Positions 1-64,000 of a DNA stretch of 64,000 nt are shown here, one piece after another. The DNA comes from Cephalotus follicularis (taxonomy: Eukaryota > Streptophyta > Magnoliopsida > Oxalidales > Cephalotaceae), in the NCBI GenBank assembly GCA_001972305.1, contig BDDD01002134.1, positions 62,001-126,000 of the forward strand, in the 5' to 3' direction. Position numbers and translations under genes: made by a program. Within the stretch, counting starts at the first letter, position 1; each line of letters opens with the position of its first letter. A model generated the notes under the pieces. It was not told where the DNA came from. It saw only the letters and a list, made by a program, of their open reading frames with translations, and did no database searches.

Positions 1-1088
1 ATGATTCCGACTTTATGCATATGATATGAAATGATACGATATGTTACGATATGATCACCTATTTATAGCGAAGTATAAATGAGTTGATGATTTGGTTATG
101 AAATGTATGTTATGATACCGTTGTGAGCGGTTTCCAAATATGTTATGTGAAAGCACCTTTATGTGATTTTAAATTGATTTTGATAAATCAATAGTATGGA
201 ACTTATGTTTTGAAAGGTTTGTCATACGTTTTGAAAGTCATGGATTTGGTTTTTATGAAAGTTCATATGTGACCTCAAAGAATGTTTAAACTAATTTATT
301 GCTTAAGATTTCTGTTTTGAGTTAAATTTGAAATCTTACTGCTTTTAAATTATCATTATCATTTACTGTTTGTTTTGTTTTGTTCCGTAATCTGTTTGTT
401 TCGTACTTTTCAGAAAATGTTTTATTTTGTTCCATAAATTGTTCTTTCCTGTTTCGTAAAGTGTATCGTTTCATAAAATGTTTTGTATCGTATCTTGTTT
501 GTTTCAGATACTGTATTGAGCATGATATTGTTTTGTTTCGGATAATATTTAGTTTTGGTAAACTGCTTTGTTTCAGACAGTTTTGTTTCATTCTGTTATG
601 ATTCGTAACTGTTATGTTTTGATTAGTATCTGTTTTGATTCGTATTTATGTTGTTTCAAAATTGATTTGTTTCATAAATTGTTCGTAAACTGTTTTATGA
701 TTCTATATCCGTACTGAGGTTTGCTCAGCCGCGTTTTGATTTCCATGAAGCAGGTTTTCAGGGACACCATGGGCAAGTGTGATGAGAGAGTTAACCTATG
801 TCAGAGGATCATCTAGGAGTTTGATCCGGTTATGTTCTTAGTAGTGTTATGGTCGTGTATAGGCCAGTTATCTAAACAGTATTGTGATTTTTGATTTATG
901 ACAAAGTTTTCAGATTATGTTTCAGATTCAGTTTATGTTCCATGATCATACATGTTTTCAGATTTTTAGAACCACCACGTCTTGATGATGATTAAGATTA
1001 AGATCTTTGATATGTTTTAGTTCAGTTTTGTATGACACACAGATCCAGAATCAGGAGTGATCCCGGTTCCGAATCGGGGGGTGTTACA
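1..1088 (+). repeat. LTR tail (3' part), R2/R8 family, cut by the window edge
   Basis: The stretch runs from the window edge to a terminal GGGGGTGTTACA at 1077-1088. It aligns by eye with the LTR at 42266-43641: both share the ATGATACGATATG run near the start, the GTTTGCTCAGCCGCG block (721-735) and the ATTTCCAT...GCAGGTTTTCAGG block. There is no primer-binding site after position 1088; the next bases belong to an element on the other strand. It is therefore a solo LTR or a fragment. The small ORFs inside it in both frames are T-rich LTR sequence and are not genes. Confidence 0.75.
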
Positions 1089-1770
1089 TTTTCTCTACAC
1101 TGAACTAATCTCAGTAGAATTCTCCTTCTCACACTCTCCTTCTTTCTCTCATTCTTTCTCCTTCTTCGTCTCCTTATTTCTCTCCTTTTCTTCTCTTAGT
1201 AAATTTTTGCCGAAATTACCTCACTATTTATAAGAGAGTTCAGCCTCCTTCAGCTCCCTTTCTTCCTCCAGATTAATGACATGTGTCATTTTTAAACTTA
1301 AGGCGGCTAAAAAAATCTACCGTCTTCCTTCCATCTGTTGACACGCGTCCTTATTTAAGATTATTAACGCACAAAACGCCAAAAAAAAGGCCAGCATTTC
1401 CAAGTTTTTCCTTAAAGCGTCGGAGGTTAAGCGTAAGGCATCACCATTTTAGCCTCAAAGCGCTGTTGCTTGCCACACTAAGCGTCGTTGGTTGAATGAG
1501 TTAACAAAGAAAATGGGCTTTAAGCATCGACAAAAAAGTTTAAAAGCATCGACGCTTTATCCAAAACTTTTGGTGCCTTCGAATTAGTTGACGCTATCGA
1601 CGCTTCATTCTTGGCAGTCGACGCTTTATGGCACAAAAACGCAACACGAGGAACATGACGTAAAACTAACAATGCCCTGTAAAACTTCATATGCTACAAC
1701 ACGCAACATAACATTTAGAGCAAACAAATTTCCATAAACAATAACCTTAACAAAATTCCTGGTCACTACA
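1089..1770 (-). repeat. R1 3' LTR (truncated)
   Basis: On the minus strand the LTR begins TGTAGTGACCAGG at 1770, directly after the polypurine tract. It contains a run of TCGACGC motifs (about 1630-1420) and a TATA box (TATAAATAG, 1232-1224) followed by a CT-rich untranslated start. It stops at 1089 against another LTR before its U5 is reached. A second copy of the family lies at 16303-16904. Confidence 0.8.
1224..1232 (-). promoter_or_regulatory. TATA box of R1 LTR
   Basis: TATAAATAG on the minus strand, about 540 bp into the LTR. The sibling LTR carries the same motif near 16360. The placement fits the U3/R boundary. Confidence 0.5.
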
Positions 1771-1785
1771 TTCTTCCCTCCTTAC
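1771..1785 (-). other. R1 polypurine tract
   Basis: The minus strand reads GTAAGGAGGGAAGAA immediately before the LTR start at 1770. It follows the usual AATTTTGAGGACAAA text. This is the second-strand primer site of the element. Confidence 0.75.
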
Positions 1786-1808
1786 AAAAAATTTGTCCTC
1801 AAAATTTG

Positions 1809-3222
1809 TTACACAACTGATTCAAACAAGTTAGGGTATTCTCGTCTCATGGTTTCTTCCAATTCCCAAGTCACTTCATCGAACCCAAGATTTCTCCATA
1901 AAATCTTTACCAATGGAATTGTTTTGGTTCGTAAAACTTGTTCTTTATAATCCAAGATTTCGACTGGTTGCTCGTCACAAGATAAGTCTTTATACACTTG
2001 TATCGATTCAACTCTTAAAACGTGAGATGGGTTGGCCATATATTTTCGAAGAAGAGATATATGGAATACATCGTGAACGTGAGAGAGATCTGGTGGCAGT
2101 GCAAGCCTATATGCAACCTCTCCAATTATTTCCAGAATCTCGAATGGTCCAATGTACCGAGGGCTAAGCTTTCCCTTTTCTCCAAATCTCATCACTCATT
2201 TCCATGGCGATACCCTTATAAATACGAAATCTCCCATTTCAAACTGTAGCTCCCTTCGTCTTTTATCCGCATAACTTTTCTGTCTACTTTGGGATTTTAA
2301 GAGACTATTTCAAATCAGCTTTACCTTTTCCGTAGTTACTTGTACCATTTCTGGTCCCAATAGCTTCCGTTCTCCTACTTCGTCGTAACAAATAGGTGTT
2401 CTACATCTCCGTCCGTATAGTGCTTTGAAAGGTGTCATCTGAATACTAGCTTGGAAACTATTATTGTAAGCAAATTCAATCAGAGTGACATGCTATTCCC
2501 AACTCCCTTGAAAATCTATCACACAAGCTCTTAGCATGTCTTCCAACGTTTGAATAGTCCTCTCTGATTGCCCATCGGTCTGCGGGTGGTACGCCATACT
2601 AAAATTTAATCTTATGCCCAAAGCATTTTGTAGACTCTTCCAAAATCTTGATGTGAAATGGGTATCTCGATCTGAAACAATCGATACTGGTACGCCATGT
2701 AATCTGATAATCTCTTGCTCATAAATCCTTGCCAATTGACATAATGAATGACTGTCCTTGATCGGTAGAATATGGGCTGACTTCGTTAAACGATCCACAA
2801 TCACTGATATTGCGTTATTCCCCTTAGTTATTCTCGGAAGTTCAGTTACAAAGTCCATGCTGATATGTTCCCACTTCCATTTGGGTATGGGAAGCGATCG
2901 TAGAGTTCCTTTTGGCAATTGGTGCTCAACTTTAACTTGTTGACAAACCAGAAATCTTGACACAAAGTCCGCAATTTCTCATTTCATGTTGTTCCACCAA
3001 TATAGGTCTCGCAAGTCCCTATACATCTTTGTACTTCCAGGGTTGACTGAAAAATCCGAACTATGTGCTTCTATCATCACTTCATTCTTCAAATCTGTGT
3101 TGCCTGGAATGCACAGTCTGGAATCAAATCTTAATACTCCATCAACTCCCAAATTAAAACGTGATGCTTTTGCATTTTGCACTTCATCCGCTAACTCTTT
3201 AAGTTCTGAATCATTAAGTTGA
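1809..3222 (-). pseudogene. R1 integrase with chromodomain-like C-terminus
   Basis: The catalytic core (2963-2493) keeps all three acidic residues in their usual settings: VDRL, SDRDT and GQSERT. The N-terminal zinc finger (3182-2979) is decayed; the second His of the family pattern reads Asn (FSVNPGS) and one Cys is not seen. The C-terminal part (2195-1809) keeps [14 protein letters not shown] and the ending [17 protein letters not shown], which matches the chromodomain-type tail of Tekay/Del elements. Stops and frame changes separate the zinc finger, core and C-terminal pieces. Of the gypsy integrases here this is the best preserved, since the R3, R5, R7 and R8 copies have lost core sequence. 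Confidence 0.8.
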
Positions 3223-3281
3223 CATAGCTTAATTCTTTCAACTAGGGATGGTCTAGCTATGACTTGAGATAGGTACGCTCC

Positions 3282-4911
3282 TTATACATGCCTTCTCACT
3301 TCCTGGTTCAACCTTTGAAAATCTCTCACTAATTCCTCTTGTGCAGTAATCATCATTGCCAAATTTCCCATGCTCTTACGACTTAAAACATCTGCCACAA
3401 CGTTCACTTTTCCTAGATGATATTCAATTGTACAGTCGTAGTACTTAAGGAATTCAAACCATCTCATTTGCCTCATGTTTAACTACTTCTGAGTAAAGAT
3501 ATACTTTAGGCTTTTATGATATGTGAAAATTACGCACTTTTCTCCATAAAGACAATGTCGCCAAATCTTTAGTGCGAAAATAACCGCAGCTAACTCTAGA
3601 TCATGTGTAGGATAATTCTATTTATGCAATTTAAGCTGTCTTGAAGCATAAGCGATCACTTTCCCTTGTCGCATCAACACACAACCTAGCCCTTTGCGAG
3701 ATGCATCGCTACATACCACAAAGCCTTCTGATCAAGATGGTAACGTTAATATTGGTGCGTTCATCAATCTCTCCTTCAATTATAGGAAACTATTCTCGCA
3801 TTGCTCAGACCATTCAAACTTGACATTCTTCTGAGTCAACCTTGTTAGAGGATTCGCAATGCGAGAGAAATTTTCAATGAACCTTCTATAGTAGCCTGCC
3901 AATCCAAGAAAACTTCGTATCTCTATTACCGTTGTTGGTCTCTGCCATTCTTTTATCGCCTCTGTCTTAGCGGGGTCTACTGAGATACCTTCCCGTGTGA
4001 TCACGTGCCCCAAAAAGGATACTTCCTCCATCCAGAATTGGCACTTGCTGAACTTAGCATATAGTTGTTCCCTCCTTAACATTTGTAGCACTCTCGTTAA
4101 ATGTTCTTAATGCTCCTCTTGACACTTTGAATATACAGATATGTCATCGATGAAAACTATCAGAAACTGGTCCAAAAATTCACTGAATATCCTGTTCATC
4201 AAGTCCATAAATACAAAAAGAGCGTTCGTTAATCCAAATGACATTACCAAAAACTCGTAATGTCCATATCTTGTCCGGAAAGCAGTTTTCGGTATATCAT
4301 CTTTCTTAAACTTCACATGATGGTATCCTAATCAAAGATCAATCTTCCGAGAAGTGTCGAGCATTCTTGAGTTGATCAAATAAATCATCGATCCTTGGCA
4401 GTGGGTATTTATTCTTGATGATAACTCGATTCAGTTCTCAATAATCTATAAAGAGTCTCATTGTCCCGTCTTTCTTCTTTATGAACAACACCGGTGCACC
4501 CCATGGTGATACACTCGGCAGGAAAAATCCTTTATCCAAAAGTTCTTGAAACTGATCCTTTAATTCTTTCAACTCGGTTGGAGCCATTCAGTAAGGACTC
4601 TTCGAGATTGGAGCCATTCTAGGTACCGAGTCAATTGCAAATAATACTTCTCGATCTGACGGTATGCCCGGTAACTCTGCAGGAAATACATCCATAAAAT
4701 CCTTCACAACAAGAAAGTCTTCTATCCTCATCTTCTCTTCCTTGGCGTCCACAACATATGAAAGATAACCTTCACACCCGTTTCTCGACAATCGTTTAGC
4801 TTGGATTGTTGATATGAAATTTAAAGGTTTACTAAACACCCGTGCTTCGAAAAACAAACTCGGGTTGGTCAGGTATACCAAACCTAACCTCTTTCTTGAA
4901 ACAGTCAACAC
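3282..4911 (-). pseudogene. R1 reverse transcriptase and RNase H
   Basis: Minus-strand pieces in several frames give a continuous RT-RNase H. The pre-RT segment (4911-4588) includes DFMDVFPAELPGIPSDREV. The palm segment (4316-4107) holds the catalytic VFIDD and [16 protein letters not shown]. The thumb (4091-3780) has [11 protein letters not shown] and [19 protein letters not shown]. RNase H is split over 3780-3282, and its end reads [20 protein letters not shown] with KVNVVADVLSRKS. At least four frameshifts or stops break it. It would have copied element RNA into DNA in cytoplasmic particles. Confidence 0.8.
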
Positions 4912-5360
4912 TAGAATGATTCACCGAAAGCTAATCCATGCATAGTATTACGTCGAAGTTCAAGATTTCTAGAGGTACTAAGTCTACTAGAATCATCCTA
5001 TCACCAAGTTCTAATTCACAAGACTTATATACTTTATCAACCATCAGGGTATTTCCATTTGGTGTTTCAACTGCTAAGCCTATCTCCAAATCTTATGATG
5101 GGGTATTTAAACATCATACAAAAGATAAGGACACAAATGAATGTGTCACACCCGTATCAAACAATATATATGCAGCTTTGGAGCGTACGAGAAAAGTACC
5201 TGTCACCACTTCGTTGGGATTTTTTGCTTCATCAGCTGTCATAGCATATGTTCTAGCTGGCACTCTTTGTTGCTGGGCTCCACTCCCTCCTTGTCCTCCC
5301 GTCTTTGGTCGAGTGAATTGGTTAGACATGCCCCCTAATTGACCACAATTGTAACATCTG
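4912..5360 (-). pseudogene. R1 retroviral-type aspartic protease
   Basis: The minus-strand frame 5329-5114 ends with AAYILFDTGVTHSFVSLSF, so the catalytic D-T-G is intact. The sequence continues in another frame toward 4912 with text matching the R5 protease (for example LVDLVPL). The protein matches the R5 protease (25850-26332) closely. Frame changes on both sides separate it from gag and RT. Confidence 0.75.
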
Positions 5361-5361
5361 A

Positions 5362-6285
5362 TTGGACTTTGATTTTAGCTCAATCCTATCCTTGTTGGCA
5401 CTCTCTTTCTTGGTGTCCTTGTTTTCCACACTTATAGAAAACTCCCTTTCCCAGCAGGCATTCTCCATGATGATTCTTTCCACACTGTTGACAGGGTTTA
5501 TGATCTCTTCCCCCATCATATCTTCCTTTCTTTTTATTATTACTGTCAGAGGATTCACCAGCATTCCTCTTTCCTTATCCTTGATCCGCTCGCTTTTGTT
5601 GATATTTTTTATTATCAACCTCTATTCTCATCGCACATCTCAAGACTGCCTCATAGGTTTGTAGATCTTGTGATATCAACAGTCTTTGAATATGAGGTTT
5701 TAGACCCTGGCAAAACCTACTTGCCTTTCTCTCTTCTGTCGATACGATGTGAGTCACGCATCGAGATAATCTCGCAAAATTTGCCTCGTATTGGGCAACG
5801 GTTTTCGATTCGCCTTGCTCCAGTTGGAGGAAGTCCTCCTCCATCTTATCCTTCATTGCTAGAGAAAAATATTTATCCATGAATATTTTCTTAAACTCCT
5901 CCCATGTCATTGCTTCTATTTCTCGACGTGTCTTCGTCCTCTCGATCATATCCCACCATTGATTTGCCTCTCTGTATAATTTGTATATCGAAAACTCCAC
6001 CTTCTGACAATCTGTACAATCCAGCGCTCTGAAAATCTTTTCGTTTCATTGAATCCATGCTTCAACCTCCATAGTATCTGTTGGTCCCAAAAAAGCTTTC
6101 AGATTATGTCCTACAAATTGTTCTAGGGTTGGCCTTGCTAGCGGAGGTGCTTGATGGTTATTACCGTTGTTATTGGCAATAACTTGAGCCAAACGATTCG
6201 AAACTGCGTTTAGAGAATTATCTTCTCCCTCGTCATGTGTATTTCCATTTCTCATTTGGTTACGATTTCTTCGTAAGTTAGCCAT
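5362..6285 (-). pseudogene. R1 gag
   Basis: It starts at the ATG at 6285, and the first residues match the R5 gag start at 24895. One frame runs from 6285 to 5575 with an in-frame stop near 6046. It carries the capsid-type segment with NQWWDMIERTKTRREIE and AQYEANFARLSR. A frameshift near 5600 puts the nucleocapsid zinc-knuckle region (down to 5322) in other frames. Gag coats the RNA into virus-like particles. Compared with R5 the zinc knuckles are badly damaged. Confidence 0.8.
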
Positions 6286-6472
6286 CTAGTTAGCATTCAC
6301 AAGTTTGTTCTTAATCCTAGACAACTCTATTCACATGCTAGGTAAAACAATTAAATTCTTAATACTCCAGATTTTTACAAGAACTAACACTTTTATTTAT
6401 ATTACACTTCACTTTTATACATACTTAATTTTTTTTTTTACATATTATACACCAAGCTTCTTTCTTATCTTT

Positions 6473-6862
6473 CTAATCTTCATCGGTAGAACGATCAACA
6501 TCAAGTAACTCTTCCTGTATACGCCTTATCATCATTCTCAGGTTTTCCCTAACTCCTCTCATAATTAGTTTGTTAATTCCACAAATATACCTTAAGAGGA
6601 ATCTCAAACTTGACTTAATTTCACTAAGGATTTTTTCTTTTCTCGCTATTTTTGGATTATTTTCTTCCTTCATTTCATATAAATGTGTGTAAAATTCCTC
6701 TCTATTATTTGCTATAATCTGCCTTAAATTATATTTTTCTTCTCACAACTCTTTATTCTGAGCCATCAAAACCTGCACTTGCCATTCTACTATTTCAGAC
6801 GATTCGAACTGAGAGAATCTCATGCTAATCTCTGAATTATGAGATTCACTCGGTGTTGACAT
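6473..6862 (-). pseudogene. R1 leader ORF between primer site and gag (unrecognised)
   Basis: The minus-strand frame opens with ATG at 6862 (MSTPSESHNSEISMRFSQ...) and runs 130 codons to a stop at 6473. One internal TGA lies at 6745-6743. It aligns end to end with the R5 leader ORF (24308-24694): shared runs include ANNREEFYTH, LSEIKSSLR and GVRENLRMMIR. It is rich in Glu, Lys, Arg and Leu, with a heptad-like centre (EEKYNLRQIIANN), so a coiled coil is plausible. I know no domain for it. Conserved length and sequence in two copies suggest that it was once a translated protein of this family. Confidence 0.6.
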
Positions 6863-6917
6863 CTAAAAATCAGGTTAGCAAACACACAATTTATATCCTC
6901 AAATATAGCAATAAATA

Positions 6918-6930
6918 ACTCTTTGATACC
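6918..6930 (-). other. R1 primer-binding site
   Basis: TGGTATCAAAGAG on the minus strand, a few bases after the LTR end GGCGTTACA at 6936. It matches the 3' end complement of initiator Met-tRNA with one change from the usual TGGTATCAGAG. Confidence 0.75.
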
Positions 6931-6935
6931 AAAAC

Positions 6936-7035
6936 TGTAACGCCCCCGATCCGAGTTCACTTTATGCTCAAAGTGAGCTACGAAGATTCGGTGCGTTACG
7001 TGTGGGTGAAACCTTTAATCCTTTAACAATCATAC
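6936..7035 (-). repeat. R1 5' LTR remnant (U5 end)
   Basis: The minus strand ends GGGGGCGTTACA at 6936 next to the primer site. Only about 100 bp can be assigned. Beyond 7036 the sequence changes character and reads like the start of a different LTR on the plus strand. The two R1 LTR remnants do not overlap, so they cannot be used for dating. Confidence 0.55.
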
Positions 7036-7887
7036 TGTTGAGTTTTAGTATCAATCCTGAGTTTTAATGATTACAAATTTGCATTTAACATTGTTACTTT
7101 CTGTGCAAGAAAAGATAAACAAAATAGAGAAGTACAGAAACAAGACAAAGCGTCGACGGTTGATATTGAAGCGTCAGCACTTTGTGCCAAGAGTAGGAGA
7201 GCAAATCAGCGCTTAAAGGCAAACTGTTGAAGGCCAACAAAACTTCTTAAAGCGTCGACGATCTAATGGAAAGCGTCAGCAGTTTAGACCAAGGCGTCAA
7301 TGCTTAAAGAGATTGTATCAGCGGTTTAAAATAGTGACTTGCAAAATTAATTAAGGAACTCAAAGCGGCGATGCTCAAGGGAAAGCGTCAGCGCTTTATG
7401 CCAAATTGTCGACACCCAGATCAAAGTGCCAGCGGACTGAGTAAGAAATTTCAAATTCAAACGCATAACGGTAGCATAAGTGTCGACGCTTTATGTGACA
7501 CCGTCGACGCTTTGCGCAGCAGAAAAATTACTGATCGCGTTTTAAAGAGCCGACTTTGAAGCAACAAGTTCCAATGCAACCCCAATGGCCAAATAACTTC
7601 ACCAATGGCTAGAATGAAAAGAAAGCTATATATTCAAGCCAAGAAACAAGATCAAATAGTCTTTTGACAATCTATGAACTAGAGTTCAAAAACTTCAACT
7701 TTCGAATCAAAAAGGAAGAATTTAGCAAGAGAAAAGCTTCCACTTTCAAATCCTTAAAAGCTTTTGTGTCAAACATTCAAATCAAACCTTTGAGAGGTGA
7801 CTTTTTAAACACAAAACCAATATTACAAATCCTTCTTTGTAAAAAGGGTGTTAAAACCCTTAGCGAGATTGTTGAGGGGAGTGAACC
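7036..7887 (+). repeat. LTR-like fragment of an unassigned family, copia/SIRE-like
   Basis: The plus strand opens TGTTGAGTTTTAGTATCAAT and continues into TTTTAATGATTACAAA. This resembles starts I associate with SIRE-type copia LTRs (memory-based, weak). A dense TCGACGC array fills 7145-7525, and a TATA-like CTATATATTC lies near 7627. The fragment is cut at 7887 by the R2 LTR. No coding part of this element is present. Short ORFs in it (7371, 7664) look like chance frames. Confidence 0.4.
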
Positions 7888-8921
7888 TGTAACACCCCCG
7901 ATTCAGAGGGAGTCATCACGAGTCCTAATCCTAAACTATTCATAACCGATCTTATAACATGGCTTGATTTTATTCTTTTTATCAATTTATTAACTTAGCA
8001 TGTATTCCTTTTTAACTATAAATCAAGGTTCGCCTTTATTCTTACTATCAAATATTAACTCATCTTTTATTCAAATTGCGTGATGGTCTAAACGTAACAA
8101 TTATAATCTAATAATGGTCTAGCAACTTTATTCAACATATGAAACTTAAACATAAACTGGAAGTTAAAACATAAACCAAAGCTTAAACATAATTCTAAGT
8201 CATAAACTAAAAACATAATATAGTTTTAAGGGGTCCTAACATGACCATAAAATAACTAAGCAAAAACAAGTCCATCTCCTAAGTAATCCTTATCATAGGT
8301 GACATCTCGCTCATCACACAATGCCCGGATGCTGTCCCATAGTACATGCCGCATGGAAACAAAAATGCGGCTGAGCAAAACTCAGTACGGATATAGAATC
8401 ATAAAACATAAAACGATAATTTATGAGATAGAAAAATACCTAAATCTTTAAGTGTCATATACTTTATGCTTAAAAATAAATTAACATTATTTTCAAAAAG
8501 AGTGAAGGTAAGTAGTCATACAATCAATTCAAACGAGTATTAAATTTTCAAGCGTTATTAAATTTTAAAACATAATCTACGTTCAACATCCTAAAACATA
8601 TTCAAAATGAAAAACAACAAAAAGAGACTTATCCGATTCCATAATCTCATTACCGAGATCCAAAGAACATACACATATACATAGGTGCAAGGGGTTCATG
8701 AGGCCCACATGCCAAACGGAAAGACGTGTATGGCACTACACAATCAATCCCCACATCCGTATCCTTAACATAACATATAACTAGAGTATACCCATACGCC
8801 TCTATCACACATATCGGATCCATAAATACACCTCATGGGATTTATTCAAAACAAAGAGAGACGTCGTAGTCGCAAACATTGCTACGGAAATGTCACGTCT
8901 CCGTACCAGGCCCACGATGTG

Positions 8922-8940
8922 CCTATGGTACCTCCATAGG
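8922..8940. other. Inverted repeat CCTATGG / CCATAGG in R2 LTR
   Basis: A perfect 7-bp stem with a 5-nt spacer. The R8 LTR has the same stem at 42785-42804 with a different 6-nt spacer. Confidence 0.6.
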
Positions 8941-9584
8941 TAGGAAATATCTCTGTGTATATCTTTATTTTAAAAACATTGCTTATTTTTAAAATCAATT
9001 TAAAAATTATTACACGTTTTCTAAACATTTTCTGGACATAGCAAAATCATTACCTAACATAAACTCATTTATTTTCCACTGTAAAGAGATGATCATTTCA
9101 TATTATGTCGTCACGTATCTTAGCATAAAAATATAATTAGGAACGTTTAATTTCATAAAACGTCAAAAACCAATTTATTTACGTAACATATTATAAAACA
9201 TAATCAAGTCTATAAAACGAGATCATAGAATAAAACTGATTTTAGTTTAATAAACAGATAGCCAAGGAACGATAGAAAATCCGTACGTTACTCATAAAGT
9301 AAAACTATATTTTTATTTACTACAGTAAAACCAATAGGAGGGTATAAAGGAACGAAAAATACGTACCTTAAGCGATCACAACAAAGATAGATGAATTGAT
9401 CAACAATTTAAAAGTCCCTCGAAGCACAAAAATCTAAAAGATGCAATATCATTCATATAAGCATTCAAATATCACTTCCAAACATCAAACAGTAACTTAA
9501 CAGTGTTTAAAACAAACTCTAAATCATTTAAACGGACAAAAGGATTACGAAACTTAAAACCAGGAATTTTTCTGGACAATTCCA

Positions 9585-9765
9585 GTCGACTGTATCAGGG
9601 TCCAGTCGACTACTCATAGGGTGGCAGTCGACTACACAACATAGGCAGCCGATTACTCAATCTGGGTTGAATCCAGTCGACTGTGACAGGGGGTCCAGTC
9701 GACTGTGCAAGTCAAGATAGTCGGCTGCTTCACAAGGCAGTCGACTATTCTGGGCGACAGAACAG
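9585..9765. repeat. CAGTCGACT-rich array in R2 LTR
   Basis: About eight CAGTCGACT or near copies are spaced 15-45 bp apart (for example CCAGTCGACTGTATCAG). The spacing is irregular, so it is not CRISPR-like. It is the R2-family version of the TCGA-centred palindromes seen in other LTRs of the window. Confidence 0.7.
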
Positions 9766-10882
9766 CAAAAACATAGCAATTCAATTCCAATTTTCTGTCA
9801 AACTTCCAATATTACTATACTAGATGATTTTAAACATTTACATAGGACTTATGTGACTTATCAGTTGCATTTAAACATCCAGAAATCATGCAGTGGGTGA
9901 TCTTTCTTTTAAAGGAAGCAAAACTCTACTCCATGGCATGCATAACTATTAATCAATTTCCTGTCAAACACTAACTATTAAGTTCAAAACCTGTTTACTG
10001 CCATTATTAGACTTTCCAGGACTTACTAACAATCTCATAACAGTAACAAAACATGCATGGCAGGAAATCAAAACTAAAACTCACTAGCAACCATATGAAC
10101 ATGCATTGGATATCATTAAACTAATTTTAATTGTTAAACCAAAATAACAGAGGAAACCAACCTAATTCAGTCAAGCAAAGAAGACAATAACAAGTTCTAA
10201 TCCTTGCAAATTCGGCTACCAAGAGAGAGGCACACAATGGAGGCAAAACAATGCATAATAACATATATATATATAATATGGGAAAGGTAATTTAGGTCAT
10301 GGTAAGCAAAAAGGAATCCAAATTCTAATATAATGTGGAAAGGGTGCATAATTTCGGGATTTGAAGGAGAGGAAGAAGGAAAGAAATCAGTTTTTGTGAG
10401 GGAGAAGGAAGAAAAACGGGAAGGGAGGGAAGAAAAATAGGAAACAAAAGAAATTTGCCATAATTCTCTTATTTAGCCATATTAATATTTTAAACTAATT
10501 TATAATACAACAATTGATTTTATTTTCCCCCTAATCCCTATTCCAATAATTTATCAAAAGCCCAAAAAAAATGAAATGATTTGTTTTCCAATTAAAACAA
10601 TTTCATCACGTTAATAATAAAACCTGATTTAATATTTATACGAAATATAATTCAATTAATTTTTACCTATTCATATACATAATCCAACCAATATTCACCA
10701 ACCATATAATACAAGATAAAAGATTTTTGTTTTTCCAACAATCATATCCTAATAAAATAAAAGCCCTAAGTTTAAAATTATATAGCCCAAAGATCACATT
10801 ATGCCATAACAGAATATGCCAACACAACCTATAAATCAAATTTAAAATCCGAAATATGCACGTGAACGAACGGGGTATTAGA

Positions 10883-10896
10883 TCCTTCCCCCCTTA
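10883..10896 (-). other. R2 polypurine tract
   Basis: AAGGGGGGAAGGA on the minus strand, directly before the LTR start and after GATTTCGGGACGAAATC, the usual preceding text in these elements. Confidence 0.7.
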
Positions 10897-11039
10897 AAAA
10901 GATTTCGTCCCGAAATCTTAACATATATCAATCCGAACAAATAAAAGAAAGGACACACCAAAATGCATAACAAACGATTCAATTACCATAGCATAAGTTG
11001 ACTTATCAGTCAACAAACATCTTACAGTTACCAAAAAAA

Positions 11040-11302
11040 AAAAAACAAAACTGAAACAATACCTGTTGCGTTCACAGTCTGATGTGTCATTAAGGCGAAG
11101 ACTCTACCTCCCACATTGCGCTGTCCGGCATCATTATCTTCTCCTCCTTTATATCTAGTACGAGGATTCGGGCAATCCTTAAAGAGATGACCCTTTTGTC
11201 CACAAGCAAAACATGCCCCAGTAGCCTTGTAACATGTGCCAATCGGATGTCGCTTCCCACACGTATCACACAAAGAAATCTGAACATTGGGGTTACCATC
11301 CT
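11040..11302 (-). pseudogene. R2 gag nucleocapsid remnant with zinc knuckles
   Basis: The minus strand encodes CDTCGKRHPIGTCYKATGACFACGQKGHLFKDC. The second block is a complete CCHC knuckle (CFACGQKGHLFKDC). It then runs on into GGRVFALMTHQTVNATG, the gag-protease linker. R8 carries the same pair (44719-44830). Sequence encoding the first residues of the apparent ORF upstream of 11302 belongs to the R3 LTR in antisense and is not gag. Only about 85 codons survive, lying just upstream of the polypurine tract. Confidence 0.75.
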
Positions 11303-11429
11303 CATTTATGTTATTGCTTCCGCTACTGAAGGTTTTTATTTCTTTGTATTTTTGCATGAGCTGGATTATACTGTGTTGATTGCCTTACCACTTTATATGT
11401 TGTCTTAAAATGGAAAGCGGGGTGTGACA
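11303..11429 (+). repeat. R3 5' LTR tail
   Basis: It is nearly identical to the last 127 bp of the 3' LTR (15912-16040) and ends GGGGTGTGACA at 11429. The rest of the 5' LTR is missing at the junction with R2. Confidence 0.85.
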
Positions 11430-11432
11430 ACG

Positions 11433-11445
11433 TGGTATCAGAGCC
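11433..11445 (+). other. R3 primer-binding site
   Basis: TGGTATCAGAGCC, three bases after the LTR end: a canonical initiator Met-tRNA site. Confidence 0.85.
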
Positions 11446-11543
11446 TATACCCATTATATGCTTAGCTTGGATAAGTTCCTTGGCAATTAAGGGATTGTTT
11501 CCTTGAGATGACTACTAATGACATCTTTTCCATATAGGAACGA

Positions 11544-12700
11544 ATGAACCAAAGGAGAACACGCGCTAGGGCTAGGGCTTTTGGAGCCAATGCCCCTGAG
11601 GAAGCGGATATGCCGCGAGGAATGAATGTCCCCCAGGATGAGAGAGATCTGATGGTTCACATTGTGGATTACTTTCAACAGCAGATGGCTTTTAATATGG
11701 CTAATGCGGAGGAAATGCGTCGAAATTATGCGCAAGCACAACCACGACACCGGGCTCCTGACCACTGCCTGGGAGGGGATGGTAACCAGTTTGGGAGGGA
11801 CATTGAAAAGTTTATGAGATAGAATCCACCAAGTTTCTGGGGAGAGCTTGATGCTACGATTGCCGAAAGATGGCTTCAAGACTTAGAGAAGATCTTTGAA
11901 GTGATGGACTGTACCGATACTCATAAATTGAAGTTTGTCGTGTACTGTCTATGGGGAGAGGCCACTCACTGGTGGGAGATGGTCAAAGCAAGGTGGGAGT
12001 CAATTGGACTCGATGCTACATGGGAGAGATTCCAGACAGAGTTCCTCGATTCCTATATACCCAAGCTAGAACAAGAACAGAGGGAGACAGAGCTTCTTGA
12101 GTTGCATCAAGGGGAGATGACTGTGGCCGAGTACCAGGCCAGGTTTGTGGAGCTAACCAGACATTCACCTTATCTGGTAGCCGATGACATGAAAAAGATA
12201 CGGAGATTTTTAAAGGGTTTGAGGCCGGATCTTCGGTCAAGAATTAGGGCTATGGAGCTGGGTACTTTTCCAGAGGTCGCTCAAAAGGCGAGGCTGCTGG
12301 AGAGCATATCCAGTGAGGACCGAGCAGAGAGGGCTCAAGCACAAAAGAATAAGTAGAGCCTGACAAGACTAGCTTCTTTGAAATGGCAAGACAGTGGTTC
12401 TCCAAAGAAATCATCGAAGAACAAATCTGGACAGGTTGCCACACAGGGTACTCCTAGTCAGGGGAGTGATGCGGGAACTGGAGCTTGTTATCACTGTGGT
12501 CGTAAGGGTCACCTACAGAAAGATTGCTGGAGGAAGAATAGACCGTGTTTGAGGTGCGGGGCATCTGGCCATTAAGTGAGAGATTGCCCGAAGAGTCAGG
12601 CTACAGCACCTACTGGACCAGCTAGCAATAGCGATGCAGCACCTGAACCTTCGCAGCAGGGAGGCAAGGGCAAAGGCATCGTGGGAGGTAAGATTTCTAC
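11544..12700 (+). pseudogene. R3 gag
   Basis: One reading frame runs from the ATG at 11544 past 12575, interrupted by in-frame stops near 11820, 12354 and 12573. The capsid core includes ATHWWEMVKARWESIG and AEYQARFVELTR. Two CCHC zinc knuckles follow: CYHCGRKGHLQKDC (about 12487-12528) and CLRCGASGH-VRDC, where a stop falls after the His. A low-complexity Ser/Gln/Pro tail follows. Because the frame is otherwise preserved, this is the least decayed gag here. The stops replace residues that are usually Gln, Trp or Lys. Confidence 0.85.
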
Positions 12701-13128
12701 TCTTACTTGCATCATACTTGATCATAATTCCTTGATTGCTTGACCATATTATAACCGTGGTTAAGTGAATGTTAAGTTAGACTCTTGGACTAACTAACGG
12801 ATAAGAGAATGATGGTTCATAGCACTACAATAATGAACGATTATACACATGTATAGGCTAGTACGGAACCACACGCATACCTAAGGGACTTCTAGAACCC
12901 TTAAAACATAATCAAGAATATGAATCGTATCGCTTGAATATTGATTCATATTGCACGATTCCGATATGTAGCCGGGGGAGACTTCAAGAGGTTACCCGGC
13001 ATGAACAAGGTGAATAATGTGTTTTGACCGTACCGGGATCATTGTCGTCGTGTTTGTCAACGATGTGCAAATATACTCAAGGAGTGGTGGAGGAGACTTC
13101 GGAGAAAGTCTAGTTCATTAGAGAAAAG
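12701..13128 (+). pseudogene. R3 pol deletion zone with a scrap of RT
   Basis: Most of this stretch is not alignable to pol. At about 13035-13083 the frame IVVVFVNDVQIYSRS is recognisable as the RT palm motif, with the first catalytic Asp read as Asn. A few residues later the sequence enters the integrase C-terminus. The region therefore records at least two large deletions. Confidence 0.55.
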
Positions 13129-13616
13129 TTGCTTGCAGCACAGAGTCGGCAGAAGAGCTATGCCGACAGTGTGAAGAGAAAGCCTTTAACCTTCAATGTT
13201 GGAGGTTACGTGTTTTTAAAGGTATCTCCATGGAAAGGGGTACAAAGATTCGAGAAAAAGGGCAAGTTAGCACCACGCTATATTGGTCCTTTAGAGATTC
13301 TGGAAAGGGTTGGGGAGGTAGCTTATCGGCTAGCCTTGCCTCCTACCTTGTCAAGTGTACATGATATCTTCCATGTATCGATACTACGGGGTTATATCCG
13401 AGATCCATCACATGTCTTGGATTATGACTCGGTTACGGTGAGGGATGATCTTTCTTGCGGGGAGTCACCGTGAGAATCTTGGATTAGAAGACGCAAGTAT
13501 TGAGGAACCGAACCATTCCGATGGTGAGGGTTCAGTGGAGATTTCATCGGCCGGATGAAGCGACTTGGGAACATGAGGATGACGTACAAGAACGTTACCC
13601 GATTTTGTCTTAAGTA
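13110..13616 (+). pseudogene. R3 integrase C-terminus with chromodomain-like end
   Basis: Frame 13129-13473 encodes QSRQKSYADSVKRK, GKLAPRYIGPLEILERVG and LSSVHDIFHVSILRGYI, the C-terminal domain that follows the catalytic core in chromovirus integrases. After a frameshift near 13470 the end continues with VRVQWRFHRPDEATWEHED to a stop near 13613. The D,D,E core is missing, so no integration activity is possible. Confidence 0.8.
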
Positions 13617-13640
13617 TTGTGTTAATTTCGAGGACGAAAT

Positions 13641-13659
13641 TTCTTGAAGGAGGGGTGAA
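13641..13659 (+). other. R3 polypurine tract
   Basis: TTCTTGAAGGAGGGGTGAA directly before the LTR start TGTAACGCTCGG at 13660. Confidence 0.8.
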
Positions 13660-16040
13660 TGTAACGCTCGGTATTTTCCTGATTGTAATATTTTGATTTA
13701 AGATGCAATCTTAAATTCAAATTAATGGAAATGTTTGAGATTTCAACCCCAAAGATGCTTACAAACCCTACAATATTGTTTGGGGAAGGAATTGTGAGAG
13801 TTAAACTTGAAACGGCGAAGTTTTGGAAGAAACGCGTCGACGTCTTTGGAAAGACGTAGATGCCTATGGGAATCAAGGTGCACGTAAATGCATGGGCATA
13901 CACGTCGATATTGAGAGAAGGCATCGACACCTTCTTACGAAAATAGAAAAGACATCGACGTCTAAAGAAAGACGTCGAAGCCTTTCAAAGAAATGTCTGA
14001 CACGTTATAAACTGACAGAGTAACGTGCAGAGGGAAGGATTTGGGATCAATACAGGCACCTTGAGGCACGGGAAGGAGACATGTTGATCATGAACGGTGG
14101 CATCCTGACTTGCAAGACTGAAGAAGAGGGAAGAAGGTAACAAGTGTTACCATGCATGCAACCTGCAAATAAAAGAGGAGAAGAAAACAAAATGCACAGG
14201 GAGAATTCTGGGAAAGAGAGAGAGAGCAAGAAAGTGCCCATTGAATGCAAGGAGAAGAGGTTGGGGAAGTCACCTGCATAAGAACAACCCTCCCCATCTC
14301 TCTCTCTCTCATTTTAAACACCAAAGGAAAAAGAGAAAGGAAAACCAGTGAGTGTGAGAAGCCACCATTGTTGAGATGTTGGAGCTAAAGGCTTGGAGCT
14401 CGTGAGTAGCAGTTGCTAAGAGGATCTTGGAGCTGCTGTGGCCAGAACCTGGGAAATCAAAGGGGTGGACTTTCCAGTTCCTAACGTGGAAAAATAAGGT
14501 AGGGGAAAGTGATGAATCTTATACATTCATTTTTGGGTTTTAAGTTAATGGATAACATGATGAATTGCATGTTAATGGTTGGATTGTAATTCTGGACTCG
14601 TTGTGGTGTTTACTGTGATATAAGGAGTTAGCAAGCATGTGTGATTACATGAATGTTGAACTAGGTTATGTATGGATGATTTGCTAATGGCTTGGTGTGT
14701 TAAAACTGTGGAGAAAACGATATGGGTTGGATAGACATCGACGTCTACATGAAGACGTCGATGCCTTTGTGTGAAAACGTGAAAGACATCGATGCTTGAG
14801 TAAAGACATCGACGCCTCTTCTGGGCTTTAAACAACTGTAAAGTTATGCCTTCGTGTTGCATGCGAAAGAAATCGATGTCTTTTTGAGACATCGACGCCT
14901 TTTCTGGGTATTACAGAACAATAGTGTTTACTGTTGGTGAATTGCCCTTGGATTTACATGTTTTGTGCATGAAATGATGTTATGGTTATATTCATGTTAA
15001 CCAGTAGCATGCCTAACACGTTGAGAGAGTGAGATTCGTTTACATGACGGATTTAGAGGCTGGATTCTTCCTTCCAGAATCCATAATCGCAAACTGATAC
15101 CTCCTGGTATCATAAAGACATCGACGCCTTTATAAAGACATCGACGTCTTTGGTTTACAAACGCCTGGGAATAACTGTACAAGGGATCGATGCCTTAGGG
15201 AAAAGACGTCGACGCCTTATGGATAGACATCGACGCCTATCCCCCTGTTAATGGGATTTCACTTGATCGGGACCGGCTAGAACCGAAACGACTCTAGAAA
15301 CCAGCTTAGCTGCATTCTGAGCATATGTTTGCATTGTTACTGTGATTTGCATTATGGTTGCTTTCTAAAAAGTGGTAACCACTTTGAAAAGCCTGCATGA
15401 TTACTATAATCATTTTTGTACGAAAATGTATATTTATCAACTTATGATTTTATATATTTTCGAACTGACTGGGGAAAAGTATCTTCCATTGACTGATAAA
15501 TGTTTTTAAGGATTGATCATGCAATCAAACGTATTATGCGAAAATATATATTTGTCAACATACGAGTTTATATATTTTTGAAATGATTAGGGAAGTATTC
15601 CCAAAGACTGAGAAATGTTTTAAAGGGTTGATTATACAACCAAATGGATTGTTTTAAGTTTTATAACTTATTACAATTTGTGAACGGAGTAATATATTAC
15701 AGAGAAGAGTTGGTTATTTCTCTTATTTCATGTATTGGGTTAATGAACATTGGATTATGTTATTTGGATTTTTGTAACAAAGGATATTTTGTTATCTCGT
15801 ACTGTTTCATCATGCTCCGTTTATGGGCGATCGACAATGATGTTGGGTTGTTTATATAAACCTTGTTGGGCATCACGTAGTATGGGATGCGTGATGCGTA
15901 TTTAAATTCGGCTCATTTATGTTATTGCTTCCACTACTGAAGGTTTTTATTTCTTGGTATTTTTGCATGAGCTGGATTATACTGTGTTGATTGCCTTACC
16001 ACTTTATATGTTGTCTTAAAATGGAAAGCAGGGTGTGACA
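13660..16040 (+). repeat. R3 3' LTR, 2381 bp
   Basis: Starts TGTAACGCTCGGTATTTTCC and ends GGGTGTGACA. Three clusters of AAGACATCGACGTCTTT-like motifs lie at 13830-13985, 14735-14905 and 15115-15240. Purine/pyrimidine-rich stretches at 14210-14340 surround the likely transcription start. The solo LTR R6 starts and ends with the same text but is shorter (1702 bp). The many short ORFs in both strands are not supported as genes. Confidence 0.85.
13830..15240. repeat. GACRTCGACGYC palindrome clusters in R3 LTR
   Basis: Roughly a dozen copies of the half-sites GACATCGACG or GACGTCGACG lie in three groups. Many are flanked by AAA and TTT, giving an 18-bp palindrome. The GACGTC core equals the bZIP C-box core, which is suggestive only. 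Confidence 0.7.
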
Positions 16041-16302
16041 ATTTTATTCTATATTTTTATGCCAAAGTAATTTAGGCTATTTCTGGAAATTATGCAGCAA
16101 TTTGTTATGTTTTACGTATTTCGAATTTCTGTCAAATTCTTGATGAAATTCTATGTTTATAGTTATTGCTCATATTCTACTGTTATTCTCACTGAAAATT
16201 ATGATTTTTATCATTCTGAAATCATTGAAATGTCTACTATAATTTTATTGTTTTGCTAATATAAATTTTGTTTTACGAATGTTGTATGAATTTATTTTTA
16301 TA
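16041..16302 (+). repeat. AT-rich LTR fragment resembling R5 U5
   Basis: Short blocks (TTATGCAGCAA, TTCTTGATGAAA, GTTTTACGTAT) occur in the same order as in the R5 LTR near 23750-23870. It abuts an oppositely oriented LTR at 16303. No gene is seen. Confidence 0.4.
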
Positions 16303-16904
16303 GATCCTTCTTTCTCTCATTCTCTACTCTCAGTAAATTTTTACTGAAATTACATCCCTATTTATAGGAGAGTTCAGCCACCTTCAGCTTCCTCTCTTCC
16401 TCCAGATTAACGACACGTGTCATTTTTTTAAACTTAAGGCGTCTAAAAAAATCTACCATCTTCCTTCCATCTATTGACACGTGTCCTTATTTAAGATTAT
16501 TAACGCACAAAATGACAAAAAGAAGGCCAACATTTTCAAGTTTTTTCTTAAAGCGTCAGAGGTTAAGCGTGAGGGGTCGCAGTTTTAGCCTCAAAGTGCT
16601 GCCGCTTTCCACACATAGCGTCGTCGGTTGAACGCGTTAACAAAGAAAATGGGCTTTAAGCGTCGACAAAAAAGGTTAAAAGCATCGGCGCTTTATCCAA
16701 ATTGTTTGGTGCCTTCAAATTAGTCGACTATGTCGTCGCTTCATTCCTAGCAGTCAATGCTTTAGCACAAAAACGCAACACGAGGAACCTGACGTAAAAC
16801 TAACTATGCCCTGTAAAACTTCATATGCCACAGCATGCAACATAACATTTATAGCAAACACATTTCCATAAACAATAACCTTAACAAAATTCCTAGTCAT
16901 TACA
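16303..16904 (-). repeat. Truncated LTR of the R1 family
   Basis: The minus strand starts TGTAATGACTAGGAATTTTG at 16904 and matches the R1 3' LTR nearly base for base, including the TCGACGC motifs (16760-16550) and the TATA region near 16360. It lacks U5. No internal sequence flanks it, so it is a solo fragment lodged next to the R4 LTR. Confidence 0.75.
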
Positions 16905-17457
16905 ATCTTCCTTGCTGTGTGGACTCCGCCCCTAGATCTTCTTCTATAAGATGCAAACACAACAAGCTTAGCTAAAACCATCAACATATCTCCGAGGAAC
17001 ATGCATGAACACTCACGAGCCTAAGGACCACAACAAAAACCTTACACGGCCTCACATACCATTACTCTACCGTTGAAACGTCATATAGCTAAATGTTGAC
17101 GAGAACACTCACATTGCTAACACGTAGACGGCGAGAACAACTAAACCTCAGAGAACGAACAACGCTTCAGGGAAAATGAAGAAGAAAGGAAGAAAACTCA
17201 CAGGCAAAACACTTTCTCCGATGTGAAAAGACTAAAGCGAGCAACCTCACCTGCCACAGCCGAAAGTGTCAACTGCCAAACTTCCTCAACACACTTCACA
17301 TGTCCCAAGGCCACTTATGAACAAATATCTCCTTTCTTATAACTTACCACATTGGGCCTTACCCAACACAACCCCAAATCGAACCAACCCAAGGAAAAAG
17401 ACAAAATTCCCCAAGGCCCAAATGCTAATTTGTCCAAAATTAACACGGGTCGTTACA
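16905..17457 (-). repeat. R4 3' LTR (5' portion)
   Basis: The minus strand begins TGTAACGACCCGTGTTAATT at 17457. Its first ~280 bp match 31230-30949. It is truncated at 16905 by an R1-family LTR. Confidence 0.8.
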
Positions 17458-17474
17458 TCCTCTCCACCTTAAGG
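17458..17474 (-). other. R4 polypurine tract
   Basis: CCTTAAGGTGGAGAGGA on the minus strand, immediately before the LTR start and after TTCTGAGGACAAAATTT. Confidence 0.7.
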
Positions 17475-18889
17475 AAATTTTGTCCTCAGAATTTTATGCT
17501 CTGATCCGAGGAAAAGCTCTTGATAGCGTTCTTTCATTTGGTCCTCGGACTCCCACATAGCTTGCTCTGATGTATGGTTCCGCCACAAAACCTTTACCAA
17601 AGGAATGGTTTTATGCCGGAATACTTGTTCTTGTCGGTCCAAAATCAACACTGGAGCTTCCTCATAAGCCAACACTGGCAAATCCTCCTCGGACAATACG
17701 ATAGGCTCGTCCAAAACATAGGAAGGATCAACAATGCACTTCCTTGGTACATAGACATGAAAAACATCATGAACTCTGGCCAACTCTAGAGGTAATGCCA
17801 AACGATAAGCAACTGGTCAGATCCTCTCCAAAATCTCAAAGGGACCTATGTACCTAGGGCTAAGCTTCCCTCGCTTGCCAAAACGAATAATTCCTGCATA
17901 AGGTGACACACGGAGGAAAACCTTGTCACCTACTGAGAACTCCAATTGCTTGTGGCGCTTGTCGGCATAACTTTTTTGACTGCTCTCAGCCACATACAAT
18001 CTATCTCGGATAATTTTCACCTTCTCGGTTGTGTCTCGGCCTAAATCCAGTCCTAACAACCTCTGCTCTTCCACTTCATTCCAACACAGAGGCGTTATGC
18101 AACGTCTACCATAGAAGGCTTCATAAGGAGCCATTCCAATGCTCGATTGATGGCTATTGTTGTAGGCGAACTCGATCAAAGTCACGTGGTCATCCCAACT
18201 CCCTTGAAATCCATATCACAAGCTCTCAACATGTCCTCAAGAATCTGGATAGCACGTTCAGACTGCCCATCGGTTTGAAGATTATACGCTATACTGAGTC
18301 ACAACTCCCTACCCAAAGCTCTCTGCAAGCTCCGCCAGAATCTCAAAGTGAACCTGGTATCTCTGTCTGAAAAAATGCTACTAGGAATCCCATACAACTT
18401 GATCACACCGTCCACATACATCCAAGCAAGCTTGTCCAACCCGAAGTCCTTTTTGATCGGCAAAAAGTGAACTGACTTGATCAAACGGTCCACTATCACC
18501 CATATAGCATCATGTTTCCTCCCCGGCAGAGGAAAACCTATGACAAAGTCCATCGATATGCTATCCCATGTTCACTTTGGGATAGGAAGCGGTTGGAGAA
18601 GACCTGCAGGCTTCTGATGGTCTGCCTTCACCTGCTGGAATGTCAAGCACCTTGCAAAAAACATGGCTATCTCACGCTTCATGCCAAGCCACAAAAAAGA
18701 TTACCTCAGGTCATGAAACCTCTTGGTACTTCCAGGATGCATAGATCAAGGAGAACGATGTGCTTCCTCCAAAATTTCTGCCTTAATAGCCTCATCATGC
18801 GGTACACACATCCTCTGACCAAGCATCAGAGCACAATCATTTTTAATGTGGATGTCAGTCTGAGAGCCTTCACCAACTTGCTTCATTAA
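17469..18889 (-). pseudogene. R4 integrase with chromodomain-like end
   Basis: The core frame (18553-18299) reads MDFVIGFPLPGRKHDAIWVI with VDRL and SDRDT, so the first two catalytic Asp are present. The Glu region ([11 protein letters not shown]) can be read near 18270 but in a shifted frame, because of indels around 18320-18200. The C-terminal part (18185-17817, then 17801-17469) keeps [17 protein letters not shown] and the ending PLVKVLWRNHTSEQAMWES. A stop sits between the two C-terminal pieces. The upstream zinc-binding part (18889-18560) has several stops. Confidence 0.8.
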
Positions 18890-18901
18890 CTTAGCCAACC
18901 T

Positions 18902-20593
18902 CTAGTCCTTCTCTTGCACTCCTCGGATCTGCTCTACCCAAACAGACCTCGCTTCCAGAGAAACTAACATAGCTCCACTGTCCAGGGTTGATAGCTCTGC
19001 ACCCAAGGACCTCAGCTGTTCTAAAATCAGTAAGTAAACCAACTGGAAGTGAGCCAAGGAAATAGAAGATTTCCTGCTCAACGCATCAGCAACCACGTTG
19101 GCCTTACCTGGATGATACTCAATGGTGCAATCATAATCCTTGATGAGCTCGATCCATCTCATCTGCCTCATGTTCAAATGAGGTTGGGAAGACAAATACC
19201 TTAAGCTCTGGTGGTCGGTAAAGATCTGGTAAACCTTGCCATAAAGATAATGACGCCATATCTTCAAAGCGAACACCACCGCAGCTAACTCCAAATCATG
19301 GGTAGGGTAATTGAGCTCATGAATCTTCAACTGTCGGGATGCATAGGCAATAACCTTCCCTTATTGCATCAAAACACAACAAAGGCCTTGATGAGAAGAA
19401 TCACTGTATACCACAAAACGAACTTTCAGAGAAGGAAGAGTCAACACTGGAGCTGACGTTAACTTATCCTTCAACACTTGGAAGCTCTTCTCACAATCCT
19501 CTGACCATGCAAACTTCACATCCTTCGTCGTCAACCTTGACTGAGGAGCCGCTAGCACAGAGAATCCCTAAATGAACCTTCGAAAATATCCAGCAAGTAC
19601 AAGGAAACTGCGCATCTCAGGCACGTTGTTGGGTCGCTTCCAAGCTAACACTGCTTAGATCTTCCTCGGGTCAACCTCAACACCTTGGCCCAAGAGCACA
19701 TGGCCTAAGAATACAACCTTGTCTAGCGAAAACTCGCACTTACTGAGCTTAGCATACAACTGATGGTTCCTCAAGATCTGTAAAAAAATCCTAAGATGCT
19801 CGTAGTGCTAGACAAAATTCTGAGAACAGACCATCACATCGTCTATAAATACCACCACAAAAGCATCAAGAAAAGGTTGAAAAACTCGATTCATTAAATC
19901 CATGAAAGCGGTCGGTGCATTGGTCAGCCCAAACAGCATGACCGAGAACTCATAGAGACCGTATCGAGATCTGAAAGCCATCTTTCGGATGTCCTCTACC
20001 CTCACTTTCAACTGGTGATATCATGATCGAAGGTGTATCTTAGAAAACACACAGGCACCATGCAACTGGTCAAACAAGTCATCGATCCTCGGCAAAGGAT
20101 ACTTGTTACGAACAGTGACCCTGTTGAGCTGCCTATAATCGATACATAGAAGCATAGTTCCATCCTTCTCCTTAACAAACAAGATTGAAGTACCTCATGG
20201 AGAACCACTAGGCCGGATAAATCCTTTATCAAGCAAATCTTGCAAATGCACCTTCAACTCCTTTAACTCTACCAGCACCATACGGTAAGGACCAAGGGAT
20301 ATAGGAGCTGTACAAGGGATCCACTCTATCATAAAGTCTATCTCTCTGTCTGGCAGAGGACCTGGTAACTCCTCGAGAAAAACGTCAGGGAACTCACGAA
20401 CCACTGATATGTTCCGCAACTCAGGCTCAGACATCTGAGTGTATACCACATGAGCCAAGAATCCTTGTCCACCGTTCCCCAAAATCTTTCTAGCGACCAT
20501 AGCCGAGACAATCTTCAGTGGCATTGAGCGCTGTTCGCAGACTAACTCCATGTCTGGTCGGTAGGTCAAACAAAAGGAAACGACCTTGAGCAA
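18902..20593 (-). pseudogene. R4 reverse transcriptase and RNase H
   Basis: A single frame runs from 20593 down to 18902 with in-frame stops (for example near 20195, 19808, 19560 and 19360). RT motifs include [24 protein letters not shown] and the palm VFIDDVMV with intact Asp-Asp. RNase H (19480-18902) has [29 protein letters not shown] and [10 protein letters not shown], so its acidic residues appear to be kept. The end reads [14 protein letters not shown]. Frame conservation with scattered stops points to point-mutation decay. Confidence 0.8.
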
Positions 20594-20900
20594 TCCACCA
20601 CTGCTCGGTGCTTCACCAACAAATCCATGCGAAGGATGGCATCAAAATCTTTAATATGGAAGGGGATAAGGTCAGCTGGAAAACTTTGCCCTTTAATCAC
20701 CACCTCACAACCCCTGTAGACTCGCTCTACCCGGTAGCTATGGCCAGTAGGAACATATACCGCAATCTTCTTGTCCAAAGAACTCAATTCACCACAAGCA
20801 TGAAAGCAAAAACCGTAGGCAACAAAAGATAAAAAGGCTCATGTGTCAAACAGAACCATGGCATCTCTGCCGAAGATATGAGCCTTCCCTATTGCCACAT
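20566..20900 (-). pseudogene. R4 aspartic protease, active site broken
   Basis: Near 20850 the minus strand reads DAMVLFDT followed by TGA where the catalytic Gly is expected, so the D-T-G motif is interrupted by a stop. The downstream frame 20787-20566 has the usual tail with FDAILRMDLLVKHRAVVDC. It leads into RT without recognisable linker changes. Confidence 0.7.
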
Positions 20901-21059
20901 CCACTGATCTGGGAACATCCTCTCTATTCAGAGAATAAACTCTTGCAGTGGCTGAAAGCTTGCCTTCCTGTCGGTTACCACTTGCCTTGGATGTTCCCAC
21001 CTGTGAAGCCGTCGATCCACCTCTAGCTCTTGTGGATTGCCTACTCGAAGCAACAGGTC

Positions 21060-22114
21060 CAGGTGTGGTTGGGGTCTACTGAGTATGTGGACAATTCAAC
21101 TTGATATGTCTGACCTGGCTACACCAGAAACATGTTCTGTTTTCTGCTCCGTAGTTGCCAAAGTGAAACTTGGTACACCTGTCGCATCTCGGAGGCTGTT
21201 GAGAAGCTGATGAACTCTGATACATGTTCTACTGCTTACCATTGGCCTGTAAGAGCATACGCTGGCTGTGAGGAAAACATTCTCTACCCATCAGACCTGG
21301 TCTATCCACGATTCCCACCATAAGCTGGTCTGGGAGAGAAACGCATCTTACGATTCCCTTGTCATCGGAAGGAACTCTCCCCTTGGATAGCCTGTTGTCC
21401 ATCTCTCTTCTGACCTCTCTCATGTCAGTTGCTCTACTACATAATGCTCTGTTCAAACCTCTTGGAAGATTCCACTAAATCGCCAAAGATGGTCTAGTTC
21501 GTTGTTGCCACTGTATGCCTTACTCTGGGTCTTAACCCATCCAAGAACTTTTCACAACTCTCCTCTTGGTCAGAAACCAACATCGGAGCAAAGTGAGACA
21601 ACTCCATAAAGTGGTACTCATACGGCATCACAGACATGCTCCCCTGACGCAACTGTAGCAACTCTCTCCTCTTCTCCTTCACATACGTAGCAGGAAATAA
21701 ATACTGGCGAAACTCTCATCGGAACACATCCCAGTATATCGCTGTAATGTCGGCATTCCTAGCTTAGAGAGCTTCCCACCAAAGAAGAACATTCCTCCTT
21801 ACCAAGAAGAATAAGAGACAGACACACAAGTCATCAGAAACTCCCATCTGCCCAAAGATCTGTTAAAGATTGTTCAACCATGCCTCAGCATTCACTGGAT
21901 CATCCGTTCCTTCAAAGGTTGTAGCTCCGAAACGCTGCAAACTCTCAACTGGAAAAGCTTGAGGTCGAGAACCACTCAACGCAGGAGCTATCATCGTAGC
22001 AAATGACATACACTCTGCTTGATTACAGGTTCCCACCGGAGGAGGTACCTGCACTGCCAAATACGCCACTAAGACCTTGGCCGGCACAGCTAGTCCAGCC
22101 TCTTGTCCATCCAT
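21060..22114 (-). pseudogene. R4 gag
   Basis: From the ATG at 22114 the frame gives LQRFGATTFEGTDDPVNAEAWLNNL and, after stops, a capsid segment (21682-21494) with LLQLRQGSMSVMPYEYHF and FLDGLRPRVRH. One zinc knuckle is recognisable near 21130 (CFWCSQVRHIKLNC), with the Gly before the His replaced. At least six stops break it. Confidence 0.7.
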
Positions 22115-22340
22115 CCCAGGGTTTGCCTACACACCAGGCGCAACATGAGGTAGTTCTTGATCCACATATGGGGGGGAGACCTCTCTTCCTCTACCCCGAC
22201 CAAGTCCTATGGTTTGACGCTGAAGCACCATCTACCTTCACATGCAAGGTTAGGGTATCACTAACAAATATACTACATGAAATGCATGCAATGCATTCCC
22301 CCAAAAGTCTCCAAGGAAAAACATAAGGAAAACTAAACAA

Positions 22341-22354
22341 GTTCTCTGATACCA
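22341..22354 (-). other. R4 primer-binding site
   Basis: TGGTATCAGAGAAC on the minus strand, six bases from the LTR end ATGGGGCATGTCA at 22361. It matches the Met-tRNA primer. Confidence 0.75.
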
Positions 22355-22360
22355 TAAAAC

Positions 22361-22678
22361 TGACATGCCCCATTCCCAAACAACACCCGGGGAGAAGGCA
22401 GTGCAAGGAGGAAGGATCCACCACCCAGATCCTCAACCTCAAACACCAAAACACAAACTCAAAAGCCTGACCTTCTAAACTATGAGATCAAATGTGGAAA
22501 CACGTCGTGAAGGACACCTGTCCAAGCTCACCAGGCGACCACACACTCTAAGGCATTAGAACAAACAATGCTTGAGCAGAATAAAGGACAACGTATGACT
22601 AAGCCTCAAGCCTGAGACCAACTCTAAGGTCCGAGAACTAACGCCTTGCGAAGGACAACAACCCGAGGTCCCCCAAAC
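22361..22678 (-). repeat. R4 5' LTR, 3' portion
   Basis: It lies between the primer site and the R5 insertion point at 22679. It does not overlap the preserved part of the 3' LTR, so its identity rests on its position and on the GGGCATGTCA terminus next to the primer site. Confidence 0.65.
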
Positions 22679-24235
22679 TATAATGACCCAAATTTCCATT
22701 AAAGATATTAATTCTTGAAAGATGATTGCTATTGTGTAATTGGATTATAGTTCAAGGGACCCGTAGTATGACCCTACGCTCGGGGGGTTCGGGGGTTCCA
22801 ATCCCCGGTGAGAGGACGAGGGGTCCCACTGCCCGGTCAGCAGGCAAGGGCTCGGGGGAAGCACCCACGGAAGAAAATTGAAATTGACTATTTGTTTTGG
22901 ATGAAAGTCATGTTGAAAGCGTCAATCTAAAGAGTTAAGAGTTGACAAAGATGTCTAAAGCGCTGACGGTTTTATTGAAAAAGTCGACGCTTTGGGCAAC
23001 AGACGACGCTCTAATTTTAAACGTCGACACATTGAAGTCAAGTGTTTCAGTTGACATGGACGAAGACTTAAAGCAGAGACGCTTTGTAAGAAAGCATCAG
23101 CACTTTAGTCGGGATAGAGGTGAAAAACTCAGGTCAATCCCGTGACCAGCGACGCTCAAAGAGAAAACGTCGACGCTTTGAGCTACAGACAAAATGCAAA
23201 ATCTGACTTTTTGGCATTTTGTGAGTGAAAATCTTTAATTTTGGACACGTGGCAGGCCAGGGGAGGATGATATGAGATGTTATCAGATGATCTAACAAGT
23301 GTCATCACTTGGATTGCTTTAATTTGAGCACATGGGCTGCCAAGAGAGGGAATTGAGTCATGTGAGAAGGGGGAAAACTTGCCTCCCAAGTAATCCTTAT
23401 ATTTAATGGCAAAGAGGTTTGAACTCAGTCATTTTGGCTGAGAAGGAAAGTGCTCCTGCTGAGAGTGAAGTGGAGAATTCGTGGAAAGCAAGAGAGAAAG
23501 AAATTATAAAGCAAAGTAAGGAAATTCTATACCCATTTATGTCAAAGCTTCCTCTGTTTTGATTCAAAATTATGAAGTAGATTGTTCTAGTGATAACTTG
23601 TTCAATTTTTGAATGGTTTGAAAAACTGGAAACTTTAGGATGTCCTCTTCAACTTATATTCTTTACATGTTTCAAGATTCTATCGTTTTCTTGATGAAAA
23701 TTCATGTTTATATTGTTGTTTGGGTACTGTTTTATTCCTGGATTATGCAGCAACTTCTTTAAATCATATCTTGCTCGTTTCTTGATGAAAAATTAAATGG
23801 TTGGATGTTTTGAAAACCTTAAGATGTCCTCTTTAACTGTTATGTTTTATGTATCTCAAAATTCTACGAATTCTTGAGAAGAATTGATGTTTTATTTTAC
23901 TGCTCAAGCCCTGTTTTCATATGGAACCAGCCACTTACAAAAATTCATAACGGATTCAATTCTCAACCAATTGTTATGATCTTGAGCTTTATGAGTTAGT
24001 AAAGAGGTCTAATTTAATGTTTATGTTTTAAGTTTTCTCTGAAAATGCTTATTTCTATATGAATTATAAGTTTTCGTAAAGCTATGCAAAATTGTTTTAT
24101 GAACACATTTGAGTCATTTACTCAAATGAAGAGAAAAGTTTATGAATTGTGAAGGAAATGTTATGAAATGATTTTTATGAATGTTTTGATCTGATCACAC
24201 TGAGCTATTAGCGAGCTCGTGTTGGGGTCGTTACA
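22679..24235 (+). repeat. R5 5' LTR
   Basis: Starts TATAATGACCCAAATTTCC (TG mutated to TA) and ends GGGGTCGTTACA. It is near-identical to the 3' LTR for about 1.5 kb. Compared with that LTR it lacks about 290 bp after 24196, and most of the region after the GAGCT/AGCTC hairpin (24202-24218). A GC-rich module (22770-22860) and a TCGACGC array (22915-23185) lie in U3. Confidence 0.85.
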
Positions 24236-24239
24236 AGAA

Positions 24240-24252
24240 TGGTATCAGAGAG
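24240..24252 (+). other. R5 primer-binding site
   Basis: TGGTATCAGAGAG four bases after the LTR end: a Met-tRNA type primer site. Confidence 0.8.
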
Positions 24253-24307
24253 ATAATTGTGATACGTGTTGAGGATATGATTTGTGTATTTGATAACCTA
24301 TTTTCAG

Positions 24308-24694
24308 ATGTCATCAACGAGCGAATCCAACTCCAATTCTAGTACAGGATTCTCCCGTTGTGGGTCATCCGAAATGGTACACTGGCGAGTACCAACCCTG
24401 ATAGCTGAAAACCAACGATTACGTGAAGAAAAGGAAGAGTTAAGACAATTGGTAGCAAATAATAGAGAGCAATTCTATACACACATTTACCAGATGGAGG
24501 CAGAGTACCATGAAGAGTAAGAAAGGAAAGACGAAATCCTCAGAGAGATTAAATCTGGCCTTAGGGTACTTATGAGGTATATTTGGGGACTTAATGACAT
24601 TGTAATGACTGGTGTGAGAGAGAACCTTCGAATGATGATAAGGCAGATTCAGCAGGAGCTGCCTGACGATGATATCCCTAGTGATGAAGACTAG
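24308..24694 (+). pseudogene. R5 leader ORF between primer site and gag (unrecognised)
   Basis: ATG at 24308 opens MSSTSESNSNSSTGFSR; the frame runs 128 codons to TAG at 24692-24694, with one internal TAA at 24518-24520. It aligns over its full length with the R1 leader ORF. The middle (EEKEELRQLVANNREQFYTH) is strongly heptad-like. The C-terminal half, GVRENLRMMIRQIQQEL then an acidic tail ending PSDED, is the best conserved. It lies 55 bp after the primer site and 200 bp before gag. Function unknown; an accessory or assembly protein is one possibility. Confidence 0.65.
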
Positions 24695-24894
24695 GGTAAC
24701 GATAAGAAAGATTTTGTAAAAATGTTTATATGTGACATAAGTGTGAAAGGAAGTGTAGGATATGTATAAAGGTTTATAAGATAAATAAAGCTGTTAGTTC
24801 CTTGTATGATCTTGAGCATTAGAATTTAACTGCTTTACCTAGCATATGAGTAGAATTGCTTAAGATTAAGAACTAACCTACAGATGCTAACTAG

Positions 24895-25850
24895 ATGGCC
24901 AACGCGAGAAGAGGAAGAGGACAAAGGCGAAACGCGAATGCACAAAACAATGAAGATGATAATTCGCTGAGCGCGATTTTAAACAGATTGGCTCAAGTTA
25001 TTGCCGACAACAATGACAATAATCATCAAGAGCATCCACCCTCAAGACCGACGCTAGAGCAGTTTACGAGGCACAATCCGAAAATCTTTTTGGGAAAAAC
25101 CGATCCTTTGGAAGCGGAAGCATGGATCCCAGGGAACGAGAAGATTTTTAGAGCGATGGATTGCACAGACCGACAGAAAGTAGAGTTTTGAATATACAAA
25201 TTAGATGGAGAAGCGGATCAATGGTGGTGTATGATTGAGAGAACCAAGACGCGTCGAGAAAGAGAAGCGATGACATGGGAAGGGTTCAAAGAAATATTTA
25301 TGAACAAATATTTTCCGCAAGCCTTGAAGGATAAAATGGAGGAAGATTGTCTCCAACTGGAACAGGGTCAGTCTGAAACAGTGGCTCAATACGAGGCAAA
25401 TTTCGCAAGGATGTCCCGATATGCAACTCATCTAGTGTCCACAGAAGAGAGAAGGGCTACTAGATTTTCTCATGGTTTGAAGTCTTATATATGAAGGCTG
25501 GTGATAGCACAAGACCTGTAAACGTACGACGCAGTTTAGAGGTGTGCACTGAGGATAGAAATTGATAACCACAGATATAAGCTAAGACGGGCTGAACAAA
25601 GGGCAAGGGAAGAGGAAAACAGGTGAATCCTCTAACAGTAAGCATAAGAAAGAAAGGTCCGATGGAGGGAAGGACTCAAAAGTTTGTCAAGAATGTGGGA
25701 AAAGACACCATGGGAAATGTTTATACGGGACGAGAGTGTGTTACAAATGTGAAAAGCAAGGACACTTAGCTAAAGAGTGTCAACAAGGACCAAACCAAGC
25801 CCAGAATCAAAGAGCGGTCAGATGCTACAACTGTGGGCAAGAAGGACATA
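24895..25850 (+). pseudogene. R5 gag
   Basis: Starts at the ATG at 24895 (MANARRGRGQRR). Capsid pieces are 24895-25191 and 25231-25494, with ERTKTRREREAMTWEGFKE and AQYEANFARMSR in one frame, broken by stops near 25189 and 25492. After a frameshift the nucleocapsid (25736 on) has two perfect CCHC knuckles, CYKCEKQGHLAKEC and CYNCGQEGHMSNQC. A preceding CQECGKRHHGKC lies near 25690. Confidence 0.85.
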
Positions 25851-26500
25851 TGTCCAATCAATGCACCCGACCGAAGACGGGAGGGCAAGGAGGGAATGGA
25901 GCTCAGCAACAAAGAGCACCAGCAAGAACCTATGCCATGGCGGCGGACGAGGTGGAAAATCCCAATGACGTGGTGACAGGTACTTTTCCCGTATGCTCTA
26001 GATCTGCATGTGTATTGTTTGATACTGGAGCGACGCATTCTTTTGTGTCTTTAACTTTTGCACGATATTTAAGTACCCCATCACAAGATTTGGAGATAGG
26101 TTTAGCAGTTGAAACCACAAGTGGTAATACTTTAGTGGATGATAAAGTACAAAAGTCTTGTGACCTAATATTATGTGATAGGATGATGCTAGTAGACTTA
26201 GTACCTCTAGCAATCCTAAAGTTTGACATCATACTAGGCATGGATTGGCTTTCAGTGAATCATGCTAGTGTTGACTGTTTTAAGAAGGAAGTTAGGTTTG
26301 CTATACCGGAACAACTTGAGTTTGTTTTCTGAAGCATGGGAGTCAGTGAACCCTTAAAGATCATATCGACGATGCAAGCTAAGCGATTATTGGAAAGAGG
26401 ATGTGAAGGCTATCTTGCCTATGTGATGGATACCGATAAAGAGAAGATCAAGACAGAAGAGTTACATATTGTTTAAGGAGTTCACCGATGTTTTCCCTGA
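25850..26500 (+). pseudogene. R5 aspartic protease
   Basis: The frame shared with the zinc knuckles continues to 26332 and holds ACVLFDTGATHSFVSLTF with an intact D-T-G, then ILKFDIILGMDWLSVNHA. This 198-codon piece is the longest clean stretch of R5 and might still fold. The linker to RT (26333-26512) is broken. Confidence 0.8.
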
Positions 26501-26512
26501 GATTTACCGGGT

Positions 26513-27900
26513 ATGCCACTGGATCGAGAAGTGGAGTTTACAATTGATGTGGTGCTAGGAACAACTCCTATTTCAAAGAGCCCTTACCGTATGGAACCAG
26601 CTGAGCTGAAAGAATTGAAGGATCAATTACAAGAGCTTTTGGATAAAGGATTTATCCGACCAAGTGTATCACCATGGGGTGCACCGGTACTGTTTGTGAA
26701 AAAGAAGGACGGGACAATGAGACTCTGCATAGACTACCGAGAGCTGAATCAAGTCACCATTAAGAACAAGTACCCACTACCAAGGATTGATGACTTGTTT
26801 GACCAGCTCAAGAATTCTCGATACTTCTCGAAGATTGATCTTCGATCGGGATACCATCAAGTGAAAGTCAAGAAAGAAGATATACCGAAAACTGCTTTTA
26901 GGACAAGATATGGACATTACGAGTTTTTGGTGATGTGATTTGGATTGACAAAAGCTCCAGCAGTATTTATGAGTTTGATGAACAAGATCTTCAATGAATT
27001 TTTGGATCAGTTCGTTATAGTCTTCATTGATGACATCTTAGTGTACTCAAAGAGTAGAGAGGAGCACGAGGAGCATTTAACTCGTGTACTACAGATACTA
27101 CGGAAGAAGCAACTCTACGCTAAGTTTAACAAATGTCAGTTTTGGTGGAAGAAGTATCCTTCTTGGGACACGTGATCACGAGGGAAGGTATCTCTGTAGT
27201 CCCTATTAAGACAGAAGCGATAAGAGAATGGCAGAGACCTACCTCAGTAGCCGAGATACGGAGTTTTCTGGGACTGGCAGGCTATTATCGAAGGTTTATT
27301 GAGAATTTCTCACGTATTGCGAACCCGCTCACAAGATTGACACAGAAGAATATAAAGTTTGAGTGGTCCGACCAATGCGAGAAGAGTTTCTTGGAATTGA
27401 AAGAATGACCGATGAATGCCCCGATATTAGCATTGCTGACGGAATCAGAAAGTTTTGTGGTGTATAGTGATGCATCACACAAAGGGCTTGGTTGCGTGCT
27501 GATGCAACAAGGAAAAGTGATCGCCTATGCTTCCAGACAGCTTAAAACACATGAACAGAATTATCCTACGCATGATTTGGAATTGGCCGCAGTTATCTTC
27601 GAGCTAAAGACTTGGAGACACTATCTATATGGAGCGAAGTGCGAAATCTTCACCGACCACAAAAGCCTCAAGTATATTTTCACCCAAAAGGAGTTAAACA
27701 TGAGGCAAAGGAGATGGTTAGAGCTTATAAAAGATTACGATTGCACCATTCAATACCATCCGAGTAAAGAGAATGTTGTGGAAGAAGCCCTGAGTCGAAA
27801 AAGTACGGGGAACTTGGCGATGATGATCACTACACAGGAAGATTTGATAAGAGATTTCCAACGGATAAACTTGGAAGTGATAAGACAAGAAGAATAGGCT
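26513..27900 (+). pseudogene. R5 reverse transcriptase and RNase H
   Basis: RT pieces: 26513-26938 ([55 protein letters not shown]), 26945-27175 ([20 protein letters not shown], catalytic Asp-Asp present) and 27133-27408 ([23 protein letters not shown]). RNase H is 27412-27897, with [28 protein letters not shown] and [14 protein letters not shown] replaces the residue before FGLT near 26936, and a frameshift lies near 27150. Confidence 0.85.
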
Positions 27901-27958
27901 TCCCTATTTCAAGTCATAGCACAACCTTCTCTAGTGGAGAGAATAAAGCAAAGTCAGT

Positions 27959-28690
27959 TTGAGGACTTGGAATTGTGTTATAGATTTCCAAGGGAATTGG
28001 GAACATCATGTTACTCTGATTGAGTTTGCTTACAACAACAGTTTCCAAGCAAGCATACAGATGGCACCTTTTGAAGCACTTTATGGACGAAGATGTCGAA
28101 CGCCAATCTGTTGGGAAGAGGTAGGAGAACGAAAGTTATTGGGACCAGAAATGGTACAAGTAACTACCGAAAAAGTGAAGCTGATACAAAAACGCCTCTT
28201 AACGGCGCAAAGTAGACAGAAAAGCTGTGCGGACAAGACACGGAGACAACTACAGTTTCAAGTGGGAGATCACGTTTTTCTCAAGGTATCGCCATGGAAA
28301 GGAGTGATGCGGTTTGGCAAGAAGGGAAAGCTTAGTCCTCGATACATTTGACCATATGAGATTTTGGAAAGGATAGGAGAAGTTACGTATAGGCTTGCCT
28401 TGCCACCAAGTCTATCTCATGTACATAACGTATTCCATGTATCACTACTCTGGAAATATATGGCCAACCCATCTCGTGTTCTCAGAGTTGTGCCTATTCA
28501 AGTGCATGAAGACTTGTCCTATAATGAGCAACCAGTGGAGATCCTGGATTACAAAGAACAAGTCCTGCGGACCAAGACTGTTCCGTTAGTAAAAGTTTTA
28601 TGGATAAACCACGAAGTTGAAGAAGCCACCTGGGAGTTGGAAGACACCATGAGACAAGAGTACCCTCATTTTTTTAAGTCTAATGTATAA
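27959..28690 (+). pseudogene. R5 integrase C-terminus only
   Basis: Just after RNase H the sequence jumps from the tail of that domain (about 27955) straight to CVIDFQGNWEHH, the text that follows the catalytic Glu in R1. The zinc finger and the complete D,D,E core, some 200 residues, are thus deleted. The remainder, YNNSFQASIQMAPFEALYGR through GKLSPRYI and the ending LVKVLWINHEVEEATWELED, is well kept apart from one stop near 28351. Confidence 0.85.
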
Positions 28691-28714
28691 CAAATTTTGA
28701 GGACAAAATTTTTG

Positions 28715-28728
28715 TAAGGAGGGTAGAT
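28715..28728 (+). other. R5 polypurine tract
   Basis: TAAGGAGGGTAGAT directly before TGTAATGACCC at 28729. Confidence 0.8.
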
Positions 28729-30916
28729 TGTAATGACCCAAATTTCCATTAAAGATATTAATTCTTGAAAGATGATTGCTATTGTGTAATTGGCTTATTG
28801 TTCAAGGGACCCGTAGTATGACCCTACGCTCGGGGGGTTCGGGGATTCCGCTCCCCGGTGAGCGGACGAGGGGTCCCACTGCCCGGTCAGCGGGCAGGGA
28901 CTCAGGGGAAGCGCCCCCGAAAGAAAATTGAAATTGGCTATTTGTTTTGGATGAAATTCATGTTGAAAGCGTCAATCTAAAGAGTTAAGAGTTGACAAAG
29001 ATGTCTAAAGCACTGACGGTTTTATTGAAAGAGTCGACGCTTTGGGCAACGGACGATGCTCTAATTTTAAACGTCGATGCGTTGAAGTCAAGTGTGTCAG
29101 TTGACCTAGACGAAGACTTAAAGCGGTGACGCTTTCTAAAAAAGCTTCAGCGCGTTAGTCAGGATAGAGGTGAAAAGCTCAGGTCAAGCCCGTGACCGGC
29201 GACGCTTAGAGAGAAAACGTCGATGCTTTGCGCTACAGACAAAATGCAAAATCTGACTTTTTGGCATTTTTTGAGTGAAAATCTTTAAATTTGGACACAT
29301 GGCAGGCCAGGGGAGGACTATATGAGATGTTATCAGATGATCTAACAAGTGTCATCACTTGGATTGGTTGAATTTGAGCACATGGGCTGCCAAGAGAGGG
29401 AATTGAGTCATGTGAGAAGGGGGAAAACTTGCCTCCCAAGTAATCCTTCTATTTAATGGCAAAGAGGGTTGAACTCAGTCATTTTGGCTGAGAAGGAAAG
29501 TGCTCCTGCTAAGAGTGAAGTGGAGAATTCGTGGAAAGAAAGAGAGAAAGAAATTCTAAAGCAAAGTAAGGAAATTCTATACCCATTTATGTCAAAGCTT
29601 CCTCTGTTTTGATTCAAAATTATGTAGCAGATTGTTATATTGATAACTTGTTCAATTTTTGATAAATTTTTGAATGGTTGGATGTTATGGAAACTTTAGG
29701 ATGTCCTCTTCAACTTTTATGCTTTACATGTTTCAAGAATCTATCGTTTTCTTGATGAAAATTCAGGTATTAAATTACTGTTTGGGTACTATTTTATTCC
29801 TGGATTATGCAGCAACTTATTTAAATCATATCTTGCTTGTTTCTTGATGAAAAATTAAATGGATTTATGTTTTGAAAGCCTTCATATGTCCTCTTTAACT
29901 GTTATGTTTTATGTATCTCAAAATTCCGTCGAATTCTTGATAAGAATTGATGTTTCATTTTACTGCTCATGCCCTGTTTTCATATGGAATCAGCCACTTT
30001 CACAAATTCATAACGGATTAAATTCTCAACCAATTGTTATGATATTGAGCTTTATGAATTCATAAAAATGTCTACTTTAATGTTTATGTTTTAAGTTTTC
30101 TCTGAAAATACTTATTTCTATATGAATTATAAGTTTTCGTAAAGCTATGTAAAATTGTTTTATGAACTCATTTGAGTCATTTACTCAAATGAAGAGAAAA
30201 GTTTATGAATTGTGAAGGAAATGTTATGAAATGATTTTTATGAATGCTTTGAGCTGATCACTAAAACTATATAATGAATGAACCGCCCTTGGATTGCGAT
30301 CCAAGGGGAGTGGAGCGAGATGCTCACGGACATGCATGTGATGTAAGGATAGTAGTCGGGGAGTGCACAATGCCCCTGTGAAGCGGTGTAAAGGGTTCAT
30401 TAAGGTTTTTATGAATTCAATGTTTATGAAAAGTTCTAGTTACGAGTTTCTAATTAGAAAAGTGATATGTTTTACGAAATGTTCTAGTTATAAGTATTGA
30501 CTAGAAAAATGTTATGATGAAATGTGTTTACCATAAAAACACCTTACTGAGCTATTTTGAGCTCATTCCTTTCAATGTTGTTTTCAAATAAAATATTTTC
30601 AGGAAATGAATGAATGGAGATTACGAGCTTAGAGGAAGCTCTTAAGAAGGAGTTTTTGTGAAAGAAAGGCTATGCAATGGTCCTTGCATAAATGTTTTGA
30701 TATGTAATAAGAACAAAGTTTTCCACTGTATTATATATTTATGTAGAAGAATGATCCTATGTAAATGTAGACCAACGATATGGTTATGACATCTTTATAT
30801 AAGATGATTATGTGTAAAGTTTGAATTTAAGATTATGTATGATGTTGCAAGACATGAGTTTATGACGTAATGTACTTTTAGTGAAGAGTACCAAAGGATG
30901 TAACGTTTCACACCCA
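28729..30916 (+). repeat. R5 3' LTR (longer copy)
   Basis: Starts TGTAATGACCCAAATTTCC. It carries the same GC-rich module (28815-28920) and TCGACGC array (28965-29235) as the 5' copy. It also keeps two segments lost from the 5' LTR, among them the perfect inverted repeat CCCTTGGAT/ATCCAAGGG (30286-30307) and the TGAGCT/AGCTCA hairpin (30548-30565). The 3' boundary is uncertain by about 30 bp; it decays near GGATGTAACG. Confidence 0.75.
30286..30307. other. Inverted repeat CCCTTGGAT / ATCCAAGGG
   Basis: A perfect 9-bp stem around TGCG in the R5 3' LTR, about 630 bp before the LTR end. The 5' LTR has lost the segment. Confidence 0.7.
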
Positions 30917-30948
30917 ACGTAATGTACTTTTAGAGAAGATTATGTATG

Positions 30949-31230
30949 AAGAAGAAAGGAAGGAAACTCACAGGCAAAACACTTTCTCCAACGTGAAAAG
31001 ACTAAAGCGAGCAACCTCACCTGCTACAGTTGAAAGTGTCAACTGCCAAACTTCCTCAATACACTTCACATGTCCCAAGGCCAGTTATCAACAAATATCT
31101 CCTTTCGCATAACTTACCACATTAGGCCTTACCCAACAAAAGCCTAAACTGAACCAACCCAAGGAAAAAGACAAAAATTTCCCCACAAGCCCAAATGCTT
31201 ATTTGTCCAAAATTAACACGGCTCGTTACA
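30949..31230 (-). repeat. R4 5' LTR, 5' portion
   Basis: On the minus strand it starts TGTAACGAGCCGTGTTAATT at 31230 and matches 17457-17180. It is the other half of the LTR split by R5. Confidence 0.85.
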
Positions 31231-31559
31231 ACCAGTGATTGCTGACACATTGTAATGTAATGGGTCAGCTACAGGTGGAGCTTCGCAGGAAGAAGAAGAC
31301 TGAACTGGTGTAAGTCTCCTCCATCCAGTTGCAGTTTGATGACCTAGGAGTTTTATGATGTGATTGTATTATGACCTGCCGGTCTGTGGCAGAGCTACCA
31401 TCTAAATAATATTGGTTAAATAGGGTTTTATCCACGAAGATTATTGTTTAATGAATTCCCACATGCATTATTATATTGATTAAATGTTTTTAAGTTTTCG
31501 TAATTTATTGAATGATACTGTTGGTAGCACGTCAAACCTATGGAGTTTGGGGCGTTACA
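31231..31559 (+). repeat. LTR tail of the R7 family
   Basis: Shares with the R7 5' LTR end (40325-40708) the order GCTGAC...GGGTCAG, ACAGGTG(A/G)AGC and a terminal GGCGTTACA at 31559. It has its own hairpin GCTGAC/GTCAGC (31241-31268). R4 inserted into it or next to it. No primer site follows. Confidence 0.65.
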
Positions 31560-31938
31560 AGTAGGCCATGAATGGAATTCCCGAGGCCATACTATATCAG
31601 CACTCTGCTGATGTACTGGCTTTGGGAAAGTTCGAGCAACCTACTTGATCTATCTCTTTAGATCTTCATTCCCAAAACCTAGGACGCCTCTCCCACATCC
31701 TTTATGGAGAAGTTCTTGGTTAACTATCATGAACTATAACATACCTACATCATTCCCAATGAGTAGTATGTTGTCCACGTACAATACCAAGAAAGTGATA
31801 TTAGGGTTATCCTGTTTTCGGTAGACACAAGGCATATCAATGTTTTTATGAAGCCAAAAGTTTTAATGGCATCGTCAAAATGGATGTTTCAGTTACGGGT
31901 CGCTTGCTAAAGGTCATACACAGAGCTTTTAAGCTTGA
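31560..31938 (-). pseudogene. C1 reverse transcriptase, downstream half
   Basis: On the minus strand, text equivalent to the copia KLKSSVYDL-QA-R segment starts at 31936. It continues with DDAIKTFGFIKN, then LVLYVDNILLIGND, where the catalytic Tyr-Val-Asp-Asp reads Tyr-Val-Asp-Asn, and then RSSRLLELSQSQYISRVL. Three or more stops are present. The upstream half lies beyond R6 at 33641. Confidence 0.75.
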
Positions 31939-33640
31939 TGTAACGCCCGGTATTTTCCTGAATGTAATATTTCTATTTATGATGTAATCGTTAAACTTGA
32001 TTAATGAGAATGTTGAGTTTTGGACTCAGAAGATGCTTACAAACCCTAATTATGGACTTGGAAATGGAATTTGTATGTTAAAGATTGAAACGGTAACGTT
32101 CTGGGACAAAGACATCGACGTCTTTGGAAAAGACGTCGACGCCTATGGGAGCCAGGGCACACGTGTTTGAAAGGACATGCACGTCGACATTGGAAGAAGG
32201 CACCCTCTGGTATGAAAAAGACATCGACGTCTTTGTAAAAGACCTCGACGTCTTTGGGTCGAATATGCCTGGAAATAATTGTACATTAAATTGACGCTTT
32301 AGGCTAAAAGACATCGAAGCCTTATGGAATGACATCGACGTCTTTCCTCCTGGACAGTAGAATTTCACACGAATGAGAACCGTTGGACCCGAAACGAACC
32401 TAGATACATTCTGAGTATATGTTTGCATTATTACTGTGATTTACATTATGGTTGCTTCCCTAAAAGTGTTAAACCATTTTGAAAAGCTTGCATGATTATT
32501 ATGATCATTTGGGTACGAAAATGTATATTTGTCAACACCTGAATTTATATATTTTCAAAATGTTGGGGAAGTATTTCCAATGACAGAGAACTGATTTAAA
32601 GGTTTGATTATGAAATCAAAGGTAATTTGCGAAAGTCTATAATTTACAAAATATATATTTTCGAAATGATTGGGGAAGTAATTCCAAAGACGGAGAAATG
32701 TATTGTTTTAAGTTTATGACTTATTACAACTTGTGAATGGAGAAGTATATTTTAAAGCAAATATATTTGATCAAGTAATTATATGTGATTGCTTGACTTG
32801 TACTGTGAAATGCTTATGCCTGTTGATTATTAGCCGTCGTGCTAATAACTTGTTGATTACTAAGCCACTGTGCTAGTAACTTGCTGTTGGTTTAGTCGCC
32901 GTGCTAAACAACTTACGGGGGACTTGCTCCAAAACCGTTCGCAAACGGGGACGGAGTAAGAGTGCGTGACGTTGGGTCCAGGAGGTGGCAACGGTTATGA
33001 CGACTGGACTGTCTGGTTCCTTTTTGGGAACATATTTACTGCTTGTGTTAATCTAACTTGAGTTATACTTGTATTGTGAACATGCACATATTTTTATATG
33101 TACACACGGAGGTATTTTACTGTAAAAATTACATATCATGGCTCATCATCATGCATTCATTCATGATACTCTTTATCTTATGACTCGAACTGTATTTTAT
33201 GGGTTTATTCACTTAGCCGAGTGAGGACAAAGGCTAACCCCTACTGTAACAGATTGATGGAGTAGTCTTGATATGGAGCATGCACGGAGACTTAAAGAGA
33301 AGGCTTGGATATTCCCTTTATTATTTGAGTTGTTGAACATTTATCATCATATGTATTTGGGATTACTTGTAACGTGGTTTACATTATTATCTCGTACTGA
33401 TGTTTTATTTCACGCTCTGTTTTGGGCGATCGACAGTCATGCTTGGGATATTGTTAAGTTGTTGGGCATCACGTGGTATGGGATGCGTGATGTGTTTTTT
33501 TTTTTAATTCGGCTTAATTTCAAATGCTTCCCCAGGTTGCTAATGGTTATGGGAAATTTTAAATTCATAGTAATTTGCATAAGCCAGATTTATATGTCGA
33601 TTGCCATACCACTTTTTATTGTTGGGAACGGGGTGTGACA
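31939..33640 (+). mobile_element. R6: solo LTR of the R3 family, 1702 bp
   Basis: Starts TGTAACGCCCGGTATTTTCC and ends GGGGTGTGACA, as R3's LTR does. It sits inside the C1 RT with the two RT halves on either side and no internal element sequence. The flanks (CTTGA and TGCAC) are not a clear target-site duplication. It has a TCGACG array (32105-32345), a hairpin trio (32827-32912) and a TTAGCC/GGCTAA hairpin (33213-33237). The 121-codon frame at 33273-33638 is LTR sequence and is not supported as a gene. Confidence 0.85.
32827..32912 (+). repeat. Three tandem hairpins with like loops in R6
   Basis: Hairpin 1: TTATTAG/CTAATAA around CCGTCGTG (32827-32848). Hairpin 2: TTACTAAG/CTAGTAA, one bulged A, around CCACTGTG (32857-32879). 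Hairpin 3: GTTGGTTTAG/CTAAACAAC, one bulged G, around TCGCCGTG (32886-32912). The loops are 8 nt and alike; the stems differ yet pair. Confidence 0.75.
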
Positions 33641-34440
33641 TGCACACTCTGTGCATGTGCTCCTTGGATGTAAAAACCCCTTGGGTTTGGGACATTTAGA
33701 TGTCCTCTTCAACAAAGCTATTCAAGAAGCCCTACTTGACATCAATTTGCCTTAACTCATAATCAATGAGTGGAAAAAGTATACAATGTCCAATTGGATT
33801 TAAGCATTGAGATTTGCAAGAAAGTTTTGGTATAGTCGACCTCTTGTCATTGTCTATACTCTTTCATCAGGAATCTCACTTTAAATGTTTCAACCTTTTT
33901 CATTAAAGCCTATCCTCCTCTTGAAAACCTACTAGAAACCGATAGGATTTTATGCCTTTTAGTGCATCTACCAAGTTCCCCACTTTGTTAGGGTATATGG
34001 AGTCCATTTCAAATTTCATGACTCTCAGCCATGCCATGGAATCGCTGCTCTTCACTGCTTCCTTGTCGCTGACAGGCTCAACATCGTCAGTGTTGTTAGG
34101 TTTGCAAGTGTCGTCTTCGAGAAAACCTTATATCTCAGGCGTGGCGAAAAAGTTGCCTGTTCTCCTCTTGTGAGAAGCTTCTAACTGAGATCCCATCTCA
34201 GGTTCGAATTCCACCCCAACTGTGTCTCTAGAGGTTAGTACCTCTAATTCCTCATCGTCCAGTGGCTTTCCACCTGGTGGTAACTTTCTTAGTTCCACTT
34301 TACTCCCACTGCATCCTGCAAGTAGGTATTCCCTCTCTAGGGATTTTGTAGTACGTGAAACAAAAAAAAAACTTTTGTTTACTAGGATGGTATAAATATA
34401 ATCCTAAGCTCGTATTGGGATATACCACAAAACCGCAATG
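33641..34440 (-). pseudogene. C1 reverse transcriptase, upstream half
   Basis: Minus-strand translation in several frames gives typical copia pre-RT and fingers text: a Met-rich segment matching the AMNSEMESNY region of C2, then a block equivalent to QMDVKTTFLNGN at about 33750. It ends at 33641, where R6 interrupts. Poly-A and poly-T slippage near 34355 adds frame damage. Confidence 0.65.
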
Positions 34441-34446
34441 ATCTAA

Positions 34447-35220
34447 TCATGTCTCCAGCTTAGAAGGTTCCCGCCTTGTGATATAAGCTGCACGACCCTT
34501 AACCCTCAAATGGTTTATGATGGGTTTCCTCCAATTAAATACCTTAAAGGATATAGAGGGAACATATTTCAAAGGAATCTCATTCAGGATGTACGCTACT
34601 ACTTCGACACATAACCCTCGATGGAGATCGAAAGATATGTAAAAGACATTATGGACCGGATCATATTCATCAAGATCTGAATCCTCCGTTTGGATATACC
34701 AATAAGCTGTGGTGTTCCAGGAGGTATCCATTGAGAGAGAATTCCATCATCTCTCAGATAATCTTGGAATTTAGCATATAGGCATTTGCCTTTCCCGTCC
34801 AACCAAAGTGTTTAAAGAGGCTTGTCTATTTGCTTTTCTACTTCTTATCTAAAACCCTTGAATCTCTCTTGGGATTCACACTTGTGTTTTGCACCCGAAA
34901 CACGTACCCAAAGTTGTGACAGATCATCGGTGAAGGTAATGAAGTAGTGAAAACCTCCATTTGCATTGACTGATATTGGTCTACAATTATCGGTGTGGAT
35001 AGTACATAATATGTCCACTTCCCTATCTCCATCCCCAGAGAAGGGAGATTCAGTCAGCTTGCCAATCAAACATGGATCGAACGTTGGAAAGGACTCCCCA
35101 TCCTGGATGTCCAAAAGTACATCCCTAACCAGTCGTGTTAATCTAGCCTCGCTAGAATGACCTAATCTACATTGCCAAATTTAGGAAAGATTTACATCAT
35201 TTGTCTCTCATAGTATTTTA
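34447..35220 (-). pseudogene. C1 integrase
   Basis: Frame 35114-34845 encodes LIGKLTESPFSGDGDRE and ILCTIHTDNC, so the first catalytic Asp is present, then GGFHYFITFTDDLSQL. Frame 34802-34599 contains the region of the catalytic Glu, where the usual SERRN reads SKRRI, so that residue is lost. Frame 34731-34447 carries the downstream part. Copia integrase inserts cDNA into the host chromosome; this copy cannot. Confidence 0.75.
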
Positions 35221-35539
35221 TTAGTGGTTCCTTGAATTGTTAATGCTTTATTATGGTTATTGTCTAAGACATAGATCCTTTTATCCTTGTGCCTCTTACA
35301 CTAACTAGAATCTTGTTATGTATAAGACTAAAAGAATTTACAAAGTTCGAGCTCCTAGCTCATCTTATGGAATTATGCAACAATGTTTCTTACAAGATTC
35401 TTTCTATATAAGGATAAAGTCTTGGTACATTTCCATTAGCAAAATACAATTGTAAACACCTACAATGAAATTGGTGTGAATCCCCGATCCATCACCATTG
35501 CGCCAGTCCATTGCTTAATCAACTCCCAGATGCCTAGCT

Positions 35540-36224
35540 TCTCATAGTCCTTGACAAGAGTTACAAATGTTAGTCTCACAACCTGAGTCCAATACCCAAG
35601 TTGAACTTACATTTTAAGCTAGATAGAGTATATAAGTACCTGACCCCTAGGCACCTCCAACTGTGGACTTTAGGAACATTTCACAATTTCTTTTCAAATG
35701 CCCTGGCTCCCAAAAATAGAATCAGGCATTCTCCTTTAAAAGCTTTTTAATCCTTTCTTGAATATCATCCCCTTGCACTAACTGCCTCTTCCTCGGGTCT
35801 TTACCTTGGAACTCGATCCATCTAATCTATCTCTCTCAGATATTATTCAAGTAGGAAGTTAAGGCATCATAGGTGATTTTGACACACTCTGATCAAAACT
35901 TACCTTAAAAGTCCCCGACTGGGTGCCATATAACTCCTCGAGTTGTGTACACATGGCACGCAAGGTCTGCGAGAGCATACAATAACTTTAGAATTGTGGT
36001 GTCATACCATCAATTACTAAGCAACAAGCTCGATAATCCTCTTTCCACCACATAACCACACTAGCCTTGTGATGGTCAGAAGCATCAGTCCCTAGCTCAG
36101 GGGGTGTCTCATATATAACTTGAATAATATTCAAGCTAATGAGAATATTACGCAAAATGCGTTTCCATTCAGAAAAATTAGGATCCTCAAGCTTTATGTG
36201 TATTTTATTTGTGATGTCTTCCAT
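35540..36224 (-). pseudogene. C1 gag and aspartic protease
   Basis: Gag starts at the ATG at 36224 (MEDITNKIHIKLEDPNFSEW), and its first frame runs to 35988. Further gag text follows with stops. Near 35610 the minus strand reads WVLDSGCETNIC, the copia protease active site with the D-S-G intact. No clear zinc knuckle survives between them. Confidence 0.7.
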
Positions 36225-38345
36225 TGATATTGTTTACATAGTATATTTATTCTAGCAACCTATATGAGGAAAGAGAGAGAGAATATTAGCAGATCATTCA
36301 TTACAAGTTATTACCCTAATTCTTGAACTTTTGTACTTATGGCTCCTCCCACTATTCTAATTGTATCCCACACCTCCATGTGGAATTTGGGAAGCCCCGC
36401 TTCCTAGTGGGGATCAGAATCTATCCAACATACTATAGCCTCACTTGTCGGCGTACGAGCCATAATACATGAATAGGTAAACGTAAACGCAATTTACATT
36501 TGAGTCCCACCCTTGAAATGTAAGATCCGATACAACATTCGGCCTCCTAGCCCCTATAGTCCCAACTATCTCTGTGCAAACAATATGATCCCAGTATAAG
36601 TCAAACCCGTAATCCTCAAAGAAAATGACATGCTTTTAGCACCCACACGTGTCCATGTCCTAATGTCAAAACAATGTCATTTCCTTATAATGCACCAAAC
36701 ACTGAAATTGAATAATAATGATCATACGGGGGACCTCTGCTATCACAGTGTCATCCCCAATATGTCCACACCATTCAACAAAGGTCGTGGAAGGCCAACA
36801 ACGGTACACCTTTTGTGTCCCACCGCTTATAGACTTATTATATTGCTTGGAGGAATTTAGGTCTCATCAAATTTTTAAATTTTTACCATAGCCATTATTA
36901 AGATAAATTTTATCTTCCAAATCCCATTTTAAAAGACTTATCATGCGTGGACATGTTTAGAAAAATTAAAAATTCATCAATCTCATGAAACCTAAAAAAT
37001 GTCCTGACTTAAGACATTAACTATTATAGTGATCACATGAGCCAAACATGACCACTCGGTCTCCTAGGTGCTATTATTTAATAACTACTTTATTACTGTA
37101 TTTCCACCATGCATACATGGTCTTCACTTGGTCTTGCATTCTTCTTAATCCTCTGTTCAAGTTCCATTGCAACTCTTCTTAAAATTACATCACTAGTATA
37201 ATAAAAAAATGAGAATACAATAGTTGAGGGAGAAGAGAAAATTCTACTCTAAGAAATAATGGATAAGAAAAATTCATGGCACGTGCAGGCAGCCTTATTA
37301 CAAACCAAATGAACACCACATTAATAAAGAAATTAAATAACATCCATGAAAGAAACCAAAAAGCTAGGTCTAGTCCCAAGCCTACCACCATGCACAAGAA
37401 ATTCAAATAAAAATATCCCATATATTTATTCGAATAAACACGTGACAATTTAATATTAATGGCTTGTCAATTTAATTACCAGCCTACTTTAAATTCCACT
37501 CCCACTAGATAAACTAAAATCTAGTGTCCGTATTTATAGTTCCCAACTACATTTATAAATGGTCCCACCATTGGATTTATTTTTGAGTGAAAATAATGCA
37601 ATTGAATATTAGAATAAACTAATATTATTATTCCCCTTGAATAAATTGCATAATATAAATGAACTACATGCATAAGTTAATTAAATCTCTGCCTGAACAC
37701 CCTGGTATGTGCCTGTCCAATCCATACCGTATTCCTGTAAGTAACTGTGTGAAAATTACATAGAAACAACATTGAAAAGCTCGTCGGAAGCTTGCAAAAA
37801 CCCTATCGGTAAATTACAGAAACTGTGCTGAAAACTGTCAGTAAGAGTGCAAAACCTGCCAGAATCTTAGCAGAAAGTGCCAGAAATTGTGGAAAACATT
37901 CTTGCACTAGGACTGTCACTAGGCAGTCAAAATTTCTACTTTAGGTAACTGCCAAAAAATCTGTACTAAATAGTGCAAATATTCTGCACAGAAACTTTCG
38001 CACATAACCAGTTTTCTAACAGAAATTTATGACACTTTTAAACACCCATTCAATGACTTTTTCAGGTCTATTTGAGATCCTAAATCATACATAAGGATGT
38101 TAGAATACCCCTCGCATCATTAACACCCAATGTGTTAATCTTTGGATCAACAAACAATCCATGTAATTAGTCATTTACACAAGTTCGCTCAATTGGAAAA
38201 ATCAACTAGAATTGCATATTCCAATTGACCTAAAATTTCCAATTTCACTCCAAGGGTTTGGGAGTGCCATTTCCTACAAAGGGTAAGGAATATAGAAGAA
38301 AGCCACTAGACATCAAATTGAGGTCCAATTGAAGCTAATTAGGGA
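36225..38345 (-). other. C1 leader, no gene seen
   Basis: About 2.1 kb between primer site and gag, AT-rich, with no coherent ORF; the 87-codon minus frame at 37448-37185 is hydrophobic and T-rich and looks like chance. It has neither the TCGACGC array nor the 18-nt-loop hairpins of C2. A run of short CTGCCAGAA-like repeats lies at 37780-37900. Confidence 0.5.
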
Positions 38346-38358
38346 CTCTGATACCACT
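38346..38358 (-). other. C1 primer-binding site
   Basis: GTGGTATCAGAGT on the minus strand, a Met-tRNA type site, next to an LTR end TTTTTAACA (38363 upward). Confidence 0.7.
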
Positions 38359-38388
38359 TGTTAAAAAGGCAATATTAGGGTTGGAACA

Positions 38389-40708
38389 TTTAAGCCTCAG
38401 ATTTTTATATGTACGAAATTGTATGTATTTTGTTTGTACTTATACGGTATTGTATGTATGAATGGCATGGATTGTATATGATATATACTATTTTCACTTT
38501 TATGGCTGTTTACGGGTAGTGGGGGTAAATTGAACCTAAACGCAGTTTTTAAGAATTTTGCCTAAAGGATCCTATATCTATATATAGGCGACTCAGCTCT
38601 TTCTTTTCCCATTTTCATTTCTCGTTCAATTATAGAGAGAGTGTGAGTTAGAGAGAGAAAGTGGGCAGCATCGAGCAAGGAAGGAGTCCTTGGGATTGTG
38701 GCAAAGTGTAGAACCTAAAGGGAGAAGCAGAACGAGGATTCAAATAGCTTATTCTTCGTTCTCTGCAAATATGAGGTAGGTTCTACATATATGCTTTAGA
38801 TCCAGGCTTTTTAAATGGATTGAATGTATTTTATGGTTATGGATAGCTGTATGCATGCTAAATGGATGGACTATGGTATTTATTATGGTTTAAACGGATC
38901 GATATGTCAATCAGAGAGAGAATTGAGGGTTTTAGGTTTATAGGCCAAATCTCTTCTCTCTCTAGATTTACGAATTACGGGTACAGATTTGAAGGGATAA
39001 AGTTGTTTTTAACTTAAAATTGACATTAGGGGCATATAGCTGCCTTTGGATCAAATTTAAACGAATTTAAATGGTTTTAAAATGGATTTTATAGACAGTT
39101 TGATGAATTGCCATTGTCAAACCGTCGACACTTTGGCTATAGCGTCTAAAGCGTTGACACTTTTTGTGTTGCAAAATGACTGACGCTTCGTGCACGCGTT
39201 GATGCTTAAGGGACAAACGCTTTAATCGTCGACGCCTAGTACAAAGGTGTCGATGCTTAGGCACTAACCGTCAACGCTTTTGACAAAGCAGTCGACGCTT
39301 AACGCCCTGTTTCAACTAAACTACACTGTTTTCAACCCCAAATGGTTTTCTCTTCAAATGGATTCCATAAGAAGCCTCCCTAGGGCCTTGTAGCCAATGG
39401 GGATCCTCTTTTATTACCTTTGATTTCCAAATCAACTTTCAAAGTGATTCTTTAAAGAAAAGTTTCAACAAAAGGGTTTTATTCAAATGGTTTTCAAGAA
39501 TGGCTAGGATAGGTCAATTGGGATATCTGGACGCGAATATTCTAGTTGGACTTCCTATCCATAGTTTTAAAAACTCCGATAAGGACCGAGAAAATGGTTA
39601 TGGAAAAACGGTTATGGAAAAGGTTACGGAAAATTGTATTTAAAACGGTTTTGATGGAAGGATCCTATGTGATCCTTTATGGTTAGGTCCCTATCCTTTA
39701 AACAGAAATATCGTTACGGGTTATGGGTATGGTACGGTTATGATTGATGGTTGTTATGGTTGCGACCTAACGGGATAACCCATCCCTAATCTTCATTTCT
39801 GTCATGAAGTATTATAGGTGTAGACCACATATTATGGATATGGAATCCTCCCTTTTAGGGTGAACCTACGGGGATCACAACATTATGGATTGATACAGTA
39901 TGGCACGGATTACAGATATCTCTATTATGGGCTAGTACCTTCGGGACTAGTATTATAGGCTAGTACCTTAGGGACTAGGATTACGGTCCGGTACGGATTA
40001 TGTGTCCAGTGTTATCCTATGCTCCACACGGCTATTGCACAGAGGGTGTATAGACGGTAGAGGTACTATCTCGGGCTAGAGTGGCAGAGAAGTACTTGAA
40101 CATATGGGTTGATTGTCCCCATGGACTATTACATATTGTTTTATGGAGTGTCTGTAGGCGTATGGCCTTTGATGTGATTAGGAATAGTCAAGTATACCAC
40201 CGCTTAGGGACGGTTGGTATACTAAAGCTTTCCACAGTTGGCATTCATGCATATAACATGTCATACATATATACCTATTATATCTGTTGCATTTCATAAC
40301 ATATAGTATAGCCTACAAAGACATTGGTTGCTGACCTATTCTCGTTATGGGTCAGGTACAGGTGAAGCACCGAAGTGATAAGATGGACCAGATCGCATCA
40401 TAGGATTCTTGTAGCAGTATAGTTTTAGCCATCTACCTTGTGTATATGAATTTTGATGTATAAGAGACATACTGCATTTCAGCTATTGACATGCCTGCTT
40501 GTGGTAACGCCTAAGATATATGTATCGAATGTTATGGGTTTGATTGGGCTTATCTCTATGAATATTGAGTTATTATCATGCATATTTTATATTACAGTTT
40601 TAATTTGTAACGTATTTTGGAGTATGATGCAACGTATGTGAAGGATCGTATGGATGAAGCTTCCACATGTCGAGCCTTGGAGTCTTCCTCATGGTACGGG
40701 GTGTTACA
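38389..40708 (+). repeat. R7 5' LTR, 2320 bp
   Basis: The start is blurred (TTTAAGCCTCAGATTTTTAT against TGTAAGACCAGAATTTTTAT in the 3' copy); it ends GGGGTGTTACA. A TATA-like CTATATATAGG lies near 38578, followed by a CT/GA-rich leader. Also present are a TCGACGC array (39115-39305), twin hairpins (39932-39978) and a CTGACC/GGTCAG hairpin (40331-40355). The region 39310-40700 holds no gene. Confidence 0.8.
39932..39978 (+). repeat. Twin hairpins with TTCG and TTAG loops in R7 LTR
   Basis: CTAGTACC-TTCG-GGACTAG (39932-39950) and CTAGTACC-TTAG-GGACTAG (39960-39978), each with one bulged A. The first has a C(UUCG)G tetraloop, known to be unusually stable in RNA. Confidence 0.7.
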
Positions 40709-40715
40709 ATTTAAG

Positions 40716-40728
40716 TGGTATCAGAGCC
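40716..40728 (+). other. R7 primer-binding site
   Basis: TGGTATCAGAGCC, seven bases after the LTR end: a canonical Met-tRNA site. Confidence 0.85.
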
Positions 40729-40910
40729 AATGCTATGTTGGCTATGCCAAGATAGGATCCTTGGCCATTGGAATTAAGTGATATGGATAACATTGTTGTT
40801 ATTTGAATTGAGTGATATTGATGTGTTTGTTGGTTGTTGCATCTGTTTTGGAACTATGGTTGTACAATTGCATAGCTGACTTTTGTCTGTTATACAAGGT
40901 TGGTAAAGAT

Positions 40911-42265
40911 GGTCATCAAAGAGGAGTTGTAGGAAGAGCTAGGGCAGGGCCATCGATTAGACGTAACCGAGCCAATAAATATGTTGAAGAACAGGGGGAA
41001 AAGAATTTGAGCCAAGAAGCATAATTTGTCTCTCCTGGCCAAAGGGAACCTAGAGGTTTTATGAGGGAGATGTATGACATGTTGAATCATATGAACGATT
41101 TCATGCCATGGCAAGCGGCTAAAGTTGAGAAAAGCCCAGCTGCAAGGCCGGTTAGGTGTGCAATAGAGGCACCAGAGCAAACCCCAATTGTAAGGCCCGC
41201 TAGGCGTGCCGAAAGAGCAAGGAGATTAGTTGATCAACCTACACCCAGGGAGGATCCCTTAATCAGATTTTTGAAGTTAAATCCTCCAGCCTTTACGGGG
41301 GACCATGATGCTGTTACTGCTGAGAGATAGCTGATTCAAATAGAGAAAATCTTCCGAGTCTTGAGATGGTCAGACTTTGAGAAAGTTGTCTTCGCCACTT
41401 AAACGATACAAGGAGAAGCAAAACATTAGTGGAGAGTTGTTGCTGCCTCTTGGGATGAATCGGGGATACCCAATTCATGGGACATGTTTAGAAGAGAGTT
41501 CAACGAGCAGTATTATCCTGAGGCTGATGTTGATAAGAGGGAGGCTGAATTTCTTGGCTTCACCCAAGGTAACATGACGGTGGCCTAGTACGAGGCTATG
41601 TTTATTGAATTCTCAAGGATAGCTCCGCATATGGTTGGTACGGAAGCAACAGAGGCTAAGAAGTTTCTTTGTGGCCTCAGACCATATATCAGAAAAAGGC
41701 TGGTATCACTCAGACTGAGATCTTTCTTTGAGTTGGCTAGTAGAGCCAGAGATGTTGAGGCCGTATTAGAAGAGCTGCGTAATTTAAGGATTCAGACTGG
41801 TAGTAGCAGACCTGCTTCTTCAGGATGGCAGTTGGGGAGGAGTTCTGGGGGCAGTAACAAGTCCTAGAAATTCAAGAATAGCAGTCCTGATCAGGGCGGC
41901 TCATGCCAGAGTGTCGGTAGTCCACCCAATTTTTCTGGTCAGAGAGGGCAAACACGAGGGTCACAGCAGAGGGGTCAAGGACATAGATCCTGGCTGAGGG
42001 AGCAGAAGAGGACATCTTCTAGGGAAGGTTGCTCTAGACGTTCCAGTGGTGGTAGACAGGCTTCCATTGAGCCATGCGTGCACCGTGGAAGCACTAACCA
42101 GACATCTAATGTCTGTTAGTGGAGAGCTGGTAAATGTATGAGTTGTGGGGCTACAAATCACATAGCTAGAAAGTGTCCTTTTGGCCGGCATGCTTTAGGG
42201 AGTCAGCAAGGGTAGAGTTCAGGTCGATCTCAGGGAGGTTCCAAGCAGAACTAGAGTATTGATTA
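40911..42265 (+). pseudogene. R7 gag
   Basis: Readable text includes EDPLIRFLKLNPPAFTGDHD, a capsid core with SWDMFRREFNEQYYPE and YEAMFIEFSRIAPHMVG, and FLCGLRPYIRKRLV (41598-41867). A Ser/Arg/Gly-rich stretch and one zinc knuckle follow near 42133 (CMSCGATNHIARKC). Stops are frequent and mostly TAG at positions where Trp or Gln is expected (near 41327, 41400, 41866 and 42119). R8 interrupts just after the knuckle. Confidence 0.8.
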
Positions 42266-43641
42266 TGTAATACCCTGCTCATTCGTAAATATATTTTACG
42301 GATTTATTTGTGTTTTCGGGCTTTTAATTTTGTTTTATTTTAAAAGTCCGGTTGCCCTATGATTTGGGTCTATATGATTGAGCTGACTGATACCAGTCCG
42401 AAATTTTGGGTATGTTATGTTATGTTGGGTTTGGGTTTTATTTATTTTATTATAATCTAAAATAATTTTATTAAAAACAAATTATTATTCTTTTATTTCA
42501 AAAATTCCTTAATTCCTTTTATTATTAATTCTTTATTTTCCTTTTTCCTATTTTATGAAATTGAGAATATTTTATGACTTTGACATGTTTCGAATATAAG
42601 TTGGTTTGACACTTTAAACGATTCCGACTTTATTCATACGATATGAAATGATACGATATGTTATAATATGACATGTTATGATACCGTTGTGAATGGTTTT
42701 CGAATATGTTGTGTGAAAACATATTTTAGTATTTTAAATTGATCTTGATAAATCAATAATTTTAAATACTGAGTATTGTACCAACCTATGGCGGGTACCA
42801 TAGGCACGTCGTGGGCCTGGCACGTTGACGTGACACTTCCGTAGTGGTGTGATTAGACAACGACGTCTCGGAGTGTGTGAATGAATCCCATGAGGTGGAT
42901 TTGTGGATCCGCCATGTATGATAGAGGCGTATGAATCGATTCTAGTTTATGTGATCTGAGGTGAATTTAGATATATGGTCCGAGGTGTGATCGGATATGT
43001 GTATGTAAGAATTGACTTGTGTAGTGCCGTACACTTCAATTCTAGTGGGCATATGGAATTATCGCCTCCCTTGCCAAAATTTATTATATGTAATATGAAT
43101 ATGGCTCAGTATGTTTTACGAACTACGATTTATAACGTTTTGAATTGTTCCGTAATTATTTCAAAAAATATGCAATTGTCATTTGAATATGATTAAACTG
43201 TTGTAACTGTTTCAGATTTCTGTTATGAAGTTTATTGAAATATTGATGTTTTTAAATTACCGTTTGCTGTTTTATTTTTCCCTTATCCGTAATGGGGTTT
43301 GCTCAGCCGCATTTTTGTTTCCATGCGGCAGGTTTTCAGGAGCAGCGGGGGAAAGTGTGATTGAGTGATGACCACCCTATGTGTTGGGTCCTTAGGAAAG
43401 TGATCCTTATCTTATGTTTAGTGGTCTGAAACATGGATTATTATGTCTTATGTTTTTAAATTTGAACTGAATTATTTTTTGGGTTTTCCGCAACTACTTA
43501 TTATGTTAAATTGTAAAGTTTTAATGATTTGATAAGACTGCCACATTTTTTGCTGTTTTTGGCTAATAAAGTAAACTTATGATTTGTTATGTTATGTATG
43601 ATATGACCCTATGACTTCTCCCGCCGTCCGGGGTTGTTACA
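42266..43641 (+). repeat. R8 5' LTR, 1376 bp
   Basis: TGTAATACCCTGCTC... to ...GGGGTTGTTACA. It contains the palindrome CCTATGG/CCATAGG (42785-42804) and the hairpin GCCGCAT/ATGCGGC (43306-43329). It is the same family as 1-1088 and R2. Confidence 0.85.
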
Positions 43642-43646
43642 GATTG

Positions 43647-43659
43647 TGGTATCAGAGAA
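43647..43659 (+). other. R8 primer-binding site
   Basis: TGGTATCAGAGAA a few bases after the LTR end. Confidence 0.75.
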
Positions 43660-43820
43660 TTAGGTTTTGTTTCCTTAGAAGACCTAACTAGGTTTGACCT
43701 GTGAGATTGGGTAGACACCGGTTTAGGCTGCCTCGTTATGATTTTCTGATATGTTTTCTGTTTTCTATTTTTGTTCTTTGTGATGTTTTATGTTTGAGTG
43801 CCTTTTTGTAAATAGTACAT

Positions 43821-44990
43821 ACAAGGAACGCTGCTCGGAGGACTGCACCCGTTGAGGCTCAAGAAGCTAGAAATGAGCCTACTATGGAGGAGCTTGTAAG
43901 TCAGGAAGTAGCTCAGGAGATACGACGCGTGTTGAGTGAACAAAATCTAAATCAGGGTCGTAGGGAGACGGTTGTTGCTAACAATGCTCCAGCTGATGTT
44001 CAGTTGGGAAGAGATGCTAGGGATAGGACTGATACGCCCACTTATGTTTGGCTAGAGCGGTTCCAGAAGTAGAGACCGCAGTCTTTCAGCTCAGCCGTGA
44101 CTCCGGTGGAAGCTGAGCACTGGATTTCTAATATGGACAAGATTTTTGATGTGCTTGGTTGCAGTGACGAATAGAAGATTAAGTTAGCTGTGTACAAGCT
44201 TGAGGGTGATGCTCAGAAATGGTGGAAAGCTGTGGTTTTGGCTAAGGGTGGCAACTATGCGGAGAGTTTGACCTGGTCTGAGTTTTGCAAGGTCTTTTAT
44301 CAGCAGTATTGACCAGACAGAAGGATGGAGAGTCGGTGACAGAGTTCTTAACCCGTTTCACTAATCTTGCTGGTTTTGCTGGTTCTGCGGTAGGGACAGC
44401 ATTGGAGCAGGCAGAAAAGTTCAAGTGGAAGTTGCATTATCAGCTCCGGGATAAGTTGATCAATACCAGGTTTGCTGATGTATCTGAAGTGGCTAATGCG
44501 GCTAAGAACATTGAGCTGGAAAGGTTAGATTTCCAGGCTGCTCGACAGGAGTTTGATAGGAAGAGAAACAGAGGTGATTCTCAGGGGCAAGGTTCTGGAC
44601 AAAATAAGAACAGATATGGTAAGCGCGGGAAGAGAAATGATAACCGGGGACAGCAACAGCCCGGTAATGACCAACGGCAGACTCAGGGAGCTGCGGATGT
44701 CCAGATTGCCAAGTGTGAAATGTGTGGTAGACAACATCTGGTGGGAGTATGCTATAAGGCTATCGGGGCCTATTTTGTGTGTGGACCGAAAGGGCACTTC
44801 ATGAAGGATTGTCCTGACCCTCGTGCAAAGGAAAGGAAGGGAAATAATGCAGAACATGGACAGCGCAAAGTGGGAGGTTGTGTCTTTGCTATCACGACTC
44901 AACAGGCAGCTATCGCACCAGGTAATGTTTCGGGCTTTATTTTTGTTGGTAGCCGTAGGGCTTATGTTTTGTATGATACTGGATCGACCC
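43821..44990 (+). pseudogene. R8 gag
   Basis: Text from about 43821 (TRNAARRTAPVEAQEARNEP, the start Met apparently mutated to ATA) continues through 43884-44072. The capsid includes EAEHWISNMDKIFDVLG, GDAQKWWKAVV and FLTRFTNLAGFAG. The clean frame 44285-45040 (251 codons) carries the knuckle pair CEMCGRQHLVGVCYK and CGPKGHFMKDC; the first Cys of the second knuckle reads Val or Tyr. The same frame runs on into protease. Confidence 0.8.
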
Positions 44991-45484
44991 ACTCGGTTGT
45001 AGCGAGGTCTTTTGTTCAGCATCTTGGGATGTTTTCTTAGTTGCTTGATCCGGCTTTGGTTCTTTCAACCCCTACGGGTTCATCTGTTGTGATATCTGAG
45101 TGCTTTTATGCTTGTCCTCTTGTTTTCGATGATCGGATTCATGATGCGGATCTTTTGCCTATCAATATATACGACTTCGATATGATTTTAGCAATGAACT
45201 GGTTGGATCGAAATCGAGCTACGATCGATTGCCATGCTCGGAGAGTTCTGTTTGGGGATGTGAATAGTCCTGAATTTATTTATAAGAGTTCACAGACGAG
45301 GAAAGAAGTGAAAGTTATATCCGCTTTGAAAGCTCGGAAGTTGGTAGCTAAAAGCGCTGAAGGTTTCTTAGCGGTTGTGAAGGATGTCTCGAAGGTTGAG
45401 CCTCGCCTTGAAGACTATCATGTGGTACGAGAATTGACTTGTGTAGTGCCGTACACTTCAATTCTAGTGGGCATGTGGAATTAG
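44990..45484 (+). pseudogene. R8 aspartic protease fused to LTR sequence
   Basis: RRAYVLYDTGSTHSVVARSF at about 44958-45020 has an intact D-T-G. A TAG at 45038 precedes the rest (45041-45428), with INIYDFDMILAMNWLDRNRA and the linker KVEPRLEDYHVVRE. From 45429 the frame reads LTR sequence (LTCVVPYTSILVGMWN) to a chance stop at 45484. The last 19 residues are therefore not protease. Confidence 0.85.
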
Positions 45485-46063
45485 CGCCTCCCTTGCCAAA
45501 ATTTATGATATGTGATATGAATACGGCTCAGTATGTTTTACGAACTACGATTTATAACGTTTTGAATTGTTCTGTAATTATTTCGAAAAATATGAAATTG
45601 TCATTTGAATATGATTAAACTGTTGTAACTGTTTAAGATTTCTGTTACGAAGTTTATTGAAATATTGATGTTTTTAAATTACCGTTTACTGTTTTACTTT
45701 TCCCTTATCCGTACTGAGGTTTGCTTAGCCGCGTTTTTGTTTCCATGCGGCAGGTTTTCAGGAGCAGCGGGGGAAAGTGTGATTGAGTGATGACCACCCT
45801 ATGTGTTGGGTCCTTAGGAAAGTGATCCTTATGTTATGTTTAGTGGTCTGAAACATCGATTATTATGGCTTATGTTTTTAAATTTGAACTGAATTATGTT
45901 TTGGGTTTTCCGCAACTACTTATTATGTTAAATTGTTAAGTTTTAATGCTTTGATAAGACTGCCACGTTTTTGGCTATTTTTGGCTAATAAAGTAAACTT
46001 ATGATTTGTTATGTTATGTATGATATGACCCTGTGACGACTGCCGCCGTCCGGGGGTGTTACC
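45429..46063 (+). repeat. R8 3' LTR, 3' portion
   Basis: Nearly identical to 43008-43641 of the 5' LTR. It ends GGGGGTGTTACC, with the final base changed from A. Confidence 0.85.
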
Positions 46064-47033
46064 GAATATTAGTACGGCAGCGGTTCTAGACAGCAGTATC
46101 AAGGTGGACCCAGAACCAGTTCGCCTTCATTAGCATGGAGAGATCGTTGGAAGCAGTCTATGGGACCAGTGCCTACCGTGAAGGGTAGGGTATATGCCAC
46201 AGATTAGGGGGCCATAAGAGGATCTACATCAGTGATATGAGGTACTATTATTATCTCTCAGCATATGGCACGGACGCTTATAGATCCAGACTCATCCCAT
46301 TCATACATTGCACAAGTTAATGTTGAGCTCGAGCCTTTGCCATTTATGATGGAGGTTAGTACCCCAATGGGAGAGTCTCTGATTTCAGAATGGATATGCC
46401 AGTCTTGTTCCTAAGAGATCTCCGGACGTGTTTTGCTAGTAGATCTTATAGTGCTGCCGATGGGTGATCTGGATGTGATCATTGTGATGGATTTGTTAGC
46501 AGCACATTATGCCCACGTGGATTGTTATGGGAAGGTCGAAACCATTAGTATGCCAGGACAGTCTCAGTTCCAGTTTATTGGGACCTTAGAGCACCAGCCG
46601 GGTCAGATGTTATGGGCCATTCATGCTGACAGGCTTCTGAGACAGGGTTGCAGTGGTTTCCTGGAGCATGTGATGCATAGCAGGAAATAGGTACCGAGGT
46701 TGGTGGATGTTTCAGTTGTTTGTGAATATCCGGATGTGTTCCTGGATGAGTTGACATCTTTACCGCTAGAGAGGTATATGGAGTTTATGATTGATCTACT
46801 TCCAGGGAGGACACCTATATCTAGAGCTCCTTATCGTAAGGCACCTCGTCAGTTGAAAGAAATGAAAGTTTAGTTACAGGAGTTTCTCGATAGAGGTTTT
46901 ATCAGGCCGAGTGTTTCCCCTTGGGGAGCACCTGCCTTGTTTGTGAAGAAAAAGGATGGTTCCCTCGGGGTGTGTATAGATTATCGACAACTCAACAAGG
47001 TTACTATTAAGAATAAGTACCTGTTGTCGAATA
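46064..47033 (+). pseudogene. R7 protease and RT N-terminal part
   Basis: After R8, gag-linker text resumes (YGSGSRQQYQGGPRTSSPS). The active-site D-T-G region near 46290 is degraded: the text reads LIDPDSSHSYI, so the Gly is replaced by Asp or Ser. The protease tail 46433-46690 has VLPMGDLDVIIVMDLLAAHY. Pre-RT text follows: [19 protein letters not shown] and [17 protein letters not shown], with stops at about 46688 and 46872. Confidence 0.7.
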
Positions 47034-48340
47034 TTGATGAATTGTTTGATGTTGAAAGGTGCTTCAGTGTTCTCTAAGTTGGATTTGAGACCAGGATATC
47101 ACCAGCTCAGGGTTAGACCTGAAGACATTCCAAAGATAGCTTTCAGGTCAAGGTATGGGCAATATGAGTTTGTGGTGATGCCATTTGGGCTGACCAATTC
47201 CACAGCCACATTCATGAGTCTGATGAACAGGGTGTTCAGCCCGTATCTCGACGAGTTCATCATGGTCTTCATTGATGATATATTGGTGTATTCCAGGAGT
47301 ACGGAGGAGCATAGGGATCATTTGCACTTGGCATTACAGATTTTGAGAGATCATATATTGTATGCCAAGTTTAGCAAATGTGAGTTTTGGTTATCGGATG
47401 TGGCTTTTCTAGGTCATGTCATATCCAGTGTTGGTTTATCAGTGGATCCAACAAAGATAGAAGCAGTAAAGGGCTAGAAACGGCCAACAAACGTGTCTAA
47501 AGTCTGTAGTCTCTAGGCTTAGCGAGCTATTACCGCCGCTTTATTGAAGGATTCTCACGGATTGCTACACCATTCACCAGATTGACTAAGAAGAAGACAT
47601 CGTTTGTTTGGGATGACAATTGTGAGCAGAGCTTCGAGGAGTTGAAGAATCGCTTGATTTCTGCGCCGATCTTGGCCTTGCCAGTGGCTAATGAAGGTTT
47701 CGTGGTATACAGTGATGCGTCGGGGAATTTTTTGGGCTGTGTTTCGATGCATTATGGTAAGGTAATTGCCTATGCTTCAAGGAAATTGATGCCTCATGAG
47801 GAGAATTACCCCACTCATTATTTGGAGCTGGAAGTGATAATCTTCATGATACGCAAGTGGAGACATTATTTGTATCCACAAAGTTTGATGTTTTCACAGA
47901 TCACAATAGCTTGAAGAATCTTTTCTCCCGAAAGGATCTAAATATGAGGCAAAGGAGGTGAATGGAGATGCTTAATGATTACAAGTGTGAGGTACATTAC
48001 CAACCAGGCAAGGCTAATGTGGTGGCAGACGCTTTGGGTCAACGATTAGCTTGCTTGACAGTTTCCCAGGTTCAGGCATGGCCATGGTTGATGGACAGGA
48101 TAGGAGAGACTCAGGGGATGGATGGAGGTTTGCTTAAGACAGCATTGGATGGTCAAGGTGGATTGAAGACCGATTTCTCGATTCATGGTGGTGGTATGAT
48201 CAAGTTTCAGGGAAGGGTTTGTGTTCCTAACTGTAAGGACCTGAAGGATGAGCTTTTGTCACAAGCTCATCGCTCCAGTTTCTCTGTGCATCCGGGGAGT
48301 ACCAAAATGTACAGAGACCTGAAGGTTACCTATTTGTAGA
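47034..48340 (+). pseudogene. R7 reverse transcriptase core and RNase H
   Basis: A one-base shift near 47050 leads into a clean 147-codon frame, 47034-47477. It holds [35 protein letters not shown] and the catalytic [12 protein letters not shown], then [20 protein letters not shown]. RNase H pieces 47582-47914 and 47962-48339 include VYSDASGNFLGCVSMHYGK and [12 protein letters not shown]. The zinc-finger start AHRSSFSVHPGSTKMYRDL closes the piece. Confidence 0.8.
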
Positions 48341-49271
48341 CCAATATGAAAATGGGGATAGCGAAGTATGTTTATGCATACCTAACTTGTCAGCAAGTCA
48401 AGGCAGAACACCGGAGGCCAGCTGGTTTGCTACAGCCATTGCCAGAGGCACAATCGAAATGGGAGCATATCACCATGGATTTTGTGACGGGTTTGCCAGG
48501 GACGAGAGCTAACCATGATGCCATATGGGTTATTGTTGATCACTTCACAAAGTCAACCCATTTTCTAGCGATCAAGATGACTTATTCTCTAAAACGGATA
48601 GCATCTCAGTATGTTGGGTAAATTGTGAAACTCCATGGAGTACCAGTTAGAGTTGTTTCTAATAGAGTCCCACGGTTCACTTCCCGATTTTGGTGAAATT
48701 CTTTTATAATAATAGTTATCATGCTAGCATCGGTATGGCACCGTTTGAGGCCCTTTATGGATGGAAATGTAGGGCTCCAGTCTGTTGGTTTGAGGTAGGC
48801 GAGCAGAATCTCCTAGGACCAAAGCTTGTGCAATCAAGGAAAGGCTTCTAAAGGCTCAGAGTTGGCAGAAGAGTTATGCTGACCATCGACGACGGGATCT
48901 AGAGTTCTCGGTGGGTGATCATGTTTTCCTTAAAGTCTCACCAACTAAAGGAATTATGAAGTTTGGGAAGAAAAGGAAGTTAGCTCCACAGTTTATAGGA
49001 CCTTTTGAGATCCTTGAGATGGTAGGTGCAGTTGCCTACATACGTGCCTTACCTCCCAGTTTGTCAGAGGTGAACAACGTATTTCATGTGTCGATGCTAA
49101 GGAAGTATCACTCGGATCCTTCACATGTATTGTAGTACGAAGCATTGGATCTGATGATGAATATGAGCTTTGAGGAGACACCAGTTCAGATTCTTGACCG
49201 CCGAATCAAACAGCTAAGGAACAAGGATATTGCTTTGGTTAAGGTATTGTGGCAGTATCATGGGCTTGAGG
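48341..49271 (+). pseudogene. R7 integrase, core deletion, split by C2
   Basis: MDFVTGLPGTRANHDAIWVI with VDHF holds the first catalytic Asp. The second site, normally SDRD, reads SNRV. At about 48694 the text jumps from FTSRFW to YNNSYHASIGMAPFEALYGW, removing some 70 residues including the catalytic Glu. The C-terminal domain (48911-49135) has GDHVFLKVSPTKGIMKFGKK and VNNVFHVSMLRKY. It continues to LVKVLWQYHGLE, where C2 is inserted. Confidence 0.85.
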
Positions 49272-51068
49272 TGTTAGAGATGAAGTGTTGCGAGCTAGTG
49301 TCGAGCTTGTATTTACTTTATCTTGATAAACGATTTATAAATTCAGTAAAGATGTTTATGTTTTATCAATGGCTATGAGTTCATTTCATTAATACATGTT
49401 TAATTAATTGTAAATGAATGTCCTGGAATAAAGTTAGAGAACCAAGTTCATGATGAGATCATGATGTGAGAGTTGGAATCTCGGTATACTTTAATTCGAA
49501 TCTTCCTGGTCATAGGATTGACACTCAGGGCATGATCAATCCGGATAGACCAGCATGTACTGTCAGATCGGTAAGCAGAGGGTGCTTGATCTCACACTCA
49601 CTCGCATGGATGATGCTATGACAACTATGTGGCTACTCATTTATTGAGTTCACTGAAGGTAACTGTTGATAGAATATCGGTATGGAGTTTAACTCATATG
49701 TCAGACAGAATTCTAGTTTTACAGCAGTGCATGTGGTCCTTGGACATGAACCGTCACTGGATGTCTTGTGCATAGGGTGTTGTGTTTTGATGATGATTAA
49801 ATACCTATTCTATGAAGTGTATACAGGCATTAGTTAGACATAGTACGCTTATGTATGGAGGCATGTGAACTAGCAACAATGAATCCATTGCTTCTAGTAA
49901 AAGAAGATTATGCTCATGATGATTTTTGTTAGCGATTAAACGCCTGGCCAGGCTACCCACAATATCAAGAGTGTGATATCATTGGTTGAATATTAGAGGG
50001 GCACCTCTAATATTATTTAGCCTAATGAAAGATAGTCACGAGGCTAAATATTAAATTATTGGGGTCTGACATAATCCGTACCCTAGATTTAATTAGAGCA
50101 TTGCCAATGGAGGGACTATACGTCCATGTACCTGTAAAAACTGGTTCGCAAATTATTCATATTACCTGGGGGTCGTTATGCATTGCTAGATGTCAATGTC
50201 AACTAGTAGGATGCCCGAGATTAAATTGATAAATTAATTTTTGAAGAAAAGAATTAAAAGGGTTTTAATTCGAAATATCCAAGAGAATATTTTTATGTGA
50301 TAATAAATATTTAATTGGATAATCATGAGAGTCATGATTTAATCCTACGGCCGGCGTAATAGTGAACCCATAGGGTCACACACAATACGGGCTAATATTT
50401 CCAACACGTGGTGAGAGAAAAATAATTGGGATGTTATTTCCTAATTATATTTGATGAGATTAAATATATAAATATATTTAAATATATTTAAAGAGATTAA
50501 ATATATAAATATAATTAATGAGATTGATCATATTAAAGAACGAAATAAGATTAAAAGGATAGGGATTCCTTTTAAGATAGAGGGCTGGTGGGATTAGGAG
50601 AGTGTGTTTTAATGGGACTTGTCTAGCAGCAAGTTTATAAACCCATCTCTCCATTCACAACTAAGACTTTTGCTCTATTTTGCAAAACCCTAGCCGCCTC
50701 TCTCTTTCTCTCTCTCATACAATCAAGTGTTGATTACTTGCAAAGAAATAGTGTTGGAGATTGAAGCTTGGTGTGGATACCTTGGAGGCTTGCTATACTT
50801 GGAAGCTAGAACCGTTTAATAAGTTGAACAAGTAGCTATGCTTTTGTAAGCAAGAAGACACATAGGAAGAATGAATGAGCCACTCCATTCATGTGAGTAA
50901 TTCTCTCTGCTCCTCCCTATTGATTTATATCTAACTATTTACGTATACTAAGAAGATCCTGGAAATGAACCATATGGCTTGATATTCATGAGATGATAAG
51001 ACAATACATGTTTGAGGGTTATATGCATAAAGATATTTTATTGCCTAAATCGCCATAAGGTTCCAACA
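49272..51068 (+). repeat. C2 5' LTR, 1797 bp
   Basis: TGTTAGAGATGAAG... to ...AAGGTTCCAACA. It closely matches 59419-61182. The TATA position reads TTTATAAA (50634-50641), where the 3' LTR and the internal partial copy have TATATAAA. The CT-rich start region and CAAAACCCTAGCC follow. The part from 50425 is repeated at 52871. Confidence 0.9.
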
Positions 51069-51070
51069 AA

Positions 51071-51083
51071 ATGGTATCAGAGA
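51071..51083 (+). other. C2 primer-binding site (copy 1)
   Basis: ATGGTATCAGAGA, two bases after the LTR end. The duplicate lies at 53517-53529 after the internal partial LTR. Confidence 0.8.
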
Positions 51084-51184
51084 CGGATTTGATTCATATA
51101 TATAGTTAGAAACATGTTTGTTAATTATATGCTTGAATTATTTGGGTTTAACCCGTGTGACGAAAGCATGGGATGCAAATTTGC

Positions 51185-51545
51185 GATTCCCTGTACTCAC
51201 GAAAGCATCCATGCTTTTGAGAAAAGCATCGACGCCTGCATGCGAAACCACTATCAGGAATCGCACGAAGACGCGTAAAGCGTCGACGCCTGCGTGCGAT
51301 ACCACTGCCAGGAAGTGCACGACGACGCGTAAAGCCTCGACGCCTTTGAGAAAATCGTCGACGCATAGGCGCTAAAGCGCTATCGCTTCTGAGAAAAGCG
51401 TCGACGCTAAGGCGCTAAAGCGTCGATGCCTGCCACGTTAATACTACGCCTTCACTTAACGCATAAAGCGTCGGCGCTAACGTAGCTAAAGCGCTAAACG
51501 CATAAGGAAGCGACGCATGAACGTCGACGCTTTTGTATTAAAGCG
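51185..51545. repeat. GCGTCGACGC array in C2 leader (copy 2 at 53631-53991)
   Basis: About a dozen AAAGCGTCGACGC-like units are interspersed with GGCGCTAAAGCGCT palindromes. Translation produces a KASTPACDTT-like repeat in one frame, which I regard as a by-product. Here the array lies in the leader, downstream of the primer site, and not in the LTR as in the gypsy elements. Confidence 0.8.
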
Positions 51546-52088
51546 TCGATGGTTTTGCGTGATTTTGCGGGAAAAGAGTTTTTCCAAATTACCCAATCAA
51601 TTGTCTATATTTTTAGAATTATATCTATCAAGTTTAATTGTTGATTCAATGAGATTGAATATGCAAGATGGTATGGCTATGGACTTGACCTAGTTTGTCT
51701 TATTTAATTAAAGTGTTGAATGTATGGTTTTTATTTTTCATATTTTTGGGTTATAATTTTGAGACTTGCATGTCTCTCTTCTCTATCTTAATTTGTATAT
51801 GCAATAATTCTTCACCCCTTTTAACTCCCCTTGATTTATTTCAAGGTTTCTGTAGTTTATAGTTGGTTTATGTGATTGAAGAGCGAGTGTCACAGTGGAA
51901 GCAAGTTAAGGGAGAACAAAGATATTACAAGACCCATGCATGTATGGGAACGAATGTATGATTGTAATAACATACCTAGGAAAGAGACCAGCAGCTTGTT
52001 TGAGAGTCAAAAAAGTTTCAGTAGTAAAAGTCCATAACCTGCCATTAGATTATACTATGTATGTGATGCATGTCTAAATTTTGCTCTT

Positions 52089-52129
52089 GAGGTTCCAACG
52101 GCCTCCCACTTAGAGGTTCCAACGGCCTC
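52089..52129 (+). repeat. Two identical 17-nt mini-hairpins
   Basis: GAGGTTCCAACGGCCTC at 52089-52105 and again at 52113-52129. The stem GAGGTT/GGCCTC includes two G-U pairs around a CCAAC loop. AGGTTCCAAC is also the LTR terminus. Duplicated at +2446. Confidence 0.6.
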
Positions 52130-52173
52130 TCCATATTATGCCATCTACCTGTAATTTGATTAATACAGGTTTG

Positions 52174-52175
52174 TC

Positions 52176-52212
<37 letters not shown>
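52174..52212 (+). repeat. (AAT)n microsatellite
   Basis: About twelve AAT units; the same tract occurs at 54620-54658 in copy 2. The short Asn-rich and Ile-rich ORFs over it are artefacts. Confidence 0.95.
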
Positions 52213-52215
<3 letters not shown>

Positions 52216-52313
52216 ATTTATATTATTATTCCTCAATTATACCATGAAATCAAGTTAAAGCGAAACAGGCACAGGAGAGTGTTCGGTCGTTGCCTTATGC
52301 CATTACAACTCAT

Positions 52314-52652
52314 ATTGATGCTTTTGGAAATTGTGAGTGTTTTGGCCCCCGTCAAGGCTTACCTTTTCTAGGAACATCTATATGAGTTGAGCATGAGATG
52401 TACTTACAGATGAATTGTGAAAGTGAATGTTTTGGTCCCCGTCAAGATTCACATTCATTGATTCATTGTGTGTAGGATGGTAGGTCAAACTTGACTAGAA
52501 TACAGATGACGTTTTGGCCCCCATCAAGGTCATATGTACACTAGAGGCAAAAGCGAAGATCGGGAATCATGATATTGTATGGTTGGCAAGAGTTTGCCTA
52601 ACTAAAATATTCAGTATAGCGTTTTGGCCCCCGTCAATGTTATACTGAATAT
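52314..52652 (+). repeat. Array of four constant-loop, variable-stem hairpins
   Basis: The loop GTTTTGGCCCCCGTCAAG (18 nt, at most one change per copy) starts at 52339, 52429, 52511 and 52621. Each is flanked by arms complementary to each other but unlike the arms of the other copies. H1 arms: 52314-52338/52357-52381, 16 Watson-Crick and 5 G-U of 25. H2: GTGAAT/ATTCAC plus an outer ATGAAT/ATTCAT. H3: 52495-52510/52529-52544, 13 of 16. H4: 52607-52620/52639-52652, 13 plus one G-U of 14. The second set lies at +2446 (54760-55098). It is in the untranslated leader upstream of gag. Confidence 0.85.
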
Positions 52653-52870
52653 GTTGTAGGACACCGATCCCCACTCGCAAATGAGATCCACGAGACTTGG
52701 ATTGTTGTTTCTCGTCTCCCATAAAATTTGAGGGTTATGGGATTCGCGTAAAATAGTGGGAGCTTGAGAGGAAAAACACCTAAAATATTGAAGATCAAAT
52801 CTTTATGGTTATAAACCTTTAAATTGAATTTATCTGAATATTGACTTTATTTTATATCTGCATAAATCGA

Positions 52871-53514
52871 ATTGGGATGTTATTTCCTAATTATATTTGA
52901 TGAGATTAAATATATAAATATATTTAAATATATTTAAGGAGATTAAATATATAAATATAATTAATAAGATTGATCATATTAAAGAAAGAAATAAGATTAA
53001 AAGGATAGGGATTCCTTTTAAGATAGAGGGCTGGTGGGATTAGGAGAGTGTGTTTTAATGGGACTTGTCTAGCAGCAAGTATATAAACCCATCTCTCCAT
53101 TCACAACTAAGACTTTTGCTCTATTTTGCAAAACCCTAGCCGCCTCTCTCTTTCTCTCTCTCATACAATCAAGTGTTGATTTCTTGCAAAGCAATAGTGT
53201 TGGAGATTGAAGCTTGGTGTGGATACCTTGGAGGCTTGCTATACTTGGAAGCTAGAACCGTTTAATACGTTGAACAAGTAGCTATGCTTTTGTAAGCAAG
53301 AAGACACATAGGAAGAATGAATGAGCCACTCCATTCATGTGAGTAATTCTCTCTGCTCCTCCCTATTGATTTATATCTAACTATTTACGTATACTAAGAA
53401 GATCCTGGAAATGAACCATATGGCTTGATATTCATGAGATGATAAGACAATACATGTTTGAGGGTTATATGCATAAAGATATTTTATTGCCTAAATCGCC
53501 ATAAGGTTCCAACA
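52871..53514 (+). repeat. Internal partial LTR of C2 with intact TATA
   Basis: Copy of the last 644 bp of the LTR, lying inside the leader. It has TATATAAA at 53080-53087, followed by the start region and the terminal AGGTTCCAACA. It could in principle act as an internal promoter. Confidence 0.85.
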
Positions 53515-54621
53515 AAATGGTATCAGAGACGGATTTGATTCATATATATAGTTAGAAACATGTTTGTTAATTATATGCTTGAATTATTTGGGTTTAACCC
53601 GTGTGACGAAAGCATGGGATGCAAATTTGCGATTCCCTGTACTCACGAAAGCATCCATGCTTTTGAGAAAAGCATCGACGCCTGCATGCGAAACCACTAT
53701 CAGGAATCGCACGAAGACGCGTAAAGCGTCGACGCCTGCGTGCGATACCACTGCCAGGAAGTGCACGACGACGCGTAAAGCCTCGACGCCTTTGAGAAAA
53801 TCGTCGACGCATAGGCGCTAAAGCGCTATCGCTTCTGAGAAAAGCGTCGACGCTAAGGCGCTAAAGCGTCGATGCCTGCCACGTTAATACTACGCCTTCA
53901 CTTAACGCATAAAGCGTCGGCGCTAACGTAGCTAAAGCGCTAAACGCATAAGGAAGCGACGCATGAACGTCGACGCTTTTGTATTAAAGCGTCGATGGTT
54001 TTGCGTGATTTTGCGGGAAAAGAGTTTTTCCAAATTACCCAATCAATTGTCTATATTTTTAGAATTATATCTATCAAGTTTAATTGTTGATTCAATGAGA
54101 TTGAATATGCAAGATGGTATGGCTATGGACTTGACCTAGTTTGTCTTATTTAATTAAAGTGTTGAATGTATGGTTTTTATTTTTCATATTTTTGGGTTAT
54201 AATTTTGAGACTTGCATGTCTCTCTTCTCTATCTTAATTTGTATATGCAATAATTCTTCACCCCTTTTAACTCCCCTTGATTTATTTCAAGGTTTCTGTA
54301 GTTTATAGTTGGTTTATGTGATTGAAGAGCGAGTGTCACAGTGGAAGCAAGTTAAGGGAGAACAAAGATATTACAAGACCCATGCATGTATGGGAACGAA
54401 TGTATGATTGTAATAACATACCTAGGAAAGAGACCAGCAGCTTGTTTGAGAGTCAAAAAAGTTTCAGTAGTAAAAGTCCATAACCTGCCATTAGATTATA
54501 CTATGTATGTGATGCATGTCTAAATTTTGCTCTTGAGGTTCCAACGGCCTCCCACTTAGAGGTTCCAACGGCCTCTCCATATTATGCCATCTACCTGTAA
54601 TTTGATTAATACAGGTTTGTC

Positions 54622-54661
<40 letters not shown>

Positions 54662-55316
54662 ATTTATATTATTATTCCTCAATTATACCATGAAATCAAG
54701 TTAAAGCGAAACAGGCACAGGAGAGTGTTCGGTCGTTGCCTTATGCCATTACAACTCATATTGATGCTTTTGGAAATTGTGAGTGTTTTGGCCCCCGTCA
54801 AGGCTTACCTTTTCTAGGAACATCTATATGAGTTGAGCATGAGATGTACTTACAGATGAATTGTGAAAGTGAATGTTTTGGTCCCCGTCAAGATTCACAT
54901 TCATTGATTCATTGTGTGTAGGATGGTAGGTCAAACTTGACTAGAATACAGATGACGTTTTGGCCCCCATCAAGGTCATATGTACACTAGAGGCAAAAGC
55001 GAAGATCGGGAATCATGATATTGTATGGTTGGCAAGAGTTTGCCTAACTAAAATATTCAGTATAGCGTTTTGGCCCCCGTCAATGTTATACTGAATATGT
55101 TGTAGGACACCGATCCCCACTCGCAAATGAGATCCACGAGACTTGGATTGTTGTTTCTCGTCTCCCATAAAATTTGAGGGTTATGGGATTCGCGTAAAAT
55201 AGTGGGAGCTTGAGAGGAAAAACACCTAAAATATTGAAGATCAAATCTTTATGGTTATAAACCTTTAAATTGAATTTATCTGAATATTGACTTTATTTTA
55301 TATCTGCATAAATCGA

Positions 55317-56190
55317 AACCCCTCACTGTAATTCTTGAGAAGAATCAGTTGACAGGTCCAAATTATGTGGACTAGCTATGGAATGTCAAAATAGTTTTTA
55401 ATTCCGAGGACATAGATTATGTCCAAGAGGCCCCAATGCCAGCAATGCCTGCTGAAGATGCCTCAACCGAAGATCATGTCATTTATAAGAAATGGGTGGC
55501 TAATGAAAAGAAAGTCAGAAGCTACCTAATTGCATCGATGAGCAATGCTCTGCAAGTCCAGCATGAATCGATGCGATAGTCTAGGGAAATTCTCCTACAT
55601 CTCCACAAGTTATACAAGGAGACTAGTAGGAATGCTCGGTTCCAACTCACTGATGAGCTGTATGGCACTAAAATGGCTGAAGGATCATCTATTAATGATC
55701 ATGTGCTTAAGATGATCAAAGTGATTGAACGTCTTGCTGCTCTTGCCATCATTTAGGATGCTGAATTAAGCACAGATCTGGTCCTTCACTCACTTCCACC
55801 TTCCTTCAAAGGTTTCATCGCCAATTTTAACATGAATAGGATATCAGCTACTCTGCCTAATCTTCTAAACATGCTGAGAGAAGCCAAAGTGAACATGAAT
55901 AAGGGCAAGGCACCAGTCATGATGGTAGGATCATCCCGTACTCCCAAGAGGAAGGGCAAGTCTAACCTTGAGAAGGGGAAGACTAAAAGTGGGACAATAC
56001 CACCACGACCGACATATTTCAAACCAGCGAAAGCCAAACCACATAATCAGAAAAACCAGCAAGTTGTTGCTGAGACGGACACTGTCGCAAGAGTTGCACC
56101 TACTGAGGAGTCTGCCTCAGAAGATCCTGCTAAGGGACCGTGCTAACACTGTGGTAAGCCAGGAAATTGGAAGAGGATATGTGTGACATT
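55317..56190 (+). pseudogene. C2 gag
   Basis: Text begins without a Met (KPLTVILEKNQLTGPNYVD) right after the duplicated leader. It proceeds through NARFQLTDELYGTKMAEGSS and LVLHSLPPSFKGFIANFNMN to a Lys-rich stretch (55900-56060). The zinc knuckle near 56144 is damaged: stop after the first Cys, and GNWKRIC where GHWKRNC is usual, so the His is lost. In-frame stops lie near 55371, 55577 and 55754. Confidence 0.8.
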
Positions 56191-56760
56191 CCTTAGATAA
56201 ATTGGCAAAGGTATGCCCTATTTGTCTTATATAGAGGTTAGTATGAATATTTCTGATTCATCTTCCTGTATTTTAGACAACGGATGTGGTACTCACATAT
56301 GTTCTAATTTACAGGCCCTCACGGACAGAAGAAACCTTGAGAAGGGTGAGGGAGATAAAAGACTTGCGAATGGATCCATCGTTGAAGCCATAGCCATATG
56401 ATCCGTTTATATTTTGTTCCTTCGGGCCAGAGTTTAGAACTCAAACATTGTGTTTATTCGCCTCACATTTTACCAAATATTATTTCTATTCCAGCATTAT
56501 ATGATGAAGGTTTTCATATTATTTTTAAAGACAAGTGTTGTTCTATTTTATTTAATATTACGATTTATGAAAAATATTGCCTTCATGATGCATTATATAT
56601 ATTGAGTAAACATGAGACTGTTTTCAATATGCAAAAAGACAATAAAATAAAGAGAGATGAAGTTAATCAATCCTACGTATGGCATTCCATACTTGCTCAT
56701 ATAAGTGAGAAAAGAGTCTGCAGGTTAATCTCGGATGGATACTTTTATTTTTCAACGTAT
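56191..56760 (+). pseudogene. C2 aspartic protease and integrase zinc finger
   Basis: ISDSSSCILDNGCGTHICSN is the copia active-site region, with the catalytic D-S-G read as D-N-G. A frameshift near 56395 moves to frame 56398-56763. This frame includes the HHCC integrase finger start (WHSILAHISEKRVCRLISDG), followed by CEPCLKGK after a stop at 56761. Confidence 0.75.
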
Positions 56761-57480
56761 TAACAGCTTCCAACTTGTGAACCATGTCTCAAAGGAAAAA
56801 TTACCAAATCTTCCTTCACATGGAAAGGGGAAAGGTCCCCAGAACTGCTAGGTCTAGTACATACTAATGTATGTGGACCAATGACAGTTGATGCCAGAGG
56901 TGGATATTAGTACTTCATAACGTTTACGGAGGATCATTCTCGTTTCGGTTATTTATACCTTATGCGGCACAAATATGAAGCCTTTGAAAAGTTCAAAGAA
57001 TTCAAACATGGAGTAGAGAAACAGACTAGTAAAAGTCTGAAAACTCTTCGATCAGATCGAGGTCTTGAGTATCTTTCCATCGAGTTTTTAACTTATCTAA
57101 AAGAAAATGGGATTATCTCTCAGTCGACGCCTCCGGGAAAACCACAGCATAATGGTGTGTCTGAAAGGAGGAATCGCACTTTGCTTGACATTGTACGTAG
57201 CATGATGAGAGATGATGGACTTCCACTATCTTTATGGGGTTATGCTTTAGAGACTGATGTTCTCTTATAGAAGAGGACTCCAATGAAATCTGCTCCCAAT
57301 ACCCCATATGAGATATGCAATGGGAAGAAACCCAATCTTAGTTATCTAAGAATATGGGGCTGCCCTGCATATGTTAAGCAGGCAGCAGTAGATAAATTAG
57401 AATCTAGGTTCATCAAATGTAAACTTGTGGGATAACCTAAAGAAACACGAGGATATGACTTCTATTATCCACCTGACAAC
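56761..57480 (+). pseudogene. C2 integrase
   Basis: Same frame as the RT downstream. The first catalytic site reads LVHTNVCGPM, where HTDVCGP is usual, so Asp is replaced by Asn. The second (LRSDRGLEYL) and the Glu (NGVSERRNRTLLD) are kept. Stops occur near 56908, 57270 and 57433. The text GWxPKETRGYDFYYPPDNKV marks the C-terminal part. Confidence 0.8.
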
Positions 57481-57483
57481 AAA

Positions 57484-58755
57484 GTGTTGGTATCCAGGCA
57501 TGCTACTTTACTTGAGAGGGACTTCATGTTGAAAGACAATAGTGGGAGTATGATAGAATTAGATGAACGATCTAAAGAACCAAAAGTTGAGTACCTATCC
57601 AATCCTGTTCAAATTGATGTTCCTGAAATGTCAGCTACCACAGATACACAACCTCTGCGTAGAACTACCCGATTACCCAGGGTACCTGAGAGATACTATT
57701 GTAGTTTTCTCATTGAAGGTACCCAGGAGGTAAATTTCATTAATGATGATCCGGTAAGCTACAAAGAAGCCTTATGCGATGTGGACTTGGAGAAATGGCT
57801 CAAAGCCATGAATTCCGAAATGGAATCCAATTACTATAATCAAGTTTGGAATCTAGTGGATGCACCCGAAGGGGTTAAACCCTTAAGTTACAAATGGATT
57901 TTCAAAAGAAAACTTGGAGACGATGGAATGGTGAAGACCTTAAAAGCTAGGCTCGTAGCCAAAGGTTACAATCAATAGGAAGGGATTGATTATAAGGAAA
58001 CTTTCTCTCCTGTAGCCATGCTTAAATACATTCGGGATTTACTTGATATAGCTGCACATTTTGACTATTAAATATGGCAAATGGATGTGAAAACTACTTT
58101 TCTCAATGGAAACATTGATGAAGACATATATATGACTCAACCTGAGGGTTTCATATGCACTGCTGAGAACCAGAAAGTGTGCAAGCTTCAGACGTCCATT
58201 TATGGACTAAAGCAAGCTTCGAGAAGTTGGAACATCCGATTCGATGAGAGAATCAAAGAGTTTGATTTAATTAAGAATCGAGATGAACCATGTGTGTATA
58301 AAAAGGTTAGTGGGAGCTCTGTGACTTTCCTAGTTTTGTACGTTGACGGCATACGCCTTATAGGAAATGATGTGATCATGTTGTCAAACGTAAAGGCCTG
58401 GTTATCTATAGTTTTCTCCATGAAAGACTTTGGAGAAGCTTCCTATATCTTTTGAATAAAGGTTTATAGAAATAGATCAAAAAGGATGATAGGGTTATCC
58501 CATTCTTTGTACATTGACAGAGTGCTCAAGGGGTTTAGCATGGAAAATTCCAAGAGAGGTTACCTACCTCTATGTCATGGGATTTCACTTTCTAAGGAAA
58601 TGTCTCCTAAGACAGCTGAAGAAAAACAAAGGATGATGCACATTCCATATGCTTCAGCAATTCGAAGCTTTGTAGGGAAATGTCTCCTAAGACAACTGAA
58701 GAAAAACAAAGGATGATGCACATTCCATATGCTTCAGCAATTCGAAGCGTCATGT
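57484..58755 (+). pseudogene. C2 reverse transcriptase
   Basis: One frame, four stops. ALCDVDLEKWLKAMNSEMES, YKWIFKRKLGDDGMVKT and ARLVAKGYNQ open the domain; QMDVKTTFLNGNIDEDIYM and SIYGLKQASRSWNIRFDE follow. The catalytic Tyr-Val-Asp-Asp reads YVDG (58339-58350), so the second Asp is lost. A direct 80-bp tandem duplication at about 58597-58756 then shifts the frame. Confidence 0.85.
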
Positions 58756-58756
58756 A
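58597..58756 (+). repeat. 80-bp tandem duplication in RT/RNase H linker
   Basis: TGTCTCCTAAGACA at 58601 recurs at 58681, and the two units match except for a few bases. Eighty is not a multiple of three, so the duplication breaks the reading frame. Confidence 0.9.
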
Positions 58757-59400
58757 TGCTATGCTTTGCACTACACCAGATATCGCCTATGCTGTAAGTG
58801 TTACAAGCATATATTAGTTAGATCCAGGTGAGAGTCACTGGAAGGCTGTCGAAGATATCCTGAAGTACCTTAACAGGACCAAGGATTTGTTCTTAATGTA
58901 TGGAGGAAAGGGTTTGAAAATTGATGGTTTTACTGACTCTAATTTTCAGACATATATGGATGATTCAAAATCAACATCGGGGTTTGTGTTCACCTAAAAT
59001 GGTGGAGCAGTGAGCTGGAAGAGTTCCAAGCAGCCTACCACTGCTGATTCAGTGACTGAAGCTGAATACATTGCGGCATCGGAAGCTGCCAAGGAAGGTG
59101 TATGGATGAAGAAGTTCATCGAAGATTTGGGTGTAGCTCCTGACATTGATGATCCAGTATCTTTATACAGTGATAACAATGGAGCGATAGCGCAATCCAA
59201 GGATCCTAGATCACACTCAAAGTCAAAACACATTTTCAGACACTTTCACGTTATACTTGAGATCGTTGATTGTAGAGATATAAAAGTGGAATGAGTTCCA
59301 AGTGAAGACAATATTGCAGACCCGCTTACTAAGGCGCTACCAAAGGCGGTTTTTGACAGACACCTTGATGTTATGGGTGCGAGACGCTGGCAACTAGCTT
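58756..59400 (+). pseudogene. C2 RNase H
   Basis: MYAMLCTTPDIAYAV then, in frame 59010-59294, SWKSSKQPTTADSVTEAEYI, AASEAAKEGVWMKKFIEDLG and SLYSDNNGAIAQSKDPRSHS. This is the typical copia RNase H with its Asp, Glu and Asp residues visible. A stop precedes the second half near 58996 and another closes it at 59292. The final DNIADPLTKALPK-like text runs to about 59340. Confidence 0.8.
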
Positions 59401-59405
59401 TAGGA

Positions 59406-59418
59406 CATAGTGGGAGAT
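59406..59418 (+). other. C2 polypurine tract
   Basis: ACATAGTGGGAGAT directly before the LTR start at 59419, a standard copia tract. Confidence 0.75.
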
Positions 59419-61182
59419 TGTTAGAGATGAAGTGTTGCGACCCAGTGTCGAGCTTGTATTTACTTTATCTTGATAAACTATTTATAAATTCAGTAAAGAT
59501 GTTTATGTTTTATCAATGGCTAAGAGTTCGTTTCATTAATACATGTTTAATTAATTATAAATGAATGTCTTGGAATAAAGTTAGAGAACCAAGTTCATGA
59601 TGAGATCATGATGTGAGAGTTTGAATCTCGGTATGCTTTATTTCGAATCTTCCTGGTCATAGAATTGACACTCAGGGCATGATCAATATGGATAGACCAG
59701 CACGTACTGTCAGATCAGTAAGCAGAGGGTGACCAATCTCACACTCCCTCGCATGGATGATGCTATGACAGCTATGTGGTGCTCATTTATTGAGTTCACT
59801 GTAGGTGAGTGTTGATAGAATATATGTATGGAGTTTTACTTAGTTTTATGGCAGTGAATGTGGTCCTGGGACATGAGCCGTCACTAGATATCTTGTGCAT
59901 AGGGTGTTGTCTTTTGATGATGCTTAAATACATATTCTATGAAGTGTACACATGCATTAGTTTTACATAGTACGCTTATATATAGAGGGATGTGAACTAG
60001 CAACAATGAATACATTGCTACTAGTAAAAGAAGATTATGCTCATGATGAATTTCCTTTGCGATTAAACGCCTGGCCAGGCTAGCCACGATATCAAGAGTG
60101 TGATATTATTGGTTGAATATTAGAGGGACACCTCTAATATTATTTAGGCTAATGAAAGATAGTCGCGAGGCTAGAGATTAAATTATTGGGGTCTGGCGTA
60201 ATCCGCACCCTAGATTAAATTAGAGCATTGTTAATGGAGAGACTATACGTGCATGTACCTGTTAAAAGTGGTTCACAAATTATTCATATAACATGGGGAA
60301 GTCGATGTTGACTAGTATGAAGCCCGAGATTAAATTAATAAATTAATTTTAGAATAAAAGAATTAAAAGAGTTTTATTTCTAAATGTCCAAGAGAATATT
60401 TATTATGTGATAATAAATATTTAATTGGATAATCATGAGTGTCATCATTTAATCTTACTGCAAGCTTAAAAGTGAACCCATAGGGTCACACACAATACGG
60501 GATAATATTTCCAACACGTGATGAGAGAAAAATAATTGGGATGTTATTTCCTAATTATATTTGATGAGATTAAATATATAAATATATTTAAATATATTTA
60601 AGGAGATTAAATATATAAATATAATTAATGAGATTGATCATATTAAAGAAAGAAAGAAGATTAAAAGGATAGGGATTCCTTTTAAGATAGAGGGCTGGTG
60701 GGATTAGGAGAGCGTGTTTTAATAGGACTTGTCTAGCAGCAAGTATATAAACACTTCTCCCCATTCAAAACTAAGACTTTTGCTCTATTTTGCAAAACCC
60801 TAGCCGCATCTCTCTTTCTCTCTCTCATACAATCAAGTGTTGATTGCTTGCAAAGCAATAGTATTGGTGATTGAAGCTTGGTGTTGATACCGTGGAGGCT
60901 TTCTATAGTTGGAAGCTATAACTGTTTAATACTTTCGACAAGTAACTGTGCTTTTGGAAGCAAGAAGACACATAAGAAGAAGGAAGGAGCTGCTCCATTC
61001 ATGTGAGTAATTTCGCCTGCTCCTCCCTATTGATATATATATATATAACTATATACATATGCTCAAAAGATCCTGGAAACGTACCATATGGCTTGATATT
61101 CACGAGATGATAACACAATATATGTTTTAGGGTTATATGAATATAGATATTTTAGTCACTAAATCGCCATAAGGTTCCAACA
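59419..61182 (+). repeat. C2 3' LTR, 1764 bp
   Basis: TGTTAGAGATGAAG... to ...AAGGTTCCAACA. It has TATATAAA at 60744-60751. A short TATATATATATAT run lies at 61033-61046 where the 5' LTR has TTATATCTAACT. No gene is contained; the ORF at 59884-60087 is LTR sequence. Confidence 0.9.
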
Positions 61183-61187
61183 CGAGG

Positions 61188-61286
61188 AAGCAACATGGGA
61201 GCGTGAGGATGTCTTGAGAGCATTGTATCCTCATTTGTTTTGATCATAGGGAATCTCGGGAAGAGATTTCTTGAAGGAGGGGACGA
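61188..61286 (+). pseudogene. R7 integrase terminal codons and polypurine tract
   Basis: ATWEREDVLRALYPHLF followed by a TGA at about 61241, completing the chromodomain-like end begun before C2. Then comes TTCTTGAAGGAGGGGACGA (61268-61286), the polypurine tract. Confidence 0.85.
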
Positions 61287-61502
61287 TGTAAGACCAGAAT
61301 TTTTATATGTACGGAATGGTATTATTTTGTTTGTACTTATACGATCTTGTACGGTATTGTATGATGGATGACATGGATTGAATATGATATATACTATTTT
61401 TCACTTTTATGGTTGTTTACTGGCAGTGGGGGTTCAATTGAACCTAAGCGCAGTTTTTGGGAATTTCACCTAAATGAGCCTATATCTATATATAGGCGAT
61501 TC
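61287..61502 (+). repeat. R7 3' LTR, first 216 bp
   Basis: TGTAAGACCAGAATTTTTAT and the following text match 38389-38595 up to CTATATATAGGCGA(T/C)TCA. It is then replaced by a reversed copia LTR. Confidence 0.85.
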
Positions 61503-61821
61503 ATAAATTTCCCTAACAAAGTGAACCTATGGCTTTGAACGTTTTGTCATAAGGGAGTAAGGATCTCATTCTCGTAACCTCCTAGACACGAGATCCAACC
61601 CCTCGAAAGACATAGCACTATATGTGTATTCAGTGTATATGGTGATTAACTAATCTAGGACTATGGTTTGGGATATCTACATATAGCAGAGGCTAATGTT
61701 ACTTTAATATGCACAATAAAACATGAATGGAACTAAGAATGTATAAATCAAGAGTGTATCATATGTGAAATACATACGGATGCAGCCACCTCGTGGCTTA
61801 CAGGGACACCCTTATCTAACA
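61503..61821 (-). repeat. Reversed LTR fragment of the C3 family
   Basis: The minus strand starts TGTTAGATAAGGGTGTCCCTG at 61821. It aligns with the C3 3' LTR (63535 on) through AAGCCAC(G/T)AGGTGGCTG, AAGGGTTGGAT and TAGGTTCACTTT. No internal copia sequence accompanies it. Confidence 0.7.
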
Positions 61822-62794
61822 TTGAAGTCTCATTCTTAAACATTACAACATTTCAATCTCTCCATCATCTTGAGACATGCGTTATCTCTCTCTCTTTCTT
61901 CTTCCTTTCTACTCAAAACCTCCATTGTTAACCATTGAAGAAAGAGCCTTGGAGCTTCAAGAAGAAAGACAACACTCATCTTCTCATACCTTCCCTTTGA
62001 TCATTATAGGTGGAGATACATAGCATCTTGCTTTGTGTCTTTAGTTGTCTTGATCTCTAGATTACGTCTTGGAACTCCCCTTGTAACAAAGGTTCCTTGG
62101 AGGAAATTTAATACTTGGAATCTTGCATGGTAAGGTTTTGTTAGTGTTTTTGAGAAAAAATTTTGGCCCCTTTTTGGAGTCCTTGTACCCATGGGTTTGT
62201 GGAAGGTTGGAGCTCAAGGAAGGAGCTTTTGGATGCTAAAAGTGTTGAGGGACTAAAGCTTAAAGGAAGGAGTAAAGACTTGAGGTAATTGCACCTTAAT
62301 ATCCATCTTATCTTCGGATTTGTTAACCCTAATTGAACCCTTAGGGTTTTGTGGTGAAACCCTAACCAAACCCTAAGGGTTTGGTCCTTGGTTGTCACGG
62401 GTTGTTTGGGGTTTTCTAGGCAAACCCTTGCGTTGATATTGTGTAAGCTGAAACTGAAAAGCCTAGCTCCAACCCGTCACTATATGCATGCTTGTGAGTT
62501 GTTTGTGGTTCAATTGGGTTGCTAATTAGAGATCCCTTGATTCGTTTGGACATTTATGGACATAGATTCTATGATGTTCCCATGCTTGGATCTAGTTTGA
62601 TTGAAAAATAAAAGTTGAACATACTTGAAACCTCTGACCAAAAATGACCATTATCTCTAAAATGTCGTACTAAAGTTGTATCGGAGCCTCCTAATTAACA
62701 CCAATTGGATTTTAATTTAAATCTTTGGTGGCTTGGTTGGTTGATTTTAGCATGGCCAAAAGTTTTGCTCCCTAAACCCTAAGTGGTTTCAGAG
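61822..62794 (+). other. Unassigned leader-like stretch ending in a primer-site-like motif
   Basis: CT-rich text (61880-61930), then AAACCTCCATTGTTAACC and GA-rich stretches, resembling the transcribed part of a plant LTR. It ends at 62765-62780 with AGTGGTTTCAGAGCATCC, one base from a Met-tRNA primer site. CCCTAA/GGGTTT repeats occur at 62320-62425. The ORFs at 62004-62398 (minus) are not supported as genes. Confidence 0.35.
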
Positions 62795-63520
62795 CATCCT
62801 ATCTTTGTCGGAGGATAGGGCATGCAGGAGCCGGCTGCCCTATGCTTCAACAGTCGGATCCATCATGTATGCCATGCTATGTACTAGACCTAATTTCATG
62901 CATGCCCTGGGGATGGCAAGCAATTTTCAGTCCGATCCTAATGAGAAACACTCGGAAGTAGTCAAGGGGATCCTTAAGTACCTTAGACGGAGTAAGGATA
63001 CGTTCTTGATATATGGAGGAGGCAGTGAGTTAAGATTGGAAGGCTATATTGATTCCATTTTTAACAGTGATCCGGATGATCACAAGTCTATTTCGGGATA
63101 TGTGTTTATCCTGAACAGCGGGGCTGTGAGTTGAAGGAGCAGGAAGCAGCTGACTATTGCTGACTCCACCACGGAAGCAGAATATATTGATGCCTCGGAT
63201 GCTGCAAAGGAAGCTGTTTGGATGCGGAAGTTCATTGCCGAACATGGTGTTGTTGCATCCATCTATCGTCCTGTTGTGGTGTACTTGACACTAATGGTGT
63301 TGTTGCATAAGCCAGGGAACGCAGGTCTCACCAAAAGTCCGAGCATACTCAACAGCGTTATCATCTGATATGGGAGATCATAGAGAGAGGAGACATAGTT
63401 TTGCAAAGGGTTGCCTCAGAGTCAAACATAACAGACCCACTAACCAAGGCTATGGCGAGCACTATTATTGATCGTCATCGTATTGCGATGGGGTGAACTA
63501 TAGGTCTTCGTGGCTTTTAG
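62795..63520 (+). pseudogene. C3 copia RT end and RNase H
   Basis: Frame 62805-63134: SRLPYASTVGSIMYAMLCTR, VVKGILKYLRRSKDTFLIYG and SISGYVFILNSGAVS, then TGA where Trp is expected. It goes on to TIADSTTEAEYIDASDAAKE and AVWMRKFIAEHG; a frameshift near 63280 precedes RSHQKSEH-like and ITDPLTKA-like text to about 63495. Everything upstream of this C-terminal part is missing. Confidence 0.8.
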
Positions 63521-63534
63521 GCCAAGTGGGAAAT
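63521..63534 (+). other. C3 polypurine tract
   Basis: GCCAAGTGGGAAAT before the LTR start TGATAGATATAAGG at 63535. Confidence 0.7.
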
Positions 63535-64000
63535 TGATAGATATAAGGTGACCCTGCAAGCCACTAGGTGGCTGTTTGTACATGTAAATCACTTTATATA
63601 TACAATCTGAATTCATTTGATGTTACATTATGCAAAATTCCAGTATTTATGCATGCCATATGTATGTTATCCCAATTATTTATTTGCATTAGTTTAATTT
63701 ATATATTAATTGAATACCCATATGGTACCCTATAGCTCAAAGGGTTGGATGCAGTGCCTAGGGCAATGAGAATGACTACCTTACTCCCTTCTGACTGAAT
63801 CTTCTAAGTCGTAGGTTCACTTTCTTATGGAAATTGATGAACCGAATAGCCTTACCGTGATTATGCCCGCATCCCAACAGTTGAGAATGGAATATCCCGT
63901 TGCCATTTGGGTAGACCCAAAGGCTAATGCGGGGTGCATGCTTGGAGTATGTTCACTGAACTCCCACCATAGTGATTCCTATCTGTGTCGGTGGTTTATA
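63535..64000 (+). repeat. C3 3' LTR, continues past the window
   Basis: Starts TGATAGATATAAGGTGACCC. Its first ~330 bp align with the reversed fragment at 61821-61503. No gene is seen, and the end lies outside the window. Confidence 0.75.

Follow-up and report, generated by a model that had tools for sequence, protein, structure and literature searches.

The host copia element and its duplicated leader

The window analysed in this study, a stretch of 64,000 nucleotides from Cephalotus follicularis, contains the following element:

49272..51068, + strand: 5' LTR of ~1.8 kb, 89.3% identical to the 3' LTR, starting with TGTTAG and terminating with CCAACA
51072..51082, + strand: primer binding site motif TGGTATCAGAG, an exact match
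51083..52864, + strand: untranslated leader of the first unit, ~1.8 kb, with 48 ATGs
52870..55316, + strand: second tandem unit, comprising the last 645 bp of the LTR, the primer site, the leader and an identical hairpin array
55317..56200, + strand: gag-like region, broken by stops and assigned by eye
56386..58455, + strand: stop-interrupted pol pieces in copia order (pre-integrase, integrase core, RVT_2 reverse transcriptase)
59419..61182, + strand: 3' LTR, K2P distance to the 5' LTR 0.091 over 1,760 sites

The two LTRs form a TG...CA pair, the primer site lies beside the 5' LTR and RVT_2 lies 3' of the integrase, which are features of Ty1/copia LTR retrotransposons, and the host element is an old, broken copia retrotransposon. 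The motif TGGTATCAGAG is presumably complementary to initiator tRNA-Met. In the Pfam scan, PF07727 (RVT_2) exceeded its cut-off of 31.6 in the two pieces 57436-57975 (36.7 bits) and 58072-58452 (111.8 bits), and the pol matches to PF13976, PF00665 and PF13683 stayed below the curated cut-offs, with rve (PF00665) reaching 26.4 bits against a cut-off of 32.6 in the piece 56911-57267. No Pfam match was obtained for two of the six pieces scanned, and the single gag-like piece scanned (55757-56143) had none. The gag-like frame begins, by eye, at ~55310-55317, 3' of the second tandem unit, and the first-unit leader (51083..52864) holds no open reading frame of at least 120 amino acids. The bases flanking the LTRs, TGAGG (49267-49271) and CGAGG (61183-61187), agree by eye at four of five positions and are possibly a decayed target-site duplication. 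Two further repeats were observed in the leader, namely GTCGACGC / GCGTCGAC-type repeats at 51190-51560, shortly 3' of the primer site, and GAGGTTCCAACGGCCTC, present as two identical 17-nt copies at 52089-52129, 24 nt apart, each of which allows a 4-bp hairpin by eye. The latter contains GGTTCCAAC, which is also present at the LTR 3' end (GGTTCCAACA).

The LTR end, primer site and leader occur twice, as a head-to-tail repeat of 2,447 bp (50424-52870 and 52870-55316) with 99.7% identity. The two units differ at seven sites, every one in the LTR part; all of them fall within the first 399 bp and none in the other 2,048 bp (p ~3e-6 if differences were uniform). At five of these seven sites the second unit matches the 3' LTR, and at one the first unit does. 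It is possible that the leader was converted recently or that assembly produced the clustering. The second array lies as follows:

54752..55105, + strand: second four-hairpin array, with motifs at 54785, 54875, 54957 and 55067, ~205 nt 5' of the gag-like frame

No difference between the units was found in the 641 bp round the array, and the second array is therefore not independent evidence. The initial annotation had placed the first array in the untranslated leader, 3' of the primer site and 5' of gag; this is correct, and on the way to gag the LTR end, primer site and leader of the second unit follow. Between the first array and its own primer site there are 1.27 kb, a distance that exceeds that in most retroviruses.

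Four hairpins with a constant motif

The first array consists of the following hairpins:

52306..52389, + strand: hairpin 1, motif at 52339-52356, 29 arm pairs, z -6.5
52405..52472, + strand: hairpin 2, motif at 52429-52446, 23 arm pairs, z -3.4
52495..52544, + strand: hairpin 3, motif at 52511-52528, 13 arm pairs, z -1.2, alone not significant
52602..52659, + strand: hairpin 4, motif at 52621-52638, 17 arm pairs of which 14 are contiguous, z -6.0

Each hairpin carries the 18-nt motif GTTTTGGYCCCCRTCAAK with no mismatch to the consensus (as RNA, GUUUUGGYCCCCRUCAAK), and 15 of the 18 positions are invariant. The spacings are 90, 82 and 110 nt, which bears out the four copies at 80-110 bp first reported here; the observation is confirmed. 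The array had been assigned a start at 52314, but it begins closer to 52306, the first position of the hairpin 1 outer stem. Four further exact copies lie 2,446 bp downstream at 54785, 54875, 54957 and 55067, so the window holds eight in total, all on the + strand, because 50424-52870 is repeated at 52870-55316. When up to three mismatches were allowed, chance matches averaged 0.19, and none of 100 shuffles gave eight. The spacings equal 0, 1 and 2 modulo 3, which indicates that the array is not a coding repeat. The detected repeat measures 33 nt overall and stops within ~9 nt of the motif. A fifth, different short hairpin, GGTTGGCAAGAGTTTGCCTAAC, was seen in the region fold at 52581-52602, between hairpins 3 and 4.

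The inner stems of all four copies were predicted with pairing probabilities of 0.93-1.0 in contexts of 471, 871, 1788 and 2201 nt. Within the motif, G6 and G7 were predicted to be paired in every copy (unpaired probability 0.0-0.2), and C9 and C10 were the sole positions predicted to be unpaired in all four, both in the 471- and 1788-nt contexts. Two apical folds were obtained: in fold A, six apical pairs enclose a CCCC loop and 2 of 24 apical cells fail to pair, and fold B, found by RNAalifold, has five apical pairs and a YCC loop and is kept in 20 of 20 cells. Single-copy folds use both. Because the apical pairs hardly vary, covariation says little about them. The motif had been described as a constant loop; its sequence is constant, but with the GG paired it is not open, and it is better read as a predicted constant apical stem-loop that displays Cs.

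Pairing of the arms compared with chance

In every copy the motif is flanked by complementary arms particular to that copy, as the initial annotation had claimed: arms with their own partners total -80.8 kcal/mol, the best among 24 pairings, with the runner-up at -65.6. The contiguous pairs flanking the motif number 6, 6, 5 and 14 in copies 1-4, respectively. Among 63,920 places of the same geometry in the window, a count that takes in the array copies themselves, 610 reach 5 pairs, 260 reach 6 and 3 reach 14. In ungapped frames, at least as many pairs occur at 2 of 63,916, 23 of 63,958, 73 of 63,950 and 5 of 63,952 places for copies 1-4, where the counts again include the array copies and the arm lengths were picked after inspection of the sequence. 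Equally stable arms were found at 3, 35, 326 and 18 of 3,000 random places per copy (copies 1-4). For hairpin 3, 21 of 200 shuffles folded equally well, and this copy alone is unremarkable and not significant.

Repeated sequences elsewhere in the window were also considered. Those 18-mers of which at least three spaced copies lie nearby begin at 102 positions (overlapping positions counted apart), and at four of them at least five flanking pairs were present in at least three copies; without exception these four belonged to the array or to its duplicate. When the scan was loosened to any two similar loops of 10-22 nt on stems of at least 5 pairs, it gave 41 rows on the + strand and 44 on the - strand before near-identical stems and simple loops were dropped. 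Among the filtered rows listed, the 23 on the + strand comprised 18 from the array or its duplicate and 5 others with loops of 10-12 nt, and the 11 on the - strand comprised 2 from the array or its duplicate and 9 others. Each of these other rows had only two copies, with a loop of 10-14 nt. The 471-nt region as a whole folded with a z of -4.6. The leader is also structured elsewhere, as 12 of 74 folding windows on the + strand had z below -2.5 and just 3 of these start inside the array; the mean z on the + strand was -1.5 in the array versus -0.6 elsewhere, and on the - strand -0.5 versus -0.7.

Compensation between copies and strand preference

Over 30 columns round the motif in the four copies, standard pairing holds in 23 of 24 cells of the inner six pairs, and each of these pairs has changed on both sides in one copy or more. 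RNAalifold recovered the same outer six pairs unprompted. The covariation score was matched by 2 of 500 shuffles for fold B and 3 of 500 for fold A, and the number of doubly changed pairs by 10 of 500 and 36 of 500, respectively, in a control that is modest with four sequences only. When partners were slid, 37.5-56.3% of cells paired, versus 97.7% unslid (fold B). This covariation compares four paralogues in one array of one element, not orthologues.

The arms had been said to be unlike between copies. This holds for four of the copy pairs, with an inner arm identity of 10-33%, but not for copies 1 and 2 (8 of 12 bases) or copies 3 and 4 (7 of 10). Copies 1 and 2 are separated by one both-side change together with exchanges between G-U and Watson-Crick pairs, and every pair is kept. 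In 152 arm bases, 9 mismatches were observed and ~7 changes are predicted from the LTR divergence of 0.091, so the stems were probably nearly perfect at insertion.

The hairpins fold more stably on the + than on the - strand in copy 1 (-36.7 versus -26.3 kcal/mol), copy 2 (-20.5 versus -13.9) and copy 4 (-22.8 versus -12.1). Copy 3 is level (-16.7 versus -16.8), with a slightly better z on the + strand. The z values on the - strand were -3.6, -1.8, -0.75 and -2.4 for copies 1-4. In the predicted folds, G-U accounts for 10 of 82 arm pairs. The initial annotation had taken G-U pairs as favouring an RNA role, and in the ungapped arms G-U does exceed A-C by 7 to 2, a difference that is suggestive only (one-sided p 0.09). 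The strand asymmetry of three of the four copies and the G-U counts favour an RNA role, though they do not prove it. The longest + strand complement to the loop within the transcript, 10 nt with 5 G-C, was obtained without a shuffle control and is not relied on. These compensated pairs, the cognate pairing of the arms, the asymmetry between strands and the leader position support the earlier proposal of selection on RNA structure.

Sequence searches

Within the window, a search with the leader, for which the first part of the element was masked, gave 31 matches up to E 10, one of them below 0.01. That match concerned GTCGACGC-type repeats (51325-51408 against 39217-39299, 71%, E 5e-5), and the sole match inside the array had an E of 4.1. 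A covariance model built on the inner parts of the four hairpins found 20 matches up to E 10 in the window; 8 of these are the array copies, and the strongest of the remaining 12 has an E of 0.17. In Rfam 15, no family reached its gathering threshold in 50000-57000 or in 52290-52670, where only sub-threshold matches occurred.

Several candidate relatives were examined and rejected. The exact motif was present in four stretches of viral contigs, which are two sequences found twice each, and none of the arms flanking the motif pair, pointing to chance. The pattern of two motifs with 62-92 nt between them had no match in viral contigs. In prokaryote genomes it had one match, a GC-rich bacterial tandem repeat of ~107 bp with near-identical copies by eye, which was judged unrelated. 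This repeat, at 5372-5675 of the bacterial MAG contig L006, holds TTTTGGTCCCCCTCAA twice and a shorter form in the third copy. The reverse transcriptase piece gave three pattern matches in viral contigs, and at the one locus confirmed, 20 residues aligned at 55%, which is too distant. The complement of the motif holds TTGACGGGGGCC, and the literature matches to this string include many on bacteria. We take TTGACGGGGGCC to be part of a conserved 16S rRNA stretch that overlaps a universal 16S primer site. Eukaryotic 18S shares just ~7-8 nt at that site. The likeness of the motif to 16S rRNA is probably a coincidence.

Possible function of the array

The motif, the predicted stems, the compensation between the four copies and the place in the leader are shown, whereas a protein reader, Gag as that reader and packaging as the purpose are inferred; the structure stands on much firmer ground than the function. 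The array may act as a multivalent cis-acting element of the full-length RNA, in which a constant apical motif would be held out on four separate stems with its Cs exposed. The stems would need only to pair, and their sequence could drift with compensation; the tip would be conserved through being read by one protein. The combination of a constant tip and stems that need only pair is what suggests a protein reading of the tip. The reader would most likely be the element's own Gag, and the genomic RNA would in this way be singled out for packaging into virus-like particles and not for translation. We tentatively prefer this reading, that of protein-binding hairpins in the full-length RNA which are most likely packaging sites recognised by Gag.

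For packaging speak the leader position 3' of the primer site and the second array ~205 nt 5' of gag. Previous studies have illustrated that the packaging signal of Cauliflower mosaic virus is exposed on a leader stem-loop and bound by coat protein (PMC5902531), and that the major packaging and dimerisation signals of Ty1 lie no more than ~500 nt from the 5' end (PMC4974528). The plant copia element BARE2 has been said to carry conserved dimerisation and packaging signals (PMC3735527). By position and architecture only, the array would fit a packaging signal (psi). Retroviral nucleocapsids, however, are not best known for binding exposed Cs; the exposed Cs therefore favour a host poly(C)-binding protein over Gag, and this counts against the packaging reading. 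The same holds for the 1.27 kb between the first array and its primer site, for the structure seen elsewhere in the leader, for copy 3, which is not significant alone, for the G-U excess, which is suggestive only, and for the modest shuffle control, in which the copies of one independent array are compared with one another.

Since the exposed bases are C, the main rival is that the tip is read by a host protein, most plausibly of the KH-type poly(C)-binding class, and that the array controls translation, stability or export. It agrees with the prediction that two Cs of the C-run are the sole positions unpaired in all copies. Structured leaders also serve shunting or export in plant pararetroviruses (PMC5902531, PMC12786077). 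Furthermore, the 1.8-kb leader contains 48 ATGs, so gag needs a way past them. Such binding is putative, however, and stable hairpins near a start codon are generally expected to hinder scanning. We regard a host reader with one of these roles as rather unlikely, though worth serious consideration.

The array could also have no function, in which case hairpins round a recurring 18-mer would have arisen in reverse transcription, through duplication or through template switching with fold-back, and would now be decaying. It is general knowledge that template switching can yield near-perfect stems, the unit duplication marks the locus as rearrangement-prone, the G-U over A-C excess is weak, and the likeness of the inner arms of copies 1-2 and 3-4 fits some past duplication. 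However, the tip is kept at 15 of 18 positions although the repeat, 33 nt overall, stops within ~9 nt; the inner arms of copies 1 and 2 are identical at 8 of 12 bases and yet their changes preserve every pair; in three of four copies it is the sense strand that gives the more stable fold; and among the 102 repeated 18-mer start positions, none outside the array or its duplicate shows such arms. An origin of this kind without function is judged unlikely.

Dimerisation, in which the loops of two genomic RNAs would kiss via GGCC, was part of the first interpretation. The observation behind it was right, as three of the four loops do contain GGCC, and paired GACG-loop hairpins of gammaretroviruses do make loop-loop contacts (PMC5874298). 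Copy 2, however, has GGUC, and G6 and G7 are predicted to be paired (unpaired probability 0.0-0.2), so that an exposed self-complementary loop in every copy, as a dimer initiation site has, is not predicted. Dimerisation is therefore poorly supported and improbable, and of the first interpretation it is the selection on RNA structure in a copia leader that stands. Finally, small-RNA or microRNA precursors are very improbable. In their favour, the hairpins are long and a weak sub-threshold miRNA model match exists, but the best Rfam match in the array has 17.1 bits versus a gathering score of 67 (E 2.8), and it is the tip that is conserved here, whereas microRNA precursors conserve the stem.

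Packaging by a protein reader of the tip remains our preferred reading. Conceivably, and with still more reserve, a plant copia lineage possesses a multivalent packaging code, made up of several separate hairpins with one strictly conserved C-rich tip on stems that drift freely; Gag, or a poly(C)-binding protein captured from the host, would read it and so sort genomic from translated RNA. Little seems to be known of how plant LTR retrotransposons select their own RNA for encapsidation. Host factors in their life cycle are the subject of a 2025 review, which deals with RNA pools and granules (PMC12786077), and the sole structured leader named in its passages on packaging and leaders is pararetroviral and used for export (PMC12786077); in its searchable text, the terms 'stem-loop' and 'secondary structure' were not found. 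An array of ~350 nt with a strict motif and stems of dispensable sequence is a directly testable candidate, in which the motif predicts the important bases and the stems predict the unimportant ones.

Comparison with known systems

The statement in the initial annotation that no family of this design has been described went too far, as leader hairpins with constant loops are known in gammaretroviruses (PMC5874298) and coronaviruses (PMC7925004). The gammaretroviral SL-C and SL-D, two hairpins of the dimer linkage region, resemble the array in that both carry the same GACG loop and are part of an LTR element's leader (PMC5874298). They have two copies and a 4-nt loop, whereas the array has four copies of an unrelated 18-nt motif, farther from the primer site; its exposed tip is CCCC or YCC, not a GACG apical tetraloop. 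In coronavirus SL5, identical UUYCGU loops are repeated on hairpins of the 5' leader, and SL5 has been proposed as a packaging signal since such signals usually involve repeated elements, a proposal unvalidated by reverse genetics (PMC7925004). SL5, from an unrelated virus, has 6-nt loops on branches of one domain, whereas the hairpins of the array are separate, 82-110 nt apart, and each folds alone; UUYCGU is absent from the four tips.

Iron-responsive elements share with the array a conserved tip that is borne on a hairpin and read by one protein (PMC8466369). Unlike the array, they have a different motif and belong to cellular mRNAs, and they were not among the three Rfam matches up to E 10 in 52290-52670. 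The transferrin receptor mRNA carries tandem iron-responsive elements. The packaging signals in the assembly of single-stranded RNA viruses are likewise several stem-loops with a common loop motif read by coat protein (PMC7612645, PMC6281560); these are dispersed over the genome with short motifs, whereas the array is clustered with a long, strict motif. The Cauliflower mosaic virus leader comes from a plant reverse-transcribing element and also presents a coat-protein-bound signal on a stem-loop (PMC5902531), but it has one signal on one large stem (purine-rich for the related RTBV, by analogy), whereas the array has four C-rich copies. A limited literature search, which reached few subscription journals and is weak evidence of absence, did not find a repeated hairpin array in a plant LTR retrotransposon. 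The class of design is known elsewhere, and in a plant LTR retrotransposon this array would, if true, be the first described to our knowledge.
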